56,406 bases of DNA from Candidatus Nanopelagicales bacterium (GTDB lineage Bacteria > Actinomycetota > Actinomycetes > S36-B12), in contig JAFMHB010000007.1 in NCBI GenBank assembly GCA_017854795.1, positions 5,682 through 62,087 of the forward strand, read 5' to 3'. The notes under the pieces were generated by a model. That model was not told where the DNA came from. It made no database searches and saw only the letters and a program-made list of their open reading frames with translations. Made by a program: the position numbers and the translations under genes. Below, piece by piece: positions 1 to 56,406 of this stretch (position 1 is its first letter; every line of letters starts with the position of its first letter).

Positions 1-519
1 GATGGGCGCCATGACGCTGATAAGTCCCAGCAGACTGGAATCCTGCGGGGCAACGGCTGCAACGACACCGGTTGGTTCGGGAATACTGAAGTTGAAAAAT
101 GGTCCGGAGACAGGGTTGGTATTGCCGAGCACTTGGGAGTACTTGTCCGCCCAACCCGCGTACCAAACGACGCGATCAATTGCTTGATCGGTTTGCGCGG
201 TGGCCTTTTTATTGCTGGTTCCCTCGGCATCCTGGATGTCGTTGATGAATTGGTCTTTACGACCCTCCATTACTTCCGCGATCCGGTAGAGAACCTGCCC
301 ACGGTTGTAGGCGGAAGCCTTGGACCATGAGTTGAATCCGGTGCGGGCAGAAATAACTGCGTCGCGTGCATCTTTCTTGCTGGCCTTAGCAATATTGGCG
401 AGGAACTCACCGCGGGTATTGACCACCTCGTAGGTGCGGCCGGACTCGCTGCGGGGGAATGCTCCGCCAATGAAAAGTTTATGGGTTTTACGAACTTCAA
501 CCCGGTCGGTGCCGATCAT
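1..519 (-). CDS. aldehyde dehydrogenase family protein, second of a tandem pair (3' end outside window)
   Basis: The first 173 codons are visible; the gene runs off the left edge. Its ATG overlaps the stop of the upstream aldehyde dehydrogenase by 4 nt (ATGA), so the two are translationally coupled behind deoC. The N-terminus looks like an ALDH (KLFIGGAFPRSESGRTYEVV, then a Rossmann-type region). Where classical ALDHs have PWNFP, whose Asn forms the oxyanion hole, this one reads APQDSS. The catalytic Cys region lies outside the window. It may be a non-classical or non-catalytic partner of the first ALDH. A role in oxidising acetaldehyde from the deoC reaction is inferred from position only. 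Confidence 0.85.
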   Translation of the reverse strand, partial: MIGTDRVEVRKTHKLFIGGAFPRSESGRTYEVVNTRGEFLANIAKASKKDARDAVISARTGFNSWSKASAYNRGQVLYRIAEVMEGRKDQFINDIQDAEGTSNKKATAQTDQAIDRVVWYAGWADKYSQVLGNTNPVSGPFFNFSIPEPTGVVAAVAPQDSSLLGLISVMAPI

Positions 520-1958
520 GAACTCTCCTCGCTCGTGAGATAAGCACCCAAACCTTGGATGCCGCCTTCGCGGCCAAAGCCGGATTCCTTGTATCCACCG
601 AATGGGCTGGCCGGATCAAATCTGTTGAAGGTGTTCGCCCACACAACACCAGCGCGAACCTTGTTGGCCATGCCAAGTATTCGGCTGCCCTTCTCGGTCC
701 AGATTCCAGCACTGAGGCCGTAAGGGGTGTTGTTTGCTTTTTCAATTGCTTCGTCGGGGGTTCTGAAAGTCAGGACGCTGAGTACGGGTCCGAATATTTC
801 TTCGCGAGCAATCCGGTGCGCCTGGGTGACATTGGTGAATACCGTTGGGGCAAACCAAAACCCCTTCGCAGGGAGCACACAGTCAGGGCTCCACCGCTGC
901 GCGCCTTCGTCCTCACCGCTTTGTGTGAGGTCAATGATTCGGTTGAGTTGCTCGCGTGAGTTGATAGCTCCAATGTCGGTGTTTTTGTCCAGTGGGTCAC
1001 CCAAGCGCAGGGTTTGAAGTCGGCGCTTGAGGGATTCAATTGTTTGCTCGGCAATACTCTCCTGCAAAAGCAGGCGACTTCCAGCGCAGCAGACGTGACC
1101 CTGATTGAAGTAGATCCCGTTGACAATCCCTTCGACCGCTTGATCAATTGGGGCGTCATCGAAAACAATATTTGCCGCTTTGCCACCTAATTCCAGTGTT
1201 AAACGTTTACTGCTTCCGGCTATCTGTCGTTGGATCGCTTGACCCACCGCGGTACTACCGGTGAAAGCGATCTTGTTGACATCGGGGTGCTCAACGAGCA
1301 TGCGCCCCGTTTCACCGTCACCGGTAAGAATGTTGACCACACCTGGGGGTAGGTCAGCCTGCTGGCAAATCTCGGCAAAGAGCAGCGCGGTCAGGGGAGT
1401 GGTTTCCGCTGGTTTGAGAACCACGGTGTTTCCGGTGGCTAATGCTGGCGCGATCTTCCAGGCCAACATGAGGAGTGGGAAATTCCACGGAATGATCTGG
1501 GCTGCGACACCGAGCGACTGGGGGTTACTGCCAAACCCGGCGAACTCAAGTTTGTCGGCCCAACCTGCGTGGTAGAAAAAGTGTGCGGCAGCGATGGGAA
1601 CGTCAACATCACGGCTTTCCCTAATTGGCTTGCCGTTGTCCATCGTTTCAAGAACAGCGAATTCACGTGCACGCTCTTGAATGAGGCGAGCAATGCGGAA
1701 AAGGTACTTGCCCCGATCTCGACCAGGCATTTTTGACCACGACTTGTCGTAGGCCCGGCGCGCTGCCCTCACCGCTGCATCAACGTCTTCTTGGTTGGCT
1801 TGCGCGATTTCGGCGAGGACTTCCTCGGTTGCCGGGTTGATTGTTTTAAACGGGGTGCCATGTCCGGGGGTGAACTCACCGTTGATGAATAGGCCGTTAG
1901 AACTTTTTATGTTGACAATTGAGGTGGACTCCGGTGCCGGAGCGTACTGGAAACTCAT
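516..1958 (-). CDS. NAD(P)-dependent aldehyde dehydrogenase
   Basis: 480 residues, full length for the family. The oxyanion motif IIPWNFP is at about 155-161, the general base is Glu256 in LELGGK, and the catalytic Cys is Cys290 in NQGHVCCAGSR. EEIFGPV and the C-terminal PFGGYKESGFGREGG are also present. It oxidises an aldehyde to the acid with NAD(P)+ in the cytoplasm. It starts 25 bp after the deoC stop and overlaps the next ALDH by 4 nt, which suggests that it removes the acetaldehyde made by deoxyribose-phosphate aldolase (inference). A weak purine-rich stretch precedes the ATG. The exact substrate cannot be read from the sequence. Confidence 0.93.
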   Translation of the reverse strand: MSFQYAPAPESTSIVNIKSSNGLFINGEFTPGHGTPFKTINPATEEVLAEIAQANQEDVDAAVRAARRAYDKSWSKMPGRDRGKYLFRIARLIQERAREFAVLETMDNGKPIRESRDVDVPIAAAHFFYHAGWADKLEFAGFGSNPQSLGVAAQIIPWNFPLLMLAWKIAPALATGNTVVLKPAETTPLTALLFAEICQQADLPPGVVNILTGDGETGRMLVEHPDVNKIAFTGSTAVGQAIQRQIAGSSKRLTLELGGKAANIVFDDAPIDQAVEGIVNGIYFNQGHVCCAGSRLLLQESIAEQTIESLKRRLQTLRLGDPLDKNTDIGAINSREQLNRIIDLTQSGEDEGAQRWSPDCVLPAKGFWFAPTVFTNVTQAHRIAREEIFGPVLSVLTFRTPDEAIEKANNTPYGLSAGIWTEKGSRILGMANKVRAGVVWANTFNRFDPASPFGGYKESGFGREGGIQGLGAYLTSEESS

Positions 1959-1983
1959 GGGTGTCTTCTTTCGCTCTCGTCGT

Positions 1984-2919
1984 CTAATCGATTGTGACGT
2001 AGTCGGGGCCGGAGTAGTGGCCGGTGATCATCTTTTGTCTTTGTAAAAGTAGGTCATTAAGCAAGGTGGAAGCACCGAAACGGAATAGGTCCGGGGTGAG
2101 CCATGCGTCCCCAACGCTTTCATTGACGAGCACGAGGTATTTGATTGCGTCCTTACTCGTTTTGATTCCACCGGCCGCTTTCACGCCGATTCTGATATTG
2201 GTTTCTTGGTAGTAATCCCGTACCGCTTCCAACATGACCAGCGTCACCGGGAGGGTAGCCGCGGGAGTCACTTTCCCGGTGCTGGTTTTGATGAAGTCGG
2301 CGCCGGCTTTCATGGCCAACCAACTTGCCTTGCGAACATTGTCGAGGGTCTTGAGTTCACCAGTTTCCAAGATCACCTTAAGGTGAGCCGTTCCACATGC
2401 TTGCTTGACCGCAACGATTTCGTCGAAGACTTTGCCGTAATTCCCGCAGAGAAACGCGCCGCGGTCAATCACCATGTCAATTTCGTCGGCGCCTGCATCA
2501 ACCGCTTCCTTTGTGTCGGCGAGCTTGACGTTAAGGGAGGCCCGACCGCTAGGGAATGCCGTTGCAACCGCTGCGACGTGGAGCCGGTCACCTACCACTT
2601 CGCGAGCTGCGTACACGAGGTCGCCATAGACACACACGGCGGCAACACTGGGAGTGCTTGGATCGGTGGGATCGGGGTGCAGGGCTTTTGCGGACATCGC
2701 CGTGACTTTGCCGGGGGTGTCCGCGCCTTCCAGGGTGGTCAGATCCACCATGGATATGGCCATGTCAATTGCCCAGATCTTGGATTCTTTTTTAATTGAG
2801 CGGGTTCCCAACGCTGCTGCACGTGCCTCTGCGCCCACTTGATCGATACCGGGCAAACCTGCCAGAAATGAATGCAGCCCTTTATAGGATGCCGGTGTTT
2901 GCGGATTGAAAGAGGACAC
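1984..2919 (-). CDS. deoC: deoxyribose-phosphate aldolase
   Basis: 311 residues. It cleaves 2-deoxyribose-5-phosphate to glyceraldehyde-3-phosphate and acetaldehyde. The Schiff-base Lys is Lys211 in DFIKTSTGK, the proton-relay Lys is Lys247 in IGVKAAGG, and the acidic partner is Asp148 in DEIDMV, so the active site is complete. The N-terminal ~50 residues extend beyond the short E. coli type and resemble the longer actinobacterial/animal form. The start is a GTG with no Shine-Dalgarno; a TAGAGT hexamer lies exactly 6 nt before it, which suggests a leaderless mRNA. It heads the run deoC-ALDH-ALDH. With the mutase and phosphorylase further upstream on the same strand it forms a deoxynucleoside catabolic set. 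Confidence 0.96.
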   Translation of the reverse strand: MSSFNPQTPASYKGLHSFLAGLPGIDQVGAEARAAALGTRSIKKESKIWAIDMAISMVDLTTLEGADTPGKVTAMSAKALHPDPTDPSTPSVAAVCVYGDLVYAAREVVGDRLHVAAVATAFPSGRASLNVKLADTKEAVDAGADEIDMVIDRGAFLCGNYGKVFDEIVAVKQACGTAHLKVILETGELKTLDNVRKASWLAMKAGADFIKTSTGKVTPAATLPVTLVMLEAVRDYYQETNIRIGVKAAGGIKTSKDAIKYLVLVNESVGDAWLTPDLFRFGASTLLNDLLLQRQKMITGHYSGPDYVTID

Positions 2920-2925
2920 GCACCC

Positions 2926-2931
2926 ACTCTA
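2926..2931 (-). promoter_or_regulatory. candidate -10 of a leaderless deoC promoter
   Basis: TAGAGT, then a 6-nt spacer, then the GTG start. The spacing puts the transcription start on or next to the start codon. No clear -35 is visible. Confidence 0.5.
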
Positions 2932-2984
2932 GACTGTAAGGAATTCGACTTCCTCTCTTAATGGATCTCACAGAGTCGGTGCAG

Positions 2985-3254
2985 CTATCGGTAAATTGCT
3001 CTGCGGTGACCTATACGAACAATGAGAACGAGGAAGACTTCGTCCTCGAAATGAGCAATCAACCGGAAATCACCCACCCGAAATCGCCATAAGCCAGCAA
3101 ACGCTTCGCCAGCAAGTGGCTCGGCGAAAGACCTGGGATCAGTGCTGGGCTCGACTCTTTCAGAAAGAAAGCGGAGAATTCGCTCCCGCGCGGGACGCTC
3201 TAGTCGCTGGAATTCTTTGAGAGCTCGACTTTCGAACTCAATCCGCCAGACCAT
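2985..3254 (-). CDS. RelE/ParE-family toxin
   Basis: 89 residues, typical for a RelE-superfamily mRNA interferase. The N-terminal helices (ALKEFQRLERPARERILRFL) are followed by a basic strand block (GLWRFRVGDFRLIAHFED) and end in VRIGHRRAIYR, which matches the RelE C-terminal pattern. Family toxins cleave mRNA at the ribosome or, in the ParE branch, poison gyrase; the RIGHRRxIY ending favours RelE. It overlaps the antitoxin gene upstream by 17 nt, so the two are co-translated from the promoter at the palindrome near 3503-3532. The pair sits between deoC and the mutase on the same strand, like an acquired cassette. Confidence 0.88.
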   Translation of the reverse strand: MVWRIEFESRALKEFQRLERPARERILRFLSERVEPSTDPRSFAEPLAGEAFAGLWRFRVGDFRLIAHFEDEVFLVLIVRIGHRRAIYR

Positions 3255-3468
3255 GTTCCGCCATAACTGTAGCTAGATCGACAGAACCAGAAAAACCGCG
3301 CCGAACATCGCTGAGTCTTATCTGAGCGAGATAGGCATCCTCGAGATCGTCTATTGTCTCATTCAATGCTTCTAATACGTAATATGACTTGGAGCGACCT
3401 GTCTGGTTGGCTAGTTCCTCTAATCGGGCGGCTAACTGATCGGGCAGCCGGACGGATAATGCGGTCAT
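3238..3468 (-). CDS. ribbon-helix-helix antitoxin (RelB-like)
   Basis: 76 residues. The N-terminal TALSVRLPDQLAARLEELA followed by TGRSKSYYVLEALNETI is a textbook ribbon-helix-helix DNA-binding fold. The C-terminal half, rich in Asp and Glu, would wrap the toxin. It binds and neutralises the RelE-like partner encoded just downstream (17-nt overlap) and should repress its own promoter. The ATG has a good ribosome-binding site (AGGAG, 6-7 nt upstream). A perfect 13-bp inverted repeat lies 35 bp upstream, over the likely promoter. Confidence 0.88.
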   Translation of the reverse strand: MTALSVRLPDQLAARLEELANQTGRSKSYYVLEALNETIDDLEDAYLAQIRLSDVRRGFSGSVDLATVMAEHGLAD

Positions 3469-3502
3469 GGATACTCCTCGCGTTTAGTCAGGATCTCAGT
3501 GT

Positions 3503-3532
3503 ATCACGTGTATTATGCGTAATACACGTGAT
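3503..3532. promoter_or_regulatory. palindromic operator/promoter of the toxin-antitoxin pair
   Basis: A perfect inverted repeat: arm ATCACGTGTATTA (3503-3515), 4-nt spacer TGCG, arm TAATACACGTGAT (3520-3532). On the minus strand TTTACA, 16 nt, TAATAC reads as -35/-10 and overlaps the palindrome, so RHH antitoxin binding would block RNA polymerase. Each arm contains CACGTG. Confidence 0.8.
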
Positions 3533-3548
3533 GTAAACTTTCGCAAGA

Positions 3549-5234
3549 TCAATTGAGCCAGGTTCGCGCAACCGAGGTCATGGCCGCGATCCGCTCACTG
3601 GCCTGGGCGCGGCTGCCGGCGAGTTGGTCAGGATTAGCAACGGGGATAACACTTTGCAGGTAAACCTTCACTTTGGGTTCAGTTCCACTGGGTCGCACGA
3701 TCACCCGCCCGCCTCCTTCTAGGTTAAACAACAGGCCATCGGTTGGCGGGAGAGTTGAGGTACCAATTGCAAGGTCGACAAATTCGGTGACGGTGGCTCC
3801 AGCAATCTGCGTTGGGGGAGTCGCGCGCAGGCGTTGCATAATTTCCGGGATCACCGAGAGGTCGCTCACCCTGACGGAGACTTGGTCGGTTGCATAGACA
3901 CCGACCTGCATTGCAATACGATCAAGTTCACTTTGCAGGGTTTGTCCCTGCGCTTTTAGGTGGGCTGCAAGTTCCATGACTTTTAGGGCAGCAGAGAGTC
4001 CGTCTTTGTCTTTGACGAATTGCGGATCAACGCAGTAGCCCAGGGCTTCTTCATAACCGAAGATCAAGTTAGGGATTGGGCCAATCCACTTAAAACCGGT
4101 CAAGGTTTGTTGGTAGTCAAAACCGGCATCTTCAGCAATTGCTTTGAGCACTGTTGAGGAAACAACCGACTGCGCCATGACTCCTGATGCATGTGGTTGC
4201 CGTTGCGCGATCCATGATGCGAGCAGGGCGCCGACTTCGTCACCGTGAAGCATGCGCCAACTGGATTTGTCTTCCTTGGTGGGGTTGGTGGGGATTGCGA
4301 CCGCACAGCGATCAGCGTCGGGATCATTGGCGATCACCAGATCAGCACTATTGGCTATTGCCGTTTCAATGGATAGATCAATTGCCCCGGGTTCTTCAGG
4401 GTTGGGGAAAGCGACAGTGGGGAAAGCGGGATCGGGCTCAAATTGTTGGACAACTTTGATGGGTTCGGGAAAGCCAGCTTGTGCGACAAGTTCCATGAAT
4501 AACTTTCCACCGACTCCGTGCATTGCCGTGTAAACGGTCTTTAGCTCTGTGTTGCTGCTGATTTCTTTGTCCACCAATTGCGCGGTGTGATCGAGATAGG
4601 CCGCTTCGGTGGTGGGATCAAGACTGGTCCAAGTGTCGCCGTGGGGTAGATCACGAACAGGGCCTTCGTTCGTGGCTTCGGTGATGAAGTGGGCAATTCG
4701 TGTGTCGGCTGGAGGAATTATCTGTGCGCCGTTACCCAAATAGACCTTGTAGCCGTTGTCCTGTGGTGGGTTGTGACTTGCGGTCACCATGACGCCGGCA
4801 TCAGCGCCGAGGTGTCTAATGGCAAATGCCAGAACAGGGGTTGGGACCGTGTGGGGGAAGAGCAAGGGGTGAATACCTACACCGCTGAGGATTTGCGCGG
4901 TGATTTTTGCGAAGAGTTCCGAGTTGTGGCGGGCGTCAAAGCCGATCACAACGCTGATCTCCTTTTGGTTTGGATTGTCGTTGTTGAGGTACCTGGCAAG
5001 ACCGGAGGCTGCGCGGGCAACAACCACCAGGTTCATGCGATTAGGTCCGGGTCCTAATTTTCCGCGCAGTCCCGCAGTGCCGAATTGCAGTGTTCCGTTG
5101 AAACAGTCATGGAGTTCGGCGATCGCAAGTGGATCCATCGCTCCGGCGCGTTCAATGAGTACGCGTAGTTCGTGTTGGGTTTCTTCATGGGGATCACTCG
5201 CTAGCCAATCCCGTGCCTGCGAAATAACATTCAT
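3549..5234 (-). CDS. phosphopentomutase/phosphomannomutase (PmmB-type alpha-D-phosphohexomutase)
   Basis: 561 residues, the long form of the family. The catalytic phosphoserine is Ser153 in VTASHNPPQDNGYKVY. The metal loop is DPDADR, the sugar-binding region contains FGYEEALGY, and the C-terminal phosphate loop is RPSGTEPKVKVY. It moves a phosphate between C1 and C5/C6 of a sugar. Coupling to purine nucleoside phosphorylase (20 bp upstream, same strand) and the nearby deoC suggests that it converts (deoxy)ribose-1-phosphate to the 5-phosphate here. The mycobacterial counterpart next to deoD is called pmmB. A second, shorter mutase at 45.8 kb probably serves mannose metabolism. Confidence 0.93.
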   Translation of the reverse strand: MNVISQARDWLASDPHEETQHELRVLIERAGAMDPLAIAELHDCFNGTLQFGTAGLRGKLGPGPNRMNLVVVARAASGLARYLNNDNPNQKEISVVIGFDARHNSELFAKITAQILSGVGIHPLLFPHTVPTPVLAFAIRHLGADAGVMVTASHNPPQDNGYKVYLGNGAQIIPPADTRIAHFITEATNEGPVRDLPHGDTWTSLDPTTEAAYLDHTAQLVDKEISSNTELKTVYTAMHGVGGKLFMELVAQAGFPEPIKVVQQFEPDPAFPTVAFPNPEEPGAIDLSIETAIANSADLVIANDPDADRCAVAIPTNPTKEDKSSWRMLHGDEVGALLASWIAQRQPHASGVMAQSVVSSTVLKAIAEDAGFDYQQTLTGFKWIGPIPNLIFGYEEALGYCVDPQFVKDKDGLSAALKVMELAAHLKAQGQTLQSELDRIAMQVGVYATDQVSVRVSDLSVIPEIMQRLRATPPTQIAGATVTEFVDLAIGTSTLPPTDGLLFNLEGGGRVIVRPSGTEPKVKVYLQSVIPVANPDQLAGSRAQASERIAAMTSVARTWLN

Positions 5235-5254
5235 GTTTCGTTGCGCCCTCTGAT

Positions 5255-6082
5255 CTAAATCTTGGCAATTATTTTTGCGAGAAGGTCACCCATGCGCACG
5301 GCTGCGTCTTTGCCCGCTTGGAGGACTTCCTCGTGATTGAGGGGTTCGCCACTCATGCCGGCGGCAAGGTTAGTGACCAGCGAAATTCCAAGAATCTCCA
5401 TGCCCAGTGATCGAGCAACGATCGCTTCCAGGGCGGTACTCATGCCGACCAGGGTGCCCCCCATGTTGCGAACCATGGTTATTTCCGCTGGAGTTTCATA
5501 CATCGGGCCAGGAAATTGAACGTAGACACCTTCGTGCAGGGCTGGCTCAACCTCGTGGCACATTGCGCGCAAACGAGACGAGTACAAATCGGTGAGGTCA
5601 ACGAAGTGGGCGCCGTGCAGCGGTGAGTTGCCGGTGAAGTTGATCTGGTCTTTGATCAGGACGGGTGTCCCGGGAGACCACTCGGGGTTGAGGCCGCCAC
5701 AACCGTTCGTGAGAATCATGGTGCCACAACCGGCGGCAGCGGCGGTGCGAACAAGATGGGTAACCGCGTCTACGCCTTTTCCTTCGTAGAAATGTGTTCG
5801 CCCCAGAAAAACAAGCACACGCTTACCGTTGATCTCAACACTACGAATTTTCCCCGCATGGCCGGCAACGCCGGGTGCGCTGAAATGGGGCACTTCGGTG
5901 ACACTGAACTCGGCGACGTGAGTGCCGATCATCTCGGCGGCAGGAACCCAACCTGAACCCAGCACAATCGCAATATCGTGTTTGTCGCTGCCACTGAGTA
6001 TTGCGATGGCAGCAGCAGACTCACGTGCCGCAGTATTGAGGAGATCGGTCTCGGGATTAACCGGTGTGTTTATTGAGTTCAC
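5255..6082 (-). CDS. punA: purine nucleoside phosphorylase
   Basis: 275 residues, the trimeric PNP class. Motifs seen: VLGSGWVPAAEM near the N-terminus (phosphate loop), LGRTHFYEGKG, MYETPAEI, GMSTALEA and TNLAAG, whose Asn is the usual purine-base contact. It phosphorolyses (deoxy)inosine and (deoxy)guanosine to base and sugar-1-phosphate; the mutase immediately downstream would use the product. The start is a GTG without a Shine-Dalgarno, and TAGATT ends 6 nt before it (leaderless signature). It probably heads the punA-pmm unit. Confidence 0.94.
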   Translation of the reverse strand: MNSINTPVNPETDLLNTAARESAAAIAILSGSDKHDIAIVLGSGWVPAAEMIGTHVAEFSVTEVPHFSAPGVAGHAGKIRSVEINGKRVLVFLGRTHFYEGKGVDAVTHLVRTAAAAGCGTMILTNGCGGLNPEWSPGTPVLIKDQINFTGNSPLHGAHFVDLTDLYSSRLRAMCHEVEPALHEGVYVQFPGPMYETPAEITMVRNMGGTLVGMSTALEAIVARSLGMEILGISLVTNLAAGMSGEPLNHEEVLQAGKDAAVRMGDLLAKIIAKI

Positions 6083-6088
6083 CAGATG

Positions 6089-6094
6089 AATCTA
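6089..6094 (-). promoter_or_regulatory. candidate -10 of a leaderless punA promoter
   Basis: TAGATT, 6-nt spacer, GTG start, no Shine-Dalgarno. Same geometry as deoC. Confidence 0.5.
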
Positions 6095-6123
6095 GTGCCT
6101 AGTGGCAAACCGCACGTGCGCGA

Positions 6124-7875
6124 TCAGGCAATAATCTCGCAAAGAACAGTCCCCGTGGGAACAGTTGTTCCCACTTCGGCGCTGAGTTTGGTGATCGTGC
6201 CTGCTTTGTGCGCGGTGAGTGGCTGCTCCATCTTCATTGCCTCCAACACCACGATCAAATCTCCCGCTTCAACCACTTGACCCTCGGCGACATCGATCTT
6301 CACAATTGTTCCCTGCATGGGTGCAACGAGTGAATCACCGGAAGTGTTCGCTCCCGCTTTTTTGCGTTCACGCTTTTTAGCGGTGGGTGTTGGCTCACTT
6401 GTTTGGGTTCCAAAGCCATTGGGGAGGGTGACTTCAAGGCGTTTGCCATTGACTTCAACGACCACGGCTTGACGGGGAACACTGTCTTCGAGTTCTTGAG
6501 CATCCCCTGAGTAAGCAGGGATCTCGTTATTGAACTCAGTTTCAATCCAGCGAGTGTGGACGGTGAAAGGTGAATCGGGGTCAGCCGGTGCGAAAGCTGG
6601 ATCCTCAACTACCACACGGTGGAAAGTCAGTGCCGTTGCAATTCCATCCACTGTGAATTCGGAGAGGGCGCGACGTGACCGCTGGAGAGCCTCTTGACGA
6701 TCCTTGCCAGTCACAATCAACTTCGCCAGCAGTGAATCGAAGTTTCCACCGATTACGTCACCTGCTTCAAAGCCGGTGTCAACTCGAACTCCTGGGCCGC
6801 TGGGAAGTTCCCACACTGCGAGCTTGCCTGGTGCGGGAAGGAAACCACGGCCGGGATCTTCACCGTTGATTCTGAATTCAATGCTGTGACCGCGCAGAAC
6901 GGGGTCCGGGTAGTCGATTGTCCCGCCGCGGGCAATACGGAATTGCTCGCGAACAAGGTCAATTCCGGCCACTTCTTCACTGACGGGGTGTTCTACCTGA
7001 AGCCGTGTGTTCACTTCAAGGAATGAAATGGTGCCGTCGGTGCCGATCAGGAACTCGCAGGTACCGGCGTTGTAGTAGCCGGCTTCTTTGATGATCGCTT
7101 TCGAGGACGCGTACAAGGCATCGAGTTGCTCTTGGGTGAGGAAGGGCGCTGGTGCTTCTTCTACCAACTTCTGGTGACGGCGCTGGAGTGAGCAGTCACG
7201 GGTTGAGACAACAACAACATTGCCTTCACGGTCAGCGAGTACTTGGGTTTCAACGTGTCGTGGATTGTCAAGGTAACGCTCAACGAAGCACTCACCGCGG
7301 CCGAATGCGGCTACCGCTTCACGTACCGCTGAGTCATACAACTCTGGGATTTCTTCGAGGTTACGGGCGACTTTAAGTCCGCGTCCGCCACCACCGAATG
7401 CCGCCTTGATCGCAACGGGAAGACCAAACTCTTTCGCAAAGGCAACAACTTCACTCGAATCCTTGACGGGATCGGGTGTTCCGGGTACCTGAGGTGCCCC
7501 TGCACGCTGGGCAATATGACGTGCGCTGACCTTGTCACCGAGTGAACGAATAGCGGAGGGGGGAGGGCCAATCCAAATCAAACCAGCGTCAATGACAGCT
7601 TGGGCGAAATCGGCATTTTCCGAAAGAAAACCGTAGCCTGGGTGAACCGAGTCAGCGCCAGATTCTTTCGCGGCGTTAATTACCTTGGGAATATCAAGGT
7701 AAGACTCGGCAGCGGTTGAACCACCCAATGCGAATGCGTGATCGGCGAGTCGGACGTGCAGGGCATCGCGGTCAGGATCGGCATAGACCGCAACGGACTC
7801 TATTCCCTCGTCCTTGCAGGCACGAATTACTCGAACTGCAATTTCACCACGGTTGGCGATCAAGACTCTTTTCAC
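6124..7875 (-). CDS. accA3: acyl-CoA carboxylase alpha subunit (biotin carboxylase plus BCCP)
   Basis: 583 residues from the GTG at 7875, which places [15 protein letters not shown] at the very N-terminus and has a GAAGGGAAG ribosome-binding site 4-5 nt upstream; the longer frame adds 23 unlikely residues. Domains: biotin carboxylase N-terminal domain (1-110), ATP-grasp with the Gly-rich loop [13 protein letters not shown], biotin carboxylase C-terminal domain, a linker, then the biotinyl domain with EAMKMEQPL (biotin on Lys548). It makes carboxybiotin for the beta subunit and supplies malonyl-/methylmalonyl-CoA for lipid synthesis. The order alpha-maf-epsilon-beta facing birA matches mycobacteria. 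Confidence 0.95.
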
Positions 7876-7900
7876 GTAACTTCCCTTCGATTGTTGGCTG

Positions 7901-7906
7901 ATCTTA
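7901..7906 (-). promoter_or_regulatory. candidate -10 of accA3 overlapping the maf stop codon
   Basis: TAAGAT lies 25 nt before the GTG, and its first three bases are the TAA stop of maf. This spacing leaves a short leader containing the GAAGGGAAG ribosome-binding site. Confidence 0.4.
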
Positions 7907-8539
7907 TCTGGCTTGATTCCACAGGTTTGTCCACGTGATTCCAAGCTCGGTTAACAGTTTGCGGACGGTGGGAAGTGAGATTCCGACAACGTTTGACGGG
8001 TCCCCGGTTACCCCTTGCACGAAGGCCCCACCAAGACCATCGAGAGTGAAACCACCAGCAACGGCAAGTGGTTCACCACTTTTGACGTATGCGTCCATTT
8101 CATCCTCTGTGAGTTCGCCCAGATGAACTTGGGTGCTCGCGGTTGCTTCAGCGGTATTTTGTTCCCCATGTTCATTGGTGAACGTGATGTAGTGACCGGT
8201 GTGCAAAATCCCGGTTGCGTTCATCATCTCTTGCCAGCGGGATTTTGCCTGGGCTGCGTTTTCTGGCTTGCCATAGGGCTTGCCGTTGAGTTCAAAAACG
8301 GAATCACAACCAATGACTATCGTGTTGGGTGTTAGCTCATTACTGTCGGCGAGTTCCTGGGTGACTTTTTCACATTTGGCTTGAGCGAGTGCTTGTGCAA
8401 TTTCACTCGGGGTCGAGGATCCCATGTTGGCTTCAATGGTCTCTTCATCGACGTTACTCACACGAACAATCGGGTTAATGCCAGCGTTGGTCAAGGTGGC
8501 CAGACGTGCGGGAGAGGCCGAAGCCAAAATGAGTTGCAT
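7904..8539 (-). CDS. maf: Maf-family nucleoside triphosphate pyrophosphatase
   Basis: 211 residues. The N-terminal [14 protein letters not shown] is the Maf signature. [17 protein letters not shown] holds the conserved Asp and the Lys/Pro loop, and [30 protein letters not shown] is the conserved C-terminal block. Family members hydrolyse non-canonical or damaged NTPs to NMP and pyrophosphate and affect septum formation. It lies between the epsilon subunit (8 nt upstream) and accA3 (28 nt downstream); AAGGG precedes the ATG. The association with carboxylase genes is conserved in actinobacteria. Confidence 0.94.
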
Positions 8540-8547
8540 GCGTTCCC

Positions 8548-8754
8548 TTATTGAGCCAGACCCGATGCGCGCCAGGCGCCGGGTCCAGGAGTGGGAAAAC
8601 TGCGCATCACGGCAGCCCGGTCACTCCATACGTGGATCGCTGCGGGTTCGCTCGTTTGCGCATTGCCCTGTAGTGCGGCGAATACGGCGAGAAGTGTTGC
8701 AATGTCTTCTGGGCTTGCATCCCCTCGGATTACCTGAAGGTGTGGGGCGGTCAC
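8548..8754 (-). CDS. accE: acyl-CoA carboxylase epsilon subunit
   Basis: 68 residues, start GTG overlapping the accD stop by 4 nt (GTGA). The pattern [20 protein letters not shown] near the N-terminus and WRASGLAQ at the C-terminus is the actinobacterial epsilon subunit. That small, divergent protein stabilises the alpha-beta carboxylase complex. Identification rests on these blocks and on position directly after accD; similarity within the family is always low. Confidence 0.85.
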
Positions 8755-10331
8755 AGTGGGATATTTCCGTGCTTCTTGGGTGGCAATGTTGCGCGTTTGG
8801 TGCGCAATGCCCGCAATGCACGGGTGAGCTGCAAACGGGTTTCATGTGGGAAAATCACCCGATCCATGTAGCCCCGCTCTGCTGCAACATAGGGGTTAGC
8901 GAATTTCTCCGTGTATTCCTCGATGCGAGCTGCGCGCTCAGCAACAGGATCGGTGGCGCCAGCAAGTTCCTTGCGGTACAAGATGTTGACCGCGCCCTGG
9001 GCGCCCATAACCGCAATTTCTCCGGTTGGCCAAGCTAAGTTCAGATCAGCCCGCAGGTGCTTTGAACCCATAACCACGTAGGCGCCGCCGTAGGCCTTGC
9101 GGGTGACCACGGTGAGCTTGGGAACAGTTGCTTCGGCGTAGGCGTAAATCAGTTTTGCACCGCGGCGAATAATTCCATCCCACTCTTGATCGGTGCCTGG
9201 CAGGAAGCCGGGGACGTCGACGAAAGTGATGACGGGGATATTGAATGCATCGCAGGTGCGAACAAAACGAGCAGCCTTTTCGGAAGCCTCAATATTGAGG
9301 GTTCCCGCAAACTGCATGGGCTGGTTGGCCACAATGCCAACCGGGTGGCCTTCAACACGACCAAATCCGCACAAAATATTAGGAGCAAACAGTGGTTGGG
9401 TTTCTAGGAAATCACCGTCGTCGAGAACACAGGACAACACTTCGTGCATGTCATAAGGCTGGTTCGGCGAGTCGGGGATTATCGAGTCAAGGGCGTAGTC
9501 CTCTTCGGTGAATTCCATGGATACCTTGGTGGGAATGACAACGGGCTCACTCAAGTTATTGCTGGGGAGATACGACAATAATGCCCGCACATAATCAAGT
9601 GCATCGGTTTCATCTGTTGCCATGTAATGGGCAACACCACTTTTTGAATTGTGAGTGTGTGCTCCACCGAGTTCCTCGAAGGCAACGTCTTCACCGGTGA
9701 CAGTCTTGATGACATCGGGTCCAGTAATAAACATGTGGGAGGTTTTATCCACCATCACAATAAAGTCGGTGATCGCGGGGGAGTAGACGGCTCCACCAGC
9801 ACATGGACCCATGATCAGAGAAATTTGTGGGATCACACCGGATGCCATCACGTTGCGGTAAAAAATCTCGCCATAAAGTGCAAGTGAAACAACACCCTCT
9901 TGAATCCGCGCACCACCGGAGTCATTCAGGCCGATCATCGGGCAACCGGTCTTAAGCGCCAGATCCATGATCTTCACAATTTTTTCACCGAACACTTCAC
10001 CCAAGGAACCACCGAACACCGTGAAATCTTGGGCAAAGACACACACTTGGCGGCCATCGACCGTTCCGTAACCGGTAATTACTCCGTCACCGTAGGGGCG
10101 CGTATTCTCTAGACCAAAGTTGTGTGAGCGGTGCCGGGTGAGGCCGTCAATTGCCTGAAATGAATCGGGGTCAAGGAAGGCTTCAATCCGCTCCATCGCG
10201 GTCATTTTGCCTCGGGCGTGCTGCTTGTCAACAGCATCTTGGCGCTTGCCAGCAGCTTCGGTGCGGCGAGAACGCAATACGTCGGCTCTACCCGCGGTGG
10301 TGTGAATATCGGGGGTGATTTCGGCGCTCAT
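8751..10331 (-). CDS. accD: acyl-CoA carboxylase beta subunit (carboxyltransferase)
   Basis: 526 residues from the ATG at 10331, which has a consensus AGGAGG 5 nt upstream. The 49-residue longer frame is rejected because it runs across birA's own start region. Carboxyltransferase N domain: [13 protein letters not shown] and [13 protein letters not shown], with the oxyanion glycines in [13 protein letters not shown] domain: [26 protein letters not shown] and [10 protein letters not shown]. It moves the carboxyl group from biotin to acetyl-/propionyl-CoA. Divergent from birA (58 bp apart), so the enzyme and its biotinylating ligase share a promoter region. Confidence 0.95.
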
Positions 10332-10377
10332 GAATCCTCCTGGGTGGGTCTTGCAACTCGCTCTTGGTCTACCTGCG

Positions 10378-10383
10378 TACCTT
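10378..10383 (+). promoter_or_regulatory. candidate -10 of a leaderless birA promoter
   Basis: TACCTT, 6-nt spacer, GTG at 10390. The start was chosen partly because of this match, so the two are not independent. Confidence 0.4.
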
Positions 10384-10389
10384 ATCGGC

Positions 10390-11205
10390 GTGGATGAATT
10401 CGCTGAGCAGGATGACCCAAGTGATTTTGTGACGTTGATCCCATTGATCCCATTGCTCCCATTGAGCCCGGAGGTCATCTCGTTAAATACCGTCGATTCA
10501 ACGAATAGTGAATTAATCCGACGATGTCACGTTGGGGCTGTTGCCCCTTGGACCGTGGTCGTTGCATCGGAGCAAAGCGCCGGCCGTGGCAGACTCGATC
10601 GCAATTGGCAAAGTGAACCCGGAAGTGGATTGTGGTGCTCGGTACTCGTGGACCTTTCCGGTTGTGAAGCACCGACGTGGCTGCCCCTAGTCGCCGGACT
10701 GGCAGTTTTTGACGCTTGTACAAGACTGGGCGCCAGCGTTGAACTGAAGTGGCCCAATGATGTAACCGCCAACGGCGCCAAACTTGGCGGGATACTGATC
10801 GAGTCAGCAGGAGCCCCTAGCCAATGGGTTGTGGGTATCGGGATCAATGTCACCCGCGCGCACTTCCCGAACTCGGTAGCACTGGCTGATGTATGTGGGG
10901 AAGCATTCGAAATCACATCAGTTCTGGCTGAAGTTGTTAATTCACTTCATGACCACATTGAGTCCTGGCGAGAGGCGAATTGGGACACTGCCAATCCGTC
11001 AGCTCGCTATCACAGCGTGTGCTCCAGCATCGGGGCTGAGCTGCACATCACCCGACCCAATGAGGAACCTTTCGAAGCACAGGGACTCGGTCTTGATGAA
11101 TACGGCCACTTAATAATTGCTCGGTCAGGGGACAGGCGCGAGATTGTCATCGCAGCGGATGTGGTTCATGCCACAATTAAGCCATGTACCCCGAAAAACT
11201 CTTAG
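10390..11205 (+). CDS. birA: biotin--[acetyl-CoA-carboxylase] ligase
   Basis: 271 residues from the GTG at 10390; a start at 10315 would overlap accD and lacks support. It is a monofunctional ligase without the N-terminal DNA-binding domain. Motifs: [18 protein letters not shown] (biotinyl-AMP loop), LKWPNDV with the catalytic Lys, KLGGILIES and VVGIGINV. It attaches biotin to the BCCP Lys of the alpha subunit. Four 9-bp tandem repeats encode [12 protein letters not shown] at its N-terminus. Its 3' end overlaps the PH-domain gene by 22 nt. Confidence 0.93.
10435..10470. repeat. four 9-bp tandem repeats in the 5' end of birA
   Basis: TTGATCCCA, TTGATCCCA, TTGCTCCCA, TTGAGCCCG. The unit is a multiple of three, so copy-number change would lengthen or shorten the Leu-x-Pro run without breaking the frame. 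Confidence 0.85.
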
Positions 11206-11690
11206 CCCCCGGCGAGACAATCGCATTTGAACTCAAGCCGCATTGGCGCGCCTTAATCTGGCCAGCATTCGTCTTGGTCATCGAGGTATTCATTGCAACG
11301 TGGGCCTTCTTCGCTTTTGATAGCACAATATTTCGTTGGATTGTTGTCATAGTCGGCGTAATTATTTTGACGTGGCAGGTGGCCCTTCCTTTCCTAACCT
11401 GGCTCACAACGCAGTACGTGTTTACCAGTCGTCGAATAATTGTTCGGCGTGGTTTGCTGACCAAGCAGGGCAGGGACATGCCGCTTTCGAAAGTCAATAA
11501 CGTTTCCTTTGAAGTCAGTGTCCTGGGTCGAGTTTTGAACTACGGAACATTAGAGGTTGAGTCTGCAAGTGATGACGGTGATTTGGTGATTAACGATGTC
11601 CCCAATGTTGAGGACATCCAACGTCAGGTGTACGAACTCCATGAACTTGATGATTCCCGCCGTCGTGGTCGTGGCTCAGTTCCCGAGTAA
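11184..11690 (+). CDS. PH-domain (bPH2-type) membrane protein
   Basis: 168 residues with two N-terminal membrane helices (about 25-45 and 50-75), then a soluble bacterial PH domain beginning YVFTSRRIIVRRGLLTKQGRDMPLSKVNNV. LGRVLNYGTLEV and a charged tail follow. The family is also seen as YdbS-like. Position after birA (22-nt overlap) is conserved in actinobacteria (Rv3278c-like, from memory). Function is unknown beyond a membrane location. It converges with the GtrA-like gene, with 6 bp between stops. Confidence 0.85.
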   Translation: MYPEKLLAPGETIAFELKPHWRALIWPAFVLVIEVFIATWAFFAFDSTIFRWIVVIVGVIILTWQVALPFLTWLTTQYVFTSRRIIVRRGLLTKQGRDMPLSKVNNVSFEVSVLGRVLNYGTLEVESASDDGDLVINDVPNVEDIQRQVYELHELDDSRRRGRGSVPE

Positions 11691-11696
11691 GGAAAA

Positions 11697-12221
11697 TCAG
11701 ATTGGCGTGATCGCATCACGTTCGGCGAGGTCACGTTCGTCTTGGTGCTCGGCGTCATCGGGGATTGCAGGGAAAACGAATTTGCGGTACGACCAGAACC
11801 TAAACATGGTGCCTAGGCCAAGACCAACGACATTTGCGCTGATGTTGTCAGCCAGTGCACTGTCCCAGCCCATGACGTAGTGGCTAAACCAGAGACAGCT
11901 GATTGCGATCAGTAGTGCAACCGCATTTAACGCAAAAAACATTAAGTATTCGCGCCCCATGTTGGTGCGACCTCGTTGCCGAAAAGTCCAATATCTGTTT
12001 CCGAAGTAAGCGAATGTTGTTGCTACCGCGACACTAATGATTTTTGAGGAGATGGGTCGGTCAAACATGGGGCCTTCTCCACCGGCAAAGCGCAAAAAGT
12101 TGAACAATCCGATATCAATGACAAGGGCGGCCAGTCCAACAATTCCGAATTTAGCGAGTTCGCGCCAGATTCCGGCAACCCACGTGCGCACGGACCGCGT
12201 ACCACTTTTGGAACCATGCAT
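11697..12221 (-). CDS. GtrA-like four-helix membrane protein
   Basis: 174 residues with four predicted membrane helices: FGIVGLAALVIDIGLFNFL, a second around SVAVATTFAYFGNRYWTF, a third in FFALNAVALLIAISCLW and a fourth near NISANVVGLGLGTMFRFW. The NRYWTFR and RFWSYRKFVF blocks are typical of GtrA, which is thought to flip or support polyprenyl-linked sugars. It faces purK across 55 bp. The ATG has no Shine-Dalgarno, but TAGACT ends 6 nt before it. It may assist the glycosyltransferases nearby (inference). Confidence 0.88.
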   Translation of the reverse strand: MHGSKSGTRSVRTWVAGIWRELAKFGIVGLAALVIDIGLFNFLRFAGGEGPMFDRPISSKIISVAVATTFAYFGNRYWTFRQRGRTNMGREYLMFFALNAVALLIAISCLWFSHYVMGWDSALADNISANVVGLGLGTMFRFWSYRKFVFPAIPDDAEHQDERDLAERDAITPI

Positions 12222-12227
12222 TCGCGG

Positions 12228-12233
12228 AGTCTA
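12228..12233 (-). promoter_or_regulatory. candidate -10 of a leaderless gtrA-like promoter
   Basis: TAGACT, 6-nt spacer, ATG. It faces the purK -10 only 31 bp away, so the two promoters share one short intergenic region. Confidence 0.5.
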
Positions 12234-12264
12234 ACTATGCACGGGGGCAGTCGGCGGTAAGTAC

Positions 12265-12270
12265 TAAGTT
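12265..12270 (+). promoter_or_regulatory. candidate -10 of a leaderless purK promoter
   Basis: TAAGTT, 6-nt spacer TCTCCT, GTG start. Confidence 0.5.
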
Positions 12271-12276
12271 TCTCCT

Positions 12277-13443
12277 GTGAATCAAAGTGGCGGGCATGAA
12301 CTCGGTCCCACCGTCGGCATGATTGGAGCTGGGCAGTTAGCTCAAATGAGTGTCGCCCCTGCTACTGCATTGGGAATTCGTTTTAAGGTTTTAGCCAATA
12401 ACTTGGAAGAACCAGCGGCACTCGTGGTCGCGGACACCACCATTGGTTCTAAAGATGACCCACAAACGGTGCTCGCATTTGCCCAGTCCTGTGACGTGGT
12501 GACATTTGATCACGAACTTCTCACCCCAGCCGTGATGGAAGTGTTGAAAAATTGCGGTAAGCCGGTGTATCCAAGTCCACAGGCGGTGATCTACGCCCAG
12601 GACAAACTTGCAATGCGTCAGGCGCTCACCGACCTGGGAATCCCGTGCCCGCGCTGGTCCCAAGTTGATTCCGAAACCGACGCCTCAATTTTTGCGCAAG
12701 AAGTGGGCTACCCGTTCATCTTAAAAACTTCCCGTGGAGGGTACGACGGCAAAGGTGTGTGGTTCGTCAATAGCGAGTCAGAGATCAGCGCCGTTTTCGC
12801 GAATGAACTTCCACCCGGGTCCCACTGGCTGGCCGAGGAAAAAGTGAATTTCACTCGAGAGTTGGCAGCCCAGGTGGCCCGTTCACCCAGTGATCAGTGC
12901 GTCGCCTACCCGGTGGTGCAGACAACTCAGCGCAATGGAATATGTTCACAAGTGATCGCTCCTGCCCCAGATCTCGACCCCCAGATCGCTGTTTTGGCTC
13001 AGGAAATTGCGCTGAGAATTGCGCGAGAGCTTGACGTTGTGGGAATGCTCGCTGTTGAATTATTTGACACCGGTGACGGGGTGCTGGTCAATGAACTCGC
13101 CATGCGTGCGCACAACTCTGGCCACTGGAGTATTGAGGGGGCCACCACGAGCCAGTTCGAAAACCATTTGCGGGCTGTTCTTGACCTACCTCTAGGCTCG
13201 CCGCGCGCGATTGCAACGTGGTCGGTGATGGGAAATATTTTGGGTGGCGATGTCCCTAATCTTTACAGTGCCTACCGCCATGTTTTTGCCCGCGATCAGG
13301 AGCTTCATGTGCATCTGTATGGAAAAGTGGTGAAACCGGGCCGCAAAGTGGGACATGTGACCGCGATTGGCTCTGACCTGACAGACTTATGCAATCGAGT
13401 GGATCACGCGGTTTCCTATTTCACAGGAGAAATAAATGAGTAG
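12277..13443 (+). CDS. purK: N5-carboxyaminoimidazole ribonucleotide synthase
   Basis: 388 residues, an ATP-grasp enzyme. GMIGAGQLAQM begins the N-terminal Rossmann-like domain. VTFDHELL corresponds to the usual FExE region. FILKTSRGGYDGKGVWFV is the ATP-grasp nucleotide loop, and ELAMRAHNSGHWSIEGATTSQFENHLRA is the signature C-terminal block. It carboxylates AIR with bicarbonate and ATP for de novo purine synthesis, and PurE then isomerises the product. The start is GTG with a TAAGTT hexamer 6 nt upstream. It overlaps purE by 8 nt. Confidence 0.95.
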   Translation: MNQSGGHELGPTVGMIGAGQLAQMSVAPATALGIRFKVLANNLEEPAALVVADTTIGSKDDPQTVLAFAQSCDVVTFDHELLTPAVMEVLKNCGKPVYPSPQAVIYAQDKLAMRQALTDLGIPCPRWSQVDSETDASIFAQEVGYPFILKTSRGGYDGKGVWFVNSESEISAVFANELPPGSHWLAEEKVNFTRELAAQVARSPSDQCVAYPVVQTTQRNGICSQVIAPAPDLDPQIAVLAQEIALRIARELDVVGMLAVELFDTGDGVLVNELAMRAHNSGHWSIEGATTSQFENHLRAVLDLPLGSPRAIATWSVMGNILGGDVPNLYSAYRHVFARDQELHVHLYGKVVKPGRKVGHVTAIGSDLTDLCNRVDHAVSYFTGEINE

Positions 13444-13927
13444 CGAAAAGATTCAAGTTGCCGTCTGCATGGGCAGTGATTCCGATTGGCCCGTAATGCG
13501 CGCAGCGACGCAGATTCTGACCGACCTGGGTATTAGTAACAAGCCCTACGTTCTCTCAGCCCACCGGATGCCGCTGGAGATGACCGAATTTGCCCAAAGT
13601 GCACGTGCGAATGGTTTCGACGTGATAATTGCTGGTGCAGGTGGCGCCGCACACCTACCCGGCATGATCGCCTCCCTGACAACACTTCCCGTGATCGGTG
13701 TTCCTGTTGCTGCGACCAAACTCGATGGCATGGACGCGCTACTCTCGATTGTGCAGATGCCGGCAGGGATACCTGTTGCAACAGTGGCAATTGACAACGC
13801 AAAGAACGCAGGACTTTTAGCCGCTCGCATGCTGGGAATTACCGACAGTGAGATCACACAAAAACTTGAGAATTATGCTCGCGAGCTCAATGCCCAAGCC
13901 GCAGCCAAGCAAAGCAAGCTCATCTAG
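13436..13927 (+). CDS. purE: N5-carboxyaminoimidazole ribonucleotide mutase
   Basis: 163 residues, class I PurE. The motifs VCMGSDSDWPVMRAA, LSAHRMPLEM (active-site His) and AGAGGAAHLPGMIASLTTLPVIGVP with MDALLSIVQMPAGIPVATVAI are complete. It converts N5-CAIR to CAIR. The start lies within the end of purK (8-nt overlap) with an AGGAG ribosome-binding site inside the purK coding region, so the two are coupled. The 3' end overlaps the convergent CoA-binding gene by 4 nt. Confidence 0.96.
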   Translation: MSSEKIQVAVCMGSDSDWPVMRAATQILTDLGISNKPYVLSAHRMPLEMTEFAQSARANGFDVIIAGAGGAAHLPGMIASLTTLPVIGVPVAATKLDGMDALLSIVQMPAGIPVATVAIDNAKNAGLLAARMLGITDSEITQKLENYARELNAQAAAKQSKLI

Positions 13928-14337
13928 TTCGGTGAACTGGGGAAATTTTTTCGCCACTCGATCGCTGGGCATTTATTCATAACAACTATGAGACCAGCAG
14001 CCTGAGCCCGTTCGGCGGCCGCCTCGTCGGTGACACCAAGTTGCATCCAGATCACTTTCGCTCCCGCTTCAACGCCTTGGTCACTTAATTGACCTACCCG
14101 AGAACTGTTCACAAATAGGTCAACAACATCGGGTGGACCCCACACTTCGCTCGCTTTCGAAATGGTGGCAAAACCCTGTTCGCCGTGCACCATCTCGGCG
14201 CGGGGGTAAATCGGAACAATCTGTTTGCCGTGGTCTTGAAGAAATTTTGCTACCCCAAAAGCCGGTCGATCAGGATTGTTGCCTAGGCCAACAACAAACC
14301 ATAGGTGGGTATTCTCAAGAATCTCAGGAATCTCCAT
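13924..14337 (-). CDS. CoA-binding (YccU-like) protein
   Basis: 137 residues from the ATG at 14337, 8 nt after the ugd stop; a longer frame starting inside ugd is less likely. The Rossmann-type CoA-binding pattern is clear: WFVVGLGNNPDRPAFGVAKFL, IVPIYPRAE, DVVDLFVNSSRV, KVIWMQLGV and the terminal MNKCPAIEW. The family binds CoA, but its role is unknown. No ribosome-binding site is visible in the 8-nt gap, so translation is probably coupled to ugd. Confidence 0.88.
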   Translation of the reverse strand: MEIPEILENTHLWFVVGLGNNPDRPAFGVAKFLQDHGKQIVPIYPRAEMVHGEQGFATISKASEVWGPPDVVDLFVNSSRVGQLSDQGVEAGAKVIWMQLGVTDEAAAERAQAAGLIVVMNKCPAIEWRKNFPSSPN

Positions 14338-14345
14338 GCAAATGA

Positions 14346-15689
14346 TTAGGCGGTAGGTCGACCCAGTGCTCGGATATTCCAGCCGGCCGCACGCCAAGCA
14401 GTGACATCTAACTTATTTCGAGCATCGATAATATTTTTTTGGGAAACAACTTTCGCAAGTTCAGTGGGATCAATTTCTCGGTACTGCATCCACTCGGTAG
14501 CGTGAATGATCAGATCCGCATGGGTGGCAGCCTTCATGGCATCAAGCGAGTAGGTCAAAGTTGGGTAAACACGTTCAGCGTTAATGGTGCCCTTGGGGTC
14601 GTGCACAACAACTGTTGCGCCGGCGTTGGCAAGTGCGACTGCAACATCAAGTGCGGGTGAGTCGCGAACGTCATCACTGTCGGGCTTAAACGTTGCACCA
14701 AACATGCAAATGGTTTTCCCGCGCAGTTCACCACCAAGTTCCTTGCGGGCGAGGTCAACCGTGTGACTGCGACGACGTAGGTTGATTTGGTCAACTTCGC
14801 GCAAAAATGTGAGGGCTTCTTCGGCGCCGAGTTCTCCGGCCCGCGCCATGAATGCACGAATATCTTTGGGAAGGCAGCCACCACCGAAGCCAAGGCCAGC
14901 TCCGAGGAACTTGTTTCCAATTCGAGTGTCGTAACCGATTGCTTCCGCAAGTTGTACAACGTCAGCACCGGCGGCTTCACACACCTCTGCCATCGCATTA
15001 ATAAATGAAATTTTGGTGGCCAAAAATGAGTTAGCGGCAACTTTGACCAACTCGGCGGTAGGAAAATCGGTGACGAGGAAAGGAATTCCCTTCTCGATCA
15101 TCGGGGCGTAGACCTCACGCATTCGTGCTACTGCATTCGGTGAGGTGACCCCAACGACTAAGCGATCTGGTTCCAAAGTGTCCTGAACCGCGAAACCCTC
15201 GCGTAGGAACTCGGGGTTCCAGGCAACCTCAACGCCGGGGGCTGACCTTTTCAGTATTTCGGCTATTTTTTCGGCCGTACCCACCGGCACGGTTGATTTG
15301 CCAACAACGAGATCGGTGGGGGATAGGTGTGGGGCGAGGGATTCAACGGCTCCGAAAACCTGGGACACGTCGGCGGCATAGGACCCTGATTGTTGCGGGG
15401 TTCCCACACAAATAAAGTGAATGTCAGCGAAGTCGGCGACCTCGGCAAATGAAGTCGTGAACTTCACCCGCCCAGCTGCGATATTGCGCTGGAGAACTTC
15501 CTCGAGTTCGGGCTCGTAGAAGGGGACTTGGCCAGAGTTGAGCAGGTCAACTTTTTCGGGAACAACGTCGAGCCCGATCACCTCAAATCCCAATTCGGCC
15601 ATGCAGGCTGCGTGGGTCGCCCCGAGGTAGCCGGTGCCAATCACGGATAGTCGCAAGTTCTGCTGGATCGGCTGGGTCGAAGAGGTCAT
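14346..15689 (-). CDS. ugd: UDP-glucose 6-dehydrogenase
   Basis: 447 residues. NAD-binding LSVIGTGYLGATHAACMAELG lies at 14-34, VPVGTAEKI and WNPEFLREG follow, and the catalytic Cys is Cys272 in GFGGGCLPKDIRAF. The C-terminal domain contains FGATFKPDSDDVRDSPALDV. It oxidises UDP-glucose twice to UDP-glucuronate, a precursor for acidic surface polysaccharide. It is divergent from, and borders, the glycosyltransferase cluster it likely feeds. The ATG is preceded by TAATCT at 6 nt (leaderless signature). Confidence 0.95.
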   Translation of the reverse strand: MTSSTQPIQQNLRLSVIGTGYLGATHAACMAELGFEVIGLDVVPEKVDLLNSGQVPFYEPELEEVLQRNIAAGRVKFTTSFAEVADFADIHFICVGTPQQSGSYAADVSQVFGAVESLAPHLSPTDLVVGKSTVPVGTAEKIAEILKRSAPGVEVAWNPEFLREGFAVQDTLEPDRLVVGVTSPNAVARMREVYAPMIEKGIPFLVTDFPTAELVKVAANSFLATKISFINAMAEVCEAAGADVVQLAEAIGYDTRIGNKFLGAGLGFGGGCLPKDIRAFMARAGELGAEEALTFLREVDQINLRRRSHTVDLARKELGGELRGKTICMFGATFKPDSDDVRDSPALDVAVALANAGATVVVHDPKGTINAERVYPTLTYSLDAMKAATHADLIIHATEWMQYREIDPTELAKVVSQKNIIDARNKLDVTAWRAAGWNIRALGRPTA

Positions 15690-15695
15690 TGAGCA

Positions 15696-15701
15696 AGATT
15701 A
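15696..15701 (-). promoter_or_regulatory. candidate -10 of a leaderless ugd promoter
   Basis: TAATCT, 6-nt spacer TGCTCA, ATG. Confidence 0.5.
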
Positions 15702-15756
15702 GTGTGATTGGCCCTCCGTTTCTCACCGCTAGCCCCGTTGGGCGGGTCTTACCCTC

Positions 15757-15762
15757 TAAAGT
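15757..15762 (+). promoter_or_regulatory. candidate -10 before the first glycosyltransferase of the cluster
   Basis: TAAAGT, 7-nt spacer, GTG at 15770. Another in-frame GTG lies at 15761, inside the hexamer. Confidence 0.35.
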
Positions 15763-15769
15763 GCTTACC

Positions 15770-17293
15770 GTGAAGGGCTCAAATCGCGTGGCGGCTCCCA
15801 AAGTGCGTCGAGGTCGTGATGGGAATGTGACGATCCGGGTTCATAACCGAGATTCACTGCGTGAATTGATAGTTGAAGTAGCCACATCCGGTGAGTTGAC
15901 ATTGTCGGTGAATCTGATCATTGATCACGCTAGGGCTCCGCGTTCGGGTTGGCTGGGAAACCCGGAACTTGCACTGTCTCAATTCTCGGGTCGGTGGACG
16001 GAAACAGGCTTTGAAGCCGAAGCAACCGTTGCCACGGAACTTCCACTTGCGGTCGTGCTGTCGGGGTTATTGCGCGCTTGCACGCCAACTGCAGGTGGGG
16101 TTTTCGCTCCGAAAGTGAGTTGGGACCCCGCGGCACTCCCACGCAATGGAAACCTCGCGGAAACTCTTCGACATTTAGTGAGTGCCAATCCGAGTGAAAA
16201 TCCTCACCTTCGATCCACGGACCTCATCATCACAGGGGAGAGTGCCTGGTTAACGGCGACTGACACTGAGTTTGTGGTGAACCCACTCGTGCACCGCCCA
16301 ATTGGCCGTCGCTCACTTGTGCAAGCCAATGTTCTTGCGGCTTCATCTTTTTCACTTCCTGCATCACTTGACGCATCCACTGTTCACCAACTTCGCGGGG
16401 TTACCGGGTTGACCGAAACAACCGTGCTTACCTCTACACAAAAAATTCAGTTACAGGCTTGTGGAGTCAATCTTGATGTCGCAACCGCGAATCCCAGAGA
16501 AAGTGAATTTGTATCGATTGCCCGGCGCAATATTGCACTGCGTAAGCACTCGCCTCATCCGCAGATTTTTGGTTGGCCAAGTGTTTCCATGCTGTTGGTA
16601 ACGAATCGCGAAGATTATTTGCACGCAATAGTCGATTTACTCGCCCGGCAAACGTATCCGAATCTAGAACTTGTGCTCCTCACGCATGGCTTTGAACTCG
16701 ACTCTCATATTGGCGCGCACCTTTCCGAGTTACCCTTCCCTGCTCTGACTCGGTCGGTACCGGACACCCTGAACTTGGGTGAAATTCTCACGGTCGCAAG
16801 CTCCCTCGCAAGTGGTGATCTCATTACGAAAATTGACGATGACGACTTTTATGGACCAGAGCATGTTTGGGATTTGGTCACAGCCCGCATGTTTTCTGGG
16901 GCTCAACTTGTGGGCAAGGCGCTTGACAATATTTATCTTGCGGGCGCTGATGTCACGGTGTTTCGACCAACGTACGCGGCCGAAAAATACGCGAAGTTTG
17001 TCGCTGGTGGAACTTTGCTGATTTCCCAATCAGACCTGCGCGAGGTGGGTGGTTGGCGACCCGTGCCGAAATCAGTGGACCTGGCTTTAATCGAACGGGT
17101 CACCGAACACGGGGGATTGATCTACCGAACCCACGGCCACGGTTACATCTACGTTCGACACGCTCAGGATTCCGCAGCGGTCAACACGTCACTTGTTTCT
17201 GACGCGCATTTTCGAAAAGATATTGCTGGTGAAGTAATTGGTGTAGACAGCAGTATTTTGCTCGGATACGCGGATTTGGACTTGGAGCACTAG
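15770..17293 (+). CDS. family 2 glycosyltransferase with a long N-terminal extension
   Basis: 507 residues from the GTG at 15770; a TTG at 15689 in the same frame is also possible but would overlap ugd. The C-terminal ~230 residues are GT-A fold: SMLLVTNREDYLHAIVDLLARQTYPNLELVLL, the metal-binding acidic cluster in KIDDDDFYGPEH, then LREVGGW. The N-terminal ~270 residues are not recognisable to me and may be an acceptor- or partner-binding module. No membrane helix. It heads a tight forward operon (4-nt gap to the next gene) and acts on the cytoplasmic side in surface-polymer assembly; sugar specificity unknown. Confidence 0.8.
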   Translation: MKGSNRVAAPKVRRGRDGNVTIRVHNRDSLRELIVEVATSGELTLSVNLIIDHARAPRSGWLGNPELALSQFSGRWTETGFEAEATVATELPLAVVLSGLLRACTPTAGGVFAPKVSWDPAALPRNGNLAETLRHLVSANPSENPHLRSTDLIITGESAWLTATDTEFVVNPLVHRPIGRRSLVQANVLAASSFSLPASLDASTVHQLRGVTGLTETTVLTSTQKIQLQACGVNLDVATANPRESEFVSIARRNIALRKHSPHPQIFGWPSVSMLLVTNREDYLHAIVDLLARQTYPNLELVLLTHGFELDSHIGAHLSELPFPALTRSVPDTLNLGEILTVASSLASGDLITKIDDDDFYGPEHVWDLVTARMFSGAQLVGKALDNIYLAGADVTVFRPTYAAEKYAKFVAGGTLLISQSDLREVGGWRPVPKSVDLALIERVTEHGGLIYRTHGHGYIYVRHAQDSAAVNTSLVSDAHFRKDIAGEVIGVDSSILLGYADLDLEH

Positions 17294-17297
17294 GTAA

Positions 17298-18278
17298 ATG
17301 AATTCTTTCCCAACTGTTGCAATCGTGATGCCGGTACTTAATGAAGAAGACCACCTCGAGTCAGCGATCCAACGTTTACTTGCCCAGGACTACCAAGGTG
17401 AAATGGTGATCGTTCTTGCCGTTGCCCCATCACGTGATCGCACCGAAGTGATCGCGGCCGAACTTGCACAACGTCATCCGAGCCTGAGAGTGGTAGCCAA
17501 CCCCAGCGGAAGAACCCCTGCGGCGTTGAACGCGGCCATCAGGGCGTCACAATCCGAAGTGGTTGTTCGAGTGGACGGCCACGCGCTCATTCCAGTTGAC
17601 TACATCCGCGTTGGTGTCGAGACTTTGAATCGAAGTGGAGCCGACAATGTCGGTGGAGTTATGGCAGCAAGTGGCTTGACGCCAATGCAAAAAGCGATCG
17701 CCGCCGCAATGACGTCAAAATTTGGTGTTGGCGGGGCAGCATTTCATGTTGGCGGTACCGAGGGTGAAGCACTTACCGTGTATTTGGGTTGCTTTCGTAG
17801 AAGTGCCCTGGAGCGGGTTGGCGGCTACGACGAATCGATGGTTCGAGCCCAGGACTGGGAGATGAATCACCGTATACGTGAAACCGGTGGCACAGTGTGG
17901 TTCACGCCCGAGATGGTCGTGACCTACCGCCCTCGCCCGAGTCTCAGTGCGCTTGCGCGTCAGTATTTCGGATACGGAACGTGGCGCCGAGAAGTTGCTC
18001 GTAGATACCGTGAAACGATCTCACTGCGATATCTAGCCGCGCCCGCACTTGTCCTCGCACTGTGTCTCGGACTTTTTCTGGTGCTCATTGGAGCATTTGC
18101 ATCACAGCAATTATTAGTGTGGGTGGGTCTGGTTCCACTCATTGCATATTTATTGGGAGTAATTGGGGCAAGTGTGATTTCTAGGGCTGGTCGCACTGGA
18201 CTTTTATTACCTTTCGTCTTTCCGGTTCTGCACATTTCATGGGGGCTCGGGTTTCTCATTGGTCGGGCTAAGTCATGA
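17298..18278 (+). CDS. membrane-anchored family 2 glycosyltransferase (ExoA-like)
   Basis: 326 residues. Catalytic domain 1-235: VAIVMPVLNEEDHL, NPSGRTPAALNAAI, VVVRVDGHALIP (DxD-like), GGYDESMVRAQDWEMNHRI. The C-terminal ~80 residues form three or so membrane helices (APALVLALCLGLFLVLIGAF onward). This architecture resembles succinoglycan ExoA-type enzymes that extend lipid-linked sugars at the inner face. The next gene starts within its stop codon (ATGA). Confidence 0.87.
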   Translation: MNSFPTVAIVMPVLNEEDHLESAIQRLLAQDYQGEMVIVLAVAPSRDRTEVIAAELAQRHPSLRVVANPSGRTPAALNAAIRASQSEVVVRVDGHALIPVDYIRVGVETLNRSGADNVGGVMAASGLTPMQKAIAAAMTSKFGVGGAAFHVGGTEGEALTVYLGCFRRSALERVGGYDESMVRAQDWEMNHRIRETGGTVWFTPEMVVTYRPRPSLSALARQYFGYGTWRREVARRYRETISLRYLAAPALVLALCLGLFLVLIGAFASQQLLVWVGLVPLIAYLLGVIGASVISRAGRTGLLLPFVFPVLHISWGLGFLIGRAKS

Positions 18279-19177
18279 AACTTTTCAACCGCAAACCTCA
18301 GTGGTCCATAGTTACTTCGGCACCAAAGGGAGAGGCGGGCAAGCAGTGGGGCGATTACTGGTTCGCCACGGATCTTTCCCAAGCTCTTATCGCTGAGGGA
18401 GTGGATGCCAAAGTCGTTTCCCGGGCTGGCGCCAATAGCGAGAAACGCAATGCGGACGACGTTGTTCTGGTGCTGCGTGGACTGCGACGAGTCGTCCCGT
18501 CCAATACGAGTGCAACATGGATGCTTTGGGTGATCTCACACCCTGAACTTGTTGAGCCCGGCGAGGCCGCCCAGTATTCGCGCACATTTGCCGCAAGCAA
18601 TAACTGGAGTCCTGATCCAGAGATCGGTGAATTCACCCCGCTGTTACAGGCCACCAATGCGAATCGATTTATGCCAACGACCTCAATGCAAAAATCTGGC
18701 GCGCTCTTCGTGGGATCAACCCGTGGGGAGTTTCGACCCGTTGTTCGTGATGCACTCGCGGCCGGAATTCCATTGCAGGTTTTCGGGGTCGGTTGGGAAG
18801 AGTTCCTTGCCCCTGATCAAATCGCCGGAGAGTTCTTGCCCAATAGCGAGTTGCCCAATGCATATGCAAACAGTGCCATAGTGCTCAATGATCACCACCG
18901 TGAAATGGCCGAACTTGGATTTCTTTCAAATCGCCTTTTTGACGCGGTAGCGGCGGGTGCTCGGGTAGTGAGTGACCCCGCATTGGGTATCAGTGATGTT
19001 TTTGGCTCGAGTGTTGTCACCTACCAAGGTCCTGAGGAGTTGGCAAAGATCTATCAAAATCCTGATGCATTTTTTCCTGCCGACTCAGTTGATGCGCAAC
19101 GAATTCGAATCGATCATGATTTTCGATCACGCGCCCGAGTATTAATTACGGCAGCTGAATCAGTGCGCCATGACTAG
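18275..19177 (+). CDS. glycosyltransferase (CgeB/YkvP-like, GT-B)
   Basis: 300 residues. The C-terminal half has the GT-B nucleotide-sugar pattern of the CgeB-type family: GALFVGSTRGEFRPVVRDAL, VFGVGWEEF, ELPNAYANSAIVLNDHH, FLSNRLFDAVAAGARVVSD. The N-terminal QWGDYWFATDLSQALIAEG is typical of the acceptor domain. The ATG overlaps the previous stop by 4 nt and the 3' end overlaps the next gene by 8 nt. Donor and acceptor are unknown. Confidence 0.8.
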   Translation: MKLFNRKPQWSIVTSAPKGEAGKQWGDYWFATDLSQALIAEGVDAKVVSRAGANSEKRNADDVVLVLRGLRRVVPSNTSATWMLWVISHPELVEPGEAAQYSRTFAASNNWSPDPEIGEFTPLLQATNANRFMPTTSMQKSGALFVGSTRGEFRPVVRDALAAGIPLQVFGVGWEEFLAPDQIAGEFLPNSELPNAYANSAIVLNDHHREMAELGFLSNRLFDAVAAGARVVSDPALGISDVFGSSVVTYQGPEELAKIYQNPDAFFPADSVDAQRIRIDHDFRSRARVLITAAESVRHD

Positions 19178-21221
19178 TCCGCAGGTCTCGATTATCTTGA
19201 TTGGGTACAACGACGCTGATCGTCTACCTGCGGCCTTGGAGTCCCTTACCGCCCAATCTTTTCGTAATATTGAAATTATCGCCGTCGACGATTGTTCAAC
19301 GGACAACTCTGTTGAGTTTTTGCGCGCTGCGGCGCAACGTGATCCGCGGATTCGAATTGAAGTCCTGGCCAAGAACTCTGGTGGGTGCAGTGCCCCACGC
19401 AATCGCGGTATGCAGTTGGCTGAAGCGCCCTTTGTCATGTTCTGTGACTCAGATGACACCTACGACAGGCATGCAGTTCGCAATTTACACACGGCGATCA
19501 ATGAAATGAAGACCGATTTGGTGGTAGGCGCAGCCCGACGCATCGTTTCAAGTACAGGTGAGAAGAAAATTTGGCGACCGGAATTGCACGTGAAGTCCCA
19601 GGTTTTCGAGGGTCTGATTGAAGAGCCGGGGTTATTGTTTGACACCATCTCGGTGAACAAAATTTACCGCACCCAGTTTCTGCTTGAGAACGGAATTGAT
19701 TTCCCTGACGGGCTTCTTTTTGAAGATCAACTTTTTACTCTCAAGTGTTATCTCGCGTCTTCGCGCATTGGAGTGATCGCTGAGGTTGTGTACAACTGGA
19801 ACGTGGAGCGAGATGCCCAGGAAGGTTCCATTACCCAATCCCGAAGTGAGTTGCGCAATGTGAATGACCGCATCGCAATCAATGAATTAATGGACCGAGA
19901 GCTCGATTCCCACCCGGTTTTGGCCCATTACAAAAACCAGAAGTTCCTCCAACATGAACTTTCACTCTACCTCTCGACTCTCTTTGAACTGAGGCAGACG
20001 CAATCAAGTGAACTAATTCAGATTCTTTCCGCGTACATTCGAACTATTCCGATTGAAGACTTTGAATGCTTGCGCCCTGGGCTACGGATTGCTACCTATT
20101 ACCTCCTCCTCGGAGATCAAATGAAGATGCTCAGGGCGCTGTGGTGGGAGAAGGGTGGCGGATTTATAAACACGGAATTGATTAACACGGAATTAGTCGA
20201 AGGGGTAACCAGTTTGTGGTCGCGTGAGGCCACGGAACTATTGGGTCGCCCAGCGACATGGTGGCTTGATGCCAGCGATTTACGCCTCGCTTTGATCCCG
20301 TTTGATCAAAGACGCTATTTCGCGACCATGATCAAAGGGCAAGACTCTGCTGATTGGTTGATCACCTGTGTTGACTTCGCGGGTGACTTACCAGTTGATA
20401 CAGCAGCGCAAGTTATTTTGCGTGAAGCCAGGACGGGGGCACTCATTGCATTTCGCACAACGCCAATTGAGGCTGGCGCCTTTGAAAAGAGTTTCCAAGT
20501 CAAGCTTGATGCAACGAGTGCTGAACTCATTCAGGATCGCGGGATCAACTCGGGTGAACATGGTGTTGTTCAGATTCAATTGACGTGCGCCTTGGGTGTG
20601 AACCGTTCAGATTTACACATTCAAGAAGGGGAGGACCTTCCTGAAGTGTCTTTGAGCAGGTTAGCTTCCCTTGACTGTGCTGATCGCATAGCGTTTGAAA
20701 CGCAACCAGATCGCCGTATTTCCTGGAAGGCCACTGGATCAGCAAAGTCATTGATGGGAGCGGTGCGCAAACTCAGGCGCTCGCGCAATAACAAATCAAC
20801 CCCCTCTCACTTACCGTTGATCAAAGTTGAGGATCGGCCCACGGTTGTGTTCGCGCCCGCGAATCTAAACCCATTTGACAGCAGACTTGAGCGCTTTGAC
20901 ACCCAGGCCTGGATTGACGAATTCGGCGCAGATACGTACCTGCTGATTCCCCGCGAAGTCTTTACGCCGGCTCCCAAACGTTCTCGATTTGCCTATCGGG
21001 GTTATTCCGCTTCCCAACTGAAGGCGGCACTTGCCATTGCAGACCTTGTGATCACGGATCGGCCGGAGTTGATCGGTGATCCAAGGGCAATCATCTTTCG
21101 GAAAGACTTAGGGGCTGCGCGCTACCTGCTACCTCCAATTGAGGTAACCCCGATTGCGGATCAAGGGTTGCTACATGAACTTATTCGAGCACGCCTTGAA
21201 TCACAAGGGGTGCGCAAATGA
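19170..21221 (+). CDS. family 2 glycosyltransferase fused to a TagF-like remnant
   Basis: 683 residues. The N-terminal ~210 residues are a clear GT2: VSIILIGYNDADRLPAALESL, IIAVDDCSTDNS, NSGGCSAPRNRGM, MFCDSDDTY. The middle ~320 residues carry no motif I recognise. The last ~120 residues (TVVFAPANLNPF, TYLLIPREVF, SASQLKAALAIADLVITD) follow the order of CDP-glycerol glycerophosphotransferase C-termini but lack the HG and KPHP motifs, so that part is probably inactive. Similar two-domain proteins occur in Streptomyces teichoic-acid-type clusters (from memory). Overlaps of 8 and 4 nt join it to its neighbours. Confidence 0.78.
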   Translation: MTSPQVSIILIGYNDADRLPAALESLTAQSFRNIEIIAVDDCSTDNSVEFLRAAAQRDPRIRIEVLAKNSGGCSAPRNRGMQLAEAPFVMFCDSDDTYDRHAVRNLHTAINEMKTDLVVGAARRIVSSTGEKKIWRPELHVKSQVFEGLIEEPGLLFDTISVNKIYRTQFLLENGIDFPDGLLFEDQLFTLKCYLASSRIGVIAEVVYNWNVERDAQEGSITQSRSELRNVNDRIAINELMDRELDSHPVLAHYKNQKFLQHELSLYLSTLFELRQTQSSELIQILSAYIRTIPIEDFECLRPGLRIATYYLLLGDQMKMLRALWWEKGGGFINTELINTELVEGVTSLWSREATELLGRPATWWLDASDLRLALIPFDQRRYFATMIKGQDSADWLITCVDFAGDLPVDTAAQVILREARTGALIAFRTTPIEAGAFEKSFQVKLDATSAELIQDRGINSGEHGVVQIQLTCALGVNRSDLHIQEGEDLPEVSLSRLASLDCADRIAFETQPDRRISWKATGSAKSLMGAVRKLRRSRNNKSTPSHLPLIKVEDRPTVVFAPANLNPFDSRLERFDTQAWIDEFGADTYLLIPREVFTPAPKRSRFAYRGYSASQLKAALAIADLVITDRPELIGDPRAIIFRKDLGAARYLLPPIEVTPIADQGLLHELIRARLESQGVRK

Positions 21222-22297
21222 AAACAGTCGTGATTGTGGCAAATAATGTCCAGGAACTTGGTGGAGCCCAAGTAGTTGTCCACACTCTCGCCAGAATTTT
21301 CGCATCACAGGATCATCCATGTTTGGTGGTGGGTGTTACCCCGCATTCGGATTCACATGATTTTGGTGACGTTGAAACTACCACGTTAATGCCACGAATG
21401 TGGCCGCTGGCAATCTCGCATGATCCGCAGAATGCCCAAGAGCGAAGGGAACTGCGAAGCATCGCGGTGAGAAACTTTTCCGATCTGTTGAATTCACTCG
21501 ATCCCGGGTTTGTCATTGCCGCTCAACTGTGGTCACTTGAGGTTCTACTCGACGCAATGAAAGAAGTTGACCGAGCCGAAGAGTGGCGCATTATCGGTCA
21601 ATACCACGGCGCATTCGCCGCTGCGGCCAGCGGACGAGACTTAAAACGAGCAATGAGACTTGCCCCCGCATGTGATGTGTTCGCGGTACTCACCAGCGAA
21701 GATGCTCAGGCTTTCGCCGATTGCGGATTGACAAATGTGATTGTGATTGAGAACCCGAACATGTGGAACCCCTCACCCAACTTCACTCGTACCCCGGCCA
21801 AATACATAGATTTCATTGGCAGATTCTCACCGGAAAAAGGACCAGATTTGGCTCTGGCTGGATTTGAACAGGCACGCGCGCAACTCGGGCTCGATACGAG
21901 ACTGCGAATGATTGGTTCGGGACCAGTGGAAGCCGAATTACGTGAGCAAGCAGGACCCCAGGTGGAGTTCGTTGCACCTGTTGCAAATATTGAGTCAATT
22001 TTGAGTGAGAGCGCGGTACTGCTGCTCACTTCACGAACAGAGGGAGCCCCACTCGTTGTAGCTGAGGCTTTGGCCGCAGGTGTCCCGGTGATCGCTACTG
22101 ATTGTTCTGCGGGAGTGCGTGAATTCCTGAGTACGAACCAAGCGGTGTACACGGATCTGGTTGCTCGTGAGAATCCGAGAGCGATCGCCGAAGCCTTAAT
22201 CCGTTTTTCGCAGGCGCAACCAATTATTGTTCCGACACGGGATCAGGTTCCTAGCGCTGTCTACGAATGCTGGTCTGCGGTATTTGATTCGCTGTGA
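21218..22297 (+). CDS. family 4 glycosyltransferase
   Basis: 359 residues, GT-B fold. The N-terminus has VVIVANNVQELGGAQVVVHTLA. The C-terminal domain has YIDFIGRFSPEKGPDLALAGFEQA, LRMIGSGPVEAEL, VEFVAPVANIESIL and LLLTSRTEGAPLVVAEALAAGVPVIATDCSAGVREFL, which holds the EGxPxxxxEAxxxGxPV retaining-GT4 signature. Its ATG overlaps the previous stop by 4 nt. It is the last gene of the forward operon and converges with the nucleotidyltransferase. Confidence 0.9.
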   Translation: MKTVVIVANNVQELGGAQVVVHTLARIFASQDHPCLVVGVTPHSDSHDFGDVETTTLMPRMWPLAISHDPQNAQERRELRSIAVRNFSDLLNSLDPGFVIAAQLWSLEVLLDAMKEVDRAEEWRIIGQYHGAFAAAASGRDLKRAMRLAPACDVFAVLTSEDAQAFADCGLTNVIVIENPNMWNPSPNFTRTPAKYIDFIGRFSPEKGPDLALAGFEQARAQLGLDTRLRMIGSGPVEAELREQAGPQVEFVAPVANIESILSESAVLLLTSRTEGAPLVVAEALAAGVPVIATDCSAGVREFLSTNQAVYTDLVARENPRAIAEALIRFSQAQPIIVPTRDQVPSAVYECWSAVFDSL

Positions 22298-22306
22298 TTG
22301 CAGTGG

Positions 22307-22999
22307 CTACAGGTGCGAGTTAGCGCGGGTGAGGTCTTCCTCGAAATCAACTTCCACGGCAAAGAGGTCTGAAATATCAACAGGGCGCACTCGGGTTCCG
22401 TGGGTTTCGATCATGATCTCAATTCCACGTTCAAAATAGTCGTCGTCGGCACAGGCTGCCAGCCCCTCGATCAAAAGTTGCTTGTCTTTGTCGGCCACGA
22501 AGTTGATTCCTACCGACTCGCCGAGGGCGTCAACCACCTGCTTGGAAAGTTCGTTCACAAATCCGTCGGAGTCAACCCGGTATTTGACCTCTTCGTCTCC
22601 CACGGCTGCGGTGTTAACACAGATAATTGATTCGTCTTTGTCGATATATTCTTTAATGCGGTCGAACACACGAGGATCAAAGACGACATCACCATTGAGC
22701 CAGATCACTCCACCGGGACCAGAAAGCCGAAGGGCCTTGAGCAGGCTGCGGTTGGTATTTGTTTGATCGTAAGCCTCGTTGTATACGTATAGGTTATTAG
22801 GGAATGACTCAATGATCAGCTCAAGCTTGAAGCCAATGACCGTCATGACTCGCAACTCTTCACCATAAGCTGCGCTGAGATTGTCCATCTGTTGCCGCAT
22901 GATCGTGCGGCCGTCAGCAAGTGGAGTGAGGGGTTTAGGCCAGGGACGCCCAAGCCGCGTTCCCATTCCTGCGGCCAAAATCACAGCTGTTTGAGTCAC
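22307..22999 (-). CDS. LicC-like nucleotidyltransferase (CDP-alcohol forming, predicted)
   Basis: 230 residues. The N-terminal AVILAAGMGTRLGRPWPKPLTPL is the NTP-transferase loop with the catalytic Arg and Lys; VIWLNGDVVFDPR gives the metal Asp, and FERGIEIMIETH and LFAVEVDFEEDL complete the phosphocholine cytidylyltransferase-like pattern. It would charge a phospho-alcohol with CTP. Two CDP-alcohol phosphotransferases sit 5-6 kb away in the same cluster and could use the product (inference). The start is GTG with TAGGCT 6 nt upstream, although it also follows the TagF gene by 25 nt. Confidence 0.8.
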   Translation of the reverse strand: MTQTAVILAAGMGTRLGRPWPKPLTPLADGRTIMRQQMDNLSAAYGEELRVMTVIGFKLELIIESFPNNLYVYNEAYDQTNTNRSLLKALRLSGPGGVIWLNGDVVFDPRVFDRIKEYIDKDESIICVNTAAVGDEEVKYRVDSDGFVNELSKQVVDALGESVGINFVADKDKQLLIEGLAACADDDYFERGIEIMIETHGTRVRPVDISDLFAVEVDFEEDLTRANSHL

Positions 23000-23005
23000 C
23001 CCGGG

Positions 23006-23011
23006 AGCCTA
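23006..23011 (-). promoter_or_regulatory. candidate -10 of a leaderless promoter for the LicC-like gene
   Basis: TAGGCT, 6-nt spacer CCCGGG, GTG. Confidence 0.45.
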
Positions 23012-23024
23012 CTGTCCACACCAA

Positions 23025-24278
23025 CTAAGACCGAACTTGCCGCACGCGTTGGATCAGGTTTAGAGCAGAGTCGTGTGCGGCGATCTCGGAAGTGATCGCA
23101 GACCAAAACGCCCGAGTACTGCTTCCCTTGGCATTGTCTCCGAAGTAATAGGTGCGCATCCGTGCGCGATCGTCGCCATGCGTATCCATTTCCAGTGCGG
23201 TGGTGATCAGTTCGCCAATGCGTGAAATGGAATTCTGATCAATAACAGCGCATGCTGCAGACATGGGTGAGTCAGCGAGTAATTGAGCGGGGTTAGACCG
23301 GCGGTCGGTGAGCAGAATAGGTGAATTCGGTGTCAAGTAAAGGTAGTCCAGGGTCACGCTTGACACGTCAGAGATGAGTAGGTCGGTTTCGGGCAAAATT
23401 CCCAAGATGTTTGCATTCGGCAGATAGACATGTGGAGCCCCTGCGCTGGAAATCAGGTTGACAATTTTCTTGTGGTTTTCCCGGACGAGTGGATCCGCTG
23501 ACTCAAGTACGCGTGGGTGTGGCTTATAGACCAAACGTGCATGAGGAATTGCCAGCGCCGCTGTGACAATTTGTGGTCCGTAGAGGTCAACCGAGGTGTA
23601 ATTGTTGACTTCGTCCTCACCTTCCCACGTGGGAGCATAGGTAATTGTTACCAATTCACTGTCAGCTATCGGGCTGGCGATATCAAGATCGAGTTGAGGT
23701 CTTCCCACGCTCACCAGGTGGCTCGGATCAAACCACGCAATTGCTGCAGCATGACGATCAATTGCGGCTTGTCCCGCGACGTAAACCTTGTCATAAGCCT
23801 TGGCCTGATTACTCACCATGCAAATTTTGTCGCTCTCACCATGGTTTACGTGAATGTGAACAGCCTGTTGAAATGAGAGCGACTGGAAATTGGTCCAACC
23901 GTTGTTGACATAAATCACTGCATGAAAATCAGCTCGGTCGTACAGGGCCATTAAAATTTCATAGCGGGGCACCAGAAGAACCTGTAGAGATGTTCGGGTG
24001 CGTAATTCGTTGTATGTCTCAAGGTTGCGAACCACAACAATAGTTCGCAGTTCGGTGTGATTTTCAAATACCGGAAGCCACTGGAGCAGTTGATAGAGCT
24101 TTGCGGGTTGATCAGCGAAGTACAGGGCGATATCGGCGTTCGGTACGTTACCCATGTCGAACCCGTCTGGTGCAACCTCCCCAAACTCGCGCAGGCGTCG
24201 GCTCAAACTTCGAGCCGCGCGTTTAGCAAACACGCTCACTTTGCCTGGTTTTTCGGACCCGGCCGCTTTGCTTTCCAC
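23025..24278 (-). CDS. CDP-glycerol:glycerophosphotransferase-type (TagF-like) polymerase
   Basis: 417 residues from the GTG at 24278, chosen because TATCGT lies 7 nt upstream; an in-frame GTG at 24287 is the alternative. Motifs of the family are intact: IHVNHGESDK (HG), TYAPTWEGEDE, LVYKPHPRV (KxHP) and LLISDVSSVTLDYL. Family enzymes transfer polyol phosphate from a CDP-polyol to growing teichoic acid on the cytoplasmic face. Here it may polymerise glycerol- or another polyol-phosphate. It is divergent from the exporter genes, with about 40 bp between the starts. Confidence 0.87.
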   Translation of the reverse strand: MESKAAGSEKPGKVSVFAKRAARSLSRRLREFGEVAPDGFDMGNVPNADIALYFADQPAKLYQLLQWLPVFENHTELRTIVVVRNLETYNELRTRTSLQVLLVPRYEILMALYDRADFHAVIYVNNGWTNFQSLSFQQAVHIHVNHGESDKICMVSNQAKAYDKVYVAGQAAIDRHAAAIAWFDPSHLVSVGRPQLDLDIASPIADSELVTITYAPTWEGEDEVNNYTSVDLYGPQIVTAALAIPHARLVYKPHPRVLESADPLVRENHKKIVNLISSAGAPHVYLPNANILGILPETDLLISDVSSVTLDYLYLTPNSPILLTDRRSNPAQLLADSPMSAACAVIDQNSISRIGELITTALEMDTHGDDRARMRTYYFGDNAKGSSTRAFWSAITSEIAAHDSALNLIQRVRQVRS

Positions 24279-24285
24279 GTGGTGC

Positions 24286-24291
24286 ACGATA
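24286..24291 (-). promoter_or_regulatory. candidate -10 of the TagF-like gene
   Basis: TATCGT, 7-nt spacer GCACCAC, GTG at 24278. Start and promoter were chosen together. Confidence 0.3.
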
Positions 24292-24308
24292 CGCGAGCCG
24301 TCGTGATC

Positions 24309-24314
24309 TAATGT
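24309..24314 (+). promoter_or_regulatory. candidate -10 of a leaderless promoter for the ABC-2 permease
   Basis: TAATGT, 7-nt spacer AAACGCC, GTG at 24322. Confidence 0.4.
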
Positions 24315-24321
24315 AAACGCC

Positions 24322-25098
24322 GTGCGCGCACTCTGGGAGCACCGCCAGGTACTCCGAATGTTGGTCCTTCGTGACCTGCAGAATCAGTACACCAAATTCC
24401 GGCTCGGTTACCTCTGGTCGCTGCTCGAGCCGTTGGGTATGTCTCTCGTCTTGTGGCTGGTTTTCTCAGTACTCCTGGGTGAACGAGCATTGGGGCTCTC
24501 GCCGTATCTGCTTTTCCTCTCCGTTGCGATCCTGCCCTGGTGGTGGTTCACCAAGAGCGTGAACGCGTCCACCAAGATTTTCCGCCGTGCTCGGGGTGAG
24601 TTGGCTTTCTCGGCGTTGCCCCCTCAAATTTGGGTGATGCGAACGGTGCTGTCGACTTCGGTTGAGTTTATTTTTTCACTTCCCGTGATAGTGCTCGCAA
24701 TCGTGCTCACGAGGGATCTTCCTGGGATCTACATATTGTTTTTCCCGGTTGCAATTCTTTTGCAGTTCCTGCTTCTCTATGGAATCGGTTTACTTGTTTC
24801 TTCTTTGAGTGTTGTTATTCCCGATCTTGCCCGCGTTGTAAAAATCATTATGCGAGCAATGTTTTACCTTTCACCGATCCTTTACTCGATTTCTAACATT
24901 CCCCAGAACCTGCAAACAATCGCAGCCATCAACCCGCTTGTTGGAATCCTCGGCCTGTACCGAATCGGATGGTGGCCAGAGGAACACACCTCGGTCGTTG
25001 CACTCGTGATCTCATTAAGTGTGGCAGCCGCACTATTTATTGCGGGCATTTACACATTTCACCGACTTAAGCCGCGATTATTGAAGGAGGCGAAGTGA
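24322..25098 (+). CDS. ABC-2 type polysaccharide exporter permease (Wzm/TagG-like)
   Basis: 258 residues with six predicted membrane helices, the usual Wzm/TagG size. The N-terminal LVLRDLQNQYTKFRLGYLWSLLEPLGM is the conserved gate-helix/first-helix motif of the family, and MFYLSPILYSISNIP and INPLVGILGLYRIGWW are also typical. It would export the lipid-linked polymer through the membrane. The start is GTG with TAATGT 7 nt upstream. Its stop overlaps the ATPase-like gene start by 4 nt (GTGA). Confidence 0.92.
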   Translation: MRALWEHRQVLRMLVLRDLQNQYTKFRLGYLWSLLEPLGMSLVLWLVFSVLLGERALGLSPYLLFLSVAILPWWWFTKSVNASTKIFRRARGELAFSALPPQIWVMRTVLSTSVEFIFSLPVIVLAIVLTRDLPGIYILFFPVAILLQFLLLYGIGLLVSSLSVVIPDLARVVKIIMRAMFYLSPILYSISNIPQNLQTIAAINPLVGILGLYRIGWWPEEHTSVVALVISLSVAAALFIAGIYTFHRLKPRLLKEAK

Positions 25099-25841
25099 GC
25101 GTTATTGAATTTTCCCATGTGTCGCTTGCCATGCCTCGGACTAAACGCCGACAAGGTTCAGGTCGTAAGCATCGCCTTCGGCGCTTCGCAGGTGAAACAT
25201 CAAGAACCATGGTGCCCGTTCTCGATGACGTGTCCTTTACGGTGAATAAAGGCGACTCGGTGGCAATCGTCAGTGGCAAGCCATTGCTGCGCACATCGGT
25301 GATTCGGCTCGCGGTGGGAACATTGATCCCTGATTCAGGTGCGGTGACGCGCACAGAACGCGTGGTCCCGATGATCGGTATTGCCCGAGCCATGGGTGCC
25401 TCTTTCACAATTCGACAAAATGCCTATCTGGTCGGTGGGCTGCTCGGAATGAGTCCGGCCGAACTCACCGAGAAACTGCCCTCGATCATTGAATTTGCGG
25501 ACTTGGGCAACTACCTCGACCGGCACCTGCGGGGGACACCGACAAGTACTAGGCAACGGCTGGCATGGAGTATCGCCATGGCCGTAGACGCTGATGTTTA
25601 TGCAATTGACCAGACTTTGGTGGTGGGCGAACTTGAATTTCGACAAAAATGCTGGAGCGCGGTGGACACACTGCGTGAAAATGGCGCGACTTTCCTAGTT
25701 TCCTCGGATGGGGCCAAGCAGTACCGCAGATTCTGTAATCGTGGCTTGTATTTCGAACAGGGCGCACTCATTGCCGACACCACGGTTCCCAAAGCACTTG
25801 CCCTCGCGCGTGAGGCTAGGCGGGAGCCCCGCGGGGAATAG
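25095..25841 (+). CDS. Wzt/TagH-like ABC protein with degenerate ATPase motifs
   Basis: 248 residues, aligning end to end with polysaccharide-exporter ATPases (YLVGGLLGMSPAELTEKLPSIIEFADLGNYLDRHL; YRRFCNRGLYFEQGAL). Every catalytic motif is altered. At the Walker A position the sequence is SGKPLLRTS (60-68), with no GxxGxGKS/T and Arg66 at the Lys position. The signature site reads TPTSTRQ. Walker B ends DVYAIDQ with Gln173 for the catalytic Glu. The switch His is Ser204. It keeps its place directly after the permease (4-nt overlap). It probably does not hydrolyse ATP on its own. No normal partner ATPase is in the window. Confidence 0.85.
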   Translation: MSVIEFSHVSLAMPRTKRRQGSGRKHRLRRFAGETSRTMVPVLDDVSFTVNKGDSVAIVSGKPLLRTSVIRLAVGTLIPDSGAVTRTERVVPMIGIARAMGASFTIRQNAYLVGGLLGMSPAELTEKLPSIIEFADLGNYLDRHLRGTPTSTRQRLAWSIAMAVDADVYAIDQTLVVGELEFRQKCWSAVDTLRENGATFLVSSDGAKQYRRFCNRGLYFEQGALIADTTVPKALALAREARREPRGE

Positions 25842-25844
25842 GCT
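25839..25844 (+). promoter_or_regulatory. candidate -10 of the sulfotransferase-like gene, beginning with the wzt-like stop codon
   Basis: TAGGCT, 7-nt spacer, GTG at 25852. The TAG is also the stop of the ATPase-like gene. Confidence 0.35.
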
Positions 25845-25851
25845 GGCCCAC

Positions 25852-27021
25852 GTGTCGGTTTCTTCCACCCCAGCTAACTCCACGCCAGCGAACCCCATTG
25901 GGAAGAATGGCGTCTTGCTCCACGTGGGCGTTCACAAAACGGGCACGACAGCCATTCAGGCGGCTCTAGCCGACGCCCGAGAGGATCTAGCGGCCCACAA
26001 TGTCCGGTACCCCGGCAAATTGCAGGCCCAGCACCGCGGCGCGCTCGCTCTGCTTGGCCGTCCTTGGGGCTGGAATAACCGTGGCGGCGGTGTCATGGAC
26101 CGTGAGCATTTCGATCGATTGGCCAAGCGCACGGTCAAGGCTCCGGGCCGAGTTGTGATCAGTAGTGAGTTTTTCTGCGAGGCAAGTGCTGAACAGGCGC
26201 AGGAAGCGGTTGCAGCATTGGGTGACTCCGGTGCCCGACCTGTTCACGTTGTGGTGACCCTGCGCAATCTGGGCAAGCTTCTACCTTCCTCGTGGCAACA
26301 ATATTTGAAGTACGGAATGACGACTTCCTATGACGCCTGGCTCACCGATGTCCTAGCTACGCCGGGAAGTTCAAAGATGACTCCCACATTTTGGAAACGG
26401 CATGATCATGGAGATGTGATCACTCGTTGGGGGCAAGCGGTAGGCCCCGAGAACCTCACCGTGATGGTGTTGGAAGACGTCCCTCGGAACTATATGTTTG
26501 AAACCTTCGCGCAGTTCCTCGACGTGCCACCGGAAATTTTGAATAGTCGAATGGAGCTCACCAGTAATCGCTCAATGACGGCTGCGGAAGCAGAGGTGCT
26601 CGTCCGGCTAAACAAAAAAGTCAAAAAAACCATGCAATGGACCGACTACGTCACGCTAGTGCGGCGCGGGGTAGCACTCGGCATGGTGGAAGGTCGGGAA
26701 CCGGAATCAAGTGAACCAAAATTACGCACACCCGATTGGGCGCTGGATGCGGCTCAACAAGTAGGCATAGCGAGTGTCAATACAATCCAAAAGTCGGGTG
26801 TGCAGGTATTGGGTAACCTCGATGCACTGACTATTCGGATTGAGTCAACCCCAGATCCAGGCCCGGTTGATCAACTCCCCATTGATGCCGCCGTCACGGC
26901 GATCGAGTCTGTCATAAACGCATCCCGTGAAGATCCAACTTCACGCGCCTTGGCCGGTCGCCTTTACCGACAAACAAAAAAAGATGGAATACGTTCACTA
27001 TTTCGTAAAGAGTCCGAGTGA
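25852..27021 (+). CDS. sulfotransferase-like protein
   Basis: 389 residues from the GTG at 25852; the same frame continues upstream inside the ABC gene, which is rejected. LLHVGVHKTGTTAIQAAL at about 22-39 is the PAPS 5'-phosphosulfate loop (KTGTT at 29-33), and RVVISSEFF plus VVVTLRNLGKLLPSSWQQYLKYG resemble the 3'-phosphate site. The C-terminal ~150 residues are not recognisable. It may sulfate the surface polymer; this rests on the loop and on position. It lies 10 nt after the ABC gene and overlaps the next gene by 4 nt. Confidence 0.75.
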   Translation: MSVSSTPANSTPANPIGKNGVLLHVGVHKTGTTAIQAALADAREDLAAHNVRYPGKLQAQHRGALALLGRPWGWNNRGGGVMDREHFDRLAKRTVKAPGRVVISSEFFCEASAEQAQEAVAALGDSGARPVHVVVTLRNLGKLLPSSWQQYLKYGMTTSYDAWLTDVLATPGSSKMTPTFWKRHDHGDVITRWGQAVGPENLTVMVLEDVPRNYMFETFAQFLDVPPEILNSRMELTSNRSMTAAEAEVLVRLNKKVKKTMQWTDYVTLVRRGVALGMVEGREPESSEPKLRTPDWALDAAQQVGIASVNTIQKSGVQVLGNLDALTIRIESTPDPGPVDQLPIDAAVTAIESVINASREDPTSRALAGRLYRQTKKDGIRSLFRKESE

Positions 27022-28724
27022 GTCGAATAATTAATACGAATGCAGAAATGTCAGTGGTGCTGGCTGATTTACTTACCGCTTTGGAAAATCCTGATTCGGC
27101 AATCATTTTGATCGCCCCGGATTTACTGATTTCACCACTTGTCCTCGGTCCGATCACGGAGAACTCACTCGCAGGAACGTGTGCTGCTGTTCGACCACAA
27201 CGCGACGGAAATCTTCGAATTGCCCACCATGCTGTTAGCGCGGTGGCGACCAGTTTTCATCACATCAACGCTGGCAACGCCCAAAGTGTAGGTGCAATTC
27301 GGATTCATCCTCGTGATTTTCCAGTGGCACTCAGCGCCGTCAGTGAATTAGCCCAGGTAATTGAGGCGGGTGCAATAACCCCAGGTGACTGCGAGGTTAC
27401 CGAGTTGATTTTGGCGGCATTAACCAGATCTCAAATAAACGTTCGGGCAGTGGAGTTAATTGATGCACCGTGGTTCAGATCAACAGAAAATCTTGATGCC
27501 GCCAAAGCTAAAATACAAGTAATGTCGGAGTCCCGTATTCGGGCACTTCAAGCAAATCGAGTCGATGACGGTTTTTATTCAACTTTCGTTGTTCGCAAAC
27601 TTTCCAAACCATTGAGTGTCTTAGCGATCAAACTCCGCATGTCACCCAACTTTGTTACGGTAATTTCATTTATTGTCGGTATTGCGGCCGCATTGAGTTT
27701 TGCCCAAGGGGACCGCTGGGCCTTGGTTCTCGGCGCAGTTCTCCTTCAACTGTCCTTGATTTTGGACTGTGTTGATGGGGAAGTCGCGCGCGCCACGCAC
27801 CGTTTCTCGGTGATCGGTGCGTGGCTTGATGCATCAACTGACCGGGTGAAGGAATATGCCGTTTACGCAGGTCTGGCCGCCGGCGCGGTAGTTACCGGCG
27901 TTGAGTCTCAACTTGCTTGGGGACTCGCATTGATCCTGATGATTGTGCAAACAGCGCGGCACATGGGGGATTACAACTTTGCAGCTATCCAGAAGCTGCG
28001 GGAGGCTGCGCTCCCTCGAGTTTCCCTTCTTGATCCGCATGATCCATGGGGTGAGGGGTACGCCACTTTCTCGGTACGCGTTAATAGCCGATCAGGTCTG
28101 CGTTGGTTTAAGAAAGTGATTCACATGCCCATAGGTGAACGCTGGCTGGTTCTCAGCGCCGTGGCCGCGATTTTCACACCTTTGGCAGCCTTAATCGCCT
28201 TACTTGCCCTGACTTCCATAGCCTGGCTGTACACGCTCGTTGGTCGAGTAATACGAACTAGAAGGTGGGAAAAATCCCCGGTCGGTGTCGTATTGATTAC
28301 CGCGCAACGAGACAACGGTCCCATTCTTGATTTACTTCCTCACGTATTTCGTCGTGAGCCAGCCTCACGTTGGAACTGGGCGAACCCCATGATCAACCGC
28401 CTTATCGAAATGGGCGTTGTGGCTCTCATTGCATTGATTTGGTTCCCGCAGTGGATTACGTTGGCGTTTGGCTACCTGTTCATCGTTGCATATCACCACT
28501 ACGACAATTTGTATCGAGCGTTAGCGGGGTCAAGGGCTCCTCGTTGGATTACCTGGGGAGCATTGGGGCGTGAAGGGCGAACAATCATTGTGGTCATTGC
28601 TTCCTTGGTAGGAATCACGGCTTTTTACGACGCGCTTAACCTCGGAGTAGCGTGGTTGTTCATGTGGTGCGTAATTATTGCTTCGGCTCAATATCTGTCC
28701 GCGCGGAAAGTGACAATCCTGTGA
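27018..28724 (+). CDS. CDP-alcohol phosphotransferase with degenerate nucleotidyltransferase-like N-terminus and DUF5941-like C-terminus
   Basis: 568 residues. The central membrane domain holds the full motif D(x)2DG(x)2AR(x)8G(x)3D(x)3D, beginning DCVDGEVAR at Asp250, with Asp253, Asp271 and Asp275. The N-terminal ~180 residues look like a sugar-nucleotide transferase without its loop. The C-terminus has SPVGVVLITAQRDNGPILDLL and a second set of helices, which I recall as DUF5941 of Streptomyces proteins. It should transfer a phospho-alcohol from a CDP-alcohol to an acceptor at the membrane. The GTG start overlaps the previous stop by 4 nt. Confidence 0.85.
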   Translation: MSRIINTNAEMSVVLADLLTALENPDSAIILIAPDLLISPLVLGPITENSLAGTCAAVRPQRDGNLRIAHHAVSAVATSFHHINAGNAQSVGAIRIHPRDFPVALSAVSELAQVIEAGAITPGDCEVTELILAALTRSQINVRAVELIDAPWFRSTENLDAAKAKIQVMSESRIRALQANRVDDGFYSTFVVRKLSKPLSVLAIKLRMSPNFVTVISFIVGIAAALSFAQGDRWALVLGAVLLQLSLILDCVDGEVARATHRFSVIGAWLDASTDRVKEYAVYAGLAAGAVVTGVESQLAWGLALILMIVQTARHMGDYNFAAIQKLREAALPRVSLLDPHDPWGEGYATFSVRVNSRSGLRWFKKVIHMPIGERWLVLSAVAAIFTPLAALIALLALTSIAWLYTLVGRVIRTRRWEKSPVGVVLITAQRDNGPILDLLPHVFRREPASRWNWANPMINRLIEMGVVALIALIWFPQWITLAFGYLFIVAYHHYDNLYRALAGSRAPRWITWGALGREGRTIIVVIASLVGITAFYDALNLGVAWLFMWCVIIASAQYLSARKVTIL

Positions 28725-29521
28725 AATCAGAAAAAAAGGTGCACCCGACTATTGAGCAAATCAAGGAAGTGTGCCAGCCGCCCTCTGTGCGTGATCGAAA
28801 GAATTCCGAGCATTGGGTCGCTGACGTATATCTACGAGACATTTCGCCGTATCTAACAAGTCTTCTATTGCGCACCTCGATCACGGCAAACGGTGTTACG
28901 TATCTAATGATCGCGACGGGCGCGCTTGCCGGTGTAGCGCTCCTCATTCCCGGAATGCCCGGAGCCAGCTTGGCCTTGCTGCTGGGACAAATGCAAATGC
29001 TGTGGGATTGCTCTGACGGTGAAATTGCTCGGTGGCGTGGAACTTCTTCACCCAAGGGTGTCTTTCTGGATCGAGTCGGCCACTATGTTGCTGAAGCATT
29101 CATTCCTCTTGCACTTGGACTGCGCGCCGCAGGCTTCCCAGACTCTGGCTGGCTGGATTCACCGTGGCCATTGATCGGGGCCTTATTGGCTTTAATCATT
29201 ATGTTTAATAAAGCACTCAACGACATGGTTCACGTTTCGCGTGCGTACAACAACATGCCCAAATTGGAAGACAAGGAATCTGTTGGCGTGCCACGTGTTT
29301 CCGGGTTGCGTCGGATTCGTTCCATCGCTCGTTTCGTGCCATTTCACCGTGCCTACCATTCGGTTGAACTCACGATCTTGGCTTTTATCGCCGCAGTAGG
29401 CGACCTGTTCACGGGAGATTTGCAGGTCACCCGCATTTTGGTGGGAGGTCTTGCGATCCTTGGTGTAATAACAATTATTGGTCACTTCATGTCGATCATG
29501 ACTTCCAGCAAGTTGAAGTGA
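28721..29521 (+). CDS. second CDP-alcohol phosphotransferase, His in place of the last motif Asp
   Basis: 266 residues from the GTG at 28721 (GTGA overlap with the previous stop). The motif begins DCSDGEIAR with Asp96 and Asp99; after eight residues come Gly113 and GVFLDRVGH, giving Asp117 but His121 where the fourth Asp, the proposed base, is expected. About five or six membrane helices. Either a different chemistry or a partner subunit of the neighbouring enzyme is possible. It overlaps the next gene by one nucleotide (TGATG). Confidence 0.83.
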   Translation: MKSEKKVHPTIEQIKEVCQPPSVRDRKNSEHWVADVYLRDISPYLTSLLLRTSITANGVTYLMIATGALAGVALLIPGMPGASLALLLGQMQMLWDCSDGEIARWRGTSSPKGVFLDRVGHYVAEAFIPLALGLRAAGFPDSGWLDSPWPLIGALLALIIMFNKALNDMVHVSRAYNNMPKLEDKESVGVPRVSGLRRIRSIARFVPFHRAYHSVELTILAFIAAVGDLFTGDLQVTRILVGGLAILGVITIIGHFMSIMTSSKLK

Positions 29522-30399
29522 TGGCAACACCAAACACCCCACCGCAATTTGGTGTTGTCATTTTGACCATGGGGAAACGACCCATTGAATTGCGTACAGC
29601 AATTGAATCGGTGATCTGCCAAGTCAATGTTGACACCGAGATAGTCGTGGTAGGTAATGGCTGGAAACCAATTGATTTGCCCGCAGGAGTTAAAGCGTTA
29701 GCGCTTCCCGAGAATGTCGGTATTCCAGCGGGACGCAATGCGGGTGTGAGTCAGGTTCGTGGAGACATTCTGTTCTTTCTCGACGACGATGCTGAACTAC
29801 CGGACCCGCATTTCTTGGAGCGAATGGCAGCCTTGCTAGCGTCTCGGCCCGAAATCGGACTCATTCAGCCGCGAGTTGTTGATCCAACAGGAGTTGCTGC
29901 GCCCGGGCGCTGGGTACCCCGACTGAGAGTGGGAGATCCGGCAACACCTGGTCCGGCTACTTCGCTGTGGGAAGGCGCAACGGTAATTCGACGTTCAGTC
30001 TTTGATGCATGTGCGGGTTGGCCCGAAGAGTTTTTCTACGCACACGAAGGAATCGACCTAGTGTGGCGAGTATGGGATTCAGGTTATATCCCCTGGTATG
30101 CCGGCGACATCGATGTGTACCACCCGGTAATTAATCCATTGCGACATGAAGAGTTCTACCGAATGAATGCGCGAAACAGGGTGTGGCTTGCCCGACGCAA
30201 CCTTCCGGTGGTCCTCGAGCCGCTATATGTCGGTAGTTGGGCCGGATTAACCATGTTGCGGGTTCGTGACTCCTCGGCTCGCAAGGCGTGGCTTTCGGGA
30301 ATGCGTGAAGGGATGTCTGTGCGACCGAGTGGACGAAAAGCGATGAAGTGGAAAACCGTCTGGGCGATGACCAAAGCGGGTCGACCGCCTGTTATTTGA
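29521..30399 (+). CDS. family 2 glycosyltransferase (rhamnosyltransferase-like)
   Basis: 292 residues from the ATG at 29521; a GTG three bases earlier is equally close. GT-A motifs: FGVVILTMGKRPIELRTAI, EIVVVGNGW, NVGIPAGRNAGVSQVRGDILFFLDDDAEL (metal DDD), WEGATVIRRSVFD and FYAHEGIDLVWRVWDSG. The EEFFYAHEG pattern resembles wall rhamnosyl-/galactofuranosyl-transferases. It is the last gene of the export/CDP-alcohol operon and converges with the LCP gene (26 bp apart). Confidence 0.88.
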   Translation: MATPNTPPQFGVVILTMGKRPIELRTAIESVICQVNVDTEIVVVGNGWKPIDLPAGVKALALPENVGIPAGRNAGVSQVRGDILFFLDDDAELPDPHFLERMAALLASRPEIGLIQPRVVDPTGVAAPGRWVPRLRVGDPATPGPATSLWEGATVIRRSVFDACAGWPEEFFYAHEGIDLVWRVWDSGYIPWYAGDIDVYHPVINPLRHEEFYRMNARNRVWLARRNLPVVLEPLYVGSWAGLTMLRVRDSSARKAWLSGMREGMSVRPSGRKAMKWKTVWAMTKAGRPPVI

Positions 30400-30425
30400 T
30401 CGACTACCTCACGAGCGATTGCGCA

Positions 30426-31832
30426 TTAACTCGCGCAGTAACTTTCATCGGCGGTATTAATGTTTGCTGTCTTGTCCTTGAGTGCCTCACTGATTTGGAC
30501 GGCCTTAGTGCCAGTGAAGTCAGGACCTATGACGAGTTGAAGTGTTGATCCGGTTCCTGCCACAGGCTCCTGAACTGTTGCACCCGCGGAGTACGCCAAT
30601 GTTTTGGCTGAGTTGTCCCACTCGGGATCATAGATAAGTGTTGTGGCAGCAACGGGATCGCCATTTTTGACATTGACGACGATGAATCCTTGTTGGCGCA
30701 ATGCTTTCTTAGCTTTTTTGCCCGCGCCCTTGACTCCGGTGCCATTGATCACTTCAACGCGAATATTTTCAGGAACCGTGCGCAGTAGCGGTTGATCGTT
30801 GGCTGCTTTGGGAGGCCACGGCGTGTCATTTTTGATCGCATTGAGAAGTGGCTTGGCCTTTTTCTTGTTCATCAAGACATTTGCGCCATCACCGGCGGGG
30901 TACCAAGGCATTGTGGTGAAGGTGATGTTGGAGGGACTCAGATCCTTCATGCTCACTACCAATTCGCGGAGGTTGTCAATATTGGCCAACTGCGGATCGG
31001 CGGTGAGTGACTCGGTCGCGGCATTGAGCACACCCAGCAGCGCGACAGGATTGAGTAGCGTCCCGCTGGAGAGCACCTTCTTGGCCATCGAGGAAAGGAA
31101 AGCTTGCTGGCGCCTAATGCGTGAGGTGTCCGAACCGTCGCCCAGCGTCTTACGAGCACGCACGAATGCGAGCGCCTCTTCGCCTGAGATCGTGTGCTTT
31201 CCGGCGCTGAGTTTGAGACCACTGAGTGGATCGTTGACCGGCTCGCTGAGGCAGATTTCGACACCACCCACGGACTCGGTGATTGCCTTAAACCCACCGA
31301 AGTCGACCACCATAAAATTGTCGATCTTCATCCCGGTCATATTTTCAACGGCTTTGAGGGTGCAACCGGGGCCGCCACGCGTCATTGCTTCGTTGAACTT
31401 GCCAGTTCCACCCTTGACACTCTCGCCATTGGCGTTCTTGCATGTTGGTAGGTCAATGAGCGTGTCACGGGGAATACTCACGGCGACCGCTTGGCTTCGA
31501 TCAGCACTGACGTGCAACAGGATTGTTGTGTCTGAGCGCTCAGCTGTACCAAATTTGGCAGTGCTTCCGTATCCTCTATTGTCCTTGCCGGCGCGGGAGT
31601 CACTGCCCATGAGCAAGACGTTAAAAGGGGCGGTTTCCCCTGTTACCTCGTCAATAACGATTGATTCGCTGCTGGTCACAGCACTTCCAGTTTGATCAGA
31701 GACGTCAAGGGCAGTGATGTTGCCCTCCAGTTGACCAAGGACCGAGGTGACACCTGCTCCAACAGCCGTCACGGCCAAAATCGCACCCGATGCGACAGCA
31801 GCGACAACCTTTGGCCAACTTCGGTTACTCAA
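30426..31832 (-). CDS. LytR-CpsA-Psr (LCP) wall-polymer ligase with LytR_C domain
   Basis: 468 residues, TTG start with AAGGA 5-6 nt upstream. One N-terminal membrane helix (about 8-30), an extracellular LCP domain with FNVLLMGSDSRAGKDNRG, RSDTTILLHVSADRSQAVAVSIPRDT, VVDFGGFKAITESVGGVEI and LAFVRARKTLGDGSDTSRIRRQQAFL, then a LytR_C domain (IRVEVINGTGVKGAGKKAKKAL). LCP proteins move a lipid-linked glycopolymer to peptidoglycan, so this is the natural last step for the neighbouring cluster. It holds the same relative place as the mycobacterial LCP gene near TIGR03089 and manB. Confidence 0.93.
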   Translation of the reverse strand: MSNRSWPKVVAAVASGAILAVTAVGAGVTSVLGQLEGNITALDVSDQTGSAVTSSESIVIDEVTGETAPFNVLLMGSDSRAGKDNRGYGSTAKFGTAERSDTTILLHVSADRSQAVAVSIPRDTLIDLPTCKNANGESVKGGTGKFNEAMTRGGPGCTLKAVENMTGMKIDNFMVVDFGGFKAITESVGGVEICLSEPVNDPLSGLKLSAGKHTISGEEALAFVRARKTLGDGSDTSRIRRQQAFLSSMAKKVLSSGTLLNPVALLGVLNAATESLTADPQLANIDNLRELVVSMKDLSPSNITFTTMPWYPAGDGANVLMNKKKAKPLLNAIKNDTPWPPKAANDQPLLRTVPENIRVEVINGTGVKGAGKKAKKALRQQGFIVVNVKNGDPVAATTLIYDPEWDNSAKTLAYSAGATVQEPVAGTGSTLQLVIGPDFTGTKAVQISEALKDKTANINTADESYCAS

Positions 31833-32110
31833 GGGGATCCTTAACTCTGGGAAGCATTATTTAGTAGTTCAGCACGCTGTGGTGCCAGCGTCACCCTCAA
31901 TAGTAAGCCGGAAGCTTCCCACCAGCGGTTAAGACGCACCCAAACACCGGCTTGGTTCCCTCTGAGGGTGGGGCTTGAACAATATGGGGGCAATTCGGGC
32001 GGGGCGGTGTTTGGCGCAGGTGGTAGGTGTGTGTGACACTACTGAGACGTAAATTGTGAGGCCTGTGTGACAGGTGAGGTTTTTGATCGTGATGAGGAAG
32101 GTGTGGGCAG
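31833..32110. other. 278-bp intergenic region between divergent LCP and amidase-SpoIID genes
   Basis: It contains the leaders of both genes. ACGCTG (31874-31879) and CAGCGT (31886-31891) form a small inverted repeat. TGTGTGACA occurs twice in direct orientation (32030-32038 and 32064-32072), flanking an AT-rich TAAATT at 32050-32055. GAGGAAGG just before 32103 could be the ribosome-binding site of the downstream gene. No ORF seen. Confidence 0.5.
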
Positions 32111-35100
32111 TTGTTGATCCCCAAGCCTGGCACCCCCAACACGCGGGGTGCGCTGACCGTGATCACGATAGTCGCCACCAGTTTGATTCTGCCAGTTTTC
32201 GGTTCATCCCAGTCCGGTTCACAATCACAACTGACACAACTGAATACCCGGATGAATACCCAGTCCAATGACCAAATAGAAGCATCAACCGCTGTGACAT
32301 CACAAGCACCACCTCTGATCGAGCAGCACATAGACCTCTTTGGTGTGGATCCAATAATTGTTGCGGCATCCCAATCAGCCGTACAGGCTTCTTTCGCGCA
32401 GGAGACCACTGATGAAGACTCTGTGGAATTTTTGCCCTTAGCGCAGGCTTTGGATTCACACGATGCTGAATCACATGACGCTGAATCACATAGCGCGCAC
32501 CAGGTTGACCAATTCACCGATCTTGAGCCGGTTCTGGCAACACGCAACATGGACACGAAACCATTTACTTTGGTGGGGGTTACATCGGCTGAGCCATTCG
32601 CTGCGGGTACCCGAGTTCTTGTCCGAGTGCAGGAAAACTCTGGTTGGAGTTCATGGACACCGCTCGAAATTTCGATGGACCAGCCCGACGGTGCCGAGGC
32701 CGAGAATATCCTCTACGGAACGCAGCCGTTGCTGACCAATTCAGCGACGGGTGTTGAAGTTCGCATTGACACGCCCGATGGTGTTGAAGTCACCGATCCA
32801 TCCATGGTCCTGCTCGATTCACCAACGATCAGTACTGATTCAGCGATCCCCGAACCAGATCTGAATTCAATAAACACAGGACCATTAAGCACCGTGGCCG
32901 CAAGCACAATAAGTGCACCCATGCCAACGATTATTTCGCGATCCGAGTGGGGCGCCGATGAAAGTCTGCGTCGAGGTGGACCTAAATTCGCGCAAACAAT
33001 TAAAGCCGCGTTCATTCATCACACTGCAAGTAAAAGCAATTACACGCCAGAGGAAGCACCCTCGCAAATGCGAAACTTGTACACGTATTTCACCAAGGGT
33101 TTGAAGTACTCCGACATGGCGTACAACTTCATTGTTGATCGCTTCGGTCGAGTTTACGAAGGCCGCGGTGGCGGTATGGATAAGGCGGTTGTTGGAGGGC
33201 ATACGGCTGGTTTTAATGACCAAACTTTTGCAATATCCGCCCTAGGCAACTTCCAAACGTTTAAACCTAATGACCCTGAAATGGTTGCGATGGTTGACTC
33301 GGTGTCGTCCCTGATTGCATGGAAATTATCGATGAATCATAGGGATCCCAATGGGAAAACGACACTTGTTTCTGACTCTGGTGCAGGAACATCAAAATAT
33401 AAGCCGGGACAAACGGCAACCGCGCTAGTCGTCGGTGGCCACGGTGATATTGGTTCAACCTCGTGCCCGGGCAAATATTTGGAAGCTCAACTTCCTGCGA
33501 TCCGTACCGCTGCTGGGGCCAAGATGGGTGCCAGCATGATCAACCCGGCTGCTGTACCGGCCAATTGGGGAGAGGCAGAACCAGTACGCATTGCTGCAGT
33601 TACCAATGCGCCATTGCAATGGAATTTATCTGTTCGTTCGCAGTGCGGCGAGGTTGTTCGCAGCATCAGCGGCGGCCAAGGCGAGCCGGGAACACTCGGT
33701 ATCGAGTGGGACAAAAATAATGATTCAGGTCAGCCGGTCCCACCCGGAAACTACACGATAACCATGAATTCAACGGGAAATGGCGAAGTCCTCTATCCAT
33801 GGGTGGGCCAAGCGCGGGTATTAGCGACTGTAGATTCGCCGCCAGATCCGTGCGCCCCGCCTGAGAATTTCACGCTTACTGGTTCGGGATACGGGCACGG
33901 CGTTGGTCTCTCCCAATGGGGAGCGCGAGCAATGGCCAATGCAGGTATGGATGCCACCTCGATAGTTACCTACTACTACCCAGGAACCCAAGTCGTGCCA
34001 GTGCAGGACGACATGGAGATCTCGGTCAATATCGAGTACCAAAAGTCCCGGGTTGACATGCAAAGTGAATCGCTGGATCCAACCGGTGGCGCACTTGAAG
34101 TCAACGTCGGTGGAGTCACCACTACCGGTAGCCCAGCAGATATTTTTCAGTTCCAACGCGCAGGTGGGCAGGTTAAGGTTGTCCGAATCAGCGGGGGCTC
34201 ATCGAGTGTTATTGGCCAAGGCCCATCGGCTACTGCTCGGCCGATAGGAGCCACTCTTGTTCATGTGACGAATAAGGCTCGCGCCCTATCAAAGCCTGGG
34301 AGTCGATTTCGTTACGGCTACATCGAGGTGACGCCAATCACCGTGGGTGGCAAAGTGCAGCTCAATGCGGTCAACAGATTGAGGCTCCATGACGAATACC
34401 TTTATGGCATCTCAGAGGTTTCTAACTCGTGGCCTGACGCTGCACTCCAGTCACAGGTCCTCGCGGCCCGAACGTACGCACTTTCCAAGATCGACGCGGG
34501 TCTTCGCAAGAGTTGTAATTGTCACCTCGACGACGGTTACGGGCCTTTCTCGGATCAAGCGTTTACCGGCTGGACGAAGCAAGCGAGTGCGCAGGGGGAC
34601 CGCTGGCTTGCGGCAGTAAACGCGACCCACGCATCGCCTACGACCGGACTTGCCATTCTCCAAGATGGAAAAGCAATTAAAGCCTTTTACTCCTCATCCA
34701 ATGGAGGTGCGTCGCAGGCCGTCTCTGAGGCATGGGGTGGGGAGACATTCCCATACTTAGTGTCAATTCCGGACCCTTATTCCTTAGATCCGTCCAATCC
34801 CGATGCCTCATGGACCAAGGTGATTACTCAAGCTCAAGCCGCGCAAGCGTTTGGTGTTCCAGGGGTGTGGCAACTGGCCGTGACCGAGCGAACCACCGCA
34901 GGTGCTGTTAAGACACTCGCGGCAACATTGGCCGACGGCAGTTCTGTTACTAGAACGGGTAATGAAATGCGCAGCCTGCTCGGACTCAAGTCAAACTACG
35001 TCACTTCGATTGACGGTAACGCGGGCATTCCGGTTGCCCAGCCGGTTGTACCGGATGCACCCGCACCCGTTGTTGAAGTTCCTCCCAGCGAACGGTCGGT

Positions 35101-35701
35101 CGCACTTCTTACTGGGGCAAAAGTGGATCACCCAGCAGGTAAGCCTTTTGCCATCAAGGCGAAAGTTGACCCAGCCAAAAAGGGGCTGCGCGTGTGGTTA
35201 CAACAACGCGTTGGTGACGAGTGGAGAACACTGAAGAAAAAGAAGACGAAGGCCAAGGGCAAAGTCACTATGGTGGTTAAGGATCCATGGCCACCGTCAA
35301 CAACCCAGGTCTACAGGGTCGTTACTTCCAAGAAAGGCGCAATTGTCGGGGTGAGCGCCGAACTCTCCATCGGTGTTGTTCCCAGTGTGAAAGCGCGGAC
35401 CGTCTCCTTGCTCGGTCCCGCGACCGTGAGCAAAAAGAACGGCAAGGCTTTCACCATTTCAGCGAAGATGCGTCCCGGTAAAAAAGGTCTCACAGTGTGG
35501 CGCCAGGTACTGGTGAGTGGCGACCCTGAAACAGGCGAGTGGCGAACTGTTGGTAAAAGTAAGACAAAAGCTCGCGGAAAGATCTCGTTCAAAGTGAAGA
35601 GAGCGACACCTGCTGGCGCCACATATATTTACCGACTTGTTGTTGTTGACAACCGCCAAGCAGCTGGTGTGAGTCCTCTCATTACGGTAACCGTTACCTA
35701 A
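32111..35701 (+). CDS. secreted amidase_2/PGRP - SpoIID fusion protein
   Basis: 1196 residues. Start TTG at 32111 or 32114. A signal peptide (about 14-30) is followed by a low-complexity linker. The N-acetylmuramoyl-L-alanine amidase domain spans about 273-470 with zinc ligands in FIHHTAS (His303/304), VVGGHGDIGSTSCPGK (His444, Cys452) and the GGHTAGFND block. A beta-rich module covers 490-580. The SpoIID domain follows: GSGYGHGVGLSQWGARAMA near 591-609, and YGISEVSNSWPDAALQSQVLAARTYAL with catalytic Glu769. Two Lys-rich Ig-like repeats of ~95 residues (995-1196) end it. It should cut both the stem peptide and glycan of peptidoglycan outside the cell. Confidence 0.88.
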   Translation: MLIPKPGTPNTRGALTVITIVATSLILPVFGSSQSGSQSQLTQLNTRMNTQSNDQIEASTAVTSQAPPLIEQHIDLFGVDPIIVAASQSAVQASFAQETTDEDSVEFLPLAQALDSHDAESHDAESHSAHQVDQFTDLEPVLATRNMDTKPFTLVGVTSAEPFAAGTRVLVRVQENSGWSSWTPLEISMDQPDGAEAENILYGTQPLLTNSATGVEVRIDTPDGVEVTDPSMVLLDSPTISTDSAIPEPDLNSINTGPLSTVAASTISAPMPTIISRSEWGADESLRRGGPKFAQTIKAAFIHHTASKSNYTPEEAPSQMRNLYTYFTKGLKYSDMAYNFIVDRFGRVYEGRGGGMDKAVVGGHTAGFNDQTFAISALGNFQTFKPNDPEMVAMVDSVSSLIAWKLSMNHRDPNGKTTLVSDSGAGTSKYKPGQTATALVVGGHGDIGSTSCPGKYLEAQLPAIRTAAGAKMGASMINPAAVPANWGEAEPVRIAAVTNAPLQWNLSVRSQCGEVVRSISGGQGEPGTLGIEWDKNNDSGQPVPPGNYTITMNSTGNGEVLYPWVGQARVLATVDSPPDPCAPPENFTLTGSGYGHGVGLSQWGARAMANAGMDATSIVTYYYPGTQVVPVQDDMEISVNIEYQKSRVDMQSESLDPTGGALEVNVGGVTTTGSPADIFQFQRAGGQVKVVRISGGSSSVIGQGPSATARPIGATLVHVTNKARALSKPGSRFRYGYIEVTPITVGGKVQLNAVNRLRLHDEYLYGISEVSNSWPDAALQSQVLAARTYALSKIDAGLRKSCNCHLDDGYGPFSDQAFTGWTKQASAQGDRWLAAVNATHASPTTGLAILQDGKAIKAFYSSSNGGASQAVSEAWGGETFPYLVSIPDPYSLDPSNPDASWTKVITQAQAAQAFGVPGVWQLAVTERTTAGAVKTLAATLADGSSVTRTGNEMRSLLGLKSNYVTSIDGNAGIPVAQPVVPDAPAPVVEVPPSERSVALLTGAKVDHPAGKPFAIKAKVDPAKKGLRVWLQQRVGDEWRTLKKKKTKAKGKVTMVVKDPWPPSTTQVYRVVTSKKGAIVGVSAELSIGVVPSVKARTVSLLGPATVSKKNGKAFTISAKMRPGKKGLTVWRQVLVSGDPETGEWRTVGKSKTKARGKISFKVKRATPAGATYIYRLVVVDNRQAAGVSPLITVTVT

Positions 35702-35705
35702 CTCA

Positions 35706-36359
35706 CTAACCAAGTACGCGGGTTATTTGTTCTTGCTCAATGAGGCGCTCGTCAATATTGTCGCTGAGGACGACTGACCCAGTGAAAATTAATGGCACCA
35801 AGAATGGAATGAAAATATTTGGTTCTACATTCCGTGTATCGATTCCTATCCGCGCACCCTCGCTGACCCCTCTTTGACGACCCCATCGGCGCGCCGATTC
35901 AATAACTTCTCGCTGCTGCTCAAAAAATTCTGGGTACATCCAGCCATCAGGTTGACCTAACACTTCAGCGGTAATTTCACCCTCGCAACCCTGTGGTCGA
36001 CCCCAGCCATCCGTTGAAATACCAAAAACTTCAGCCGAGTCGGTCCCCCCCGATTGCCCGGCTGGAACGATCCTCACCTCGGGGTTCTGCGTAACTAGGT
36101 CGTTTCCGGAGATCAATGCACCGGCTTGCCACACCGCCTGCTGCCACGTCCACCCTAGGTCTACCTGCACGGCCGTGCCTGGCTCTACCTCAATGACGTC
36201 ACGGAGAGCATTTGCTGATTTTGCCGCGCCGTTGAGAAAAGTGGTAACCGAGAGTTCAATGCGACCCGACTCAGCGAAATGTGTTGTGATGAATGGACGT
36301 TGCGGATCGGAGAGACTATTGAGTAGTTGCCAGACATCTTTGAACTTATGTGACTCCAC
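35706..36359 (-). CDS. TIGR03089-family protein
   Basis: 217 residues from the GTG at 36359, chosen for fit to the family and for TACGCT 7 nt upstream; the frame stays open further 5' into the facing manB gene. Blocks IELSVTTFLNGAAKSANAL, VDLGWTWQQAVWQAGALISG and VFGISTDGWGRP match the actinobacterial family, which resembles the N-terminal piece of AMP-forming acyl-CoA ligases without their catalytic core. Function unknown. From memory it is always near LCP and manB genes, as here. Confidence 0.8.
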   Translation of the reverse strand: MESHKFKDVWQLLNSLSDPQRPFITTHFAESGRIELSVTTFLNGAAKSANALRDVIEVEPGTAVQVDLGWTWQQAVWQAGALISGNDLVTQNPEVRIVPAGQSGGTDSAEVFGISTDGWGRPQGCEGEITAEVLGQPDGWMYPEFFEQQREVIESARRWGRQRGVSEGARIGIDTRNVEPNIFIPFLVPLIFTGSVVLSDNIDERLIEQEQITRVLG

Positions 36360-36366
36360 CTGCCTG

Positions 36367-36372
36367 AGCGTA
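36367..36372 (-). promoter_or_regulatory. candidate -10 of the TIGR03089 gene
   Basis: TACGCT, 7-nt spacer, GTG at 36359. Chosen together with the start. Confidence 0.3.
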
Positions 36373-36417
36373 CGTGCATGCGCATGACGGGCTATCGGGC
36401 TATGGCAGGCTATCGCC

Positions 36418-37494
36418 ATGCGCGAAGCAATCCTCCTCGTCGGTGGCCAGGGAACTCGACTGCGTCCATTGACAATTAACACTCCAAAACCGATGCTCCC
36501 GGTCGCTGGGGTTCCATTCACTGTCCACCAAATTCTGCGTGCACGCGATTCAGGGATCACCCGGATTGTGCTGGCAACCAGTTACCGTGCTGAGGTCTTC
36601 GCTAGCTTTATTGCTGATACTGACCTGGGTATAGAAGTTGTTATTGCCACAGAAGAGGTGCCACTGGGAACTGGGGGAGCGATTCGTTTTGCCTCTGGTT
36701 TCCTGCAAGGCGGCCCGAATGATTCCGTTGTGGTTTTCAATGGAGATGTACTCACAGGCCTCGACATCGGTGCACTTATTTCAACACACCAAGACAGTGC
36801 AGCCGATGTAACGCTGTATTTGACTCGGGTGCAGGATCCGCGAGCCTATGGACTTGTGCCAACGTCGAGCGAGGGGCGAGTCCTGCAGTTTTTGGAAAAA
36901 CCACAGACTCCTGAAGAAATTGTCACCGACCAGATCAATGCGGGCTGCTATGTGTTTACTCGTTCGGTCATCGAATCAATTCCAGAGGGAAGGGCCGTTT
37001 CGGTCGAACGTGAAATTTTCCCAGCACTCTTAGCATCAGATCGACTCATAATGGGTGTTGTTGATGCAGGCTATTGGCTTGACCTCGGTCAGCCGATGGA
37101 CTTTATTGCGGGTTCGGTTGACCTTGTATTGGGTAATGCCCCGTCGCCGGCTGTAACAGATCCAGGGGAATCCCTCATTCTTGCGGGCGCGGAAGTTTCG
37201 GACTCAGCACACATTCACGGTGGCACCACTGTAGGCGCAGGATCAACTGTTGGACCAAACACCGACGTCAAGGCCAGCGTGATCTTTGACTCAGCAGTTA
37301 TTGGCTCCAACGTCATTATTTCTAACAGCATTATTGGCCAAGGCGCTGTAATCGGGGACTCGTGTGTGGTCCATGACAGCGTGGTCGGCGACTTTGCCAC
37401 AGTAGGTGCCGGTAACGAACTGCGCCACGGTGCGAGAGTGTGGGCTAATGCCCAACTCAAAGATTTAGCCGTCCGGTTTTCAACGGATCAGTGA
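36418..37494 (+). CDS. manB: mannose-1-phosphate guanylyltransferase (ManB-type, with left-handed helix repeats)
   Basis: 358 residues. The N-terminal EAILLVGGQGTRLRPLTINTPKPMLPV is the nucleotidyltransferase loop with the catalytic Lys. EVPLGTGGAIRFA, VVFNGDVLTG and VDAGYWLDLGQPMDF complete the catalytic domain. The last ~110 residues are hexapeptide repeats (VGAGSTVGPNTDVKASVIFD and following). It makes GDP-mannose from mannose-1-phosphate and GTP; phosphomannomutase and manA 8-10 kb away supply the substrate. Glucose-1-phosphate specificity cannot be excluded. It is named after mycobacterial manB (Rv3264c) by motif and neighbourhood. Convergent with fbiB. Confidence 0.87.
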   Translation: MREAILLVGGQGTRLRPLTINTPKPMLPVAGVPFTVHQILRARDSGITRIVLATSYRAEVFASFIADTDLGIEVVIATEEVPLGTGGAIRFASGFLQGGPNDSVVVFNGDVLTGLDIGALISTHQDSAADVTLYLTRVQDPRAYGLVPTSSEGRVLQFLEKPQTPEEIVTDQINAGCYVFTRSVIESIPEGRAVSVEREIFPALLASDRLIMGVVDAGYWLDLGQPMDFIAGSVDLVLGNAPSPAVTDPGESLILAGAEVSDSAHIHGGTTVGAGSTVGPNTDVKASVIFDSAVIGSNVIISNSIIGQGAVIGDSCVVHDSVVGDFATVGAGNELRHGARVWANAQLKDLAVRFSTDQ

Positions 37495-37498
37495 GTCA

Positions 37499-38857
37499 TT
37501 AGATGATTCGGAAGTCTTTGGCAACTCTGGCGGGGCGTTGATCAGGGCTTGCGGTCGGCACACCGATTGCAATCGCTCCCAAAGAAATAAATGATTCGGG
37601 GAGTGCAAGTTGGGTTCGCACAGTCTCGGGACAAAAAAGCGTTGAGGAAATCCAAGCAGATCCGTACCCTTGACTGCTAATGCCAATCAAAAGGTTTTCA
37701 ACAGCGGCGCCTCCTGCAACCAAGAACATGTCTCGTTCATTGTTGTTGCGTCCACCAACCTCAGGGTAGGTGTGCCCACCTGCGGCAAGATCCATGAATG
37801 CAATAACGACACATGGTGCTGTGCGCAAAATATTTCCACGGGCAATGCGTTTTGCTATTTCTTCCTCGGTTTTACCTTCTGCTAGAAGATCGCGCCGCCA
37901 CGTTTGCGCCATTGCGTCAAGCAGCGCGATTCGCCTTCTGTGTTGCTGCTCCTCACTTGAGTGGAGTACAAGGAATCTCCAGGGTGTGCTGTGATGTGGT
38001 GCAGGTGCAGTTATTGCAGCTTCGATTGCTTTATCAATAATTAAGTCGGGGACCTGTTGCTGTTGGAAAGCTCTTACTGTTCGTCGATCGGTGACTGCTT
38101 GTTGCTTACCAAGTGCAATTGACTCAGCAGTACCAAGGGAAAACAAGTCTTCGTCCGTTGGGCGGATGATTGCCTGCGCACCTGCCCCGTGGTCCTTGGT
38201 CACCAAGTGTTCGAGTCCCCTAATGAGGGCAAATGGTGTTAGTGAGTTTTTTGGTCGGACTAATTCACTGGCAGCAGCAATTTCGTCGGCTACGGCAACA
38301 ACGGTCATCTCGAGGGTACGGTTAAATGCATCGGGCTTGCCAGTGAGGTCGTCAAGGACGGTGATTCCTGCGGCACCTATTGCGTGGTCGGTGACCCCAA
38401 GTCGCCATGCGCGGCCGAGTGTGTCGGTAATGACAACTCCAATGTTTTTCCCCGTTGCTTTTGCAAAGCGTTCTCGAAGCACACGCGCACTGTGATCTGG
38501 GTCAACAGGGAGTAGAACAATTGTTCCAGGTTCAGTGTTGCTTGCATCAATGCCAGCAGCAGCAAGAATTAATCCAGTGTGCGTTTCCACGATTGTGGTC
38601 ACGCCGCGAGCATGGGTTTTCGTTGCCACTATGCGTTTCGCCTCACCTGCAATAGCATTTTCGCGGTCATGAACCCCGGTGAGAACTCGGCCTTCACACT
38701 TTGCCACAACTTTGCTGGTGATCACTATTATGTCGCCGTCTTGCAAGTCCCTATCCGATTCGAGTCCTTCAAGGAATATCGCCACCGGGTCATCCCCAGA
38801 TGTGAATTGATGGTTGGTGGGGAGACCATAAACCTCAATGGCCGCATTCGTGTTCAT
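37499..38857 (-). CDS. fbiB: coenzyme F420:L-glutamate ligase / FMN-dependent reductase
   Basis: 452 residues, the two-domain FbiB form. The N-terminal ~240 residues are CofE-like: GDIIVITSKVVAKCEGR, LPVDPDHSARVLRERF, VVITDTLGRAWRLGVTDHAIGAAGI and RGLEHLVTKDHG. The C-terminal ~200 residues are a nitroreductase-like FMN domain: RRTVRAFQQQQVPD, ITAPAPHHSTPWRF, AAVENLLIGISSQGYGSAWISS. It adds glutamates to F420-0 and, through the C-terminal domain, reduces dehydro-F420. Twelve nucleotides separate it from fbiA upstream, so they are co-transcribed. Confidence 0.95.
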   Translation of the reverse strand: MNTNAAIEVYGLPTNHQFTSGDDPVAIFLEGLESDRDLQDGDIIVITSKVVAKCEGRVLTGVHDRENAIAGEAKRIVATKTHARGVTTIVETHTGLILAAAGIDASNTEPGTIVLLPVDPDHSARVLRERFAKATGKNIGVVITDTLGRAWRLGVTDHAIGAAGITVLDDLTGKPDAFNRTLEMTVVAVADEIAAASELVRPKNSLTPFALIRGLEHLVTKDHGAGAQAIIRPTDEDLFSLGTAESIALGKQQAVTDRRTVRAFQQQQVPDLIIDKAIEAAITAPAPHHSTPWRFLVLHSSEEQQHRRRIALLDAMAQTWRRDLLAEGKTEEEIAKRIARGNILRTAPCVVIAFMDLAAGGHTYPEVGGRNNNERDMFLVAGGAAVENLLIGISSQGYGSAWISSTLFCPETVRTQLALPESFISLGAIAIGVPTASPDQRPARVAKDFRII

Positions 38858-38869
38858 AGAAAATGTAAC

Positions 38870-39847
38870 TTAATTGCCGAGTACGAGATCAAGTGCGGAG
38901 TTGGCCATGGCACCTGCGGCATCAACATCAGTCATGAGAAGCGGGATGGCGCGAGCCGTGATTCCGAGTTCTTCAATCGTTCCCAGTGAATCCGAATCAC
39001 GTTGATCAATTAACCAGTAGTCCAAAATCCCGCCATTGGATCTGCTGCCATAGTGCCCCGCAACCGCCGCCGCATCTGTGTCCACACCGATTGCACTCAA
39101 ACACGCGTCAGCCATTCCACGCACGGGCGCATTGGCAATGATGGGGGACAATCCGATGACAGGCGCTGACGCATTTCGGATTGCATGGAGAATTCCGGGG
39201 ACGGCAAGGATTGTGCCGATTGAGACAACCGGGTTGCTCGGGGGCAGAATAATAAGATCAGCGTTGTTAATCGCGTCAATGACACCCGGTGCCGGTTGCG
39301 CGGTGTCGAGGCCAACTTGAATGAATTCGTGGGCGGGCAGTTTGGCTCCGTAGCGAATCCACCACTCTTGGAAGTGAATTGCAACGCGAGTTCCCGTTTC
39401 AGGGTGATCAACGACAACATGGGTTTCACAGCGCTGATCCGACATGGGGATCAAATTCACTCCTGGATTCCAGCGATCGCATAGGGCTTGCGTTACTTCA
39501 CTGAGCGGATAACCCGCGTTCAAGGAGGTTGTACGTATCAGGTGGGTCGCTAAGTCTTTGTCTCCTAGACCAAACCAAGTGGGTTCAACTCCGTAGATTG
39601 CGAGTTCCTCTTTTGAGGTGAAAGTTTCACCTTCGCGGCCCCAGCCGCGCTCAGCACTGATGCCACCACCCAGGGTGTACATCACGGTGTCAAGGTCAGG
39701 GCAGACTCGTACGCCGTGTACCCAGATATCGTCACCGGTATTGGCGATCACGGTGACGTCGACCTCTCGGGTAACTTTCTCCGATTGGGTCAGACCGCGT
39801 AAAAATCGTGCTCCGCCGATTCCGCCGGCTAATGCAGTGATTTTCAC
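38870..39847 (-). CDS. fbiA: 2-phospho-L-lactate/phosphoenolpyruvate transferase for F420 synthesis
   Basis: 325 residues from the GTG at 39847, which starts at KITALAGGIGGARFLRGL, the family N-terminus; the 38-residue longer frame is rejected. Other blocks: VIANTGDDIWVHGVRVCPDLDTVMYTLGG, ERGWGREGETF, WFGLGDKDLATHLIRT and LPPSNPVVSIGTILAVPGI. It joins the lactyl/PEP diphospho-guanosine moiety to Fo, giving (dehydro-)F420-0. The next gene fbiB continues the pathway. Its presence implies that the cell uses F420; fbiC and the cofC-type enzyme are not in the window. CAAGAT lies 6 nt before the GTG, a near match to the leaderless hexamer. Confidence 0.94.
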   Translation of the reverse strand: MKITALAGGIGGARFLRGLTQSEKVTREVDVTVIANTGDDIWVHGVRVCPDLDTVMYTLGGGISAERGWGREGETFTSKEELAIYGVEPTWFGLGDKDLATHLIRTTSLNAGYPLSEVTQALCDRWNPGVNLIPMSDQRCETHVVVDHPETGTRVAIHFQEWWIRYGAKLPAHEFIQVGLDTAQPAPGVIDAINNADLIILPPSNPVVSIGTILAVPGILHAIRNASAPVIGLSPIIANAPVRGMADACLSAIGVDTDAAAVAGHYGSRSNGGILDYWLIDQRDSDSLGTIEELGITARAIPLLMTDVDAAGAMANSALDLVLGN

Positions 39848-39990
39848 GGCGCCATCTTGGCATAGTTTGCTTGCCACGCTGTGACACGGCATCTCTCCCC
39901 TGAATGGGGACAGGAATGCGCCGACACGCCCAAAAAAATTGTTTATTTTTACGATATTCAAAAATTGTGTCTTAAATGTCCGTTTTGGGC

Positions 39991-40019
39991 TTGACGTTTG
40001 TGAATTACACCCCTGTAAT
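39991..40019 (+). promoter_or_regulatory. whiB promoter with inverted repeat over the -10
   Basis: TTGACG (39991-39996), 17-nt spacer, TGTAAT (40014-40019): 5 of 6 matches to each consensus box. ATTACA (40004-40009) and TGTAAT (40014-40019) form a perfect inverted repeat with a CCCC spacer, so a dimeric repressor bound there would cover the -10. Transcription from here would give a leader of about 145 nt. Confidence 0.6.
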
Positions 40020-40072
40020 ACAGCCTAGTTACTTTATTAAAAAGTAATTATCCCATAACGAATAGTTCAAAG

Positions 40073-40086
40073 ATTCGTTAACGAAT
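40073..40086. promoter_or_regulatory. 14-bp perfect palindrome upstream of whiB
   Basis: ATTCGTTAACGAAT reads the same on both strands. Its right half merges into the first unit of the tandem array. Confidence 0.6.
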
Positions 40087-40144
40087 AGCAATAACGAAGA
40101 GCAATAACGAAGAGCAATAACGAAGAGCAATAACGAAGAGCAAT
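40080..40144 (+). repeat. five-copy 13-bp tandem array in the whiB leader
   Basis: One AACGAATAGCAAT followed by four identical AACGAAGAGCAAT units, with no gaps. It ends 27 nt before the whiB GTG. Confidence 0.95.
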
Positions 40145-40171
40145 GATTTTTGGGTCGAGGAGGAAATAACT

Positions 40172-40456
40172 GTGGTTGACACACGTCAAACTCAAGGAGT
40201 CGTATTGGGTCTGGTTCCCCTATCCGACGTTGAGGAGCTCGCGTGGCAGGAGCAGGCCCTATGCGCACAGACCGACCCGGAAGCCTTCTTCCCTGAAAAA
40301 GGTGGAAGTACCCGTGAGGCCAAGAAAGTGTGTCTCTCATGTGAGGTGCGCGTTGATTGTTTGGAGTACGCCCTTGAGCAGGACGAGCGTTTTGGAATCT
40401 GGGGTGGGCTCTCCGAGCGTGAACGCCGCCGGCTGAAAAAACTTGCCGTCTCCTAA
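40172..40456 (+). CDS. whiB2: WhiB-family iron-sulfur transcription regulator (WhiB2/WhmD-like)
   Basis: 94 residues, GTG start with AGGAGG 8 nt upstream. Four cluster-binding Cys are at 31, 54, 57 and 63 (C-x22-C-x2-C-x5-C), followed by FGIWGGLSERERRRLKK, the G[VI]WGG turn and basic DNA-binding tail. LCAQTDPEAFFPEKGGSTREAKKVCL matches WhiB2/WhmD/Streptomyces WhiB, which control septation and cell division. It lies beside fbiA as in mycobacteria. Its long leader holds tandem repeats and palindromes that suggest complex or self regulation. Confidence 0.94.
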   Translation: MVDTRQTQGVVLGLVPLSDVEELAWQEQALCAQTDPEAFFPEKGGSTREAKKVCLSCEVRVDCLEYALEQDERFGIWGGLSERERRRLKKLAVS

Positions 40457-40512
40457 AAAAGGAAATCGCGAATCCCTCATGGTGGGTGGCCCTCTCTAAC
40501 GGGTGCGCGACA

Positions 40513-40518
40513 TAGAGT
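40513..40518 (+). promoter_or_regulatory. candidate -10 of the giant membrane glycosyltransferase gene
   Basis: TAGAGT, 6-nt spacer GTGCGG, GTG at 40525. The GTG at 40519 is an alternative start immediately after the hexamer. Confidence 0.4.
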
Positions 40519-40524
40519 GTGCGG

Positions 40525-43500
40525 GTGAGCGAATCAGTGATCGAGCCGGAAACGGAGATCGAGCCAGACTCCCCGTGGTTCGATCAAGATGTTAGCTTCG
40601 AGTTCGAAGAGGAATCACCCGCCGAAGATGTCCTCACTCGCTCCCATTTCGTTTCAACGGTACTTGTGTCTCACAATGGCGAAACATGGCTACCGGCAGT
40701 TCTGACGCAGTTAGCCCGAACTACCCGTCCCCCCGAAGTAATCGTTGGGGTTGACGCCAATTCAACGGATACATCGCTCGAGATCCTGACCATGAGTTTG
40801 GGTGCGGATCGAGTTGTCGCGCTTAAGGACAATCCAGGTTTTGGTGCATGCGTCGATGCGGGTCTCGCCTTGGTTCCACGCCCGGATTTTGCCGCAGACT
40901 CCCGACCTGCAGACACGATTGAGTGGATTTGGCTGTTACACGACGACAGCGCGCCGGACTCGACGGCACTTGAACAACTTCTCCTTGCGGCAGACCGTCA
41001 ACCGAGTGTCTCCGTGCTAGGACCCAAAATTTTAGGTTGGCATGACCGCCGACTCCTTCTCGAAGTCGGTGTAGGGATCACGTCGGATGGACGAAGGGTC
41101 ACCGGGCTTGAGCGAGGGGAACATGATCAGGGCCAACACGATGGTGATCGAGATGTTTTGGCGGTCAGTTCCGCAGGAATGCTCATTAGACGCGATGTTT
41201 TCGATGCTCTAGGCGGATTTGATCCAGAGCTCCCACTTTTCCGCGACGATTTGGATTTGTGTTGGCGGGCGCACCGCATGGGTGAACGGGTGATTGTGGC
41301 AACGAATGCACGGCTACATCACCGCGAAGCTTCAGCACATGGGCGCCGACTTGACCATCAAGGGTCAGGAAAGGGCAGTAACGGGGCAAGTTCACGACTT
41401 CTGCGCGCTGATCGGGAGGCCGCTATATATGTGCTGCTGGCGCAATCCGGTGGCATCGGGGGAGCGCTGCTTGCGCTGCGCCTGTTTCTGGGAAGTGCGA
41501 TCCGTTCCATCGTCTACTTACTGGGTAAAGATGTAAGTGATGCCAGGGCCGAATTTGGGGCGATTTTTTCGGTAGCAGCGCACCCATCACGGTTACGGCG
41601 ATCCCGTGCTTTGGTCGCAGCAACATCGACAGAACCTGCATCCGTTGTTCGACACCTGCGACCCAGTACGTGGGAGCAAATTCGTTCACTCGGGGAGGCA
41701 GCAGCGGGACTAGCAACAACCAGCGGATCAACAACCAACACGTTGAGCGCGCTTGACTCCGGTCCCATCGATGAAGACGCGTCCTACCTCGAAGAGTCAT
41801 CCACAGGTTTTTTCAAGCGGGTGCTACGCAAACCCAGTGTCCTATTAATTGTTTTGCTAGCACTTGTTGCCGTGTTTGCATCACGCTCACTGTGGCTCGG
41901 CGACGGCGTTATCAAAGGCGGCGCGCTCCTGCCAAGCCCGTGGGGCGCATCAGACCTATGGAGCTTCTACCTTCAGGGCTGGCACAACGTGGGCCCAGGT
42001 TCGGTAAGTGACTCACCGCCCTACTTGGCAGTGATCGCGATCCTGTCAACTCTGATGCTGGGTAAGGCCACCGCAGCGGTGACTTTCGTACTTCTCTTAG
42101 CCATTCCACTTGCAGGTTGGGCCGCGTACTTCACTTCACGCGATCTCATTCCAAGTAAAGCCATTCGTTTCTGGGGCGCAGCAACCTACGCGCTATTGCC
42201 TGCCATGACGGGTGCGCTTGCGCAGGGTCGACTGGGGCTGAGCTTCGCAGCTTTTATTTTGCCATTCGCCGTGCGATCAGGTGTTCGCATGTTGACCCCA
42301 GGGTCAACGAAACGACGGGCAGCAGGAACTGCACTGCTTCTTGCCCTGCTTCTGGCATTCGCCCCGGCGCTCTGGCTCATCCTGTTCGCCTGCGCGATCC
42401 TTGCGATTGTTTTTATTCGTCGCACCAAGGAAACCGTTATCAAAACAGCAATCGCATTCGGTGCTTCCTTTGCCGCGCTTGTTCCATGGAGTTTCACACT
42501 GGCACTTAACCCCGCTCAGTTCTTTTTTGAACCAGGCATGAATTCTGTGTCACTGACCGACCCAGATATTTCAATGATCGATATTTTCCTTTTGCATCCG
42601 GGCGGACCGGGAAGTTCGCCAATCGTTATTTCGCTCGGTGTAGTCCTTGCAGCCGTCCTTGCACTTCTGCGAACGGATCGCCGAACTGTCGCCGTCTTGA
42701 TCATTGTCGCGGCATGGGTGGCCATGCTTTTTGCCCTCATTCAAGTTGTATTCCTCTTCACACCCGCCGGCTCCACTACCCAAATGCGTACCTGGCCGGG
42801 ACCTGCAACATTATTTATTGGTTTGATGCTCATTGCCGCGGCAGCACTTGGTGCACAGGGACTGCGAACGCGTTTCATCGGTCAAAGTTTCAGCATCGGC
42901 CAACCGGTTGCTGCGATAGCAGTGCTGGCCGCGCTCGCCGCTCCACTACTCTCCTTGATTTGGCTTCTACCCGCAAGCACCAGCGTGCTCGCGCGCACAT
43001 CACCATCGACGGTGCCAGCATTTGTTGCAGCTGACGCATTTGGACCGCAAGCACCACGAACTCTCATGCTCACGCAGTTGCCGGCCGGCAGTATCGAATA
43101 CACCTTGATCAACGGTGACGGTTTGCGTCTGGGTGATGCAGATACACCACCTGTGTCTGACGTGTGGCGCGCAATCGATCCATTTGTTGCCGCAATGGCA
43201 TCGGGTCGCGGTGGTGAAGAAATCGCCGCACTGGGCGGTTACGGGGTGCGATATGTCTTGCTGGCCCCTGGATCATCCAAGGAAATTATTCCTATTTTAG
43301 ATTCGGAACCTGGTCTACGCAGGCTCGCCAGTTCTGATGGTGAAGTGCTGTGGAGGGTTTCCGGCGTCACTTCACGGGCGAGCATCAGTGATGGGGTTAC
43401 TAGGTCGCCCATAGGAATTGCATCGCCGGAAAATCTGGGCACAGATCCTTATATTGAACAAACATTGCCGGAGGGAACTGGCACGCGAGTGCTGTATGTC

Positions 43501-43785
43501 GGGGCCAGTGCGGATTCGCGTTGGAATGCCGGAGATTTGGAATCGGTAACAACCGAGGGCTTGTTGGATTGGTCAGCGACGTTTGAGATCCCAACAGGAA
43601 GTCCCAATGTGCGGGTGTCATTTGACGACTCATCGCGCAAGTTGTGGCTTCTCGCGCAATTATTCATTGTGCTTTCCCTCATTGTGATTGCGCTTCCTGC
43701 CCGCTCGCGAATCGAAGTAGATCCGGATTTCGATATTTCCCCAGACATCGCACACATGAGTGAAAATGGTGAAGCACGTGGCTAG
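40525..43785 (+). CDS. large membrane glycosyltransferase (GT2 plus multi-helix membrane domain)
   Basis: 1086 residues from the GTG at 40525. Cytoplasmic GT2 domain at about 45-300: FVSTVLVSHNGETWLPAVL, VIVGVDANSTDTSLEIL, WIWLLHDDSAPD (metal DD), LGGFDPELPLFRDDLDLCWRAHRMG. A poorly conserved linker is followed, from ~430, by about a dozen membrane helices, an extracytoplasmic region and one C-terminal helix. A gene of this kind follows whiB in Streptomyces and other actinobacteria (from memory). It probably extends a lipid-linked envelope glycan. It overlaps the DUF5719 gene. Confidence 0.87.
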   Translation: MSESVIEPETEIEPDSPWFDQDVSFEFEEESPAEDVLTRSHFVSTVLVSHNGETWLPAVLTQLARTTRPPEVIVGVDANSTDTSLEILTMSLGADRVVALKDNPGFGACVDAGLALVPRPDFAADSRPADTIEWIWLLHDDSAPDSTALEQLLLAADRQPSVSVLGPKILGWHDRRLLLEVGVGITSDGRRVTGLERGEHDQGQHDGDRDVLAVSSAGMLIRRDVFDALGGFDPELPLFRDDLDLCWRAHRMGERVIVATNARLHHREASAHGRRLDHQGSGKGSNGASSRLLRADREAAIYVLLAQSGGIGGALLALRLFLGSAIRSIVYLLGKDVSDARAEFGAIFSVAAHPSRLRRSRALVAATSTEPASVVRHLRPSTWEQIRSLGEAAAGLATTSGSTTNTLSALDSGPIDEDASYLEESSTGFFKRVLRKPSVLLIVLLALVAVFASRSLWLGDGVIKGGALLPSPWGASDLWSFYLQGWHNVGPGSVSDSPPYLAVIAILSTLMLGKATAAVTFVLLLAIPLAGWAAYFTSRDLIPSKAIRFWGAATYALLPAMTGALAQGRLGLSFAAFILPFAVRSGVRMLTPGSTKRRAAGTALLLALLLAFAPALWLILFACAILAIVFIRRTKETVIKTAIAFGASFAALVPWSFTLALNPAQFFFEPGMNSVSLTDPDISMIDIFLLHPGGPGSSPIVISLGVVLAAVLALLRTDRRTVAVLIIVAAWVAMLFALIQVVFLFTPAGSTTQMRTWPGPATLFIGLMLIAAAALGAQGLRTRFIGQSFSIGQPVAAIAVLAALAAPLLSLIWLLPASTSVLARTSPSTVPAFVAADAFGPQAPRTLMLTQLPAGSIEYTLINGDGLRLGDADTPPVSDVWRAIDPFVAAMASGRGGEEIAALGGYGVRYVLLAPGSSKEIIPILDSEPGLRRLASSDGEVLWRVSGVTSRASISDGVTRSPIGIASPENLGTDPYIEQTLPEGTGTRVLYVGASADSRWNAGDLESVTTEGLLDWSATFEIPTGSPNVRVSFDDSSRKLWLLAQLFIVLSLIVIALPARSRIEVDPDFDISPDIAHMSENGEARG

Positions 43786-45313
43786 TGTCAATTCGTCAGT
43801 GTTGAGATCCCGCTTCTTCGCACCCGTAGCGGTTGTGGCCGCTGGCGCGCTTGTGGCTGGAATTTCTGTCATCATCCAAGTTGAACAACCGAAAGCGTCA
43901 GAGGGTGCGGTCACCATTGAGCCCATTGGTTCGTCGGTGCTGCTGTGTCCTGAACCGGGCGCTGGCGGCAACCTCGGGGTAAGGGTCACGGCAGCGGTTG
44001 TTCCAGGGCAACCTGGACAAGATTCTGGCCCGGGTTCAGCCGGAATTGAAACTTTGCCGGGAAAGGAATCGGCGAGATCGCGCATCACTGAACCGGGGGA
44101 GCAGGGTCAAATCGAAGCATTCGGTGATCGACTGCCGGCAATTCGTGCATACGGGGAAGGTTCACTCGCCCCTGGGCTCGTTGCAGATCAGTGGGGCAGA
44201 GATCCCAGCGGGCAAGGTCGGGGAATGGCGAGTACGGCCTGCGCTCCGGCTGCCTCGGAGTTTTGGTTTGTTGGTGGTGGATCAATCGCTGGCCGAAAAA
44301 CCCGTGTCCTCTTGGTTAACCCTGACGACACCGCAGCGGTAGTTGACGTAATCATTCACGGACCCGATGGAATCATCGATGCTCCGGCTGGCAGGGGACT
44401 TGTTATCCCGCCCCTAGATCGAGCTACCGTGCAACTTGATGTCCTCGCCCCCGGCATTGCCGCTACAGCGTTCCATGTTCTAGCGAGAACTGGGAGAATC
44501 GGGGCATCTGTGGACGACGAGCAGCGATCCGGTCTGAAATCTATTGGAACAGACTGGATTCCGCAGTCGGCGCTACCTGCAACGAAGGTCTATGTCCCAG
44601 GTGTGATTAATGGTCTCGGTCCGCGCGTCCTGTCCATCGTTTCCACAACGGATAATGATGCGAATGTCACTGTGCGGATTATTTCACCCGACGGCACATT
44701 TGAGCCAGCCGAACGGAACTCGTTCACTGTCACTGCAGGGGCAGTGGTCACAAGCGACATGACAACAGCCTTACCGCAAACGCCTGATGGTTCCTTGCCG
44801 GCCACTTTGGAATTGACTTCGGATCAACCAATTGTTGTAGGAATGCGCCAGTTCTTCGGCGGCAATCGTGTACAAGATGAAACCGCGTTTAGCGCAGGGG
44901 CTCAGCCGATCAATGGGCCATCGGCGGTTTCGGGGCTCCCTGTGCGCGATGCAACCGACGTCCGATTAGCTATCAGTGCACCCGAGGGCGACGTTGAAAT
45001 TGATCTTGTGTTGCTCCCGTTTCGTGGTGGAAAAAGTGTTGGCGAGCCCACCGCTCCCCGGCGCATCAAGGTCGCAGCGGGAAAGCTTCGAAATATTAAA
45101 TTGGAACCACCAACTGACATTGATTGGTACACGGCAATTGCCACCCCGGTGCAGGGATCAGGCCCTGTTTTACTAGCGCACCGGATCCGAGAGAAGTCGC
45201 GTTTCGGTGATTTGATAACCGGTTATCCTTGGAGTCCATTGCGCATTGAAGTCTCAGTTCCTAGTGCAGCCCAGAATGAAGCAATCGCTGTTCGGCGCGC
45301 CGCCACGAGTTAA
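43766..45313 (+). CDS. DUF5719-family membrane-anchored extracytoplasmic protein
   Basis: 515 residues from the ATG at 43766; in-frame GTGs at 43760, 43769 and 43778 are alternatives. The N-terminal helix FFAPVAVVAAGALVAGISVII is followed by an exported beta-rich region with several similar ~90-residue modules (for example VLLVNPDDTAAVVDVIIHGPDG, LSIVSTTDNDANVTVRIISPDG and VRLAISAPEGDVEIDLVL). It overlaps the giant glycosyltransferase by 20 nt, so the two products probably act together at the envelope. Function unknown. Confidence 0.82.
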   Translation: MVKHVASVNSSVLRSRFFAPVAVVAAGALVAGISVIIQVEQPKASEGAVTIEPIGSSVLLCPEPGAGGNLGVRVTAAVVPGQPGQDSGPGSAGIETLPGKESARSRITEPGEQGQIEAFGDRLPAIRAYGEGSLAPGLVADQWGRDPSGQGRGMASTACAPAASEFWFVGGGSIAGRKTRVLLVNPDDTAAVVDVIIHGPDGIIDAPAGRGLVIPPLDRATVQLDVLAPGIAATAFHVLARTGRIGASVDDEQRSGLKSIGTDWIPQSALPATKVYVPGVINGLGPRVLSIVSTTDNDANVTVRIISPDGTFEPAERNSFTVTAGAVVTSDMTTALPQTPDGSLPATLELTSDQPIVVGMRQFFGGNRVQDETAFSAGAQPINGPSAVSGLPVRDATDVRLAISAPEGDVEIDLVLLPFRGGKSVGEPTAPRRIKVAAGKLRNIKLEPPTDIDWYTAIATPVQGSGPVLLAHRIREKSRFGDLITGYPWSPLRIEVSVPSAAQNEAIAVRRAATS

Positions 45314-45327
45314 TGCTCATCTGCTAC

Positions 45328-45333
45328 TAACGT
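45328..45333 (+). promoter_or_regulatory. candidate -10 of a leaderless DUF3499 promoter
   Basis: TAACGT, 7-nt spacer CCATGGC, GTG at 45341. Confidence 0.4.
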
Positions 45334-45340
45334 CCATGGC

Positions 45341-45709
45341 GTGAGTAGACGACGGTGCTCGAAGCCATCATGCAATGGCTCTGCTGTATCCACGCTGACG
45401 TATGTTTATGCAGATTCGACCGCCGTGCTTGGTCCACTGGCGACTTACGCTGAACCGCATTGTTACGACATGTGCCTAATGCACAGTGAACGCCTCACAG
45501 CACCTCGAGGTTGGGAAATAGTTCGCATTACTCCTGACGCTGATGCCTTAAAGCCGTCCTCTGATGACCTTGAAGCCTTAGCTGATGCCGTGCGCGAGGC
45601 GGCTAGACCTCGATACCTAGAACGAGAAGCGGAAGCTACCTCGTCCGGCAATACGGTTGAAGTGGCTCGGCGAGGTCATTTGCGGGTCCTTGTCAATCCC
45701 GAACAGTAA
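45341..45709 (+). CDS. DUF3499-family protein
   Basis: 122 residues. N-terminal RRCSKPSCNGSAVSTLTYVYADSTAVLGPL and AEPHCYDMCLMHSERLTAPRGW are diagnostic for this actinobacterial family. Cys6, Cys11, Cys41 and Cys45 look like a zinc-ribbon knuckle pair. Role unknown. Position between whiB and phosphomannomutase matches Rv3259 in mycobacteria (from memory). GTG start with a TAACGT hexamer at 7 nt. Confidence 0.9.
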   Translation: MSRRRCSKPSCNGSAVSTLTYVYADSTAVLGPLATYAEPHCYDMCLMHSERLTAPRGWEIVRITPDADALKPSSDDLEALADAVREAARPRYLEREAEATSSGNTVEVARRGHLRVLVNPEQ

Positions 45710-45750
45710 TTCCCAGATTCTTGAATTCCCAGTCGATGCGCCCGAAGGGG

Positions 45751-45756
45751 TAGGCT
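45751..45756 (+). promoter_or_regulatory. candidate -10 of a leaderless phosphomannomutase promoter
   Basis: TAGGCT, 6-nt spacer TATCCA, GTG at 45763. The same hexamer precedes the genes at 22999 and 25852. Confidence 0.5.
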
Positions 45757-45762
45757 TATCCA

Positions 45763-47367
45763 GTGACTTCACTTCGTGAGCGGGATCTCAGCGCGATTAT
45801 TAAGGCCTATGACATTCGGGGTACCTACCCTGATCAATTGGATGAAGACCTAGCCCACGCGGTTGGCACCGCATTTGTTGAGGTGCTAGGTATCCGGGCA
45901 TCAGAGGGAGGCGAAGGGGCTGTTGTTGTCGGACATGACATGCGTCCTTCGGGTCCATCACTTGTGGCTTCATTTGCTCAAGGAGTTCGCGAGGCCGGTT
46001 GCGATGTCATTGAAATTGGGTTAGCCAGCACCGATGGTCTGTATTTCGCATCCGGCAGTTTGAATCTTCCAGGTGCGATGTTCACGGCAAGTCACAATCC
46101 TGCGGAGTACAACGGCATCAAGTTGTGTCGCGCAGGGGCTGCGCCCGTTGGTCAAGATTCGGGTTTGCGTGAGATCGCAGAATTGATTTCGGGTGGCTCG
46201 GTCGACCCGAAGCGTGCAGCCGATTCGCCTGTTCACCCGCTGGGTAGCACATCCATGCGCGACGTACTTCCCGAATACGCGCGTTATCTACGTGAGCTTG
46301 TCCCCGTTGAAAATGGCCGACACCTCACGATTGTGGTTGACGCCGGTAACGGTATGGGTGGTTTCACCGTGCCTGCGGTTTTGGGCACAGACGCTGGGTT
46401 GCCCGAACTCCCACTCGCAATCATTCCTATGTATTTCGAACTTGATGGAAGTTTCCCCAACCACGAGGCGAACCCGATTGAACCAGCAAATCTGGTGGAC
46501 CTGCAAAAGGCCGTTGTGGAACACAAAGCCGATCTGGGGCTAGCTTTTGATGGTGACGCCGATCGCTGCTTTGTCGTTGATCAAAACGGAGACGCGATCA
46601 CTCCATCGGCGATCACCGCGTTGATCGCCACACGTGAATTGGCTCGCTATCCGGGTAGTAACGTGATTCATAATTTGATCACTTCTCGAACTGTTCCAGA
46701 AGTCATTGCAGAAAATGGTGGCACCGCTATTCGCACTCGTGTTGGTCACTCATTTATAAAAGAAACTATGGCGAAGACAAATGCCGTATTCGGAGGTGAA
46801 CATTCGGGTCACTTCTATTTCCGCGACTTTTGGCGGGCGGACTCGGGCATGCTCGCGGCGCTGCATTGCATTGCGGCGCTGGGTGAGACTCCTGCGGGAA
46901 CAACATTCTCAAGTCTGATGACTCCGTTTAATCGCTATGCGGCCAGTGGTGAAATTAATACGCGCGTTGACAATCAAGCCAGAGTTATCGCTGCAATCGC
47001 CTCCCAATATTCGCAATACGACTTAGATGAACTTGATGGGTTAACTGTGTCTTCTGACACTTGGTGGTTCAACGTTCGCGCCAGCAACACTGAGCCGCTT
47101 CTGCGCCTTAATGTGGAAGCGCGTGACCTCTCTCAGATGCAGCAAATTCGCGACACGGTTCTGCTTCTCATGAGCGCACCGGAGGTGTCCGCATCCACGG
47201 CGCCTTTTGGAATCGCAACCGAATTGTGGAGCGTTCTTGCCTGTCCGTGTCCGGCTCACGGAGCTCTCATTCCCGGGTCCAATCCGCAAATCCCCGAACT
47301 TGTGTGCACGGTGTGTGGTGCTCATTTCCCTGTACGTGACGGAATTCCCGTCATGCTCCTCACATAA
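45763..47367 (+). CDS. phosphomannomutase fused to a C-terminal Trm112-like zinc domain
   Basis: 534 residues. The mutase covers ~1-470: IKAYDIRGTYPDQL, phosphoserine Ser110 in FTASHNPAEYNGIKL, metal loop FDGDADRCF, GGEHSGHFYFRDFWRADSG and RASNTEPLLRLNVE. Residues 487-534 (ELWSVLACPCPAHG...LVCTVCGAHFPVRDGIPVMLL) are a Trm112/UPF0434 domain with Cys494, Cys496, Cys515 and Cys518. In other actinobacteria this small protein is encoded separately just after the mutase. An internal in-frame ATG at 47170 could also express the domain alone. The enzyme makes mannose-1-phosphate; manA follows 22 nt later. Confidence 0.9.
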   Translation: MTSLRERDLSAIIKAYDIRGTYPDQLDEDLAHAVGTAFVEVLGIRASEGGEGAVVVGHDMRPSGPSLVASFAQGVREAGCDVIEIGLASTDGLYFASGSLNLPGAMFTASHNPAEYNGIKLCRAGAAPVGQDSGLREIAELISGGSVDPKRAADSPVHPLGSTSMRDVLPEYARYLRELVPVENGRHLTIVVDAGNGMGGFTVPAVLGTDAGLPELPLAIIPMYFELDGSFPNHEANPIEPANLVDLQKAVVEHKADLGLAFDGDADRCFVVDQNGDAITPSAITALIATRELARYPGSNVIHNLITSRTVPEVIAENGGTAIRTRVGHSFIKETMAKTNAVFGGEHSGHFYFRDFWRADSGMLAALHCIAALGETPAGTTFSSLMTPFNRYAASGEINTRVDNQARVIAAIASQYSQYDLDELDGLTVSSDTWWFNVRASNTEPLLRLNVEARDLSQMQQIRDTVLLLMSAPEVSASTAPFGIATELWSVLACPCPAHGALIPGSNPQIPELVCTVCGAHFPVRDGIPVMLLT

Positions 47368-47389
47368 ACGAGCGAAGTGAACGTGACTC

Positions 47390-48484
47390 ATGCAAGTGAT
47401 TAACGGTGCACTCAAGAACTATGAGTGGGGAATCCCTGGAGGACTAACGCCCTGGCTGACGCATGGTGCGGAGAAAGAAAGTTTTGAGCCCCAAGCCGAA
47501 CTTTGGTTTGGCGTGCACCCTAGCGGGCCATCACACATTGTTGGTTCAGATACGACATTGGATCAGGTGCTTGACCGAAATGATGTTCCCATCCTGGTGA
47601 AGATTTTGGCGGCAGCCAAACCATTGTCGGTTCAGGTGCACCCGCACAGCGAATATGCCCTTGAGGGCTACACCGAACTCAATAAGACCAAGGCGTTTGA
47701 GGGTGCATTTGCTGACTCGTATGAAAAAATTGAGCTGCTTTATGCCCTAACGCCTTTCACCGCCTTCTGTGGTTGGCGCCCACTTGAACAAGCCCTTCAG
47801 ATCTTTGCGGCACTTTCATTAGAACTTCCCGAGGGCTTTTCTCCGAGCGACGGAAATGCGCGACGTCAGTTATTCGAATATTTTGTCAGCCACAAATTTG
47901 CACCGGACACGCTAGTTGCAATTCCGGAGGCTGTTCGTGTGTCTGGATTTTCTCCGAGTGAAATTGCCGCGTATACAACAGTTGCCGCCGAGTACCCGGG
48001 GGATCAGGGTGCACTACTCGCAGTGTTTCTTCAGCCGATTTCACTAGCACCGGGTGAGAGTATTTACATTCCCGCAGGTATTCCGCACAGTTACATAGCG
48101 GGAACGGGCATCGAGGTAATGACTTCCTCGGACAACGTCCTGCGACTGGGACTTACCCCCAAGCCTATTTATGCAGAACTGGCATTGCGTGCTCTCGATT
48201 TCCAGACTTCACTGCCGCCGGTAACTGATGCACCATTTGGCGTGGAAGTCATTGGCGCGTTGTCTCAACCTCCGGTCCAGATCGATGCACCTACGGGCCA
48301 ATTTCGTTTAATTTTGTGCCTCGATGGGACTGTGCAGGTTGGTGACACCACACTCGTCCCTGGACAAGCCGCTGTGTTGACCGTGGGCGAACCCACTGTC
48401 GGGATCGAAGCGGCCGGCCGCTGCGCGATCATCCGTATAAAAAATATGAACACCACATCAAGAGCTCTGAGTCATGAGTTCTGA
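47390..48484 (+). CDS. manA: mannose-6-phosphate isomerase, class I
   Basis: 364 residues. Zinc-site motifs: LVKILAAAKPLSVQVHPHSEYA (Gln and His ligands), the nearby Glu in TKAFEGAFADS, and YIPAGIPHSYIAGTGIEVMTSSDNVLRLGLTPK, the class I signature holding the fourth ligand and catalytic Arg. It interconverts fructose-6-phosphate and mannose-6-phosphate and feeds GDP-mannose synthesis through the preceding mutase and manB. The gene ends inside the first unit of a 14-bp tandem repeat that runs into the CDF gene. Confidence 0.94.
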   Translation: MQVINGALKNYEWGIPGGLTPWLTHGAEKESFEPQAELWFGVHPSGPSHIVGSDTTLDQVLDRNDVPILVKILAAAKPLSVQVHPHSEYALEGYTELNKTKAFEGAFADSYEKIELLYALTPFTAFCGWRPLEQALQIFAALSLELPEGFSPSDGNARRQLFEYFVSHKFAPDTLVAIPEAVRVSGFSPSEIAAYTTVAAEYPGDQGALLAVFLQPISLAPGESIYIPAGIPHSYIAGTGIEVMTSSDNVLRLGLTPKPIYAELALRALDFQTSLPPVTDAPFGVEVIGALSQPPVQIDAPTGQFRLILCLDGTVQVGDTTLVPGQAAVLTVGEPTVGIEAAGRCAIIRIKNMNTTSRALSHEF

Positions 48485-48524
48485 GTCATGAGCACTGAGT
48501 CATGAGCACTGAGTCATGAGCACT
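48469..48524 (+). repeat. four-copy 14-bp repeat forming an ATG/TGA ladder
   Basis: Units GAGTCATGAGTTCT, then three of GAGTCATGAGCACT. The manA stop lies at the end of unit 1 and the CDF start codon is in unit 4. Each ATG in units 1-3 (48474, 48488, 48502) opens a five-codon frame (MSSES or MSTES) whose TGA overlaps the next ATG. Confidence 0.95.
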
Positions 48525-49478
48525 GAGGGCGGCATCAAGGCAATAATCGCTGCACTGGTGGCAAATATTGGAATCGCAATTAGTAAATTTGTTGCGTTTG
48601 CTTTCACTGGTTCATCGTCAATGCTCTCTGAAGCCATTCATAGTGTTGCGGATTCAGGAAACCAAATCTTGTTACTAGTGGGAAATAAGCGCGCAAAAAA
48701 GCAAGCTGATGAAAGCCACCCATTTGGTTACGGCAGACGTCGCTATGTGTATGGATTTATTGTCGCAATCGTCCTGTTTTTGGTGGGTGGATTGTTCTCA
48801 CTTTATGAAGGTATTCATAAGTGGCAATATCCTGAGCCACTAGAGGATTGGTGGATCGCTGTTCTTGTCCTGGTGATCGCAATTGGGCTCGAGAGCTACT
48901 CATTTCGTACGGCATTTCGCGAAGCGAATAAGTCTCGTGGGAAGCGTTCACTTTTTGGATTCGTGAAAGCTGCTCGCCAACCTGAACTCCCGGTGATTCT
49001 GTTGGAAGACGCGGGTGCCCTTACCGGCCTTGTCTTGGCACTTCTGGGTGTTGGTGCGGCGGTGATCACCGGTGATGGACGCTTTGATGCTGTTGGAGCG
49101 ATGGGCATCGGCACGTTACTGATCGTGATCGCGATCTTCTTAGCAATTGAAATGACGGCGATGCTTGTCGGCGAGAGCGCATTGCCCGAAGAAGTCGCCG
49201 CTATTCGCACAGCACTTGAAGATTCTCCTGGTGTTGAACGAGTCATCCACTTGCGAACGGTGCATGTAGGACCGGATGAACTGCTGGTAGCCGCTAAAAT
49301 CGCAATCCTTGACTCGGATACTGGAAGTCAGATTTCGCAGGCGATCAATGACGCTGAGGCATCTTTGCGGATCGCAGTGCCAAGTGCCAAATACATTTTC
49401 TTGGAACCCGATCTCGATCGTGGCCGTGAAGCCGACTCCCGTGTCCCCGGACTAGACGTGCAAGATCCCAACGTCTGA
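48516..49478 (+). CDS. cation diffusion facilitator (CDF) family transporter
   Basis: 320 residues, six predicted membrane helices. Metal site residues are in SSMLSEAIHSVADSGNQ (His and Asp spaced HxxxD) and in VILLEDAGALTGL (Glu/Asp). FGYGRRRYVYGFIVA is the conserved loop of the family. A C-terminal cytoplasmic domain (VIHLRTVHVGPDELLVAAKIAI) is present. It would export Zn2+, Mn2+ or Fe2+ in exchange for protons. The start ATG lies in the last unit of the 14-bp repeat. No Shine-Dalgarno is seen, so translation may depend on reinitiation from manA. Confidence 0.9.
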   Translation: MSTEGGIKAIIAALVANIGIAISKFVAFAFTGSSSMLSEAIHSVADSGNQILLLVGNKRAKKQADESHPFGYGRRRYVYGFIVAIVLFLVGGLFSLYEGIHKWQYPEPLEDWWIAVLVLVIAIGLESYSFRTAFREANKSRGKRSLFGFVKAARQPELPVILLEDAGALTGLVLALLGVGAAVITGDGRFDAVGAMGIGTLLIVIAIFLAIEMTAMLVGESALPEEVAAIRTALEDSPGVERVIHLRTVHVGPDELLVAAKIAILDSDTGSQISQAINDAEASLRIAVPSAKYIFLEPDLDRGREADSRVPGLDVQDPNV

Positions 49479-49738
49479 ACCCACTTTGGGACTCGGTACC
49501 ACCGCATAAACCACCTCATAAAGTGCATGTGGCCTGCTAAAAAAGGGGAAAATTCGTGCTGGATGGGGGTGTGCCGGCGTGCGAATGCGTAGATATCTGG
49601 CACACTAGGCCTAGCCACGCACCCGGAGCCCTGGAATTTGTTGTGGAAAACCAATTATTTCTCACCTACTTGCTCCCACCATGCGTGGAAAGTGGGTGCG
49701 AAAACATCCGCAAAGAACAAATGAACAAAGGAGCTTCA
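49479..49738. other. 260-bp region upstream of ahcY with alternative hairpins
   Basis: Stem A: GTGTGCCGG (49569-49577) with CTGGCACAC (49597-49605), one G-U pair. Next comes a 10-bp palindrome CTAGGCCTAG (49605-49614). CCACGCA (49615-49621) can pair with TGCGTGG (49682-49688), and the overlapping CGCACCC (49618-49624) with GGGTGCG (49694-49700); these two stems exclude each other. The ahcY ribosome-binding site AAAGGAG follows at about 49727. Whether all of this is transcribed cannot be seen; the SAH-riboswitch core was not found. Confidence 0.5.
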
Positions 49739-51223
49739 ATGGCGAACGCCACGACCACAGGTCAAGCAAGTGTTTTCAAGGCCGACGGAACCCCAGATTT
49801 CAAGGTTGCCGATCTCAACCTCGCTGAATTTGGACGCGATGAAATCCGTCTGGCAGAGCACGAAATGCCAGGCTTGATGGCAATGCGTGAGAAGTTTGGT
49901 ACCACCAAACCTCTATCGGGTGCCCGGATTACCGGTTCACTTCACATGACCGTTCAGACGGCCGTGTTGATCGAGACACTGGTTGAGTTAGGCGCCGATG
50001 TCCGTTGGGCATCCTGCAATATCTTCTCAACCCAGGACCATTCAGCCGCCGCGGTTGTTGTTGGCCCACATGGCACAGTCGATAGCCCATCAGGTGTCCC
50101 CGTCTACGCGTGGAAGGGCGAATCACTTCCGGAGTACTGGTGGTGCACGGAGCAGATCCTGATGTGGCCAGACGGCAAGGGACCAAACATGATCCTTGAT
50201 GACGGTGGAGATGCAACGCTGCTCGTTCACAAGGGCACCGAATTCGAAGCTGCGGGAGTCGTTCCCAAGCCCGACGAGAACACATCCGAGGAGTACACGG
50301 TTGTGCTTGAAACACTGGCCCGCACCCTCACCGAAGATCCACAGCGCTGGACGAACGTTGGGGCCGGAATCATCGGTGTTACCGAGGAAACCACAACAGG
50401 TGTTCACCGCCTCTACGAAATGTCCCGTGAGGGTTCACTGTTGTTCCCCGCGATTAACGTCAACGACTCTGTCACCAAAAGCAAGTTCGACAATAAGTAC
50501 GGCTGTCGCCACTCTCTCGTTGACGGAATTAACCGGGCAACCGATGTCCTTATCGGTGGCAAGGTTGCCGTTATCGCAGGATACGGAGATGTGGGCAAGG
50601 GCTCAGCGGATTCACTCCGCGGACAGGGCGCACGCGTAATTGTGACCGAAGTTGATCCAATTTGCGCAATGCAGGCAGCAATGGACGGTTACCAGGTTGC
50701 AACGATCGAAGACGTGATTGACCAGGCTGACATCTTTATCACGGCAACAGGTTGCTACGACGTGATCACAGCTGAGCACATGTCACAGATGAAGCATCAA
50801 GCCATTGTCGGCAATATCGGTCACTTTGACAATGAGATCGACATTGTTGGCCTTGCCAATTTCCCCGGAATCAAGCGGAAGACAATCAAGCCACAGGTTG
50901 ATGAATGGACGTTCCCCGATGGTCACTCGATCATCATGCTCTCCGAAGGCCGCTTGCTTAACCTTGGAAATGCGACAGGGCATCCATCCTTCGTCATGAG
51001 TAACTCATTCACCAATCAGGTATTGGCGCAGATTGAGTTGTTCACCAAGAGCGATGAGTACGCTCTCGGTGTCCATGTTCTTCCCAAGTATCTCGACGAA
51101 ATGGTTGCTCGTTTGCATCTAGACGCACTGGGTGTGCACCTCACCGAATTGTCCAAGCCACAAGCTGAGTACCTCGGGCTTGACGTGGCAGGTCCCTACA
51201 AGCCAGAGACCTACCGCTACTAA
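49739..51223 (+). CDS. ahcY: adenosylhomocysteinase
   Basis: 494 residues from the ATG at 49739, which has AAAGGAG 5 nt upstream; the frame is open 61 codons further 5', but that part has no family features. Substrate domain: [74 protein letters not shown] domain: [36 protein letters not shown]. The C-terminus ends [10 protein letters not shown], as in tetrameric enzymes with the actinobacterial insertion. It hydrolyses S-adenosylhomocysteine to adenosine and homocysteine in the methyl cycle. Confidence 0.96.
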
Positions 51224-51249
51224 AAAAAGCCAGTTTTACTTGCATCTCG

Positions 51250-51289
51250 ATGCGGGGCAGCTACTCCTTAGTGGGTATTTGCCCCGCAT
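51250..51289 (+). terminator. candidate hairpin/terminator after ahcY
   Basis: ATGCGGGGCA (51250-51259) and TGCCCCGCAT (51280-51289) form a perfect 10-bp stem with a 20-nt loop, followed by TTGCATTT. It is 26 nt past the ahcY stop. The downstream T-run is weak, so it could instead be a regulatory hairpin before mtrA. Confidence 0.45.
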
Positions 51290-51347
51290 TTGCATTTCCG
51301 GCATGTCCGGCCTTGTGGAGGGGTTGCCAGGGTGACAACATAGGGGG

Positions 51348-52064
51348 ATGAGCATGAAGAGTGCAGGTTCGCGCACCGACGGTGGAACACGAGGCAAAGT
51401 CTTAGTCGTCGACGACGACATCGCCCTGGCTGAGATGCTCGGGATTGTCTTGCGTGGAGAAGGTTTCGAACCCGTCTTCTGTTCCAATGGATCTGAAGCA
51501 CTCCGAGTCTTTCGTGAGAGTCGACCTGACATTGTGCTCCTGGACCTGATGCTCCCAGGAAAAGATGGCGTCGATGTGTGTCGACTCATTCGCGCGGAGT
51601 CGGGAACCCCAATTGTGATGTTGACAGCGAAAAGTGACACGGTTGACGTTGTGGTGGGTCTAGAAGCGGGTGCTGACGACTACATCGTTAAACCATTTAA
51701 GCCAAAGGAACTTGTTGCGCGTATTCGTGCCAGGATCCGTCGAAGTGAAGAGCCGGCCATCGCGGGACTGCAGATCGGCGATCTTAAGATTGATGTGACA
51801 GGGCACTCGGTGCGTCGCGGTGAGGAAAGCCTTTCACTCACGCCACTTGAGTTCGATCTGCTTCTATGTCTTGCACGTAAGCCAGGTCAAGTTTTCACAC
51901 GAGAGGCTCTCCTGGAGGAGGTCTGGGGGTATCGGCACTCTGCTGACACACGGCTCGTGAACGTTCATGTCCAACGACTGCGCGCAAAGATCGAACATGA
52001 TCCTGAACGCCCCGATATCGTTTTGACCGTTCGTGGCGTGGGCTACAAAGCTGGCCCCCTGTAA
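51348..52064 (+). CDS. mtrA: response regulator MtrA (OmpR family)
   Basis: 238 residues (start ATG 51348 or 51354; AGGGGG suits the second). Receiver domain: VLVVDDDIALAEML, phospho-acceptor Asp66 in VLLDLMLPG, Thr93 in MLTAK, Lys115 in DYIVKPF. Winged helix: LEFDLLLCLARKPGQVFTREALLEEVWGYRHSADTRLVNVHVQRLRAKIE, ending VRGVGYKAGPL. The near-identity to MtrA at the recognition helix is clear. It pairs with MtrB downstream and controls cell-wall hydrolase and division genes. The gene order ahcY-mtrA-mtrB-lpqB is conserved; the tmk gene found between ahcY and mtrA in mycobacteria is missing. Confidence 0.96.
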   Translation: MSMKSAGSRTDGGTRGKVLVVDDDIALAEMLGIVLRGEGFEPVFCSNGSEALRVFRESRPDIVLLDLMLPGKDGVDVCRLIRAESGTPIVMLTAKSDTVDVVVGLEAGADDYIVKPFKPKELVARIRARIRRSEEPAIAGLQIGDLKIDVTGHSVRRGEESLSLTPLEFDLLLCLARKPGQVFTREALLEEVWGYRHSADTRLVNVHVQRLRAKIEHDPERPDIVLTVRGVGYKAGPL

Positions 52065-52079
52065 GGTGATTTCACGATT

Positions 52080-53765
52080 GTGAGAATTTTCCATTCACTT
52101 CTGACTCCCTTTCGAGCGGGCAGGAAGATTTGGCGCCGTTCACTGCTTTTCCGGGTCACGACATCAACCTTGGTCCTCAGCGCAATCGTTGTGACGATCC
52201 TTGGCTTTTCGCTTTTATCGCGTGTAACAACCGGACTTCTGGATTCAAAGGATCGCTCCGCAATCAGTGAAGCTTCCTCCGGTTTGGGTGAGGCACAACG
52301 TCTACTTGATGCAGCCAACACTGGCCCGGCGACCCCATCCGCGGCACGGCTCGTTGACAGTGTGATTGCAACATTGGGTGCGCGTTCAGGCTCACCCTCG
52401 GCATTTGATGTTCTGTTACTTGCAACTAATGCGGATACGGATGCACCTGAGCGGGGCACAAACTTGGTGGCCGTTTCGAGCATCCCGGATGAATTACGGG
52501 AGTCCATTGCTTCGACACAACGTCAGTCCTGGACTTACGCGCCCATTGTTTTCCTCGACGGGCGCACAACACCCGGTTTAATAGTGGGTGCACCCCTTAC
52601 CGTCCCCACCGTTGGGCCCTACGAGTTGTATTACCTGTTCAACCTCGACCAAGAACAAGAAACCCTTGACTTGGTGTCGGGCGCGGTTTTGGGTGCAGGA
52701 ATCATTCTGGTGATTCTGGTCGCGGGTGTTACCTTGCTGGTTACCCGACAGGTGGTTGTCCCAGTGCGTGAAGCAGCAAGAATCGCTCGACGCTTTTCAT
52801 CAGGAAAATTGAATGAACGAATGCAGGTAAAAAAAGAGGATGACCTCGCTCAGCTTGCAACCTCATTTAATGAGATGGCACAGAATCTAGCTATGCAAAT
52901 TCGACAATTGGAAGAACTTTCACTTCTCCAGCAAAGATTTGTTTCTGATGTTTCCCACGAATTACGTACACCGCTGACGACCATCCGCATGGCGGCCGAC
53001 GTAATGTACGAAGATCGTGGTGCATTCGATTCATCCAACGCGCGATCAGTGGAGCTATTGCAAGAGCAACTTGACCGCTTTGAATCACTTCTCGTGGATC
53101 TCCTCGAAATTTCACGCTTTGATGCGGGTGCCGCCGTCCTGGAAATAGATCGAACGGATCTTGTGCCCATGGTTGAGCGAATAATTCACGCGACAGAACC
53201 TCTTGCCGACAGAAATAATCTCAAGGTGCGTTTTGCCGCCTACGAACGTCCTGCATTTGTTGAGTGTGATCCGCGGCGAATTGACCGAGTGATTCGGAAT
53301 CTGGTGGACAATGCAATTGAGCACGCGAATGGAACCGACGTGGTCATTGAACTGGCTGGAAATCCAGAGGCGGTGGCAATTACGGTCCGTGACTTCGGAG
53401 TCGGTCTTATGCCCGGTGAATCCAGCTTGGTGTTCAGTCGATTCTGGCGCGCTGACAAAGCGCGGGCACGAACAACAGGAGGAACCGGCCTGGGGCTTGC
53501 GATCGCATTAGAAGATGTTCGACTTCACAGTGGTTGGCTCGAGGCAGCAGGTGAGCCCGGTGCTGGCGCTTGTTTTCGTTTGACATTGCCTCGGGTTGCG
53601 GGGGATGTATTTAGTACTTCTCCATTATTAATGTCGGAAGGCTTCACCGAGAGTGCGACTGTAGGTGGTGATGCGGCAATTGAAGAGCGTGTGGTGCCCG
53701 CAGATATTGGGGCTCGATCGCGAGACCCTCTTGACACCGCTCCATGGCAAAGGAGTGGGCCTTGA
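52080..53765 (+). CDS. mtrB: sensor histidine kinase MtrB
   Basis: 561 residues, GTG start. Two membrane helices (about 27-47 and 199-221) bracket an extracytoplasmic sensor region of ~150 residues. HAMP follows (about 222-275), then the dimerisation/phosphorylation domain with QRFVSDVSHELRTPLTTIRMAADVMYE, phospho-His293, then the ATPase domain with N-box DRVIRNLVDNAIEHANG, G1 VRDFGVGL, F-box VFSRFWRAD and G2 GGTGLGLAIALE. It phosphorylates MtrA. The stop overlaps the lpqB start by 4 nt. Confidence 0.96.
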   Translation: MRIFHSLLTPFRAGRKIWRRSLLFRVTTSTLVLSAIVVTILGFSLLSRVTTGLLDSKDRSAISEASSGLGEAQRLLDAANTGPATPSAARLVDSVIATLGARSGSPSAFDVLLLATNADTDAPERGTNLVAVSSIPDELRESIASTQRQSWTYAPIVFLDGRTTPGLIVGAPLTVPTVGPYELYYLFNLDQEQETLDLVSGAVLGAGIILVILVAGVTLLVTRQVVVPVREAARIARRFSSGKLNERMQVKKEDDLAQLATSFNEMAQNLAMQIRQLEELSLLQQRFVSDVSHELRTPLTTIRMAADVMYEDRGAFDSSNARSVELLQEQLDRFESLLVDLLEISRFDAGAAVLEIDRTDLVPMVERIIHATEPLADRNNLKVRFAAYERPAFVECDPRRIDRVIRNLVDNAIEHANGTDVVIELAGNPEAVAITVRDFGVGLMPGESSLVFSRFWRADKARARTTGGTGLGLAIALEDVRLHSGWLEAAGEPGAGACFRLTLPRVAGDVFSTSPLLMSEGFTESATVGGDAAIEERVVPADIGARSRDPLDTAPWQRSGP

Positions 53766-55495
53766 TACGCAGGTTTTTCCTTATTGGCCTAGTAGGTGCG
53801 TTGCTCACTGGTTGTGGGATGGCTCCGGGTTCATTCGTGGCCCAAGTCCCGACAGATGGACCAATCGAGCAGGGTCAGCTTGTCGCCAATACGAGTGCCA
53901 ATCAATTTATTCGAGTTATTGCCAGGCCGCCACGTGCTGGAATGTCTCCCACTGAGATCGTCCAAGGTTTTCTGGAATCCTCTGCATCATTTGACAATAA
54001 TCATGCGGTTGCTCGGAGTTATCTGACCCCCGAAGCTGCGGAGGAGTGGGACCCAAGTTCGGGTGTGGTTGTTTATGACGGAGTCCCAACCCTTGTCGAA
54101 GCTGGCGCGGCCGTGTTGTTTAGCACGACCCTCAATGGACGCATTTCAAGTATTGGGCGGTACACCGTTGAGGACCCCGGTACACAGCTGCAGCAGAGTT
54201 TTTTTCTTGCACAAAGAGATGGACAATGGCGTATCAATCTGGCGCCATCGGGGCTGCTGCTCTCAAATTTTGACGTCAATCGTGCCTATCGCAGTTTTCC
54301 TTTGTACTTTTTCAATCCCAGTTTCCAAACGCTGGTCCCTGATGCCAGGCTCATCCCGGTCATTGGGCCTGCACTGGGAACAACTCTGATTCAGCGGCTC
54401 ATCGACGGCCCGAATCAATGGCTCCGTCCTGCAGTGCGGACCGGATTTCCCGCTGGTGTTGAGTTGGCAGTTGATGCCGTTCCTATCGAGAATGGAATTG
54501 CACGGGTCAACCTCAATGCGAGCGGCGCATTAGCCAATGACGCCGCTCGTGTCGCGTTATCGCAGCAGATTGTGTGGACCTTGCGGCAATTGCCGGAGGT
54601 GCAATTTGTCGATATCTCGGTAAACGGAACACCGCTAAGTGTGCCGGGGACGCCTTCGCCGCAATCGCGTGATGCCTGGCCGGAGGTTAACCCGAATGGA
54701 CTACCGAGTGATGCTGCAGGCTATGCCTCCACTGCCATAGGCGTTGTGAGATTAGCCGTCTCTGGAAACATTCCAGTTCCAGGTGAATTTGGGGCGCTCG
54801 AGGACAACCTCACGAAACTTGCGGTCTCGAATAACGGTAGGCGAGCAATTGCATCAACCTCGAATGGGGAACTTATATGGGGCAGTTTGGTCATCGGTTC
54901 GAGATTTGAATCGGTACCCCCCACGGCAGAGGCCATCGCCGGGGTGCAATCAATTGCCTTTGATGGAGACACAACGGTCTGGGCCGTTAACGACCGTGGG
55001 ATAGCACAAACATTGCTGCCAACTGGCGAAACATTTGACATTGAGATTCTTGGCCTTGCGCCTGGCGATTTTGTTCAGTCGGTAGTGCCATCACGAGATG
55101 GGACTCGTGCGGCGATCATTGTTTTTACCGAGACAGGGTCTGAGTTGCTGCTCGCCCAAGTTATTCGACCATCACCCGCGAATGTAACTCGAATTCAGTT
55201 ACAGAAACCAATAAGAATTGAATCCAAACTCAGCGCTGTAACCGCCCTTGCATGGTCAAGCGCAAACACGATTGCCGTGATTGCTACGGAAACGGCGGGC
55301 ACGTTACAAATTTACGAAATTGAGGTAGGACGTGGAGAGGTTCAAGCCCAGGGTTCGCCCGCTGATCCAGTATCCATTGCAGCGGCTCCGGGGTTACCAA
55401 CACTCGTTTCCTCAGCGGACGGTTCTATTTATGAGAATTCATCTCAGTCATGGATTGTCCGTATTCAAGGAAGCGCTTCGGCATACCCTGGCTGA
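53762..55495 (+). CDS. lpqB: lipoprotein LpqB, MtrAB accessory protein
   Basis: 577 residues from the TTG at 53762. AAAGGAG lies 6 nt upstream and TTGA overlaps the mtrB stop; the ATG at 53744 would add six residues and lacks a ribosome-binding site. The signal peptide MIRRFFLIGLVGALLTGC ends in a lipobox with lipidated Cys18. A GerMN-like domain (about 190-310: GFPAGVELAVDAVPIENGIARVNLNAS) is followed by a beta-propeller-like C-terminal half. LpqB binds the MtrB sensor region and tunes its activity from the outer face of the membrane. Confidence 0.94.
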   Translation: MIRRFFLIGLVGALLTGCGMAPGSFVAQVPTDGPIEQGQLVANTSANQFIRVIARPPRAGMSPTEIVQGFLESSASFDNNHAVARSYLTPEAAEEWDPSSGVVVYDGVPTLVEAGAAVLFSTTLNGRISSIGRYTVEDPGTQLQQSFFLAQRDGQWRINLAPSGLLLSNFDVNRAYRSFPLYFFNPSFQTLVPDARLIPVIGPALGTTLIQRLIDGPNQWLRPAVRTGFPAGVELAVDAVPIENGIARVNLNASGALANDAARVALSQQIVWTLRQLPEVQFVDISVNGTPLSVPGTPSPQSRDAWPEVNPNGLPSDAAGYASTAIGVVRLAVSGNIPVPGEFGALEDNLTKLAVSNNGRRAIASTSNGELIWGSLVIGSRFESVPPTAEAIAGVQSIAFDGDTTVWAVNDRGIAQTLLPTGETFDIEILGLAPGDFVQSVVPSRDGTRAAIIVFTETGSELLLAQVIRPSPANVTRIQLQKPIRIESKLSAVTALAWSSANTIAVIATETAGTLQIYEIEVGRGEVQAQGSPADPVSIAAAPGLPTLVSSADGSIYENSSQSWIVRIQGSASAYPG

Positions 55496-55530
55496 CCTGT
55501 CTTGCTTAAAGGTTGAAGGTCATATTTACC

Positions 55531-56238
55531 TCATGATTTGCGTGCCCCTGCGATAGCGGCACATCCAATTACATGTACACCAGCGAGTAAGAGTTGGGAG
55601 ACAGCGGCGGTGAATGTTGCTCCGCTTGTGGTTACATCATCGATTACAACTGCTGGAACTGGGTCGCGCACGTAGGAATCTGGAATTCGTTCAATTCGGA
55701 AAGCCTCATGTGCTGCAATCATTCGATCGGCGGTTCCTAGCGTCTTGGAACGACCTGCGCCGCGTTGGTCGACTAACCACTTAGCAACAGGGAAGCCCTC
55801 ATGTGCGAGGTGATCAGCAATGAGGATCATCGGATCAAATCCGCGAGCACGAATAGAGGATTTCCTGGAGGGTATGGGAATCAAGATAGGAAGACGGGTT
55901 GTTTCAGCAGCGCCCCCAGGATCGCCTCTCGGAATTTGTGCGATTGCCCCGGAAAGCACACTGGCAAGGATCCGGGCCAGTTCGGGGATCCCATTGTCCT
56001 TGTAGCGGTAAATCAGGCTATCAATCGGCGGCGTGTAGCGGTGGGCGATTGCCAATGGGATTCGGAGGTCTTCTGCTAGATCATTAAATCTCAAATCCCG
56101 CATGATTTGAGCCCGATTGTGGACGGTTTCATGGCAATTCGTGCAGATAAGTGTTCCTAAGGTTTTGCAGCCGATACATTCGCGGGCAAGGACCAGATCG
56201 CTGAGCTCGGTCAAAAAATGCTGAAGGAAATGTCGCAT
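55531..56238 (-). CDS. comF: ComF-family phosphoribosyltransferase-like protein
   Basis: 235 residues. The N-terminal zinc ribbon is CIGCKTLGTLICTNC; the C-terminal phosphoribosyltransferase domain has LILIPIPSRKSSIRARGFDP and the PRPP loop VVIDDVTTSGATF. Homologues take part in DNA uptake or purine metabolism; the exact role here is unknown. Its place between lpqB and secA is conserved (Rv3242c in mycobacteria). The ribosome hibernation factor gene that usually lies between comF and secA is absent. A 16-bp perfect palindrome covers its start codon. Confidence 0.92.
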   Translation of the reverse strand: MRHFLQHFLTELSDLVLARECIGCKTLGTLICTNCHETVHNRAQIMRDLRFNDLAEDLRIPLAIAHRYTPPIDSLIYRYKDNGIPELARILASVLSGAIAQIPRGDPGGAAETTRLPILIPIPSRKSSIRARGFDPMILIADHLAHEGFPVAKWLVDQRGAGRSKTLGTADRMIAAHEAFRIERIPDSYVRDPVPAVVIDDVTTSGATFTAAVSQLLLAGVHVIGCAAIAGARKS

Positions 56239-56245
56239 GCGACAT
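56230..56245. promoter_or_regulatory. 16-bp perfect palindrome over the comF start codon
   Basis: ATGTCGCATGCGACAT is identical on both strands. The comF ATG (56236-56238) is at its centre. TAGACA lies 6 nt before the ATG, a near match to the leaderless hexamer. Candidate operator or early-mRNA hairpin. Confidence 0.5.
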
Positions 56246-56344
56246 GTCTATCGGGCTGGGATCCGGGTGGCTAGAGGTAATTTCCGCCTGTGGAACTACG
56301 ATGGCACCTGCTGCTTTATCTAATCGTTACTTGGAAGGTTTCAC

Positions 56345-56406
56345 GTGGGCGTTCTTGACAAAATTCTTCGAGCAGGCGAAGGCAAAACACTCCGCAAGCT
56401 GGAGGG
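56345..56406 (+). CDS. secA: preprotein translocase ATPase SecA, first codons (3' end outside window)
   Basis: Only 20 codons and two bases are visible. GTG start with GGAAGG about 9 nt upstream. The product begins MGVLDKILRAGEGKTLRKLE, which is the SecA N-terminal helix. Position downstream of mtrAB-lpqB-comF is that of secA1 in actinobacteria. It drives Sec-dependent export with ATP. Confidence 0.85.
   Translation, partial: MGVLDKILRAGEGKTLRKLE

Follow-up and report, generated by a model that had tools for sequence, protein, structure and literature searches.

The closest described counterparts of the locus analysed here are two polymer exporters, the wall teichoic acid exporter TarGH/TagGH and the O-antigen exporter WzmWzt of A. 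aeolicus. In WzmWzt, the connection between β1 and β2 of the nucleotide-binding subunit (NBD) is a gate helix with an electropositive pocket, for which binding of the undecaprenyl-pyrophosphate head has been proposed (PMC6379404), and TarGH has a gate loop at the β1-β2 position (PMC7078476). The gene pair at our locus shares with TarGH/TagGH the NBD fold, the β1-β2 gate loop, the type of permease and the pairing of the genes, as well as an operon with a CDP-glycerol-type transferase and an LCP ligase. However, TarH has all of the ATP motifs and its exporter is described as ATP-driven (PMC7078476), whereas the pair in the window (the whole 56,406-nucleotide stretch of DNA that was analysed) has lost every ATP motif together with an Arg of the coupling helix. 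With WzmWzt the pair shares the gate helix, the Wzm LG/W/P/D motifs and its best fold match (6amx, the Wzt NBD; TM 0.81), but the A. aeolicus ATPase is canonical and its Wzt has a C-terminal carbohydrate-binding domain that is absent from the window NBD.

Partial precedent is provided by ABC exporters in which one of the two sites is degenerate (TM287/288, BmrCD, CFTR and MsRv1273c/72c; PMC7756269, PMC12038006); there too, degenerate motifs have been kept by evolution. In these exporters, however, the other site is catalytic and the NBDs are heterodimeric or fused, whereas at our locus the sole encoded NBD is dead in every motif. SbmA/BacA (SLiPT) has an ABC-type transmembrane fold that works without an ATPase and is energised by the proton gradient (PMC13316013). 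It is an importer with no NBD and with another transmembrane fold, whereas the window system keeps a pseudo-enzyme NBD and an ABC-2 permease. We found no description of a fully degenerate Wzt in the literature collection that was searched.

The two genes of the pair are as follows.

24322 to 25098, plus strand: Wzm/TagG-type ABC-2 permease, constant partner of the degenerate NBD (258 aa; PF01061 at 50.8 bits; KpsM/galactan permease models)
25095 to 25841, plus strand: degenerate Wzt/TagH-type NBD, a predicted pseudo-ATPase (248 aa; homology searches, motif alignment, AlphaFold2)

The NBD frame starts with GTG. As a preliminary description of this DNA had reported, it is open throughout, and its first 4 nt (25095 to 25098, GTGA) overlap the end of the permease gene with its stop codon. 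The homology to Wzt-like exporter ATPases claimed in that description was borne out over residues 42-234 (TarH 6jbh, E=2e-26; Wzt 6m96, E=3e-26). The NCBIfam models for TagH and galactan Wzt matched at 1e-24 to 4e-22, far under the cut-offs of these models, and Pfam ABC_tran gave 14.4 bits, under its 25-bit cut-off. The AlphaFold2 model has an intact and confident fold (mean pLDDT 86, pTM 0.81) with a less certain gate segment, and its top PDB fold matches are Wzt and TagH NBDs. Together with the adjoining Wzm/TagG-type ABC-2 permease and an electropositive β1-β2 gate segment, homology in sequence and fold places the NBD in the Wzt/TagH family; it is a homologous member of that family but, judged by its motifs, not a functional ABC ATPase. 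The positions of the former motifs are these.

25269 to 25298, plus strand: former Walker A (residues 59-68), with Arg66 in the column of the catalytic Lys
25536 to 25553, plus strand: former ABC signature (residues 148-153), YSSGM having become xPxxxR, with R153 invariant (53/53)
25596 to 25613, plus strand: former Walker B (residues 168-173), Asp172 kept and Glu replaced by Gln173
25707 to 25709, plus strand: former switch-His column, Asp205 in the alignment to canonical sequences

When aligned to canonical sequences, the Walker A region of the window NBD reads S60-G-K-P-L-L-R66-T-S68 and the signature reads T148-P-T-S-T-R153. The pattern GxxGxGK[ST] is absent from SGKPLLRTS, and its Lys is found in none of the 53 degenerate sequences; SSGM or LSGGQ is likewise absent from PTSTR, the signature Gly surviving in one of the 53. 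Moreover, the catalytic Glu (Gln173 in the window) is kept in 8/53 and the switch His (Asp205 in the window) in 3/53. In intact homologues the Walker A Lys, signature Gly, switch His and catalytic Glu are retained in 30 of 30. The motif losses first reported for Walker A, the signature and Gln173 were thus recovered, but the switch His falls on Asp205 rather than on Ser204; two further losses, of the Q-loop Glu (Gly95) and of the A-loop Phe (Val40), had not been recorded. Within the degenerate clade, column entropy is 2.08 bits for Walker A, 2.61 for the Q-loop and 1.71 for the signature, set against a mean of 1.48 over all columns, and the switch column (mostly Asp) lies near the mean at 1.41. 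Because the A-loop aromatic, the P-loop Lys and the signature are all missing, the earlier wording of a non-hydrolysing nucleotide-binding subunit is probably an overstatement.

Chance can be excluded as the source of the motif losses because there is a conserved family of degenerate orthologues. The NBD gene occurs in all 11 other genomes of the window's genus (the orthologues in its other species are all degenerate, one being a C-terminal fragment). Across the family, 55 of 85 genomes have the NBD gene and 52 have the permease, each of the two being spread over 10 of the 14 genera, and the two genes are adjacent in all cases where the contig permits. The 53 distinct degenerate NBD sequences (from draft assemblies, the relatives mostly MAGs) are without stops. 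Comparisons between relatives give a dN/dS of 0.05-0.12 for the NBD, and most permease pairs have values of 0.03-0.05. Intact motifs in close relatives, which the preliminary description had considered, were found only outside the family, all orthologues of the genus and the family being degenerate.

In a tree built with the motif columns left out, the degenerate NBDs group in a single clade (SH-aLRT 100) that reflects one change; its stem is long (1.16 changes per column) and its sister is intact. The sister group, fully canonical and with a homologous permease, is made up of genus g33 of family f7 and of two genomes, G088 and G093, of family f3. In f7 (seven loci) and in G093 the intact pair stands in the same gene order, with a CDP-alcohol transferase, a glycosyltransferase and an LCP gene behind it (some of these contigs end early); in G088 the pair is intact, the surroundings are different and there is no synteny. 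Sampling 395 genomes of the class turned up no member of the degenerate clade outside the window's family. All 20 homologues that were retrieved from other families in the class have intact motifs, each with a homologous permease beside it. Given the single clade and the intact outsiders, the loss of ATP chemistry was thus a single event, which goes back to the ancestor either of the whole family or of those genera that have the pair. The window's family is one family of aquatic actinobacteria in which the pseudo-ATPase NBD is kept beside its channel across at least 10 genera, and we regard both its pseudo-ATPase nature and its conservation as very nearly certain.

The part of the NBD that would face the lipid-linked substrate has fared differently from the former ATP motifs.

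25128 to 25214, plus strand: β1-β2 gate-helix segment (residues 12-40), rich in Arg and with a net charge of about +9 across the clade, R18, R19 and R30 being invariant (location of the gate helix from PMC6379404)

The mean net charge of this segment is +9.0 in the degenerate clade versus +6 to +8 in the intact sister. By column entropy it is better conserved in the degenerate clade than the former ATP motifs: at 1.32 bits it lies below the clade mean, as do residues 103-120, which follow the Q-loop, at 0.88. In addition, R107, R153 and W158 have become invariant in the degenerate clade, which argues for a function that has changed and is still under selection.

Two sites were compared in the permease.

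24403 to 24408, plus strand: LG motif (L28-G29), kept in 49/49 along with W32, P37 and D168
24622 to 24624, plus strand: residue 101 in the TM2-TM3 coupling-helix loop, Thr, Pro or Leu where the NBD is degenerate (coupling-helix position from PMC7078476)

The Wzm/TagG motifs (the LG motif, W32, P37 and the TM4-5 Asp, D168) are kept in all 49 scorable partner permeases of degenerate NBDs. By contrast, the coupling-helix Arg that follows a conserved Pro is present at position 101 in 29 of 29 permeases with an intact NBD and in none of 50 partners of degenerate NBDs; since only 11 of 19 more distant Wzm proteins have it, this Arg marks the close relatives and not the whole Wzm family. Permeases with an intact NBD share 48 conserved positions; the partners of degenerate NBDs keep 36 of these, and five flip outright, Arg101 among them. 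The coupling helix transmits NBD motion to the channel (PMC7078476), so with its Arg gone the motor and the transmission seem, from the alignments, to have been lost together. Arg27, Arg252 and Glu36/Glu221 of the permease are more fixed in the degenerate clade, and a search for a proton- or ion-coupling site among newly conserved charged residues gave nothing convincing. (The AlphaFold2 model of the permease, with a pLDDT of 45, was set aside.) Purifying selection, the single clade and the conserved gate-helix segment, neighbours and permease speak for two ideas of the preliminary description, that the NBD is not in random decay and that it may only gate or bind substrate.

The pair sits in a conserved operon with the following members.

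17298 to 18278, plus strand: glycosyltransferase 2, conserved operon member
22307 to 22999, minus strand: MobA-like nucleotidyltransferase, usual neighbour
23025 to 24287, minus strand: CDP-glycerol glycerophosphotransferase-like protein of teichoic-acid type (PF04464)
27018 to 28724, plus strand: CDP-alcohol phosphotransferase with DUF5941
28652 to 29521, plus strand: CDP-alcohol phosphotransferase, also in the operon with the intact NBD
29518 to 30399, plus strand: glycosyltransferase 2
30426 to 31832, minus strand: LytR-CpsA-Psr (LCP) glycopolymer-peptidoglycan ligase

The combination of glycosyltransferases, a MobA-like protein, CDP-glycerol-type and CDP-alcohol transferases and an LCP protein points to a wall glycopolymer that contains phosphate and must get across the membrane. 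Judged by these neighbours, the substrate would be teichoic-acid-like. (The two CDP-alcohol phosphotransferases stand in tandem, the first joined to DUF5941.)

The mechanism best supported by these observations, which we put at about even odds, is that the pair still exports without ATP; the fuller explanation, in which a conserved pseudo-ATPase of the Wzt/TagH type serves as docking and gating subunit of an ATP-independent glycopolymer exporter, is given the same even chance. The ancestor would have been a canonical ATP-driven Wzm-Wzt exporter in an operon for an LCP-ligated, teichoic-acid-like glycopolymer. ATP chemistry was lost once, while the NBD fold, the pairing with the permease and the basic gate segment were kept by selection. 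Most likely, two NBDs, presumably as a dimer, now form a fixed platform for docking and gating, in which the Arg-rich gate segment would bind the lipid-linked polymer by its (pyro)phosphate head and hand it to the still canonical LG-loop and channel of the permease. ATP would then not be needed for translocation. The membrane potential could drive it, for example (the polymer being anionic and the inside negative), or the polymer may be drawn across by its synthesis on the inner side and by LCP ligation on the outer. That TarGH and WzmWzt are described as ATP-driven counts against ATP-free transport, as does the outcome of the search for a proton- or ion-coupling site in the permease. The more specific statement, that an ATP-driven polymer exporter turned once and family-wide into an ATP-independent flippase or channel (driven by potential, synthesis or ligation) with dead NBDs as substrate gate, is tentative and in our estimate falls somewhat short of an even chance. 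If true, a conserved pseudo-ATPase would be the only NBD encoded for this ABC-2 polymer exporter. The system would be a natural experiment on the roles of an NBD beyond burning ATP (gating, docking of lipid-linked substrate) and on ATP-free polymer movement by Wzm channels; the intact orthologues, which stand in the same gene order, make a comparison of before and after possible.

The strongest competitor, which we consider unlikely though by no means negligible, is that the pair no longer transports and instead acts in the membrane to scaffold, sense or regulate the glycosyltransferases and CDP-alcohol transferases of the cytosol, the polymer leaving by another route. The loss of the coupling-helix Arg along with the motor fits this explanation, as do the newly invariant R107, R153 and W158, which suggest a new interaction surface, but the permease has retained its channel and LG-loop motifs. 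It also fits that the operon occurs without the pair in the three g12 genomes inspected (G071, G073 and G076) and in G013, where the nucleotidyltransferase and CDP-alcohol transferase genes no longer have the pair between them, so that the polymer can either be made without the pair or be exported by another system. Pointing the other way, a second canonical Wzt of one class occurs in 8 of 10 genomes that have the operon without the pair versus 1 of 54 that have the pair (Fisher p = 9e-8), as if export had been taken over. Since these genomes represent just two independent losses (g12, and G013 within g2), the replacement is suggestive of a role of the pair in export but no proof of it. (The pairless operons are loci L233, L235 and L237 of g12 and L234 of G013, and a second canonical Wzm-Wzt lies elsewhere in these genomes.) In three g11 genomes (G057, G063 and G066) the pair has been relocated to another glycan cluster; at L242-L244, with L137, L139 and L146, the relocated degenerate pair stands beside glycosyltransferase genes like those at 21218 and 19170.

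A composite ATP site is formed by the Walker A of one subunit and the signature of the other. A canonical NBD from elsewhere in the genome might drive the permease of the window, either in a mixed dimer or in place of the pseudo-NBD; we consider this rather improbable, and less likely than the foregoing. In type I exporters, pairs of a degenerate and a consensus NBD are known (PMC7756269, PMC12038006). Among the 26 near-complete genomes in which the pair occurs, 18 have another Wzt-class ATPase, including that of the window (G000). The preliminary description had proposed to look for a second, intact Wzt, and G000 has one other Wzt, at C7. However, the C7 Wzt has a permease of its own, and the other 8 of the 26 genomes (G002, G004, G006, G017, G046, G063, G066 and G079) have no further Wzt-class NBD at 163 bits or more, the genomes being MAGs of 90-99% completeness. 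Furthermore, family members without the pair also own canonical Wzts, the association being absent or negative, and no dedicated intact NBD was seen near the pair in the conserved operon. An ATPase encoded elsewhere, one of the earlier proposals, is thereby weakened; a heterodimer, another of them, is weakened further, because the degenerate NBD has lost Walker A and signature alike and each composite site of a mixed dimer would lack one or the other, leaving both dead. A non-Wzt ABC ATPase may be the motor of the permease. The three other ABC ATPases of the window's genome that were inspected as candidates were set aside, each adjoining its own permease: L003 (hydrolase-fused), L004 (DrrA-like) and L005 (metal importer). 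The first of these (G000:C6:8753-9355) is an ABC-2 type NBD behind an alpha/beta-hydrolase-like domain in one frame of 845 aa.

Altered chemistry, in which the degenerate NBD would still bind and slowly hydrolyse nucleotide, or just bind it, with Arg in place of the P-loop Lys, is very unlikely: Arg66 is found in 42 and Asp172 in 33 of the 53 degenerate sequences, but the A-loop aromatic, P-loop Ser, signature Ser/Gly, Q-loop Glu and switch His are mostly lost too, and the former motif positions are more variable than the rest of the NBD. A recent pseudogene or an error of sequencing or assembly, conceivable given draft assemblies and MAGs, was ruled out with next to no doubt by the 53 stop-free orthologues under purifying selection.

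Three further observations were made on the locus and its relatives. At L047, in a MAG (ME-08apr19-199) labelled Bifidobacterium breve, the NBD is 88% identical and syntenic, and the label looks wrong. The ORF downstream of the NBD, at 25853 to 27021 on the plus strand (called from 25708, the start being probably near 25853), carries HVGVHKTGTTAIQ, which resembles a sulfotransferase-type P-loop; Pfam matches are marginal. Finally, at positions 9000-10871 of L241 (G051:C3:703001-723000) a canonical Wzt NBD and a sulfotransferase-like stretch, PLFLIGNPRTGSTLLSTVLLQHP, lie in a single open frame, possibly a fusion.
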